The notes beneath the pieces were generated by a model. That model did no database searches and was not told the origin of the DNA. It saw nothing but the letters and a program-made list of their open reading frames with translations. 27,424 nucleotides of DNA from the IMG/VR virus record IMGVR_UViG_3300035241_000048, positions 1 through 27,424 of that record; one strand, written 5' to 3'. A program made the translations under genes and the position numbers. Source of the DNA: a virus. Positions 1-27,424 of the stretch are shown in pieces. Numbering within the stretch: the first letter of the stretch is position 1; every line of letters begins with the position of its first letter.

Positions 1-396
1 ATGCCAGCACCCACGGGACTCCAGCAGCGCGGGCAAGCCATCTGGGCCGCTTACGGGGCCGATAGCTTGCCCGCATCGCTTTCCGCACTCGTCGAGGAGA
101 CAGCCAGAACGGCGGATCGGCTCGATAAGCTGGATGCGCTGCTGGCTGGCCGCCGCGACGACTGGGCGTTCATCCTGACCGACGACATGGGCGGAGTGTC
201 GCTCGTTATCGACAAGCTGCTCGGCGAGGCGCGTCAGCAGCAGATGGCGTTCAAGCAGCTTCTAATGGAGCTGCGGCAGGCGGGCTTGAAACCCGAGATG
301 ACAAAGAAGACCGAAGACCAACCGCAAGGACGAGGCGGGATAGTCGATGAGCTTAGGCGCAGGCGTGAGGCAAGACAATCCGAATCTGCGGGCTGA
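1..396 (+). CDS. Terminase small subunit (probable)
   Basis: This 131-residue protein is probably the DNA-recognition subunit of the packaging motor, which binds the packaging site and hands concatemeric DNA to the large subunit. The call rests mainly on position: its 3' end overlaps the start of an unmistakable large terminase by 50 bases. The protein is alpha-helical and charged, with a central helical stretch (about residues 65-95, rich in Gln, Leu and Met) and a very basic tail ending in an Arg-rich run (about residues 115-128). Small terminases diverge fast, and I see no diagnostic residue. The window opens exactly on its ATG, so an upstream start cannot be excluded. Confidence 0.7.
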   Translation: MPAPTGLQQRGQAIWAAYGADSLPASLSALVEETARTADRLDKLDALLAGRRDDWAFILTDDMGGVSLVIDKLLGEARQQQMAFKQLLMELRQAGLKPEMTKKTEDQPQGRGGIVDELRRRREARQSESAG

Positions 397-1888
397 CTGG
401 CGGCCTCGAGTCGCCAACTACCCCGCGCATTCAACAACGGCAGCCAGCGAGGTCATCGACCTCATGGATCAGATCAAGAGGCCGCTCGACCCGTGGCAGC
501 AGTTCGTCTTGCGCCATGGGCTGGGGCAGAACCCAGACCCGGAGTTCGGCGGGCTGAAATGGGCAGCTCCGAACTGCGGATGCTGGGTGCCGCGCCAGAA
601 CGGCAAGGGCGACGTCATCATGGCGCTTGAACTCGGGTGGATGTTCCTGTTCAACGAGCCACTGATCGTCCACTCGGCGCACGAGTACAAAACCGCGCAG
701 GAGTCGTACTTGCGCATCAAGGGCATCGTCGAGAATGAACCCGAGCTGGATCGGTTCGTGAAGCGATACTGGCAGGCCAACGGCGAGCAGGGAATCGAGC
801 TGACTGGCCCGAACGGGAAGGGCACCGGCCCCCGGCTGCGGTTCATGTCTCGGACTAAGAGCGCAGGCAAGGGATTCTCAGCAGGAAAGCTTATCCTGGA
901 TGAAGCCCAGGAGCTGATCGAGCTGCAAATGAAGGCCATCCTGTTCGTGATGTCGGCCCAGCCGAACCGACAGATATGGTACTTCGGCACCCCGCCGACC
1001 GAGGACGACGCCTGGATCTATAACGTCATGGAAGCGGGAGAGGCGGGGCGCCCCGGGTACGCCTGGTTCAACACCGGAATCGAGACGATCGACACGTCGG
1101 ACCGGCTGGCGTGCGAGATCCTGCGCGACCCCCGAACCTGGTACGAGACCAACCCGAGCGCCGGGATCGTCCGGCCCAACGGCACCGGGCTGCGAGAGGA
1201 CGCGATCCGAAGCGAACTGGACACCCTGGGCGCGGGCAAAGTGTTTGCGATGGACCGGCTCGGCATGTGGTTGCCCCGGGCTCGCAGCGAGGGCGACTCA
1301 TCGATCGACCCGCGCGTGTGGGCACAGAGGCGCGCATTCATCGAGCGGCCAGACGACATCGTGGTCGCGTTCTCGGTCAACTCCCGCCGGACGCACGCGA
1401 CTATCACCTTCACTGGGATGATCCGGGGCAAGTGGCGGGTCGGCATCGTCGAGCACCGTCCCGGCACGGACTGGCTGCTGCCCCGGCTGGCCGAGATCAA
1501 ACAGCAGCACAATCCGGTTGCCTTCACGGTGGACTCCAAGAGCGAGACGACCGTGACCGATCTCAAGAACATCGGCATCAAGCTGCCCGAGGACAAGGAC
1601 AGGCCCAAGCGAGGTGACCTGATCCTGCCGACCATGAGCGACGTGGCCACCGCGTTTGGCATGCTCGTGGATGCGGCCAACAACGACCGGATCGAGCACC
1701 ACGATGAACCGCCCCTCAACTCGGCGGTGTCCGCCCCGCCCCGCCCCCTCGCCGGTGGCTCGACCTTCGACCACAAGCGGGGGGTCGAGGTGGGACCTGC
1801 CAATTGCGCCGGGCTGGGGATGTGGGCCTACCGGGAGCGAATCAAGGCCATCGTTTCCACCTACGATCCCCTAGCGAACATCTGGTGA
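347..1888 (+). CDS. Terminase large subunit (ATPase and nuclease)
   Basis: This 513-residue protein is the packaging motor that cuts concatemeric DNA and drives it into the prohead through the portal. The N-terminal ATPase domain has a Walker A-type PRQNGKG at residues 82-88 and a Walker B LILDEA with D185-E186. The C-terminal half (from about 335) should be the RNase H-fold nuclease. At the expected first metal-binding position the strand reads AFSVNS, with Asn345 where an Asp is usual; a later VDSKSE supplies D396. Length is normal for the family. The 347 start is preferred over Met-40 because the PRVANYP and LDPWQ N-terminal region is conserved in actinophage homologues. The gene begins inside the small-subunit gene, implying translational coupling. 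Confidence 0.95.
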   Translation: MSLGAGVRQDNPNLRADWRPRVANYPAHSTTAASEVIDLMDQIKRPLDPWQQFVLRHGLGQNPDPEFGGLKWAAPNCGCWVPRQNGKGDVIMALELGWMFLFNEPLIVHSAHEYKTAQESYLRIKGIVENEPELDRFVKRYWQANGEQGIELTGPNGKGTGPRLRFMSRTKSAGKGFSAGKLILDEAQELIELQMKAILFVMSAQPNRQIWYFGTPPTEDDAWIYNVMEAGEAGRPGYAWFNTGIETIDTSDRLACEILRDPRTWYETNPSAGIVRPNGTGLREDAIRSELDTLGAGKVFAMDRLGMWLPRARSEGDSSIDPRVWAQRRAFIERPDDIVVAFSVNSRRTHATITFTGMIRGKWRVGIVEHRPGTDWLLPRLAEIKQQHNPVAFTVDSKSETTVTDLKNIGIKLPEDKDRPKRGDLILPTMSDVATAFGMLVDAANNDRIEHHDEPPLNSAVSAPPRPLAGGSTFDHKRGVEVGPANCAGLGMWAYRERIKAIVSTYDPLANIW

Positions 1889-1897
1889 CGGCCCGCA

Positions 1898-1906
1898 TGG
1901 TACGCT
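1898..1906 (+). promoter_or_regulatory. Extended -10-like motif TGGTACGCT
   Basis: The motif lies just after the large terminase stop codon and about 30 bases before the next ATG. The same nine bases occur before the endolysin gene (17265-17273), and the shape TGG-TAnnnT matches the stronger early promoters of this phage. No convincing -35 is visible, so this would depend on the TGG extension. It could boost expression of the portal, protease and capsid genes. Confidence 0.35.
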
Positions 1907-1938
1907 CCCATACTAACGATGGTGGACGGGGGGGCGGG

Positions 1939-2121
1939 ATGGCGAGGGCCGCTGGCGCGCTGGCTGCCGCTGTTGGGTTCGTTCTCCGCTACGCCATCCT
2001 GGTCATTCGGGATGCGCTCGGCCCGGTGCTTATTACCCTGGGTGCGAGCATGATTTACCGGCCCCTCGGCTTCATCGTCGCTGGGATTTGGATTATCGCA
2101 CTAGGGTGGAGGCCCCGATGA
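1939..2121 (+). CDS. Small membrane protein
   Basis: This 60-residue protein is almost entirely hydrophobic. One membrane segment covers about residues 8-27 and a second covers about 30-55, with a short basic tail (GWRPR). It sits between large terminase and portal and its stop overlaps the portal start by four bases (ATGA), so it appears translationally coupled to the portal. ATG 1939 follows a purine- and G-rich stretch; an in-frame ATG at 1897 would add 14 hydrophilic residues but overlaps the promoter-like motif. I do not recognise a family. Its position inside the head operon is unusual for a membrane protein. The function is unknown. Confidence 0.65.
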   Translation: MARAAGALAAAVGFVLRYAILVIRDALGPVLITLGASMIYRPLGFIVAGIWIIALGWRPR

Positions 2122-3335
2122 ACCTGCCATGGGGACGCAAGAAAAGCGAGGCCCGGCAGGACTACATCGGCCAATGGCCCTCGCTCCCGCTCGGCTCAAT
2201 CTCGTGGGGCGGTAGCTCGTACCAGGAAGTCGATGCAGTCTCGGGCGAGAACAGCCTGCAGTCGGTCGCCTTCCGTGCCGGAGCCGACCTGATCGCCTCG
2301 CTGGTGTCCGAACTGCCCGTCGATATGTTCGCGGGCAAGGGACCCACCAAGCAAGAGCGCGCTCTGCCCTCCTGGTTGGAAGATCCGGCCGGGGATGGCT
2401 ATGGCCTGGAGGACTGGATCTACCAACTCATCATGAGCTGGATCCTGCGAGGCAATGCATATGGCAATATCCTGGACCAGGGACCGACCGGCATGCTGCG
2501 TCAGGTCGACCTGATGCACCCGGATGCGGTCAGCTCCCGCCTTGAGGGGGGCCGTGCGGTCTGGACGGTGCAGGGCAAGGTCATCCCGAACGATCGGATC
2601 ATGCACAAGCGCGTGAATCCGGTCCCGGGCAGGCTGCTCGGCCTGTCGGCTGTTCAGTCGCACGCCGATACTCTCGGGTTGTCGATTACCACCACCCGAT
2701 TCGGAGTCTCCTGGTTCCAGGACGGCGGGCACCCCGGCGGGCTGCTGTCCAACTCGGAAGCCGACCTGAACGATGAAAACGCCGTCAGGACGGTTAAGGA
2801 CCGCTTCATGGCTGCGCTGTTCGGGTCGCGCGAGCCGCTGGTGCTGGGGCGAGGGTGGAAATACGAACAGATCCAGATCGCCCCAGAGGAATCGCAGTTC
2901 CTCCAGACCCAGCAATGGAGCGCGGCGGAGTGCGCCCGGATTCACGGACCCGGAATCGCCGAGATCCTGGGTTACGAGACCGGTGGCAGCATGACCTACG
3001 CGACCGTGGTGGACCGCGACATCGAGGCGCTCAAATATACGGTGGGCAAGTGGATTCGTCGGGTGGAGCGCGTACTGACCGCATTCACCTCCCGCCCTAC
3101 CTACATCAAGCTCAATCGCGATGCTCTGCTGGAGACCAACGCCATGCAGCGGTGGGCGAAGTACAAGATCGAGTTGGACACCGGCGCGGCGACCATCAAC
3201 GAGATCCGCGAGCGGGAGGACGAGCTGCCCGTCGAGTGGGGCAACGAGCCGATGGCCATCAAAGCAGCGGAGGCAGCCAAGCCGCCCGCAGATCCGAACC
3301 AACCCCCGGCAGACCCCGGACAGGAGGAAAAATGA
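2118..3335 (+). CDS. Portal protein (HK97-type)
   Basis: This 405-residue protein forms the dodecameric ring at the unique capsid vertex through which DNA enters and leaves. The evidence is its position between terminase and protease, its length and its family-like sequence: an N-terminal region with SWGGSSYQEV, the AFRAGADLIASLVSELP helix (about residues 51-67), a central stem/clip region with HGPGIAEILG (about 276-285), and a C-terminal helical region including INEIREREDELP. The tail is Pro/Ala/Gln-rich, as is common. ATG 2118 has GGAGG upstream and overlaps the preceding stop (ATGA); its own stop overlaps the protease start in the same way. Confidence 0.93.
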   Translation: MNLPWGRKKSEARQDYIGQWPSLPLGSISWGGSSYQEVDAVSGENSLQSVAFRAGADLIASLVSELPVDMFAGKGPTKQERALPSWLEDPAGDGYGLEDWIYQLIMSWILRGNAYGNILDQGPTGMLRQVDLMHPDAVSSRLEGGRAVWTVQGKVIPNDRIMHKRVNPVPGRLLGLSAVQSHADTLGLSITTTRFGVSWFQDGGHPGGLLSNSEADLNDENAVRTVKDRFMAALFGSREPLVLGRGWKYEQIQIAPEESQFLQTQQWSAAECARIHGPGIAEILGYETGGSMTYATVVDRDIEALKYTVGKWIRRVERVLTAFTSRPTYIKLNRDALLETNAMQRWAKYKIELDTGAATINEIREREDELPVEWGNEPMAIKAAEAAKPPADPNQPPADPGQEEK

Positions 3336-4132
3336 GAATCAAGGGCCTTCCGCTCGTCCGATCGGGCCTGCTGCGCGCTGACGACCAGGAAACGGACGGA
3401 CTGGGCACGCTCAACGTCCGTTTCTCCCCGTTCAACACATGGTACGAGATCAACTCGTTCTGGGAGGGCAGGTTCCTGGAGCGCACGGTCCCCGGCACCT
3501 TCCGCAAGACGATCCAGGACGCGCGGCGCAGCGACGGCCTGTTCAATACCAAGGTGCTGTTCAACCACGGCATGGACTTCAACATCGGGGACAAGGTGCT
3601 CACCGTCCCCAGTCGATTCGCCGAGGTGAACGACGAGGAGTACCACGGGCCGGAGCTGGAAGGCAGCCTGCTCGACACCAGCTACAACCGGGATTTGCTG
3701 CCCGGCTTGCGCGCCGGGGCATACGGATCTAGCTTCATGTTCGAGGTCATCCGCGAGTCGTGGGACAACGAGCCTGAGGCCAGCGACCACAACCCGGAGG
3801 GTCTGCCCGAGCGGACCATCCAGGAAGCCCGCACCTTCGAGGCCGGGCCGGTCACCTGGCCTGCTTCTCCGACCGCGACGGCAGGCATGCGCTCGATCGC
3901 CGGGACCGACCGGTGGATGGAGCGAGTTCAGGCCCGCGATGGACGCCGCTTCGACGATCTGGTACGATCGTTCGAAGCATACAGAACCATGTACAAGACC
4001 CGCGATTACCGGCAGGTTACCCCGACACCCGGCCCCGAAGAGGAGCCGCGCCGTCAGGTCGAGTTGGACGCGAACCAAAGGAAACTGGCGCTGCGTAGGC
4101 GTCGCCTCGATCTCATGAGCAGAGGACGGTAA
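3332..4132 (+). CDS. Prohead maturation protease (HK97/U35-like)
   Basis: This 266-residue serine protease is expected to be packaged in the prohead and to remove the scaffolding part of the capsid protein before expansion. The herpesvirus-assemblin-like fold is suggested by VLFNHG with the candidate catalytic His79 and by GAYGSSFMFEV with the candidate nucleophile Ser134 just before Phe-Met-Phe, the usual spacing for U35 proteases. The conserved ERTVPGTF near residues 50-57 is also typical. The last 80 residues are charged and probably a tail that guides incorporation. ATG 3332 follows GGAGG and overlaps the portal stop by four bases. The capsid gene starts two bases after its stop. Confidence 0.93.
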   Translation: MRIKGLPLVRSGLLRADDQETDGLGTLNVRFSPFNTWYEINSFWEGRFLERTVPGTFRKTIQDARRSDGLFNTKVLFNHGMDFNIGDKVLTVPSRFAEVNDEEYHGPELEGSLLDTSYNRDLLPGLRAGAYGSSFMFEVIRESWDNEPEASDHNPEGLPERTIQEARTFEAGPVTWPASPTATAGMRSIAGTDRWMERVQARDGRRFDDLVRSFEAYRTMYKTRDYRQVTPTPGPEEEPRRQVELDANQRKLALRRRRLDLMSRGR

Positions 4133-4134
4133 TC

Positions 4135-5613
4135 ATGGACGAGCTGGAGAAGCTCGCAGCCCGGCAGCGGGAGCTGCTCGACCTGATGGAGGCGGTGAAC
4201 ACCGACCTGGCGGACGAGACGCGCTCCGCCGAGGTCCGTTCCGCCGACCAGAGGGCGTGGGACGACTACGAGCGCGAGTTCAAGGACAACGAGGCCAAGG
4301 AGACGCAGATCCGGGCCTCGATGCAGTCCCGCGAGCAGCGCGAGGCTCGGGTCCGCGAGGCGCGTGCCAAGTGGGCCGGTACCCAGGTCGCCCCCGGCAA
4401 GGCCGCCGGATCGGACCTGTACAACGTCGACTACCGCCACATGGGCGACGAGGGCACCCACCGGCGTTGGATCGACAACGCCAACCGGGTCCTGGACGAG
4501 CAGGGCGTCGCGGATCACCTCCGCTCCGACCAGAGGGCGCGTCTCGAAAAGACGCTGCGGACCAAGAACGGCGACACGGACGGCGAGCTGCTGGCTGCCT
4601 TCACCATCGCCACCTCGAACCCGCACTACCGCTCGGCGTTCCAGAAGGCCAGTTCGGGTCTGTCGCCGGTGTTCACGGCTGAGGAGGCGCGCGCGGTTCG
4701 CGACGTGGCCTACCTCAAGCGGGCGATGAGCATCGGTACGCAGAGCGCGGGCGGCTACGCCGTGCCGGTCGTGATCGACCCGACCATCATCCTGACCGCG
4801 CAGGGGTCGGCCAACGACATCCTGCGGCTGGCCCGGGTCGAGACGATCACCAACGACCGGTGGAAGGGCCTTTCGTCGGCCGGTGTCACTTGGAAGTTCG
4901 ACGCTGAGGCGGCGGCTGCCACGGACAACAGCCCGACCATCGCGCAGCCCGAGATCCAGACCAAGCGAGCGGATGGTTTCATCCCGTTCTCGATCGAGAT
5001 CGGGCAGGACTGGCCCGGTTTCGCCGAGCGCATGGCGGATCTGCTGGGTTCCGGATACGAGGAACTGCTCGCCGAGAAGCTCACGACCGGTACCGGCGCG
5101 AACGTTCCGACCGGCATCCTGTCGCGGCTCGCCGCGCAGACCAGCCCGGATGTGTCGACGGCCCTGACCTCCGCTGGCGTGCTGTCGGGTGCGGACCTGT
5201 ACGACATCTGGGCGCGGCTGCCGCAGCGGCACCGGCGCAAGCCGAGCACGGCCTGGATGTCCTCGACCGACATGCAGAACGCGGTCCGGCAGCTCGGCAC
5301 GGTGGACCCGAACTTCACGGTCAACATCACCGAGGCCGAGATCCCCCGGCTGTTCGGCAAAGAATACCCGATGAACGACTACTTCCCGGACCTGACCTCG
5401 GGTACGGCGGCTGCGAACCTGATGGTCGTCGGCAACTGGCAGGGCTACCTGGTCGCGCAGCGGGCGGGCATGAACATCGAGTTCATCCCGATGCTGTTCG
5501 ACGTCACCAACAACCGGCCGACCGGCCAGCGCGGGTGGTTCGCCTACGCTCGGGTCGGCGCGGACGTGGTGGACCCGACCGCGTTCCAGTTGCTCCAGAA
5601 CAAGACCAGCTGA
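4135..5613 (+). CDS. Major capsid protein (HK97 fold) with N-terminal scaffold domain
   Basis: This 492-residue protein is the main shell subunit. Residues 1 to about 85 are a charged, heptad-rich coiled coil that matches the delta/scaffold domain found in HK97-type capsid proteins and is likely cut off by the protease encoded just upstream. The mature part (from roughly residue 160-200) has family-like features, including GGYAVPVVIDPTI, the GYEELLAEKLTTGTG stretch, AWMSSTDMQNAVRQL, and the C-terminal GNWQGYLVAQRAGMNIEF segment. The ribosome site AGAGGA lies eight to nine bases before the ATG. A strong terminator hairpin directly follows, as expected for a very highly expressed gene. Confidence 0.95.
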   Translation: MDELEKLAARQRELLDLMEAVNTDLADETRSAEVRSADQRAWDDYEREFKDNEAKETQIRASMQSREQREARVREARAKWAGTQVAPGKAAGSDLYNVDYRHMGDEGTHRRWIDNANRVLDEQGVADHLRSDQRARLEKTLRTKNGDTDGELLAAFTIATSNPHYRSAFQKASSGLSPVFTAEEARAVRDVAYLKRAMSIGTQSAGGYAVPVVIDPTIILTAQGSANDILRLARVETITNDRWKGLSSAGVTWKFDAEAAAATDNSPTIAQPEIQTKRADGFIPFSIEIGQDWPGFAERMADLLGSGYEELLAEKLTTGTGANVPTGILSRLAAQTSPDVSTALTSAGVLSGADLYDIWARLPQRHRRKPSTAWMSSTDMQNAVRQLGTVDPNFTVNITEAEIPRLFGKEYPMNDYFPDLTSGTAAANLMVVGNWQGYLVAQRAGMNIEFIPMLFDVTNNRPTGQRGWFAYARVGADVVDPTAFQLLQNKTS

Positions 5614-5630
5614 CCTTCCACATCGAACTG

Positions 5631-5666
5631 CCACCGGCCCCTGGTCTCGTCCCCAGGGGCCGGTGG
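5631..5666 (+). terminator. Terminator hairpin after capsid gene
   Basis: A perfect 14-bp inverted repeat (CCACCGGCCCCTGG at 5631-5644, its complement at 5653-5666) encloses an 8-base loop, 17 bases after the capsid stop. There is no long U run, as is usual in high-GC actinobacteria. It may terminate partially or protect the capsid mRNA 3' end, since head and tail genes continue downstream. Confidence 0.8.
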
Positions 5667-5674
5667 TATATACT
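5664..5674 (+). promoter_or_regulatory. Promoter-like TGGTATATACT overlapping the terminator arm
   Basis: The last bases of the terminator arm merge into TGG-TATATA/TATACT, an AT-rich -10-like box in otherwise GC-rich DNA. It lies about 28 bases before the ATG at 5702. The layout (hairpin followed directly by an extended -10) is the same as in the small-gene cassettes at 23005-24720. Confidence 0.5.
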
Positions 5675-5701
5675 GGGCCAATCACACTCCGAGGAGGAGA
5701 T

Positions 5702-5989
5702 ATGGTAGTGCAAAAGGGCGACGGCCCGAACGAGATGTACGCCAAGATCGGCGGGGTCGTCCGCTGGTCCGGCGGCACCACGGTCCTGAGGGCCGGGCAG
5801 TCGATCGAGGAGAACCACCCGCTGATCGAGGAACGCCCGGATCTGTTCACGTACGAGGGACCGGGTGCCAGCATCCGGGGCACCGAGAAGCCGAGGGTCG
5901 AGCGGGCCACGCAGGCACCCGGCGAGACCCGGCAGGTCCGCATCCCGCAGAAGCGGGCAGCCAAGAAGGGCGACAGCGGGGATGAGTGA
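5702..5989 (+). CDS. Small head-region protein, unknown
   Basis: This 95-residue protein lies between the capsid gene and the glycosylation module. It has a beta-rich N-terminal half with a VVRWSGGTTVLRAGQ turn and HPLIEERPDLF around residues 40-50, then a basic, Lys/Arg-rich tail ending in an acidic stretch. Proteins of this size and position are often capsid decoration or head-completion proteins, but I see no diagnostic motif. ATG 5702 is chosen because a very strong GAGGAGGAG site lies five to seven bases upstream; a longer frame would run into the terminator. It may have its own promoter. The 3' end overlaps the next gene by eight bases. Confidence 0.8.
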   Translation: MVVQKGDGPNEMYAKIGGVVRWSGGTTVLRAGQSIEENHPLIEERPDLFTYEGPGASIRGTEKPRVERATQAPGETRQVRIPQKRAAKKGDSGDE

Positions 5990-6830
5990 CGCGGGGGCGC
6001 CGGAGCGCCTGGAGGACGAGACGGGTACCGACACCCCCAGCACCACCCCCCCGTTCGCGGGAGAAAGTGCGAGACCCCCCGGCTGGGTGCCCGTGGGCGG
6101 GGTGCAGGTAGCCTACCCCCATGGGAGCCGGGTCTCGCACTCGTTCCACATGAGCTTGATGCAGCTCGTGGGGTACGACGCGGCAATTGGGTCCGGTCTG
6201 CTGCAAGGCACGGGCGGCCCGCTGGCCATCTCGTGTTCCGGGCCACACGGCCTGGTCGAGGGCAGGAACCTGGCGGTGCGCCGCTTCCTGGACGAGACCG
6301 AGCTGGAATGGCTCTGGTTCATCGACACGGACATGGGCTTCGCGCCCGACACACTGGAGCGGCTCTGGTTGGCTGCCGATCCGGTCAACGCGCCGGTCGT
6401 CGGTGGACTCTGCTTCGCTATGAAGCATGTCGGCAATGACGGCATGGGCGGGTTCAAGGTGATGCCGCTGCCTACGCTGTTCAAGCTGGCTAAGACCACC
6501 GACGGCGTGGTTGGGTTCGTCAATCGATTCACGTATCCCGAGGACTCGATGTTGCAGGTGGCCGGTACCGGCGCGGCCTGCATTCTCATCCACCGATCCA
6601 TCCTCGAGGGCATTCGGGCCAAACATGGCGACTCGTGGTTCGATCTGGTGTCCTACGAGAACGGCAAGACCGTCAGCGAGGACCTGTCGTTCTGCTGGCG
6701 AGTCGGCGACCTCGGAGCGCCGATCTTCGTACACACCGGCATCAAGATCACTCACCACAAGGAGCTGTGGCTCGGGGCGGACGACTATGTCATGCCCGAG
6801 CGTGAGCCGCAGTACCGGGAGGTCAAATGA
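5982..6830 (+). CDS. Glycosyltransferase (GT-A, GT2-like)
   Basis: This 282-residue protein is a probable sugar transferase. The core resembles GT-A enzymes: GLVEGRNLAVRRFLD (about residues 88-102) precedes WLWFIDTDMGF (about 107-117), whose Asp-Thr-Asp is the DxD motif that binds metal and nucleotide-sugar. GTGAACILIHRSIL and SEDLSFCWRV downstream fit the acceptor region, Glu-Asp being a likely catalytic acid pair. The first ~45 residues are Pro/Thr/Gly-rich and probably disordered. The gene overlaps the next one (a methyltransferase) by ATGA. The target is inferred to be a phage protein such as capsid or tail, because the module sits in the head operon; modification of a host glycan is the alternative. 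Confidence 0.85.
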   Translation: MSDAGAPERLEDETGTDTPSTTPPFAGESARPPGWVPVGGVQVAYPHGSRVSHSFHMSLMQLVGYDAAIGSGLLQGTGGPLAISCSGPHGLVEGRNLAVRRFLDETELEWLWFIDTDMGFAPDTLERLWLAADPVNAPVVGGLCFAMKHVGNDGMGGFKVMPLPTLFKLAKTTDGVVGFVNRFTYPEDSMLQVAGTGAACILIHRSILEGIRAKHGDSWFDLVSYENGKTVSEDLSFCWRVGDLGAPIFVHTGIKITHHKELWLGADDYVMPEREPQYREVK

Positions 6831-7522
6831 CCATGGATCTGGGGCCGTTCTTCGGCGGTCTGCTGCAATACGACATCGCGCCGCTGCCGAACTGGGACAG
6901 CGACGGCACTTTCTCCACTTTCGAGACCGATACCTTCCGGGCGTTCACCCCGGTCGGGCAGACGGAGATCCAGAAATGCGAGGATGACCTCGACCGGTAC
7001 CGGGAGCTGATCGATATCAGTCAACCCGACATCGTGATCGAGACAGGCACCAGATACGGCGGGTCCGCCCTCTGGTTCCGTGACCAGGGTCTGCAGGTCA
7101 TCAGCATCGACGTGGCCCCCGCGTGGCGCAAGCAGCCATCCCATCTCGGCATCTCGTTCATGCGAGGCAGCTCGCTCGACCCCGCGATGGTCTCGAATGT
7201 CTTGCCCCTGATCCGGGGTAAACGGACCATGGTGAGTCTCGACTCCGACCACTCGTCGCCGCACGTCCAGGCCGAGATGGCAATGTACGGTCCCCTGATT
7301 TCCCCGGGCTGTTACATGGTCGTTGAGGACGGCTGCTTCGATATGTGGGAGCCCAAGAAGGCCCGAGTCGGCGGGCACGGCATCCCGAAGTTCGGTGGGC
7401 CGCTGCACGCCATCTCGACCTCGGGCATCCAACACAACAAGCAGTGGTGGCGAGATGAGTCTCTGGAAGGAAGGACCGGCATATCGCACAGCCCGGCTGG
7501 TTGGTGGCGCAAGCATGAATAA
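6827..7522 (+). CDS. CmcI-like SAM-dependent methyltransferase
   Basis: This 231-residue protein resembles the cephalosporin hydroxylase (CmcI)/rhamnosyl O-methyltransferase family, whose members methylate sugars or secondary metabolites. The Rossmann start PDIVIETGTRYGGSALWF (about residues 66-83) is the SAM-binding loop; VISIDVAP is the acidic strand-2 region; MVSLDSDHSSPHVQAE and SPGCYMVVEDGCFD match the conserved metal and catalytic part of the family. It starts with ATGA coupling to the glycosyltransferase and overlaps the next one by eight bases, so the three are likely made together. The probable job is methylating a sugar placed by the flanking transferases; this is inferred from context. 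Confidence 0.85.
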   Translation: MTMDLGPFFGGLLQYDIAPLPNWDSDGTFSTFETDTFRAFTPVGQTEIQKCEDDLDRYRELIDISQPDIVIETGTRYGGSALWFRDQGLQVISIDVAPAWRKQPSHLGISFMRGSSLDPAMVSNVLPLIRGKRTMVSLDSDHSSPHVQAEMAMYGPLISPGCYMVVEDGCFDMWEPKKARVGGHGIPKFGGPLHAISTSGIQHNKQWWRDESLEGRTGISHSPAGWWRKHE

Positions 7523-8219
7523 GCCAGCCCGGATTGCGATGGTCGTCCCAACCCGGGGCAGGCCCCATTCGGTCGCTCGGATGGCTCGGGCGTGGACCGA
7601 GACCGGCGGCTGGAAGGGCGCCGACCTGTGGTGGGCGATCGATGCCGACGACCCCGAGATGGGGGAGTACATCAAGCAGATGCACGACCACGGGCACAAG
7701 CTGATGCACATCGCGGGTGAGTGGGAGCCGATGGTGCCCAAGCTCAATCGGGTGGCCAAGGTGCTCGCCGAGCAATACGCCTACGTCGGCTTCATGGGGG
7801 ACGACCACCTCCCGCGTACCTTCGACTGGTCGTTCGACATCACGAGTGAGCTGCTGTTCGGTCAGAGGCCCCGGATTGTCTACGGGCGCGACGGCCTGCA
7901 AGACCAGCGGCTCGCGACCTGGTGGGTCATGGACTCGCGTATCGTGCTCGCCCTGGGCCGGATGGTGCCCGCCGACGTCCAGCACCTGTATTGTGACAAC
8001 GCAATCATGGATTTGGGGCGGCAGGCGGGGTGCCTGGACTACATGGAATCGATCTTGATCGAGCACATGCACCCTGTCGCGGGCAAGGCGCCGTGGGACG
8101 ACGGGCATCGCCGGGTCAATCGCAAGCAGCAGTACGAGCGGGATCGGGCCGCGTACTCAGCCTGGGTCGGCAGCCAGCTTGCCTCGGATGTTAGGCTGGT
8201 GCAGCAGATCGGAGGGTAG
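7515..8219 (+). CDS. Second glycosyltransferase-like protein (GT-A fold)
   Basis: This 234-residue protein opens with IAMVVPTRGRPHSVARMARAW, the nucleotide-binding start of GT-A transferases. Residues 40-45 carry DADDPE, and FMGDDHLPRTFDW (about residues 92-104) supplies a second acidic pair that is the better DxD candidate. The remainder contains RIVYGRDGLQDQRLATWWVM and a conserved-looking DNAIMDLG. It is shorter than full-length GT2 enzymes. It overlaps the methyltransferase by eight bases and is followed two bases later by a connector gene. A second transferase acting in series with the first is the simplest reading; enzyme specificity cannot be read from sequence. Confidence 0.78.
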   Translation: MNKPARIAMVVPTRGRPHSVARMARAWTETGGWKGADLWWAIDADDPEMGEYIKQMHDHGHKLMHIAGEWEPMVPKLNRVAKVLAEQYAYVGFMGDDHLPRTFDWSFDITSELLFGQRPRIVYGRDGLQDQRLATWWVMDSRIVLALGRMVPADVQHLYCDNAIMDLGRQAGCLDYMESILIEHMHPVAGKAPWDDGHRRVNRKQQYERDRAAYSAWVGSQLASDVRLVQQIGG

Positions 8220-8221
8220 AT

Positions 8222-8806
8222 ATGGCTGTGGGGGACCCGTACATCTCTGTCGTGGAGATGAAGGCGATGCTTGGTATCACGAACGATGATGAGGATGCCG
8301 AGATCACCCGCGCGGTGATGGCCGCCTACCGAGCTATCGACAACAGCGCCGGTAAGCGCAGTTTCTGGTTGACGGATCTACAGACCCGGGCCATCGAAAC
8401 TGACCGCAGAGTCGTCCCCGTGCGTCGGACCCCCACGCCGTACTACAAGCTGATCGTGCCGGACATCGGGGCAGCGACCGGATTCGAGGTAACCGGATAC
8501 TCGGGCGCTGCCCTGATGGAAACGGCCGAACTGCTGGAGGGGCGCCCCATCAAGGCGATTCGTCTCCCGTGGGGCTCCACCTTCACCTACGGCGAGATCG
8601 AGATCACGGCGCAGTGGGGGTGGCCCTCCGTGCCAGACGACATCGTCTGGGCGAACCAAACCCAGGCCCAGCGATACTACCGGCGCAAGGGCAGCCCCGA
8701 GGGCATCGCCGGAACGCCGGAGTGGGGGCTGGTCACGATCCCCCGGCTCGACCCGGACGTCAAGAAGATCGTGATGGACTATCAGCGCAGTTGGGGGATC
8801 GGGTAG
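8222..8806 (+). CDS. Head-tail connector (adaptor, HK97 gp6-like)
   Basis: This 194-residue protein probably forms the ring that docks under the portal. It has the all-helical N-terminal start typical of adaptors (YISVVEMKAMLGI and DDEDAEITRAVMAAYRAIDNSAGKR, residues 8-50), then a beta region with FTYGEIEITAQWGWPSVPDDI (about 120-140), and a C-terminal helix DVKKIVMDYQRSWG. This order of helical bundle, beta insertion with xITAxWGW, and final helix is characteristic. GGAGG lies four to seven bases before the ATG. Its stop TAG shares one base with the GTG start of the next gene. Confidence 0.85.
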   Translation: MAVGDPYISVVEMKAMLGITNDDEDAEITRAVMAAYRAIDNSAGKRSFWLTDLQTRAIETDRRVVPVRRTPTPYYKLIVPDIGAATGFEVTGYSGAALMETAELLEGRPIKAIRLPWGSTFTYGEIEITAQWGWPSVPDDIVWANQTQAQRYYRRKGSPEGIAGTPEWGLVTIPRLDPDVKKIVMDYQRSWGIG

Positions 8807-9252
8807 TGGACTTCAATGCGGTCGCTGCCGGTCTGGAGGCGTCGGCCAAGACAACGGGGCTCAACGCATTTGCGCACGTCCCGGATTCGCTACCGACGTG
8901 GGCATTTTACGTTGGAGAGATGGACATCGACTTGGACGTCACGTTCAGGCGCCGGGGGGGCTCCTCAACGCGACGTGGGACCGACCAAGCAACCATCACT
9001 TGCCGTGTCCTGGTCGCCAGGTTCGACGACAAGCAGGCGCTGATCAAACTGCGCGAGTACATGGGCGGCTCCGGCCCCAAGTCGATCGTCCAGGCGATCA
9101 GTGACAACAGGAACCTGGCTTCGACCGCCCACCCGGACGGCGCCTGCCACGACTCGCAAGTCAAGACGCTGCGGGGCAACCGAATGTTCCAGGTCGGCCA
9201 GGAGCGCTACTACGGCATTGAGCTTGATGTTTTCGTGATCGGAGATGCCTGA
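8806..9252 (+). CDS. Neck or tail-terminator protein (probable)
   Basis: This 148-residue protein begins with GTG overlapping the preceding TAG (TAGTG), a typical coupled start. It contains an N-terminal helix (FNAVAAGLEASAKTTG), then beta strands including DIDLDVTFRRRGGS, ATITCRVLVARFDDKQALIKLREYM, and YYGIELDVFVIGDA at the end. Actinophage tail-terminator or head-closure proteins in this position share this alternation and the RxxxxDxxA/LxxLRxYMxG pattern. I can place it with confidence in the neck; which ring it forms is uncertain. Confidence 0.7.
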   Translation: MDFNAVAAGLEASAKTTGLNAFAHVPDSLPTWAFYVGEMDIDLDVTFRRRGGSSTRRGTDQATITCRVLVARFDDKQALIKLREYMGGSGPKSIVQAISDNRNLASTAHPDGACHDSQVKTLRGNRMFQVGQERYYGIELDVFVIGDA

Positions 9253-9253
9253 G

Positions 9254-10000
9254 ATGAGCAAGCAGATTCTGCTCGACGCCCGGGTGTTCATGGGTGGGGT
9301 CGATCTGTCCGGATCGGGCAACAAGATCGAGATCGGCGAGGAAGCCGAGGCCAAGAAGACCACGAACTGGCGCTCCGGCGGGGCGCATGAGAACATCGCC
9401 GGTCTGACCGCCGTGGACATCAGTGCCGAGGGTCAGTGGGAAGCCGGGAGCCTCGCGTACGTCGACGATGGCCTGTGGGCTGGCCGCCGCGCCCTGGAGC
9501 CGTGGACGGTCGCTTCGGATAGCCTCTCGGACCTGAGCACCGGCTCGACGGTCTATTTGACCAAGGCGCTGCGCAAGAAGGCATCTTGGCTCGGCCAGCT
9601 AGGGGAAGTGGCTAGCTGGCAGGCCGACGCGTCCGGCACTTGGCCTCTGGTTCGGGGGGTCGTTGGTCACGCATCCGGAGTGCCCCGGACGGCAACTGGG
9701 AGCGGCACCTCACTCCAGGTCGGGGCCGTGCCCTCCGGCAAGTACATGTACGCCAATTTGCATGTGCTGAGCATCTCGGGGACGTCCACCCCGACTATCA
9801 CGGTGAAGATCCAGTCTGACAACGCAACGGGATTCCCATCTGCGACCGACCAGGGATCGTTCACCGCAGCGACAGCCATCGGGGGGCAGTCGATCCGGAT
9901 CGCCGGGCCGATTACCGACGACTGGTGGCGGGCGAGCTGGACCATCAGCGGCAGCTCGCCGAGTTTCCTATTCCTGGTGTCCCTGGGTATCGAGAGGTAA
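9254..10000 (+). CDS. Tail tube protein paralogue, long form
   Basis: This 248-residue protein is related to the next gene product: both begin MxKxxLLDA, followed by a strand pair and then K(D)TTxWxSGGA-E near residues 38-50. After about residue 140 it continues with an extra beta-rich domain (AVPSGKYMYANLHVLSISG..., SFTAATAIGGQSIRIAGPI) absent from the shorter paralogue, perhaps an exposed decoration domain. It may form part of the tail tube, or a tube-cap or initiator ring. ATG 9254 is preferred to ATG 9245 because GGAG at 9241-9244 is nine bases from the former and touches the latter. It precedes the shorter tube protein by five bases. Confidence 0.7.
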   Translation: MSKQILLDARVFMGGVDLSGSGNKIEIGEEAEAKKTTNWRSGGAHENIAGLTAVDISAEGQWEAGSLAYVDDGLWAGRRALEPWTVASDSLSDLSTGSTVYLTKALRKKASWLGQLGEVASWQADASGTWPLVRGVVGHASGVPRTATGSGTSLQVGAVPSGKYMYANLHVLSISGTSTPTITVKIQSDNATGFPSATDQGSFTAATAIGGQSIRIAGPITDDWWRASWTISGSSPSFLFLVSLGIER

Positions 10001-10005
10001 CGAAC

Positions 10006-10419
10006 ATGGCAAAGAAGGTGCTGCTCGATGCGCAGCTCGAAATCAACAGCAGCGATCTGACCGACTGGTGCTCCAAGGTCGAACTGAACGATGAGTTCGA
10101 GGACAAGGACACCACGACGTTCGGTTCGGGTGGCGCCAAGGAGGTGCTTGGCGGGCTGGAATCCGGATCTGTCTCCATTACCTTCAAGCAGGACTACGCC
10201 GACAACCAGCTCGACGAGATCATGTGGGCGCTGCGCAGGTCGGTCGTGACCTTCAAGGCGCGGGCCGACGAGGACGCGGTGAGCGCCAGCAACCCGCAGT
10301 ACAGCGGATCGATCCTGGTCAACAAATGGGTCCCGATCTCTGGCGCGGTGGGCGACGTCGCCGAGGTCGAGGTCGAGTTCCCGCTGTCCGGCCCGATGGC
10401 GCGAGCCACCTCGACATGA
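10006..10419 (+). CDS. Major tail tube protein (probable)
   Basis: This 137-residue protein has the size and beta-strand pattern of small siphophage tube proteins: KVLLDAQLEINSSDLTDWCSKVEL, then DTTTFGSGGAKEVLGGLESGSVSITFKQDY, and the closing WVPISGAVGDVAEVEVEFPLSG, which resembles the conserved tube-fold ending. It sits two genes before the tail chaperones, the usual place for the major tail protein. GAGGTAACGAAC precedes the ATG. It is the shorter of two adjacent paralogues; abundance in virions would tell which is the main tube subunit. Its stop overlaps the next start (ATGA). Confidence 0.8.
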   Translation: MAKKVLLDAQLEINSSDLTDWCSKVELNDEFEDKDTTTFGSGGAKEVLGGLESGSVSITFKQDYADNQLDEIMWALRRSVVTFKARADEDAVSASNPQYSGSILVNKWVPISGAVGDVAEVEVEFPLSGPMARATST

Positions 10420-10907
10420 TCGAGCTTGATGGGTCGGACATGCGCCGGGCGATGCAGGGCCTCCGGCGCGGCATGGCTGCCTCATCCGATAAGACCATCA
10501 AGCGGGATGTCTCGAAGCGGCTGCGGCAGATCATGGACCCGGCGGTACGGCAGTTGCGGACTCGCGTCATGCAACTGCCGTCCAAGGGGCACAAAGGCCA
10601 GTCGATGCGGGCGGCTATCGCGAAACAGACGAAGGCAGCCACCCGCTGGTCCGGGCAGAACACCGGCGTCTCGATCATCCAGCGGGCACGCGGAATGCCG
10701 CGCGACTTCCGGATGGCCGGACGGGCGTTCAACCGGAGCGAAGGATGGCAGCCACAGGCGCTGGGCGGGATCACCATGCACCAGCAGGTCCGGCCTGCCG
10801 GGTGGTTCGACGGAGGAATCGATGGGGGGCTCCGGCGCCGGGCACAGGGGCAGATGATCGAGGCGCTAGAAGACGCGGCTGGTAGAATCAAGCGCGCTGC
10901 ATCGTGA
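10416..10907 (+). CDS. Basic HK97 gp10-like neck/tail-completion protein (tentative)
   Basis: This 163-residue protein is strongly basic and mostly helical, starting MIELDGSDMRRAMQGLRRG. The layout resembles gp10-like neck proteins: an N-terminal helix, a middle with KGHKGQSMRAAI (the usual 'tG.Lr.ai' turn), a strand GVSIIQRARG, then VRPAGWFDGGI and a final helix ending in EALEDAAGRIKR. That class normally lies before the tail tube gene; here it follows both tube paralogues, which is an unusual order. It overlaps the tube stop by four bases. A role in tail completion is a family-based guess. Confidence 0.55.
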   Translation: MIELDGSDMRRAMQGLRRGMAASSDKTIKRDVSKRLRQIMDPAVRQLRTRVMQLPSKGHKGQSMRAAIAKQTKAATRWSGQNTGVSIIQRARGMPRDFRMAGRAFNRSEGWQPQALGGITMHQQVRPAGWFDGGIDGGLRRRAQGQMIEALEDAAGRIKRAAS

Positions 10908-10929
10908 CAATTTCAGGAGGACGAGACTG

Positions 10930-11367
10930 ATGTACGTAACCTACGACCCCGAGCTGGAGAACGAGCCGTCCCGGGAGTGGAACTTCGATCCGGAGGACCT
11001 TGGCTCTCGGGACGCCATCCAGATCGAGAAGGAATACGGCAGCGCCATCGACCAGTGGGTCAACGGCCTGCGAACGAACGAGGCCAAGGCGCGTCGGCTG
11101 CTGCTGTGGCACCTGCTGCGCGAGACCAACCCGCGTTTGCAGCTCAGGGATACCCCCGACTTCCGGCTCCGCCAGTTCAAAGTCCAGATGGACGTCGCCG
11201 AGCTGCGCAAGCTGCGCGATCGGGTCGCTGCAATGAAGATGGACGAGGACCAGCGCGAGATGGTGATCGGCGCGATCGACGTCGACATCCGGGAGGCGAT
11301 GCACCGGGAGACCGGTGTCATGGAAGGTGAGATCGACGAACCGGCCAACCTCCCAAAACCGCAGTAA
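10930..11367 (+). CDS. Tail assembly chaperone, short form (gpG-like)
   Basis: This 145-residue protein probably coats the tape measure protein before tube polymerisation. It is acidic at its start and helical, with RTNEAKARRLLLWHLLRETNPRLQL and a long helix DVAELRKLRDRVAAMKMDEDQ. Its place just before the tape measure gene, and the programmed-frameshift site at its 3' end, are the decisive evidence. TTTCAGGAGGACGAG supplies a strong ribosome site before the ATG. The zero-frame product ends NLPKPQ; the alternative product continues in the -1 frame. Confidence 0.85.
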   Translation: MYVTYDPELENEPSREWNFDPEDLGSRDAIQIEKEYGSAIDQWVNGLRTNEAKARRLLLWHLLRETNPRLQLRDTPDFRLRQFKVQMDVAELRKLRDRVAAMKMDEDQREMVIGAIDVDIREAMHRETGVMEGEIDEPANLPKPQ

Positions 11368-11510
11368 CCAGAATCCGGCAGGATATCTGGATCGAGGTTG
11401 CCTATCACTTCGGGATAGGCCCCCGGGAGCTTGATACACTCACGGTGGGCGAGATCCGCCAGTTGGAGGCAGAGATCAAGGCGCTACGGGCGGCTCACGA
11501 CAAGGGATAG
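10930..11510 (+). CDS. Tail assembly chaperone, -1 frameshifted long form (gpGT-like)
   Basis: A -1 shift on the C CCA AAA heptamer joins the 145-residue short form, at its Pro-Lys codons, to about 51 residues read from 11358 (ACC GCA GTA ...) to TAG at 11508-11510, giving a protein of about 193 residues. The added part is open throughout and looks coding: it contains IWIEVAYHFGIGPRELDTLT and a helix GEIRQLEAEIKAL. The resulting extension resembles the T domain that recruits tail tube protein in lambda-type chaperones. It has no good start codon of its own. The tape measure start immediately follows its stop. Confidence 0.85.
11352..11358 (+). other. -1 programmed frameshift slippery heptamer C CCA AAA
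   Basis: CCCAAAA is positioned in the zero frame as C CCA AAA (Leu-Pro-Lys), the X XXY YYZ pattern used by tail chaperone genes. Slippage would re-pair Pro on CCC and Lys on AAA and bypass the zero-frame stop at 11365-11367. The downstream sequence has GC-rich self-complementary runs that could stimulate shifting, but no obvious strong pseudoknot is evident by eye. Confidence 0.85.
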
Positions 11511-11516
11511 GTGAAC

Positions 11517-13421
11517 ATGGCGGATGTCAGCCTGATCTTCAACATCATTGCAAAGGACAAGACATCCGCCACGTTCGACAAGATCAAGGCGGGGGCGGCT
11601 GTTGCCGGAGCTGCGGTCGGCGCGGCACTCATGGCGGCAGCCGGACAAGCCATCGAGAAGGGCAAGCTAGACGCGAAGCTGACAGCCCAGCTCGGTGGCA
11701 CCCCCGCCGACATGAAGAAAATCGGCCAGATCAGCGGATCGGTCTACGCAGCGGGATTCGGCGAGGACATGCCTGCCGTCAACGCGGCCATCAAAGCCGC
11801 AGCTCAGAACGGGCTGGTCGACGTCAAGACCGCTAGCGCCGAGACGGCAGCCGAGGCGACTAAGAATCTGCTTACGGTCGGCACTGTCCTGGAAGAGGAC
11901 AGTGAGCGCGTCAGTTCCGCCGTGTCCCAGATGCTGCGCACCGGGCTGGCGAAGTCATCGCAGGAAGCCATGGACCTGCTCGTTGCCGCTACCAGCAAGG
12001 GCGTCAACAAGAGCCAGGACTTGCTGGATACGATGAACGAATACGGCACGCAGTTTCGCAAGCTCGGTCTTGAGGGTCCGGCTGCGATGGGCCTGTTGAG
12101 TCAGGCGATCCAGGCGGGTGCCCGCGACTCCGACACCGCAGCCGACGCGCTCAAGGAATTCTCGATCCGGGCTGTCGACGGGAGCAAGACGACGGCCGCC
12201 GGGTTCCAGGCGCTCGGGCTGGACGCTACCAAGATGGGTGCCCAGATCGCCTTGGGTGGTTCCCACGCGTCCGATGGTCTGGGTACGGTGCTGGAGAAGC
12301 TGCGGGCGATCAAAGATCCGGTCAAGCAGGGTCAGGCCGCTGTCGCGCTGTTCGGCACCAAGGCGGAGGACCTGGGTGCCGCGCTGTACGCCATGGACAC
12401 CAAGACCGCAGCGAAGGAGATGGGTGAGCTTAAGGGCGCCACCGGGCGCGCGGCTGAGACCATGGGGTCCGGGGCAGCCAAACTGGATGCCTTCAAGCGC
12501 CAGGTCCAGATGGCTCTGGTGGAGAAGCTCGCCGCTGCGGTTCCGTACATCGAGTCCACCTTCGGCTGGCTGTCGCGCAACTCCAGTTGGGTCACGCCGC
12601 TGGCGACTGCCCTGGGGATCATGGGCGTGGCCATCGGTATCGTCACTGCCGCCCAGTGGGCATGGAACGCCGCCCTGGCGATTTCTCCCGTGACCTGGAT
12701 CGTCATCGGTGTGATGGCGCTAGTGGCAGTGATCGTCCTGGTTGCGACGAAAACGCGCTTCTTTCAGACGATATGGGGCGCGGTGTGGGGATTCATGAAG
12801 GGCGTAGGCGCCTGGTTCGCCGGTCCCTTCGCCGGATTCTTCGTCGCCGTGTGGAACAAGATCGTCGCTTTCGCCAAGGGAACTTGGAACGCGATCAAGC
12901 TGTACTTCGGCTTCTGGTGGGGCATGTTCCAGAAAGTCAACGGATGGATGGCCTCTGCGATCCAGTGGGCGCACAACAAATGGAACGGATTTATCGCTTT
13001 CATCAAGGGCATCCCCGGTCGGATCGCTGGCAACCTGCGGGGGATGTGGAACGCGATGAAGGACGGCTTCCGCTCCGCCATCAACTGGGTCATCGGCCGA
13101 TGGAATGGCCTGCAATTCAGCATCCCGTCATTCTCGGTGTTCGGGCATACCTTCGGGGGCGGGACGATCGGGGTTCCTTCCATCCCGTACATGGACACCG
13201 GCGGTACCGTCCTGCAAACGGGGCTTGCGGTGGTCCACCGAGACGAGCAGGTGACGCCTGCTAAGATCACCCGGAAGCGCAACGATGGGGGCGGTGGAGG
13301 TGGCGCCACGGTGATGATCAAGGGGGACGGATCGAGGGCGAGTCGGCTCGTGCTGGAGCTGATCCGTGAAGCGATCCGCGATCAAGGGGGAGATCCAGTT
13401 AAGGTGCTGAGCGCGCGATGA
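11517..13421 (+). CDS. Tape measure protein
   Basis: This protein of about 634 residues sets tail length and is injected ahead of the DNA. The N-terminal half is Ala-rich and helical, with the TP901-type tape measure region (about residues 95-330: LLTVGTVLEEDSERVSS, QEAMDLLVAATSKG, YGTQFRKLGL, AVALFGTKAEDLG). Residues about 358-415 contain two to three membrane-spanning segments, as expected for a channel-forming tape measure. The rest is Trp/Gly-rich with a FxIPSFSVFGHTFG end and VVHRDEQVTP. It is short for this class, predicting a tail of roughly 95 nm at 0.15 nm per residue. GTG at 11511, directly after the chaperone stop, is an alternative start adding two residues. Confidence 0.93.
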   Translation: MADVSLIFNIIAKDKTSATFDKIKAGAAVAGAAVGAALMAAAGQAIEKGKLDAKLTAQLGGTPADMKKIGQISGSVYAAGFGEDMPAVNAAIKAAAQNGLVDVKTASAETAAEATKNLLTVGTVLEEDSERVSSAVSQMLRTGLAKSSQEAMDLLVAATSKGVNKSQDLLDTMNEYGTQFRKLGLEGPAAMGLLSQAIQAGARDSDTAADALKEFSIRAVDGSKTTAAGFQALGLDATKMGAQIALGGSHASDGLGTVLEKLRAIKDPVKQGQAAVALFGTKAEDLGAALYAMDTKTAAKEMGELKGATGRAAETMGSGAAKLDAFKRQVQMALVEKLAAAVPYIESTFGWLSRNSSWVTPLATALGIMGVAIGIVTAAQWAWNAALAISPVTWIVIGVMALVAVIVLVATKTRFFQTIWGAVWGFMKGVGAWFAGPFAGFFVAVWNKIVAFAKGTWNAIKLYFGFWWGMFQKVNGWMASAIQWAHNKWNGFIAFIKGIPGRIAGNLRGMWNAMKDGFRSAINWVIGRWNGLQFSIPSFSVFGHTFGGGTIGVPSIPYMDTGGTVLQTGLAVVHRDEQVTPAKITRKRNDGGGGGGATVMIKGDGSRASRLVLELIREAIRDQGGDPVKVLSAR

Positions 13422-16168
13422 CTACAACCCCGACCAATCCGGTCGTCGAGATGTATGTCAACGGGACTGGCTGGGTCGATTTGGTGACAGCCAGGAATGG
13501 CGATGTCCGGCTGGCCTCGGCGGATTCCGGCGGTGGAATCTCGATCTCACGTGGCATCCCGAACGAGGGCAATTCGGTAGAGCCCACCCAGCTCGATTTC
13601 ACTATCAACAACGCCGAGGGCGAGTACAGCCCGAAGAACCCGAACTCAGCCAACTTCGGTAAGATCGGGCGATATACCCCGGTCCGGGCAGGGATCAACC
13701 GACACGACGACAGCTTCGTCGGCCGGACGGTCTCCTCCGGCTGGGGCACGATGAGCGACGGCAACACGAGCTGGTCGATTTCCGGCACGGCGTCCGCCTT
13801 CAACGTAAGTAGCGGCTCGGGCACCATCGCGACTGCGGGCGACGGCTCCTATCGGTATGCCTACTTCGGCACCTTTGCCGACGTCGAGATCGTAGTCAAG
13901 GTGAAAGTCAGTAACCGGACTTCCGAGTTCGGGGTCGTGGCCCGCAGCAACCACAGCGATAAGTGGTATTCGTTCTACATTAGCCCGCAGACCACCGACC
14001 AGGCCCGGGTGGGGCGAGTCTCGCCCGGCGACTCGCTGGCGTACTTTGAGCCTATCGGGTCCAATGTCGTCGCCGGGTCGTGGTATTGGCTGAAGATGCA
14101 GGTCACCGGCCAGCGCATCCGGGGACGGATCTGGGCGGACGGCACCACCGAGCCGCGCAACTGGAGTATCGTCGCCTACGACGAGATCACCCCCGATTTC
14201 ACCCCCCCGCCAGTCACCGGATCGATCGGCTGCTTCATCCAGGGCGGCAGTGCGGTCGTCACGTTCGATTCGTTCCAGAGCACGGTCTGGCGGGCCTGTG
14301 CAGAGATCGCCGAGTTGCCGCCCCGGTGGGACCTGAGCAGGCAAGACCGGTGGGTGCCGATCAAGGCGCGCGGCATCCTGCGCAGGCTCGGCCAGGGCAA
14401 GAAGGCACTGGAGTCGGCGGTTACCCGGCGCTTCAAGCGATTCTATAGCAATTCGCCTCTTTGGCTCCCGCTGGAGCGGGCGGAGAACGACACGGAGGTG
14501 ACGAACGCATCGCCGGGGGCTACTCGCGCTCCGGCTTCCGGGCTGACCTACCAGGCGGACGATCGGGTGCCCGGGATCTCGCAGCTAGCCACCCTGAGCA
14601 CCGACTCCGCTTTCATTCAGGGATACACCCGGCCACACACTGCGTCTTTGGCGCACACGGTCGTGTTCTTCTTCTGTGTCCCGCAGGTCGTGGCCTCGAA
14701 TACCGTGCTGGCGACGATCCGGACCAGCGGGACAGCCAGAGAATGGCGAATCACGCTGCGGTCCGACAGTGCAATTCAGGTGGATGGCATCGACTCGGAT
14801 GGCAGCGTCATCACCACGGCGAACGCCCTGCTCTACTTCGATTCGATCCCCGTGGGCAGTATGATCGCTTGCCGACTGGAGCAGACGCTCACCGGCGGTG
14901 CCACAAACTCATGGCAATTCGGGTATCATGTCCCCGGCACCGGGCAGTTCTGGGTGATCAGTAGCAGTTTCACGGGGGGTATCGGCCAACTGCGCAGCAT
15001 CCGCTTCCAGTCCAACTCCGTCCTAACCGCAGCGGGCAACCTGACGGTCGGGCAGGTGCTGATGTGGAACTCTACCCTGGCCTTCGCATCCAATTCGTTC
15101 GCGCTGGCTGCCAACGCATACATCAGCGAGACCGGATTCGATCGGTACTACCGGCTGACCGGTGAGTTGGGGATTCGGGCATCGTGGTATGGGCTGATCG
15201 GCGACACCGCACCCATGGGGCCACAGCGGGAGCTTAAGCTGGTGGAGTTGCTGGAGGAGATCGCCGAGAGCAGCGGCGGCATCCTCAGCGAAGATCGTGA
15301 GGACATCGGGTTGTGCTTGATCTTCCGAAATGCCCTGTACAACCAGCAGCTACTTGAACTGAACATCGATGATGGCCATCTGAGCGATCCGCTCGAACCC
15401 AGCGACGACGACCAGGGCGTGCGCAATGACGTCACTGTGACCGGGCTGCTCGGTGGTGCCCGGCGGGTCGTCCAGGAATCCGGCCCGCTCAATGTAAACG
15501 ACCCGATCACAGACCCAGATGGAATTGGGACGGTGGACGAGTCGGTCGAGGTCAGCGTGGCTGAAACTAGCCAGCTGCTGCCGATTGCCAACTTCCGTCT
15601 CGGGCGGGGCACCCAAGACGACGCACGATACCCGTCGATCCGGGCGGACCTGACCGCAAGCGCCTACCAGGCAGATGCCGATCTGGCGACGCAGGCAGCC
15701 AACCTGGACGTCGGCCGGACGTTCCTGCTGGCCAATAGCGAGGTGACGCCGGACGCGGTCGAGCAGATCGTGCAGTCGTACACCGAGGAAATCGACTTGT
15801 ATGACTGGGATATCTCGTGGGTGACCACCCCAGGTCGGGTCTATCGGGTCGGGATCTCGGAGCACACCACCCGGATCGATGCGCTTTACTCGTACACATC
15901 GGCTGCATTCACCTCGGGTACCAGCACCAGCTTGCAGGTCACCAGATCCGACAGCACCAAGGCGCTGTGGATTCTACCGGCAGCACAGGCCGCCGCCTTC
16001 CCGATGCTGATCAAGGTATCTGGGGTCGTGCTGCGGGTCACTTCGATCTCCGGGTCCAGTGATCCGCAGACAATGACGGTAGACGCAACGCCAGTCAATG
16101 GCGTGGTGAAATCAGTCCCAATCGGGTCGCAGGTCCGGCTACACGAACCATGGCGTTTGGCCTGGTAG
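13418..16168 (+). CDS. Tail-tip minor protein with embedded lectin-like domains
   Basis: This 916-residue protein follows the tape measure gene with an ATGA overlap, the usual place of the distal tail/baseplate protein. The N-terminal ~95 residues look like a tail-attachment domain (VEMYVNGTGWVDLV, ISISRGIPNEGNSVEPTQLDFTINN). Residues about 100-290 resemble a LamG/concanavalin-like fold beginning FVGRTVSSGWG and ending GSAVVTFDSFQS, and a second similar beta-rich stretch spans about 345-560. The C-terminal third (EIAESSGGILSEDREDIGL onwards) resembles tail-associated gp27-like regions. It therefore seems to combine attachment with carbohydrate binding. The ligand is unknown. Confidence 0.8.
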   Translation: MTTTPTNPVVEMYVNGTGWVDLVTARNGDVRLASADSGGGISISRGIPNEGNSVEPTQLDFTINNAEGEYSPKNPNSANFGKIGRYTPVRAGINRHDDSFVGRTVSSGWGTMSDGNTSWSISGTASAFNVSSGSGTIATAGDGSYRYAYFGTFADVEIVVKVKVSNRTSEFGVVARSNHSDKWYSFYISPQTTDQARVGRVSPGDSLAYFEPIGSNVVAGSWYWLKMQVTGQRIRGRIWADGTTEPRNWSIVAYDEITPDFTPPPVTGSIGCFIQGGSAVVTFDSFQSTVWRACAEIAELPPRWDLSRQDRWVPIKARGILRRLGQGKKALESAVTRRFKRFYSNSPLWLPLERAENDTEVTNASPGATRAPASGLTYQADDRVPGISQLATLSTDSAFIQGYTRPHTASLAHTVVFFFCVPQVVASNTVLATIRTSGTAREWRITLRSDSAIQVDGIDSDGSVITTANALLYFDSIPVGSMIACRLEQTLTGGATNSWQFGYHVPGTGQFWVISSSFTGGIGQLRSIRFQSNSVLTAAGNLTVGQVLMWNSTLAFASNSFALAANAYISETGFDRYYRLTGELGIRASWYGLIGDTAPMGPQRELKLVELLEEIAESSGGILSEDREDIGLCLIFRNALYNQQLLELNIDDGHLSDPLEPSDDDQGVRNDVTVTGLLGGARRVVQESGPLNVNDPITDPDGIGTVDESVEVSVAETSQLLPIANFRLGRGTQDDARYPSIRADLTASAYQADADLATQAANLDVGRTFLLANSEVTPDAVEQIVQSYTEEIDLYDWDISWVTTPGRVYRVGISEHTTRIDALYSYTSAAFTSGTSTSLQVTRSDSTKALWILPAAQAAAFPMLIKVSGVVLRVTSISGSSDPQTMTVDATPVNGVVKSVPIGSQVRLHEPWRLAW

Positions 16169-16180
16169 GGGGAGGACAAC

Positions 16181-16711
16181 ATGAGTTTCGCTGCTGGCCA
16201 GATCGTCACCGAGGACGACTTCGCCGATCTGATCCTCGCTTCGTCGGAACGCCCGACCGTCCGGCTGGTGCAGGCTACCGCGCAGACGGTAAGCCACGAC
16301 ACCGACACGGCAATCACCTTCGGCACCGGATCGACCGACATCGACACGCATAACTTCCACAGCGAGGTGACTAACCCGAGCCGGATTACGCCGAGCGTGC
16401 CGGGTTACTACCGCCTTCGGGCGCATCTGTTCTGGGCAAACGACACCGATATTCTGCGGCTTGAGACGACACTCGCCAAGAACGCCGGTGTCGTCCCACC
16501 CCGGGCCAGGTTCCTCTACCCGACCACCAACACATCCGGCAACTTCAGCCGCGTGGGCATCCCGGTGGAGGGCATCTTGTCGGCCAACGGCAGCTCCGAT
16601 TACTTTGAGGTATACGGGCGGCATGTCCAGACGACATCCGCTACGCTGGCAACCATCGTAGGCGGCTCGTTCTCGTCTGTGTTCGAGTGCGAGTACCTGC
16701 GCGGTCTTTAG
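16181..16711 (+). CDS. Minor tail protein, C1q/jelly-roll-like, probable receptor-binding
   Basis: This 176-residue protein starts MSFAAGQIVTEDDFADLI, a short tail-attachment helix seen in many actinophage minor tail proteins. The remainder looks like a C1q/TNF-type jelly roll: VRLVQATAQTVSHDTDTAITF, then SRITPSVPGYYRLRAHLFW (the 'itp..GyY.v.a.v.w' signature), an inserted loop, and SSDYFEVYGRHVQ near the end. Such trimers act as receptor-binding heads. GGGGGAGGA is placed well for the ATG. The host receptor cannot be inferred. Confidence 0.75.
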   Translation: MSFAAGQIVTEDDFADLILASSERPTVRLVQATAQTVSHDTDTAITFGTGSTDIDTHNFHSEVTNPSRITPSVPGYYRLRAHLFWANDTDILRLETTLAKNAGVVPPRARFLYPTTNTSGNFSRVGIPVEGILSANGSSDYFEVYGRHVQTTSATLATIVGGSFSSVFECEYLRGL

Positions 16712-16722
16712 AGAGGACGAGA

Positions 16723-17256
16723 ATGGGCGAGAAGCGATACCAGCTCGGGTACAGGTTCCCGACTGTCGCGACAGTGCCACAGGGCAAGCCGCTGCCGGTC
16801 AGTCACGGCACTCCGGGCGAGGCGGGCAACATATGGGTGCCGATCCCGTGGAACGCAATCGACCTGAACCCACAGGACCCGGCGCAGCCGACCGAGCTTA
16901 AGTGGGCCTGGTCGTTCCTGTACGGCCCGTGTGACTTCGACGTTACGGCGCACGTCCGGGTGAAGAACGCACAGCCGGAGTGCAGCTTGCACCTGCGGCT
17001 CCAGGCGTACCGGATCGACGATGGGGTCGAGACGATGGTCTGGGGCAGCGAGGCGCCGGAGAAGCAGGTGCTGCCGTTCGAGAACCCCGAGAGCAACACG
17101 CACCTGGACTTCAATTGGAAGGGGCGGCTCGCCGAGGGTGAGCGCCTGCGGGTCTACGCCGATTACTGGAACGCCACTGACCCCGGTCCGTTCGCTACAG
17201 CGTACATCCAGGGCGCCCGGGTGGAGGCCATCTACTGGCGCCAGCTACCGGATTAA
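16723..17256 (+). CDS. Minor tail or baseplate protein, unknown
   Basis: This 177-residue protein is beta-rich and soluble. It has no signal peptide or membrane segment. Visible stretches include WVPIPWNAIDLNP, LKWAWSFLYGPCDFDVTAHVRV, CSLHLRLQAYRIDDGVETM and AEGERLRVYADYWNATDPGPFATAYIQGARVEAIYW, which suggest a beta-sandwich such as an upper baseplate or fibre head. It is the last gene before the lysis promoter and shares the GAGAGGACGAGA-type ribosome site with its neighbours. I do not recognise a family; a tail role is inferred from position only. Confidence 0.7.
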   Translation: MGEKRYQLGYRFPTVATVPQGKPLPVSHGTPGEAGNIWVPIPWNAIDLNPQDPAQPTELKWAWSFLYGPCDFDVTAHVRVKNAQPECSLHLRLQAYRIDDGVETMVWGSEAPEKQVLPFENPESNTHLDFNWKGRLAEGERLRVYADYWNATDPGPFATAYIQGARVEAIYWRQLPD

Positions 17257-17264
17257 CCCCGGTG

Positions 17265-17273
17265 TGGTACGCT
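17265..17273 (+). promoter_or_regulatory. Lysis-cassette promoter-like motif TGGTACGCT
   Basis: The extended -10-like TGG-TACGCT lies nine bases after the preceding stop and about 28 bases before the endolysin GTG. It is identical to the motif at 1898-1906. No good -35 hexamer is seen. It is the only candidate promoter between the tail and lysis genes. Confidence 0.4.
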
Positions 17274-17300
17274 GGCTGCCACGGACGAGAGGAGGGATCG

Positions 17301-18161
17301 GTGCCGAAATCGGCCGAGTATCCTGATCTGGCGTGGGTCACACCACGCAGTTACACCAAGCTGGACCGCGATCATGTCCAGTTCATTGTCATCCACGACA
17401 CCGAGGGCAGCAGCCACGCTCAGAGTGCGGAGGATGGCGCGGCGTACGATGCCCGCCGGACGGACGGAACCAGCGCGCATTACTTCGTCGACAACAACAG
17501 CATCGTGCAGTGTGTCAAGACGACCGATGCCTCACACACCGCCCTGTACAATGGGAACATGAAGGGCATTCACTACGAGCTGTGCGCTAGGGCCAGTTTC
17601 AGTGAATCCAAGTGGCTGAGTCCGGACTACGGTCTGCCGATGCTCAAGTTGGCAGCCAAGCAGGTCGCTCGGGACTGCATCGCCTGGAAGATCCCGGCAC
17701 GCAAGATCGGCCCGTCGCAGATGCGCAACGGCGAGGAGGGCATCTGCGGTCACGTCGATGTCACCTACGCCTACCCCGAAGATGGGGGTGACCACACCGA
17801 CCCCGGTTCGAATTTCCCGTGGCCGGAGTTCATCCGGATGGTCCAGGACGAGATGGAGCTTGAATTGAACGACGCAGACAAGGCGTGGATGAAGGAGAAC
17901 ATCCTCCTCCCGCTGACCAAGGTGGACTCGCAGGGTGAGGCCAACAACAACACCCAGACCAGCGTCATCGGTCGCAACGCGCTCGGCCAGGGCGTGCCCA
18001 ACCCGATCACCAAGGCTCGGGGTGGCGCCAAGAAGACGGCCGTCTGGGACCTGCTGGAAGACATGGCCCAGGCGCTGCTGACTCTCGACGAGCAGTTGGT
18101 GACGGTCGGTGCCGAACTGGCCGAGATCAAGGCGCAGCTCCCGCAGCCGCCCGCTAACTAA
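17301..18161 (+). CDS. Endolysin, N-acetylmuramoyl-L-alanine amidase (Amidase_2/PGRP)
   Basis: This 286-residue enzyme should cut the bond between N-acetylmuramic acid and the stem peptide at lysis. The zinc-dependent amidase domain covers about residues 10-175. IVIHDTEG gives His32, CGHVDVTY gives His151, and HTDPGSNFPW gives Asp167, which align with the AmpD His/His/Asp zinc ligands. DASHTALYNGN is the conserved substrate loop. No signal peptide is present, so it needs a holin. Residues 190-286 form a helical, charged region with a terminal coiled coil (LLTLDEQLVTVGAELAEIKAQL) that may bind cell wall or oligomerise. GTG 17301 is chosen for the GGAGGG site four bases upstream; no nearer ATG fits the domain start. 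Confidence 0.93.
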   Translation: MPKSAEYPDLAWVTPRSYTKLDRDHVQFIVIHDTEGSSHAQSAEDGAAYDARRTDGTSAHYFVDNNSIVQCVKTTDASHTALYNGNMKGIHYELCARASFSESKWLSPDYGLPMLKLAAKQVARDCIAWKIPARKIGPSQMRNGEEGICGHVDVTYAYPEDGGDHTDPGSNFPWPEFIRMVQDEMELELNDADKAWMKENILLPLTKVDSQGEANNNTQTSVIGRNALGQGVPNPITKARGGAKKTAVWDLLEDMAQALLTLDEQLVTVGAELAEIKAQLPQPPAN

Positions 18162-18184
18162 AACCAAGATAGGCAGTCGTATGC

Positions 18185-18433
18185 ATGAGCAGAATACGGG
18201 GACGGGCGCAGCAGCGGCTGCCTCATTGGTGGGTTTTGCTTCGGGACATCCTATCGTTCCTGGGTGGCTGGGGCACAATCGCCTACGAGGTGCAGAGAAC
18301 GGACATCAGGGAAGCGGTGCTGGTGCTGGCGGCCGGAGCGATCGGGATTCCCGGACTCGCAGTCGCACGGGCTTCGGTGGCGGAGGCGATCGCTTCTCGC
18401 CGTTCTGGTACAGAGTCATCGCAGCGACAATGA
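18185..18433 (+). CDS. Holin-like membrane protein
   Basis: This 82-residue protein directly follows the endolysin. A basic N-terminus (MSRIRGRAQQR) precedes two hydrophobic segments (about residues 14-35, WWVLLRDILSFLGGWGTIAYEV, and about 42-62, EAVLVLAAGAIGIPGLAVA). The tail is hydrophilic. This resembles the small membrane proteins found after lysins in many actinophages. Its ribosome site is weak. Its stop overlaps an in-phase-coupled micro-ORF start (ATGA at 18430-18433). It is a good holin candidate, but three further membrane proteins follow and any of them could be the pore former. Confidence 0.75.
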   Translation: MSRIRGRAQQRLPHWWVLLRDILSFLGGWGTIAYEVQRTDIREAVLVLAAGAIGIPGLAVARASVAEAIASRRSGTESSQRQ

Positions 18434-18492
18434 GCACCGGCTCGGCCGCTGCCCTCGTAGTGATCTGGGCGGTTAAGGGAGGAATCGGATGA
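18430..18492 (+). CDS. Possible 20-residue membrane micro-ORF
   Basis: A 20-codon ORF starts with ATG overlapping the previous TGA and ends with a TGA overlapping the next ATG, so it is coupled by ATGA on both sides. The peptide is MSTGSAAALVVIWAV followed by a Lys-Gly-Gly-Ile-Gly tail, a single short hydrophobic helix. It covers the whole gap between two genes. It has no ribosome site of its own. It could be a real lysis-associated micropeptide or merely spacer that re-initiates translation downstream. Confidence 0.35.
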   Translation: MSTGSAAALVVIWAVKGGIG

Positions 18493-18797
18493 CGACCGTG
18501 CATCGCGTGGTGAGGGTCCCGCTCTACTGGATTCTCGTCGGAGTCGCGGTCATGTTCGTCTCCCCCCTGGCGTCAATCTGGGCATCGGTCACAATCGCCG
18601 AGCGCAACGCCCAGCAGAACGCCAAAGCGCAGGCGGCAGCCAGCGAAGCTGCGCGCATCCGGACCTGCGGGACCTTCGAGGCGCTGCTCGACGTCTACGT
18701 CGAGACCCCGCCGATGACCCCCGCTGGCAGGGGCGTCCAACAGGCGTACCTTGAACAATATCGGGCACTCGGATGTGTGCCCCCCCGCAAGAAATGA
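18489..18797 (+). CDS. Single-pass membrane protein with extracytoplasmic domain
   Basis: This 102-residue protein has one membrane anchor (about residues 12-34, ending PLASIWASV) followed by a hydrophilic region of about 65 residues with two cysteines (CGTFEALLDVYVETPPMTPAGRGVQQAYLEQYRALGCVPP). That architecture, N-in with a soluble outside domain, recurs next to actinophage lysins and is comparable in topology to spanin-type lysis proteins, although function is not established. GGGAGGA lies seven bases before the ATG. The two Cys could form a disulfide outside the cell. Confidence 0.8.
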   Translation: MTTVHRVVRVPLYWILVGVAVMFVSPLASIWASVTIAERNAQQNAKAQAAASEAARIRTCGTFEALLDVYVETPPMTPAGRGVQQAYLEQYRALGCVPPRKK

Positions 18798-18805
18798 GGA
18801 CGAGA

Positions 18806-18994
18806 ATGGGACGGATCAAGAAGGCGATCGCCGCTGGTGTGACCGGCGGCATCGCGTCGGCCGTGGCTGCCTTGGCCGGTGCGGTGCAGGCTGGTGGCGT
18901 CAACAAGGACGCGGTCGGCGCGGCTATCGGCGGTTTCATCGTCGGTGGTGTCGCGGCGGGCTACGCGGCCTACAAGGCGAAGAACACGCTCTGA
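18806..18994 (+). CDS. Gly/Ala-rich two-helix membrane protein, holin candidate
   Basis: This 62-residue protein has a basic start (MGRIKKA) and two Gly/Ala-rich membrane helices (about residues 8-30 and 37-57) joined by a short GGVNKDA turn, and ends in YKAKNTL. The glycine-zipper-like character and size suit a class II holin. ATG 18806 is chosen because GAGGACGAGA precedes it; an upstream in-frame ATG at 18794 overlaps the previous gene and has no site. The stop overlaps the next start by one base (TGATG). Confidence 0.78.
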   Translation: MGRIKKAIAAGVTGGIASAVAALAGAVQAGGVNKDAVGAAIGGFIVGGVAAGYAAYKAKNTL

Positions 18995-19239
18995 TGTCGC
19001 TTTGGACGATCGCCTGGCTCGGGTGGGGGCTTATCTTCGCCGTCATCGAGGGCATGGCGCTGTTCAACTCGACTAAGGGGGACACGCTCAGCGAACACGC
19101 CTGGGCGTGGCTCGGCTACGCGGCGACCGGCAGCGGGGAGCTGCGTTCGCCGTCTGGTTGGACTCGGCTGCGCAGGTTCCTTCTGCTGGCCGGTCTCGCC
19201 TGGCTGTCCATCCACCTGCTCACGGGCGGGGTTTTCTGA
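18994..19239 (+). CDS. Two-helix membrane protein of lysis cassette
   Basis: This 81-residue protein has an N-terminal hydrophobic segment (WTIAWLGWGLIFAVIEGMALF, residues 4-24), a central soluble loop with GDTLSEHAWAWLG, and a C-terminal hydrophobic segment (FLLLAGLAWLSIHLLTGG). The ExxALxNxxxGDTLSEHxWxW pattern recurs in actinophage genes beside lysins. It is coupled by TGATG to the previous gene and ends two bases before the neprosin-like gene. The role is probably in lysis or membrane modification, not proven. Confidence 0.8.
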   Translation: MSLWTIAWLGWGLIFAVIEGMALFNSTKGDTLSEHAWAWLGYAATGSGELRSPSGWTRLRRFLLLAGLAWLSIHLLTGGVF

Positions 19240-19241
19240 AA

Positions 19242-20135
19242 ATGAGGGTCATGTTCCGTCGTCTGATCACCATCGCTACCGGCGCGCTGATGCTGTTCGC
19301 CGGTGCGGCCGTTGCTCCGCTCCCGGCGCAGGCTGGTAACCACCAGCCGCCGCTGTTCGCTCCGGTTGTCGTCCCCGCCAAACCATGCTGGGGCGACTGC
19401 ATCGTCAAGCCGGGGGCGAAGCTGACCCCGAAGTCGAAGCCGCTGCCCGCTGGGACGTCGGCCCGCCGGGCACTCACATATTTCTACGCCACGGCCAACC
19501 AGACCGGGTTGTCGGGCATCAACCAATTCGGTTGGGCGAAGGACATCCAGGCGCCCTCGGTGGCGGCTGGCGACTTCCACTCGCTGATCGAAGTGAGTGT
19601 CCAGAACGGCAACAACATCCTGGAGCTCGGCTGGACCGTCGACCCGGGCGTGTTCGGCGACAACAACCCGCATCTGTTCACCGGCATCTGGATCAACGGC
19701 GTCTGGCAGGGATACAACCCGGCGTCGTTCGTCGACAACAGCAGCAATGCCGTCAACAACGGGGCTAGCCTGGCAGGTGCCGTTGGCACGTCCAAGACAT
19801 TCGGTGTCATCTACACCGGTGGGGCGTGGTGGGTTGCCTACAACGGAGCCTACATCGGCAGTTTCCCCGGGACGCTATGGAGCGGTGCGTTCACCACGGG
19901 CACGGTCGTACAGGCGTTCGGCGAGGTGGCAGCCAACAGCGGATCGCCGTGCACCGACATGGGTAACGGCACCCTGGCCACTTCGAGTGTCGGCCCCCGG
20001 GTCTCCAGCATGACCTACAACGGCGCGACCACCGGCGTCAACTTGGGGATCTCGACCATCACCAACAGCAGCTACTACAACGCGGCGTCGATCACGGCCC
20101 GGTCGATCCGGGCATCAGGACCCGGCGCCTGCTAG
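19242..20135 (+). CDS. Secreted neprosin-family protein (predicted glutamic prolyl endopeptidase)
   Basis: This 297-residue protein carries a clear Sec signal peptide (basic MRVMFRR, hydrophobic core to about 25, cleavage likely after AQA at 31). The mature part matches the neprosin (DUF239) beta-sandwich: FYATANQTGLSGINQFGWAKD, then NILELGWTVDPGVFGDN, HLFTGIWINGVWQGYN, GVIYTGGAWWVAYNGAYIGSFPG and VVQAFGEVAANSGSPCTDMGNG. The two glutamates shown to be catalytic in plant neprosin correspond to Glu128 (ELGWTV) and Glu228 (FGEV). Cys49/Cys53 and Cys237/Cys297 could form disulfides. It is the last rightward late gene and has only a weak ribosome site (GGCGGGG), so it may be coupled to the gene ending at 19239. 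Its substrate is unknown. Confidence 0.82.
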   Translation: MRVMFRRLITIATGALMLFAGAAVAPLPAQAGNHQPPLFAPVVVPAKPCWGDCIVKPGAKLTPKSKPLPAGTSARRALTYFYATANQTGLSGINQFGWAKDIQAPSVAAGDFHSLIEVSVQNGNNILELGWTVDPGVFGDNNPHLFTGIWINGVWQGYNPASFVDNSSNAVNNGASLAGAVGTSKTFGVIYTGGAWWVAYNGAYIGSFPGTLWSGAFTTGTVVQAFGEVAANSGSPCTDMGNGTLATSSVGPRVSSMTYNGATTGVNLGISTITNSSYYNAASITARSIRASGPGAC

Positions 20136-20190
20136 GCCCCGTCGCGTCCTGGTAGGAACGCGCCCTCCCCGGCGCTCCTGCTAGACCCCC
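20120..20190 (+). repeat. Imperfect direct repeat at neprosin 3' end
   Basis: CCCGGCGCCTGCTAGGCCCC (20121-20140, containing the stop codon) recurs imperfectly at about 20168-20190 as CCCGGCGC-TC-CTGCTAGACCCC. An 8-bp inverted repeat (CCGTCGCG 20139-20146 with CGCGACGG 20193-20200) overlaps this area. The duplicated stop region may mark a recombination or insertion event that brought the gene in. The rest of 20136-20239 shows no gene I can support. Confidence 0.5.
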
Positions 20191-20239
20191 GGCGCGACGG
20201 CATTCGCGGGAGGAACCCCCGTGACTCCCAGCGGATACA

Positions 20240-20281
20240 GATCGGCCCCCGCCCCACCTGCCCGGTGTGCGGGGGCCGATC
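20240..20281. terminator. Bidirectional terminator between late and leftward genes
   Basis: A perfect 13-bp inverted repeat (GATCGGCCCCCGC at 20240-20252, complement at 20269-20281) with a 16-base loop lies between convergent genes that end at 20135 and 20292. It is symmetrical and can stop transcription from both sides. Confidence 0.85.
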
Positions 20282-20291
20282 GCTGTTGGTG

Positions 20292-20474
20292 CTACGGCGC
20301 GATGGTGACAGTCACCGTGCCCAGGTAGGTCACGTCGTCCTTGGCCTGGCTCTCGTCCAGGACCGGCTGGGTGTGGACGTTCACGATGCCGTCGGAGATC
20401 TCCCAAGTGTGCAGGCCCGCGTTCTCCAGCGCGTCGCGCACCTTGGTGATCAGGTTATCCAGTTCGGTTTCCAT
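20292..20474 (-). CDS. Small protein, unknown
   Basis: This 60-residue acidic protein begins METELDNLITKVRDALENAGLHTWEISDG and ends in beta strands (VTYLGTVTVTIAP). The ATG at 20474 has GGAGGGCAC upstream. It is the last leftward gene before the late terminator, and has its own promoter (20518-20547) and a leader hairpin at the predicted 5' end of its transcript, so it may be expressed on its own as well as by read-through. No family recognised. Confidence 0.75.
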   Translation of the reverse strand: METELDNLITKVRDALENAGLHTWEISDGIVNVHTQPVLDESQAKDDVTYLGTVTVTIAP

Positions 20475-20488
20475 GTGCCCTCCTATCG

Positions 20489-20511
20489 GTGGGGGCCGGG
20501 GTGACCCCCAC
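20489..20511 (-). other. Leader hairpin at 5' end of transcript
   Basis: GTGGGGG (20489-20495) pairs with CCCCCAC (20505-20511) around a 9-base loop. It begins at about the predicted transcription start of the 20474 gene and ends 14 bases before its ATG. The same arrangement recurs before six other genes. Confidence 0.55.
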
Positions 20512-20517
20512 ATATCT

Positions 20518-20547
20518 ATCCTACCACATCAGCAACCCCGGCAGGAA
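20518..20547 (-). promoter_or_regulatory. Promoter TTCCTG-N18-TAGGAT with TGG extension
   Basis: On the minus strand TTCCTG (20542-20547) lies 18 bases before TAGGAT (20518-20523), which is preceded by TGG. Downstream bases continue AGATATG, as in the other family members. It lies at the 3' end of the gene ending at 20529 and points to the gene starting at 20474. Confidence 0.7.
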
Positions 20548-20930
20548 TCCCAATCCCCCGCGATAACCCGGGGGCAGTGATCGTCGCAGTGCGTCACGAT
20601 TCGTTCGTTGTCGTAATCGCGCCGCTCGCTGCAATCACAGCGCCACAGCTCGTACAGGTACCGGCGGGTGTCCCACTGGTCCTGGGTAATACGCACCTCG
20701 TCCGGCAGGTTGGCCAGAACCCGGACTACGGTGGTTCGGCCGTAGCCGGATTTGCGAGCCAGCGCGTCGGCGGACAGCGGCCAGCGCGCGCTGGTCAGGA
20801 TCGTGATCAGCTCCAGTTCAGTCTGGGCCAGCTTGGAGTCGCGGGTGCGGTCGGCCATCACCGCGCGCCTGGCTGCCTGCTTGCGTACAGTCGGCGCGGC
20901 GCCTGCAATGTCCGTGAAGTCGGGAATCAT
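20529..20930 (-). CDS. Winged-helix protein with C-terminal Cys/His cluster
   Basis: This 133-residue protein is a probable DNA-binding regulator. Residues about 35-75 read as a winged helix (TELELITILTSARWPLSADALARKSGYGRTTVVRVLANL, with GYGRTTVVRVL as recognition helix), followed by a wing region ending RRYLYELW. The C-terminal tail carries C98, C100, H114, C115, H118, C119, C130 and C133, enough to bind one or two metal ions. The start at 20930 overlaps the upstream stop by ATGA. A role in phage transcription control is inferred; no DNA target can be named. Confidence 0.75.
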   Translation of the reverse strand: MIPDFTDIAGAAPTVRKQAARRAVMADRTRDSKLAQTELELITILTSARWPLSADALARKSGYGRTTVVRVLANLPDEVRITQDQWDTRRYLYELWRCDCSERRDYDNERIVTHCDDHCPRVIAGDWDSCRGC

Positions 20931-21142
20931 GCCGCCACGACCTTCCCGGAGGTCCGGTCGCCGACGAACAGCAGACTGAACGGCCAGGTGCTGCGGTGCT
21001 TGCGGATCACGCCATCGACGAATCCCCGGTTGCTGGACCGATAGATGATCGCTCCCTTGCCATCGGCGGCAAGGGCGATCAGGGCGTACCGGCGGCTTCC
21101 CCGGTAGCGGATCTTGTCGCCCGTGGGGAGAGTGAACGTCAT
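20927..21142 (-). CDS. Small basic protein, unknown
   Basis: This 71-residue protein is basic and appears beta-rich, with TGDKIRYRGSRRYALIALAADGKGAIIYRSSNRGFVDGVIRKHR. The ATG at 21142 has GAAGGAG seven bases upstream, a promoter at 21191-21220 and a leader hairpin. It is coupled by ATGA to the winged-helix gene downstream, so the two probably act together or share regulation. No recognised family. Confidence 0.75.
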   Translation of the reverse strand: MTFTLPTGDKIRYRGSRRYALIALAADGKGAIIYRSSNRGFVDGVIRKHRSTWPFSLLFVGDRTSGKVVAA

Positions 21143-21163
21143 TGATTGCTCCTTCGGGTTGGT

Positions 21164-21180
21164 GGGCGGCTCCCCCGCCC
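21164..21180 (-). other. Leader hairpin
   Basis: GGGCGG (21164-21169) pairs with CCGCCC (21175-21180) around a 5-base loop. It starts about four bases after the predicted transcription start for the gene at 21142 and ends before its ribosome site. Confidence 0.5.
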
Positions 21181-21190
21181 TTCTATGTCT

Positions 21191-21220
21191 ATTCTACCAT
21201 GGGATGGGCGTTTGGAGGAA
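21191..21220 (-). promoter_or_regulatory. Promoter TTCCTC-N18-TAGAAT with TGG extension
   Basis: On the minus strand TTCCTC (21215-21220) is 18 bases from TAGAAT (21191-21196), which has TGG directly upstream and AGACATAG downstream. It is one of the best matches to the family and drives the genes at 21142 and 20930. Confidence 0.75.
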
Positions 21221-21245
21221 CCCCCCCGGGGGTAAAAGCAGGGGG

Positions 21246-21276
21246 CGGTCCCCCCGGCTCGCCACCGGGAGGACCG
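21246..21276 (-). terminator. Terminator hairpin after 21341-21850 gene
   Basis: CGGTCCCCCCGG (21246-21257) and CCGGGAGGACCG (21265-21276) form a 12-bp stem with one wobble pair and a 7-base loop. It lies between the stop at 21341 and the next leftward promoter. A short palindrome ACCCCCCCGGGGGT follows at 21221-21234. Bases 21277-21340 show nothing I can support. Confidence 0.7.
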
Positions 21277-21340
21277 TCCATAGCCGGAGCCCAAGGGCCG
21301 CCACGCCCGCCTCACCCGCAAGACGCGACGGCCGGGTCGG

Positions 21341-21850
21341 CTAGTTTCGGGGCAGCCCGGTGGCGAAGGGGAGGGCGGCAGCCAGCGCCGTGACGTTAGC
21401 CGCAGCAGATGCCCGCTCCTCGCGCCACCAGCGGACGTCACCCACGGCGAGCTGCCAGTGGGCGTTGCTGTCCTTGAAGATCGTCTGCCCGTCCAGCTCC
21501 TCCTGGAGCTTGCGCATCTTCGCCCATGCTTTCTGGTGCCGGGCCGTGGCGTGGCGCAGCTCGGCGATGGCGTAAGTGAGCAGCGCCTCGATGGCTGCCT
21601 TGTTGGGTCGCTCGATGTCGGGGCCGTCAGTGTCCATCGGTACGCAGGGGCGAAGGCGTAGGCGGCTCGTTGGAGGTGTCCAGTTCACTATCGCGTCGGC
21701 CCTACGGGTCAGCTCATCCCCGCGCGGGGGTACCCACCCGATGCCGCTGTCCACGTTCATGCGCAGGTATGCACGCGCACACCGCACCTGCTCGTCTGTG
21801 GGTTTCTTGCCTTCCTCGTAGCCGAGGATAACCTGCCCGACGTTTGCCAT
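21341..21850 (-). CDS. Helical protein, unknown
   Basis: This 169-residue protein starts MANVGQVILGYEEGKKPTDEQVRCARAYLRMNVDSGIGWVPPRGDELTRRADAI, then shows a Pro-rich linker and a long C-terminal helical region (NKAAIEALLTYAIAELRHATARHQKAWAKMRKLQEEL) typical of a coiled coil. It starts just after the WhiB-like gene, with GAGGAG ten bases before its ATG, and is likely co-transcribed. No family is recognised; the start resembles small phage proteins that bind regulators, but this is speculation. Confidence 0.78.
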   Translation of the reverse strand: MANVGQVILGYEEGKKPTDEQVRCARAYLRMNVDSGIGWVPPRGDELTRRADAIVNWTPPTSRLRLRPCVPMDTDGPDIERPNKAAIEALLTYAIAELRHATARHQKAWAKMRKLQEELDGQTIFKDSNAHWQLAVGDVRWWREERASAAANVTALAAALPFATGLPRN

Positions 21851-21851
21851 C

Positions 21852-22175
21852 TTACTTGCTCCTCACCATGTTAGCCATCTCGGAGTTGCCGTTTGCGCGC
21901 TTGTAGATCCGGACGTTGCGCGCTTCGGGTCGTGCCCCCCGGACCAGCTCCCCCCGGGCGACCATCCGCTGGCGCTCCCACTGGTCCACCCCGCCCCAGA
22001 TGCCAATCATCGATCTGGTGTCTGCGGCGAACTGCAAGCACAGCTCACGCAGCGGGCAGAACTTGCAGATCGATTTGGCCGTGGCTGCGTCTCCACTGCT
22101 GGCGCTGGCCTCGCTGATGGGGAACCACCACTCGGGGTCGTGATCGGCGCACCGCGCCCGTTCAATCTGCGGCAT
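21852..22175 (-). CDS. whiB: WhiB-family iron-sulfur transcription regulator
   Basis: This 107-residue protein has the WhiB signature: C9 (ARCADHDPEWWFP), then C37-x-x-C40-x5-C46 (SICKFCPLRELC) that ligate a [4Fe-4S] cluster, followed by the GIWGG turn (residues 58-62) that contacts the sigma factor sigma-A region 4, and a basic C-terminal tail. Host WhiB proteins control division and antibiotic resistance; phage TM4 WhiB is known to interfere with host whiB2 function. Here a role in reprogramming host RNA polymerase or blocking superinfection is plausible. ATG 22175 has AGGAG upstream, its own divergent promoter (22220-22248) and a leader hairpin. Confidence 0.93.
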   Translation of the reverse strand: MPQIERARCADHDPEWWFPISEASASSGDAATAKSICKFCPLRELCLQFAADTRSMIGIWGGVDQWERQRMVARGELVRGARPEARNVRIYKRANGNSEMANMVRSK

Positions 22176-22192
22176 GTCGTCTCCTGTCCTAG

Positions 22193-22209
22193 CCCCCGCC
22201 TGCCGGGGG
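22193..22209 (-). other. Leader hairpin upstream of WhiB gene
   Basis: CCCCCG (22193-22198) pairs with CGGGGG (22204-22209) around CCTGC. It begins about four bases after the predicted start of transcription. Confidence 0.5.
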
Positions 22210-22219
22210 GATATCTACC

Positions 22220-22248
22220 ATCCTACCAGGCAGCGCCAGCGCCGTGAA
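22220..22248 (-). promoter_or_regulatory. Leftward promoter TTCACG-N17-TAGGAT for WhiB gene
   Basis: On the minus strand, TGG-TAGGAT (22220-22228) is preceded 17 bases upstream by TTCACG (22243-22248). It is back to back with the rightward promoter at 22260-22288; the two -35 boxes are only 11 bases apart, so they may compete. Confidence 0.7.
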
Positions 22249-22259
22249 TCCCTTGTCGT

Positions 22260-22288
22260 TTGTCATGGCTTGTGGGCCGTGGTATGAT
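22260..22288 (+). promoter_or_regulatory. Rightward promoter TTGTCA-N17-TATGAT with TGG extension
   Basis: TTGTCA (22260-22265) is 17 bases from TATGAT (22283-22288), with TGG directly before the -10. Both hexamers match the consensus at five of six positions. It is the best sigma-A-type promoter in the window and drives the small-gene string. Unlike the other cassettes, no leader hairpin is seen. Confidence 0.75.
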
Positions 22289-22331
22289 TGAGCCTCAACC
22301 GACGAACCACGATCGCCCCCTGGAGGACGAG

Positions 22332-22988
22332 ATGACCGACACCACCACCGAGGCCCCGGCCGAGAAGCCCGCCAAGGCCGTACCAGCGCCGCGCGCCTGC
22401 ATCTGCTCCCGATTCGAGATCGGCAGCGATGGTGCACGTGAGACCACCGGCTGCCGACAGGAATCAATCCGGGGCTTCGCCCAGGGCCACGACGCCAAGC
22501 TGGCCTCGTTCCTGGTCACCGCGTACGCCGAGAACCAGGAGATCCGGGAGAACACGCCCGAGGGCACCAAGGTGCACGCCACCCCGAGCGCGGCCGTGGC
22601 CGACGTCAGCGCGGCCCTGCAGACCAAGGTGGAGCGCATGACGGAGAACGCCGTCAGCAAGCGCGACGCCCGACTCGCCCGTGAGGCAGCCAGGGCGCAG
22701 GCCAAGGCCGAGCGTGAGGCCGAGGCCCAGCGCAAGAAGGACGAGCGTGAGGCCAAGAAGAACGAGGCCAAGCCCCCGCGCGAGGTCGGCGCCAAGGTGG
22801 CCGAGGGCACGGTCGTCAGCGACGGTCCCTCGCGGTTCTCCATCATCAAGGTCGGTCGCCACGAGTACGAGGCGGACATCGACCCGAACACCAAGGTCGC
22901 GACCTACCGCGACCAGGAGGGCGTGGAGCAGACCCGCGAGGAGGGCGCCTACCGGCTACGCAAGCTGGCGGACGCGCCTGCCGCCTGA
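22332..22988 (+). CDS. Cys-motif/GHDAKL protein with Ala/Lys/Glu coiled coil, paralogue A
   Basis: This 218-residue protein is a paralogue of the one at 23341. N-terminal C23-x-C25 and C41 precede IRGFAQGHDAKLASFLV (H53 in GHD), a candidate metal-binding module of the type seen in several actinophage proteins. The middle (about residues 115-155) is a highly charged Ala/Arg/Glu/Lys coiled coil. The C-terminus has IKVGRHEYEADIDPNTKVATYRDQEG, a small beta module also seen in the paralogue. The charged middle could bind nucleic acid. It is first in the rightward string and has the strongest promoter. GGAGGACGAG fits the ATG at 22332. Function unknown. Confidence 0.82.
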   Translation: MTDTTTEAPAEKPAKAVPAPRACICSRFEIGSDGARETTGCRQESIRGFAQGHDAKLASFLVTAYAENQEIRENTPEGTKVHATPSAAVADVSAALQTKVERMTENAVSKRDARLAREAARAQAKAEREAEAQRKKDEREAKKNEAKPPREVGAKVAEGTVVSDGPSRFSIIKVGRHEYEADIDPNTKVATYRDQEGVEQTREEGAYRLRKLADAPAA

Positions 22989-23004
22989 CGTGATTTAGGT
23001 CACA
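22989..23004 (+). promoter_or_regulatory. Crp/GlxR-like palindrome CGTGA-N6-TCACA
   Basis: The site begins directly after the stop codon at 22988 and matches TGTGA-N6-TCACA at nine of ten positions. It starts 53 bases upstream of the -10 at 23042. Two equivalent sites occur at 23896 and 24632. Confidence 0.45.
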
Positions 23005-23031
23005 GTGCCCCGGGGGGTTCCCTCGGGGCAC
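23005..23031 (+). terminator. Terminator hairpin whose loop carries the next -35
   Basis: GTGCCCCG (23005-23012) pairs with CGGGGCAC (23024-23031), with inner wobble pairs. The loop holds GGTTCCCT, the -35-like element of the following promoter. Confidence 0.7.
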
Positions 23032-23047
23032 ATCCATATGGTAAAAT
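23018..23047 (+). promoter_or_regulatory. Promoter TTCCCT-N18-TAAAAT with TGG extension
   Basis: The sequence TATGG-TAAAAT-AGAAATA (23037-23054) is an extended -10 in strongly AT-rich context; TTCCCT in the terminator loop is 18 bases upstream. It drives the gene at 23090. The leader here is A-rich and unstructured, unlike the other cassettes. Confidence 0.75.
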
Positions 23048-23089
23048 AGAAATATAAGAGAGAGAAACACCAAAACAAGGGAGCTCGAA

Positions 23090-23242
23090 ATGAACGCCAC
23101 CGCCGCCCTCCTCGCCCAGGCCAACATCGTCGTCCGCAACCGCCGGATCTACCGCGATGGCGTCCAGATCGACGGCGTGCAGCGCAACAACAAGGCCGCC
23201 CTGAGCGTCGCGGTTGCCTACGCGCTGGGCTACATGAACTGA
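23090..23242 (+). CDS. Small protein, unknown
   Basis: This 50-residue protein (MNATAALLAQANIVVRNRRIYRDGV..., ending ALGYMN) is short, with a helical Ala/Leu start, a basic middle (RNRRIYRDG) and a helical end (KAALSVAVAYALGYM). It has a promoter at 23018-23047, AAGGGAG upstream of the ATG and a following hairpin, so it forms a complete expression cassette. It is too short for confident family assignment. It could be an inhibitor of a host protein, as many such early phage genes are, but nothing in the sequence shows this. Confidence 0.78.
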   Translation: MNATAALLAQANIVVRNRRIYRDGVQIDGVQRNNKAALSVAVAYALGYMN

Positions 23243-23250
23243 CACCGGGA

Positions 23251-23268
23251 GGGGGGTTGCTTCCCCCC
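23251..23268 (+). terminator. Hairpin between 23090 and 23341 genes
   Basis: GGGGGG (23251-23256) pairs with CCCCCC (23263-23268) around TTGCTT. The loop also contains the -35-like TTGCTT of the next promoter. Confidence 0.6.
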
Positions 23269-23286
23269 CGCCCAATATGGTAAAAT
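23257..23286 (+). promoter_or_regulatory. Promoter TTGCTT-N18-TAAAAT with TGG extension
   Basis: TATGG-TAAAAT-AGAGATA (23276-23293) with TTGCTT (23257-23262) 18 bases upstream inside the hairpin loop. It drives the gene at 23341. Confidence 0.7.
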
Positions 23287-23297
23287 AGAGATAGAAC

Positions 23298-23320
23298 GGA
23301 GGGGGGGCGGCCCCCCCTCC
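23298..23320 (+). other. Leader hairpin
   Basis: GGAGGGGGGG (23298-23307) pairs with CCCCCCCTCC (23311-23320) with a 3-base loop, a 10-bp all-GC-rich stem starting about five bases after the predicted transcription start and followed by the ribosome site AAGGAG. Confidence 0.6.
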
Positions 23321-23340
23321 CCACCCCGAAGGAGCACAAA

Positions 23341-23895
23341 ATGGCCACCACCACCGCCCCCCGCAAGACCACCACTCTCCACGCCTGCGAGTGCTCCAAG
23401 TGGGAGTTCGACTTGGACGTGGAGCGCGACGACGACTACAGCACCGGCTGCACCGCGCAGACCAAGCGGATCTTCGCCCAGGGCCACGACGCCAAGCTGG
23501 TCGGATTCATGGTCCGGGCCGAGCTGGCCGGTCACGACATCAGCCGCACGGACGGCGGGGTGTTGGTGACCTTCGGGGGGGCCGTGCACGCGGCGGGCAA
23601 AATCAGCGAGGCGCTCGCCGTCAAGGCGGAGGCGATGCTCACGGCGCAGGTGGCCAAGGCCACCAAGAAGCGGCACCGCACCGAGGTGAAGGCGGCAGGC
23701 GCCAAGCTGGCATTGGCGGAGTACCAGGAGGCCAAGCAGGCCAAGGCGGAGATCCCCCCGATCGAGGCGGAGATCAAGGTCGGCCGTTGGACCTACCCGG
23801 CGCTGGTCGAGACGGTGAGCGGCGAGGCGACCTACACGGCGAAGTCGGGCGTCGTCCGGACCCTCGCCCGGGGCGAGTACATCCTCCTCCCGTGA
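23341..23895 (+). CDS. Cys-motif/GHDAKL protein, paralogue B
   Basis: This 184-residue protein shares with paralogue A (22332) the C-x-C ... TGC ... FAQGHDAKL layout: C16-x-C18, C37 and FAQGHDAKL (residues 45-53), then a shorter Ala/Lys helical middle (AVKAEAMLTAQVAKATKKRHRTEVKAAG), and the C-terminal IKVGRWTYPALVETVSGEATY that matches KVGRHEYEADI in A. The acidic insertion in the Cys region differs. AAGGAG lies nine bases before the ATG. It is followed by a Crp-like site and a terminator. The paralogues probably bind related partners; metal or nucleic acid binding is inferred from the residues, not known. Confidence 0.82.
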   Translation: MATTTAPRKTTTLHACECSKWEFDLDVERDDDYSTGCTAQTKRIFAQGHDAKLVGFMVRAELAGHDISRTDGGVLVTFGGAVHAAGKISEALAVKAEAMLTAQVAKATKKRHRTEVKAAGAKLALAEYQEAKQAKAEIPPIEAEIKVGRWTYPALVETVSGEATYTAKSGVVRTLARGEYILLP

Positions 23896-23911
23896 TGTGA
23901 TCCGGTTCACA
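23896..23911 (+). promoter_or_regulatory. Crp/GlxR-like palindrome TGTGATCCGGTTCACA
   Basis: It is an exact match to TGTGA-N6-TCACA, the site class used by Crp and GlxR regulators of actinobacteria. It begins right after the stop at 23895 and starts 51 bases upstream of the -10 at 23947. Confidence 0.5.
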
Positions 23912-23937
23912 GGGCCGGGGGGGTTACCTCCCGGCCC
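23912..23937 (+). terminator. Terminator hairpin whose loop carries the next -35
   Basis: GGGCCGGG (23912-23919) pairs with CCCGGCCC (23930-23937). The loop contains TTACCT, the -35-like element of the next promoter. Confidence 0.65.
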
Positions 23938-23952
23938 CTCCTATGGTAGAAT
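23924..23952 (+). promoter_or_regulatory. Promoter TTACCT-N17-TAGAAT with TGG extension
   Basis: TATGG-TAGAAT-AGAAATA (23942-23959) with TTACCT (23924-23929) 17 bases upstream. It drives the gene at 23999 and, by lack of another promoter, also the one at 24303. Confidence 0.75.
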
Positions 23953-23966
23953 AGAAATATAAGGGA

Positions 23967-23981
23967 GGGGGACAGGCCCCC
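23967..23981 (+). other. Leader hairpin
   Basis: GGGGG (23967-23971) pairs with CCCCC (23977-23981) around ACAGG, about eight bases after the predicted transcription start, followed by GGAAGGAG. Confidence 0.5.
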
Positions 23982-23998
23982 GCCGGAAGGAGACCAAA

Positions 23999-24247
23999 AT
24001 GAACGCCGCGATCTTCACCCCAAACGCCCAGACCACCGAGACCGAGCGCGAGCTGATCGTCACGATCGAGCCGACCGAGGGGAACGCGTTCGCCGTCCGG
24101 GTCATGGCGATCAACTCGATCGACGCCGTGGACAAGGTGATCGAGTGGGCTGGCGACATGGAGGTGGAGGACGCGCGGGTCGAGGGCACGCGGGCCGAGG
24201 TCGAGGCCATCCACGGCAGCCAGGACGCGCTGGAGCTGATCAAGTAA
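23999..24247 (+). CDS. Small acidic protein, unknown
   Basis: This 82-residue acidic protein has a strand-helix pattern: ERELIVTIEPTEGNAFAVRVMAINSIDAVDKVIEWAGDMEVEDARVEG, ending in a helix SQDALELIK. It could be a small ferredoxin-like fold, but I see no diagnostic motif. GGAAGGAG is eight to ten bases before the ATG. A perfect hairpin follows its stop. It is followed by a basic 44-residue protein in the same transcript, so the acidic/basic pair could interact; this is speculation. Confidence 0.8.
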   Translation: MNAAIFTPNAQTTETERELIVTIEPTEGNAFAVRVMAINSIDAVDKVIEWAGDMEVEDARVEGTRAEVEAIHGSQDALELIK

Positions 24248-24255
24248 CACCCCCC

Positions 24256-24280
24256 GGCCCCCGGGACCGACCCGGGGGCC
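24256..24280 (+). terminator. Hairpin between 23999 and 24303 genes
   Basis: GGCCCCCGGG (24256-24265) pairs with CCCGGGGGCC (24271-24280) around ACCGA. No promoter follows, so it may attenuate or be read through into the gene at 24303. Confidence 0.65.
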
Positions 24281-24302
24281 TCACCCCGATGGAGGACAAG
24301 CA

Positions 24303-24437
24303 ATGGGACTCAAGGACCTGTTTGGCATGAGCACCAAGCACACCGGCCAGCACCAGGTGGGCAAGCACACCGCCCAGGGCCAGACCGCACGTAAGCCGAA
24401 GGTGAAAAAGACCAGCACCGGCAAGAAGGGCAAGTAG
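24303..24437 (+). CDS. Very basic 44-residue protein
   Basis: This Lys/His/Gln-rich protein starts MGLKDLFGMSTKHTGQHQVG and has a tail with ARKPKVKKTSTGKKGK. It is probably disordered and binds RNA, DNA or an acidic protein through charge. GATGGAGGAC is seven to ten bases before the ATG, a good ribosome site. It shares a transcript with the acidic protein at 23999. It is too short for a family call; the strong ribosome site and the terminator on its 3' side favour a real gene. Confidence 0.72.
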   Translation: MGLKDLFGMSTKHTGQHQVGKHTAQGQTARKPKVKKTSTGKKGK

Positions 24438-24443
24438 CAATTG

Positions 24444-24470
24444 GCCCCCCGGGGGATTCCTCCGGGGGGC
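24444..24470 (+). terminator. Terminator hairpin whose loop carries the next -35
   Basis: GCCCCCCGG (24444-24452) pairs with CCGGGGGGC (24462-24470). ATTCCTC in the loop is the -35-like element of the next promoter. Confidence 0.65.
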
Positions 24471-24485
24471 ACCCTATGGTAGGAT
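24457..24485 (+). promoter_or_regulatory. Promoter TTCCTC-N17-TAGGAT with TGG extension
   Basis: TATGG-TAGGAT-AGAAATA (24475-24492) with TTCCTC (24457-24462) 17 bases upstream. It drives the 24529 micro-gene. Unlike three other cassettes no Crp-like palindrome is present. Confidence 0.75.
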
Positions 24486-24494
24486 AGAAATATC

Positions 24495-24510
24495 GGGGCC
24501 GTCCGGCCCC
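24495..24510 (+). other. Leader hairpin
   Basis: GGGGCC (24495-24500) pairs with GGCCCC (24505-24510) around GTCC, about three bases after the predicted transcription start. Confidence 0.55.
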
Positions 24511-24528
24511 CTCACCCAGGGAGCGCCA

Positions 24529-24636
24529 ATGAACAAGACCCGCCGCCGTTCGCTGCTGATGCTGGTCGCCATCCTGCTCGTCGAGACCGGATGGGGGTCG
24601 GGCTGCGAGGCCGTGACCCGCGCGCTCGGAATGTAA
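24529..24636 (+). CDS. 35-residue membrane or lipoprotein-like peptide
   Basis: This peptide has a basic start (MNKTRRRS), a hydrophobic stretch (LLMLVAILLVETGW) and a short polar end with Cys26 (GSGCEAV). It resembles a single-pass membrane micropeptide or a degenerate lipoprotein signal, since GSGC lacks the usual Leu at -3. It has its own promoter, leader hairpin and AGGGAG ribosome site, so expression looks intended. Its stop lies in the Crp-like site of the next cassette. Role unknown. Confidence 0.65.
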   Translation: MNKTRRRSLLMLVAILLVETGWGSGCEAVTRALGM

Positions 24637-24647
24637 TTCCATTCACA
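24632..24647 (+). promoter_or_regulatory. Crp/GlxR-like palindrome TGTAA-N6-TCACA
   Basis: This site matches TGTGA-N6-TCACA at nine of ten positions, overlaps the stop codon at 24634-24636 and starts 55 bases upstream of the -10 at 24687. Confidence 0.45.
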
Positions 24648-24676
24648 GTGCCCCGGGGGGGATTCCTCCGGGGCAC
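24648..24676 (+). terminator. Terminator hairpin whose loop carries the next -35
   Basis: GTGCCCCGG (24648-24656) pairs with CCGGGGCAC (24668-24676). The 3' part of the loop contains ATTCCTC. It is nearly identical to the hairpin at 23005-23031. Confidence 0.7.
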
Positions 24677-24692
24677 ACCCGTATGGTAAAAT
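24663..24692 (+). promoter_or_regulatory. Promoter TTCCTC-N18-TAAAAT with TGG extension
   Basis: TATGG-TAAAAT-AAACATA (24682-24699) with TTCCTC (24663-24668) 18 bases upstream. It drives the 24746 gene. Confidence 0.75.
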
Positions 24693-24703
24693 AAACATAG
24701 AAC

Positions 24704-24721
24704 GGCGGGGTTGGTCCCGCC
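24704..24721 (+). other. Leader hairpin
   Basis: GGCGGG (24704-24709) pairs with CCCGCC (24716-24721) around GTTGGT, about five bases after the predicted transcription start. Confidence 0.5.
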
Positions 24722-24745
24722 CCCTCTCGCCCCGAGGAGTACGAA

Positions 24746-24907
24746 ATGAACAAAACCGCCGAAGTCGCCCTCGCCCTCTTCGCCCTACTCTGCGGCTTGA
24801 GCCTGGTCGTCATCTCCACGGTCGAGGGTGGCGTCTTGCAGGCCATCATCGGTGGTCTGATCACCGGCGCTGCCCTGGCCAATCTGGTGCGCGCTGGACG
24901 CCGGTAG
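24746..24907 (+). CDS. Small two-helix membrane protein
   Basis: This 53-residue protein has two hydrophobic segments (EVALALFALLCGLSLVVIS, residues 6-24, and VLQAIIGGLITGAALANLV, residues 30-48) and a basic tail (RAGRR). It has its own promoter, leader hairpin and GAGGAG site. It is the last gene of the rightward string before a convergent terminator. A role at the host membrane, for example in exclusion of other phages, is possible, but nothing specific is visible. Confidence 0.75.
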   Translation: MNKTAEVALALFALLCGLSLVVISTVEGGVLQAIIGGLITGAALANLVRAGRR

Positions 24908-24922
24908 CCCCCGGGACACCGA

Positions 24923-24966
24923 GAGGCCCCGATCCCACCCGCGCGCTAAATAGGGATCAGGGCCTC
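24923..24966. terminator. Bidirectional terminator between small-gene string and leftward operon
   Basis: GAGGCCCCGATCCC (24923-24936) and GGGATCAGGGCCTC (24953-24966) form a 14-position stem with one C-A mismatch and a 16-base AT-containing loop. It is placed between convergent genes ending at 24907 and 25029. Bases 24967-25028 show nothing further. Confidence 0.8.
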
Positions 24967-25028
24967 CGCATTCCTCCCGTGAGCTGCGAGACCGCCCCCC
25001 GGCCAGGCTAGGGGACGGGCACCGCACG

Positions 25029-25259
25029 CTACTCCGGGGGAGGTCCGTTCAGCAGGAAGGCAGCCACCCGCAGGACCATGGCGGCGCGCTCCTCGAACGT
25101 CGGGACCTTGCCCTCGGGGTAGCCTCGGGCGTTGGTCCTGGGCTGCGACCACCGCTCGACGATCGCCTCCGCCTTCTCGATGGCTGCCGCCCGCAAGTCG
25201 GGGCCGGTCAGTTCGGTGGACTTAGGGAGAACGGGGACCTTGAATCGCTCGTCATTCAT
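25029..25259 (-). CDS. Small protein, unknown
   Basis: This 76-residue protein (MNDERFKVPVLPKSTELTG..., ending AAFLLNGPPPE) is mostly helical: DLRAAAIEKAEAIVERWSQPRTNARGYPEGKVPTFEERAAMVLRVAAFLL. Short proteins with GKVPTFEERAAMVLRVAAFL-like ends occur in actinophage early regions without assigned function. Its ATG at 25259 overlaps the dUTPase stop (ATGA), so it is translated after that enzyme. No motif tells its role. Confidence 0.75.
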   Translation of the reverse strand: MNDERFKVPVLPKSTELTGPDLRAAAIEKAEAIVERWSQPRTNARGYPEGKVPTFEERAAMVLRVAAFLLNGPPPE

Positions 25260-26173
25260 TGTCCGGTGCTCCCCCATCCGTTCTCGCCGCGCGGGTGCTC
25301 GGGCAGCTCGTCGACCTGCGTGACCTGGCCCATCCAGGCGGGAAGCAGCACGTACTGGGCGAGTCGCTGCCCCGGCTCGACCGTGATCCACTCGGTGTTG
25401 TGGTTGACCACGGCGACCATCAGCTCGCCGGTGTAGCCGGAGTCGATCACCCCGAGCTTCACCTCGATCCGCAGCTTGGCCCACGCCGACGAGCGCCCGA
25501 TGATCAGGCCCCAATAACCGGCGGGAACCGAAGCGCGCACCCCGGTGCGGATCTGGGTGTAACCGCCCGGCGGGATCTGGTGCTGCTCGATCACCGTGAG
25601 GTCGATCCCCGCGTCCGTTTCGTGCGCCCGGCTCGGCGCGCTGGCTGCCCCGTCCAGCTTGACCGGCAGGTCCGGGTACAGCGGGGCAGCGGGCGGCATC
25701 TGGGTTTCCTCGTCGGTCCAGGCGGGCACGTACGGCTCGGTTCGCAGCGCGTCGATGATCGCCTGCCGGGCCATGGTCGCCCCGCCCTGGAGTGCGGCCT
25801 GGAATTCCATCCAGCCGACGACCGTCGCGCCCCGGTTGGCCCAGTTTGCCATCTGGACGCTAGTCCGGGCCAGCGTCTCCTCAGTAAGGATGACCACCGG
25901 CTTGTTCATGAACAGCGCATCCTCGATCTCGCGCGGGACACCGAGGGTCGGGACTCCGGGCGGCAGCCAGGCCAGCAGGGCATCCGCCACTGACAACGCG
26001 GCCGTGTTGATTTGGTCGACGATCAGCATGTCGGAGGGGGCGGGCTCGCTGAGGGTGAATGCCCCGGCGGGCTGGAACACCGACACCCCCGCGTCGTTCA
26101 GGGCAGCGATGGCGTCCCCCGGGATGCCGGGCAGCTTGGCCTGGTCGATTGGGTGGGCGAAGTAGACGAGCAT
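25256..26173 (-). CDS. dut: Fusion of deoxyribosyltransferase-like domain and dUTPase
   Basis: This 305-residue protein has two domains. Residues 1 to about 130 resemble the nucleoside 2-deoxyribosyltransferase fold (YFAHPID at the start; a DALLAWLPPGVPTLGVPREIEDALFMNKPVVIL block with Glu82 at the usual catalytic position). Residues about 180-305 are a trimeric dUTPase with all five motifs: HETDAGIDL (184), GRSSA (226), GVIDSGYTGE (241), GQRLAQYVL (268), RGENGWGSTG (295). dUTPase converts dUTP to dUMP, keeping uracil out of phage DNA. The last motif has Trp in place of the common Phe. ATG 26173 has AAGGAG seven bases upstream; longer readings start inside the terminator hairpin. Confidence 0.9.
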   Translation of the reverse strand: MLVYFAHPIDQAKLPGIPGDAIAALNDAGVSVFQPAGAFTLSEPAPSDMLIVDQINTAALSVADALLAWLPPGVPTLGVPREIEDALFMNKPVVILTEETLARTSVQMANWANRGATVVGWMEFQAALQGGATMARQAIIDALRTEPYVPAWTDEETQMPPAAPLYPDLPVKLDGAASAPSRAHETDAGIDLTVIEQHQIPPGGYTQIRTGVRASVPAGYWGLIIGRSSAWAKLRIEVKLGVIDSGYTGELMVAVVNHNTEWITVEPGQRLAQYVLLPAWMGQVTQVDELPEHPRGENGWGSTGQ

Positions 26174-26191
26174 GGTTCTCCTTGGGGTGAG

Positions 26192-26223
26192 CCCGGGGCC
26201 GTTCCACGTGAAACAGCCCCGGG
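26192..26223 (-). terminator. Hairpin with parS-like core
   Basis: CCCGGGGC (26192-26199) pairs with GCCCCGGG (26216-26223); the inner part also pairs with G-U wobbles in the minus-strand RNA. The arrangement lies eight bases past the stop of the gene ending at 26232 and so can terminate it. The centre, GTTCCACGTGAAAC at 26201-26214, agrees fully with the bacterial parS core GTTNCACGTGAAAC bound by chromosomal ParB. Confidence 0.65.
26200..26215. other. parS-like palindrome
   Basis: CGTTCCACGTGAAACA differs from the ParB/Spo0J consensus TGTTNCACGTGAAACA only in its first base. It lies in the gap between two leftward genes. It could bind host ParB or be a by-product of a hairpin with a CACGTG centre. 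No parA/parB gene is visible in the window. Confidence 0.5.
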
Positions 26224-26231
26224 ATTCTAAG

Positions 26232-26696
26232 TTAGCTCGGGGGGTTGCGCGAGTCGCCGTGGCTGAGCAGCGGGTGGATCGCGAGGATCTTGGCACCACC
26301 CTCGCGCTTGCGCTTCGGCAGCGGCTTGAAGTGGCGGGTCAGCTGCCCCGCCAGCTCGCCCAACCAGCCGGGGCCGAGCTGGTAGTCGTGCCAGTCGGAC
26401 CAGGTCCGGCCCTTCATGGTCCGGACCCGGATCGTGCGGCAGCCGTAGCCGAGCGAGACCCCGAGGTCAGTGCCCGGCAGGACCAGCTCCTCCGGCCGAC
26501 CCGGCACGGCCGTGAGCTTGTAGTAGGCGACGATCCAGGCCCGCATTCTGGCCATCTGCCGCTGTGGGCTGACGTCCACAGCGCCCTGGGCCGACGTCTG
26601 CTCGGCGATCCAGTCGCTGGTCGAGTTACTCACATTTCCTCCGCAGGTGCAGTGATCGTTGGATAGGGTCGGGTTGGTCGCTACCGGGCAGGTCAT
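26232..26696 (-). CDS. Unknown protein of leftward operon
   Basis: This 154-residue protein begins with a Cys/His-containing stretch (MTCPVATNPTLSNDHCTCGG) that could bind metal, then a helical part (QRQMARMRAWIVAYYKLTAVP), a beta part (VSLGYGCRTIRVRTMKGRTWSDWHDY) and a very basic segment (RHFKPLPKRKREGGAKIL). The start is coupled to the stop of the preceding gene (ATGA at 26693-26696). An internal GTG could start at about residue 22. The basic part suggests nucleic acid binding. No family recognised. Confidence 0.72.
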   Translation of the reverse strand: MTCPVATNPTLSNDHCTCGGNVSNSTSDWIAEQTSAQGAVDVSPQRQMARMRAWIVAYYKLTAVPGRPEELVLPGTDLGVSLGYGCRTIRVRTMKGRTWSDWHDYQLGPGWLGELAGQLTRHFKPLPKRKREGGAKILAIHPLLSHGDSRNPPS

Positions 26697-27424
26697 ACGC
26701 CCGTTTGCTTCGTGCTGTCGGGCCAGCCACCGGCGGTCCGGATCCGCTGGGCCATCCGGACGTAGACCCCGATGTCAAACAGCGTGTCGTCGCTGACCCG
26801 CCGTCCGTCCATCACCGCACTCACCCACCGGGCGACCTTGCCCCGCAGGTAGAAGAACACGCCCAGCTCGGCTGCCTCCTCGTCGGTAACCTCGCGCCCC
26901 ATCGTGCGGGCCAGGTCGTGCCCGATGTCGGTCAGGTCGGTCGACCCGTACTCGACCGCCTTGGGCACCGTGCGGTCCACCTCGGTCTGCGCCAGCCCGA
27001 GCCACCAGTCGCGCAGCTCGGTTTCCAGCGGCGGCAGTTTGGTGGTGCGCTCCGGGTCGTGCATTGCCTGTATCGCCTTACTCCGCCACGACGTCATCGG
27101 TTCGCTCACCTCTCCTACTGCTACCTCCGTGGCGTGGTGGCCCCGCATGTCAGAGAGCGTGACCGTCTCATCGAGGATGCCGCGACTCGCGGAGATTCCC
27201 CGCGCTGTGTCCCTGTCAGGCTGGCGGACGTTCATCCGGATCGGCTCGTCCCGCCAGATGAACATGCCTGCCTGGTGCACGACGTCGATCTCACGCTGCT
27301 CGTGCCCGCGCTCCTTGATGCAGCGGAAGCCGAGGTTGCGGGCCTTGCTCTTGCATCGCTTCGGCTGGTCGGGGGGGCCGACTTGGCTGGCCTTCTTGCC
27401 GCCGGAGTACCCGCGCTTCTTCAC
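26693..27424 (-). CDS. Unknown two-part protein, possibly continuing beyond the window
   Basis: The frame is open from a GTG codon at the window edge and gives 243 residues. The C-terminal part (from Met at 27097, residue 110: MTSWRSKAIQAMHDPERTTKLPPLETELRDWWLGLAQ...) looks like a stand-alone actinophage family with DDTLFDIGVYVRMAQRIR at its end; AGGTGAG lies seven bases before this ATG, so this 134-residue start is plausible. The first ~105 residues are a different, basic module with Cys and His (RCKSKARNLGFRCIKERGHEQREIDVVHQAG). It is either a true fusion or two neighbouring genes in one frame. The true start may be outside the window. Confidence 0.65.
   Translation of the reverse strand: MKKRGYSGGKKASQVGPPDQPKRCKSKARNLGFRCIKERGHEQREIDVVHQAGMFIWRDEPIRMNVRQPDRDTARGISASRGILDETVTLSDMRGHHATEVAVGEVSEPMTSWRSKAIQAMHDPERTTKLPPLETELRDWWLGLAQTEVDRTVPKAVEYGSTDLTDIGHDLARTMGREVTDEEAAELGVFFYLRGKVARWVSAVMDGRRVSDDTLFDIGVYVRMAQRIRTAGGWPDSTKQTGV

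Follow-up and report, generated by a model that had tools for sequence, protein, structure and literature searches.

A predicted secreted neprosin-like protein with a divergent glutamate site, encoded beside the lysis genes of one phage and in other phage genomes

Gene order around the neprosin-like gene

We analysed an entire IMG/VR record of an actinobacterial virus, 27,424 bp long (hereafter the window), in which a left arm with terminase, head, tail and endolysin genes and a lysis-like block is followed by a right arm whose small genes are partly convergent and partly divergent. The endolysin, an N-acetylmuramoyl-L-alanine amidase on the plus strand (17301..18161; longest frame from 17262), was recognised by Amidase_2 (E=1.9e-14) and by PHROG endolysin families. 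Further along the same strand, hydropathy revealed a small protein with an N-terminal hydrophobic segment (18489..18797) and a 62-aa, holin-like candidate with two such segments (18806..18994). These are followed by a phiC31 gp29-like membrane protein (18994..19239, +; phrog_3555, E=4.6e-27), whose family comprises Streptomyces phage proteins including gp29 itself. Small genes resembling the holin-like candidate were also found just 5′ of the phrog_3555 gene in two other genomes, L004 and L041.

The open reading frame that an earlier note had placed at 19242..20135 (+) lies downstream of the amidase, begins only 2 nt beyond the phrog_3555 gene and is the last gene of this rightward late block. 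The frame is real, encoding 297 residues with an alternative in-frame start at 19251, and its GC3 (0.847) is similar to that of the adjoining genes. A terminator-like hairpin with a 13-bp GC-rich stem (20240..20281, no strand assigned; RNA fold −36.4 kcal/mol, z=−4.57) separates it from the convergent right-arm genes.

An intergenic repeat ending in TATGGTA(G/A)AATAGA precedes right-arm genes on both strands (6 core matches against 0.01 expected), at 20515, 21188, 23012–23057, 23251–23296, 23917–23962, 24450–24495 and 24657–24702, and resembles an early promoter or operator present in several copies. All copies lie beyond 20500 and none stands before the neprosin-like gene. The right arm also holds a candidate WhiB-type iron-sulphur regulator, proposed from its Cys spacing (21852–22175, −), and two apparent paralogues (22332–22988 and 23341–23895) that have a FAQGHDAKL region in common (85% over 48 nt). 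Within the structural block, at 5982–8219, three genes appeared glycosyltransferase- and methyltransferase-like by eye (5982–6830, 6827–7522 and 7539–8219). No tRNA or Rfam family was detected in the window.

The N-terminus of the 297-residue protein has the make-up of a Sec signal peptide, as had been claimed. Residues 1–31 (19242..19334, +) comprise MRVMFRR, a hydrophobic core and APLPAQA, and hydropathy together with the A-x-A motif predicts cleavage after AQA; all phage relatives likewise carry an N-terminal hydrophobic segment after Lys/Arg. The next ~46 residues (19335..19472, +) form a linker with a CWGDC motif and no folded pro-domain, AlphaFold giving pLDDT <50 for residues 13–61.

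Fold and active-site residues of the encoded protein

PF03080 (Neprosin) was the only Pfam domain found in the protein, with no recognisable pro-domain beside it. With a score of 57.9 bits the match cleared the curated cut-off of 22 (E=1.2e-15), so the resemblance is not a chance one, and the fold matches in the PDB also ruled this out. By phmmer, the neprosin entries 9qr8, 7zu8 and 7zvb were the top three PDB matches, though weak (E=0.02–0.05), and a further match, 9r8s (E=0.13), was taken as noise. An AlphaFold model built from 20 relatives had a confident core at about residues 79–233, with block means mostly >90 pLDDT. Searching the PDB with this model placed neprosin crystal structures at ranks 1–5 (probability 1.00, TM 0.50–0.66, E~2e-10), with a Bacillus protease and scytalidoglutamic peptidase behind them, in agreement with the neprosin fold that had been proposed. 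A viral structure library yielded distant sandwiches only, among them plant-virus glutamic peptidase polyproteins. Assignment to the glutamic-type peptidases is well supported.

The nearest characterised protein is neprosin of Nepenthes (PF03080; PDB 7zu8, 7zva-c), classified as MEROPS U74 (PMC9147577), with which the window protein shares the beta-sandwich, a Glu/Glu dyad, a signal peptide, the equivalent of Y220 (Y158 here) and an MG-x-G motif. Eqolisins such as scytalidoglutamic peptidase (G1; 2ifr, 1s2b) have a related fold and a catalytic Glu in common with it but are of low identity and use a Gln/Glu dyad (PMC9343461), and E128 of the window protein occupies the eqolisin Gln position. 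The glutamic peptidases of plant viruses (Strawberry mottle virus) also have a related fold and a catalytic Glu, but they are polyprotein domains of low identity.

Profile alignment to neprosin (hhalign 98.7%, E=3.3e-16) and phmmer agreed on the dyad. E128 in ELGWTV (19623..19625, +) aligned with catalytic E188, and E228 in FGEV (19923..19925, +) with catalytic E297, exactly as had been suggested, at a spacing of 100 residues in the window protein and 109 in neprosin. On this alignment, the two glutamates would meet in space.

The surrounding residues are different. In pitcher-plant neprosin, activity is abolished by Q173A and W175A and cut by about 80% by H134A, Y136A and Y214A (PMC9343461), Q173 and W175 forming the oxyanion hole. 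The window protein differs at all five positions: its H113-S-L-I-E117 signature (19578..19592, +) puts E117 at the site of Q173 and H113 at that of F169, profile alignment puts S119 (19596..19598, +) at that of W175, and S73, R75 and V154 stand where neprosin has H134, Y136 and Y214. The plant enzyme is moreover a zymogen with a folded pro-domain, which the window protein lacks. The label "acid prolyl endopeptidase" cannot be transferred, because five plant residues and the pro-domain are missing, and the earlier suggestion that the pitcher-plant chemistry carries over was not borne out. Fold and dyad make Glu/Glu peptidase activity likely; prolyl specificity and an acidic optimum do not follow from them.

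We then tabulated these residues for 14 proteins borne by phages and 17 encoded on actinobacterial chromosomes; one more chromosomal protein, L039, was read by eye and agreed. E128 and E228 were invariant in every protein tabulated, which suggests selection for catalysis, and H113 and E117 in all 32 proteins compared. Neither Q nor W ever occurred at the plant Q173 and W175 positions in these proteins, the latter position holding a small residue, whereas two bacterial proteins, L033 and L037, retain the plant-like F-S-L-x-Q-x-W motif. Judged by these residues, PF03080 divides into a plant-like class I and an actinobacterial and phage class II (names coined here), the latter comprising the window protein, its phage relatives and most actinobacterial neprosins.

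The loss of two residues essential in the plant enzyme, together with a fold that also resembles galectins and GH16 enzymes, could mean that the protein has no peptidase activity and is a pseudo-enzyme whose beta-sandwich binds wall sugars or proteins. We consider such a non-catalytic binder very improbable, given that no class II protein compared lacks the dyad glutamates, H113 or E117 and that neprosin structures clearly outranked lectins in the PDB fold search.

Relatives in other phages and in actinobacterial chromosomes

Class II genes were found in 12 other IMG/VR viral contigs and in one phage-like contig of a Nocardioides MAG, and 10 of the 14 phage members match PF03080 at E<=0.01. 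The viral-contig relatives were recovered with alignments as query, a single protein being insufficient: the window protein by itself retrieved no relatives when the viral contigs were scanned, and neither did the window's terminase. Likewise, tblastn with the window, L004 and Catenulispora proteins gave no match in 50,697 phage records, no class II phage neprosin was present in INPHARED, PHROGs or NCBIfam, and the window had no close DNA relatives among phages. A literature search linking neprosin to phages returned a single irrelevant match; its coverage was partial and an unseen report is possible. Within the databases and literature searched, no described phage neprosin came to light, in line with the earlier statement that none with an assigned role was known. 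What is new within the already known PF03080 family is the variant lineage in phages and the variant site of class II.

For most carriers, phage origin is given by neighbouring genes (portal, major head, terminase, tape measure, tail fibre, primase/polymerase, helicase and SbcD), while for L022 and L027 the neighbours give weaker evidence. At 47%, the best match among genomes was in the 41.9-kb Nocardioides MAG contig, which reads as phage, with tail genes related to those of the window, a phrog_3555 protein 82.7% identical (L004) and a RecE-like exonuclease. Terminase-like frames seen by eye at both of its ends suggest a circular map, and the contig (L030–L032) is probably an entire phage genome that was binned with a bacterial MAG. 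Nocardioides is a host lead only, because the binning could be wrong. In another carrier, L028 (IMGVR_UViG_3300025918_000006), the neprosin gene lies directly 3′ of a QueC-like gene; the 51-kb map of this contig is probably circular, because the gene is cut off at one end and the rest of it is matched at the opposite end.

Uncharacterised chromosomal class II neprosins of Kitasatospora, Streptomyces, Catenulispora and Actinoplanes have a residue signature identical to that of the window protein. In a maximum-likelihood tree, with a rough bootstrap and with L022 and L029 on long branches, the 14 phage proteins and three chromosomal ones formed one clade with support of 96/96, apart from the streptomycete clade. 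The Streptomycetaceae and Catenulispora neprosins of that separate clade mostly carry a CW[YF]GxC motif at the domain start. Neprosin was rare in host-like genomes: 4 of 200 from the family to which the Nocardioides MAG belongs had it (one being the phage contig itself), as did 3 of 395 from the class that includes a Kitasatospora. Recent pick-up of a host gene was ruled out by the neighbour-like GC3 and the phage clade in the tree.

The position of the gene varies among carriers. Its placement in a lysis region, as first described, holds for the window, where it follows the Amidase_2 endolysin and the small hydrophobic-segment genes, and for L019, where the relative comes just after a holin gene; these were the only two carriers examined in which the place with endolysin or holin is conserved, and most relatives are sited elsewhere. 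A dedicated lysis function cannot be claimed on that account. Furthermore, no neprosin was found in L041 (48 kb), whose phrog_3555 gene is 83% identical, so the protein is not needed for lysis. Because its position varies and L041 lacks it, the phage neprosin is an accessory gene.

Morons often lie on the strand opposite to structural genes, as the neprosin gene does in L023, L024 and L029, and class II neprosins occur on actinobacterial chromosomes. The gene might accordingly serve lysogenic conversion, giving the host one more exoprotease with which to feed or compete. We regard this reading as less likely and on balance decidedly doubtful, as a tyrosine integrase turned up in just one of the 13 carrier records, a serine recombinase in none of them, and the window gene lies in line with the late genes, without the promoter-like repeat of the right arm. 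Many carrier contigs may be incomplete and the lack of integrases is for that reason not proven, but their scarcity leans towards a benefit in the lytic cycle.

A possible role in the lytic cycle

Our best explanation, to which we give about an even chance, is that the gene encodes a Sec-exported class II glutamic-type peptidase that acts in the lytic cycle and helps release by cutting proteins of the host wall or surface. Under this proposal, a peptidase lineage would have moved among mostly integrase-less actinophages; the gene would probably be expressed late, co-transcribed with the lysis genes; the protein would be exported via the host Sec system and would cleave wall-associated or surface host proteins; and this cleavage would help the wall to open and virions to disperse. 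From the neprosin matches, the invariant dyad, the signal-type N-termini, the gene order, the hairpin, the GC3, the phage clade and the few integrases, we infer that the protein acts as a peptidase, that it is made late, what it cuts and how the phage benefits. Against the proposal stand the non-conservation of residues essential or important in the plant enzyme, the location of most relatives outside lysis cassettes and the neprosin-free L041. A precedent for the idea of an exported, phage-origin protease acting on the envelope to promote lysis is the secreted metzincin Mtz of Listeria, which sensitises cells to lysins (PMC8235301). Mtz is no relative, having an unrelated fold and chemistry and belonging to a regulatory-switch locus on the chromosome.

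The export signal and the conserved residues would fit equally well a receptor-destroying or exclusion enzyme that strips surface proteins bound by the phage or its competitors, stopping superinfection and the loss of progeny to debris. An accessory, movable gene is also what would be expected by analogy with genes of inter-phage competition. Although this is a close rival, we hold it to be unlikely, as the carriers are unrelated phages, which would need different receptors.

Beyond the lytic-release explanation, we propose tentatively, and with some doubt, that actinophages own an old lineage of glutamic peptidases that reshapes the surface of the host after export during lytic infection and stands beside endolysins and depolymerases as a new class of phage enzyme. 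Its undescribed catalytic site would consist of the Glu/Glu dyad, an invariant His and a third Glu, with no oxyanion Trp/Gln.

Phages export sugar- and wall-cutting enzymes, and to our knowledge proteases exported in the lytic cycle have hardly been described. Glutamic catalysis is rare among peptidases, and such enzymes are of practical interest in proteomics and in the digestion of gluten. If our reading is true, these proteins would be new glutamic peptidases that lack a pro-domain and differ in their active site, and the recurrent neprosin-like clade in phages would point to surface proteolysis as a repeated phage strategy.
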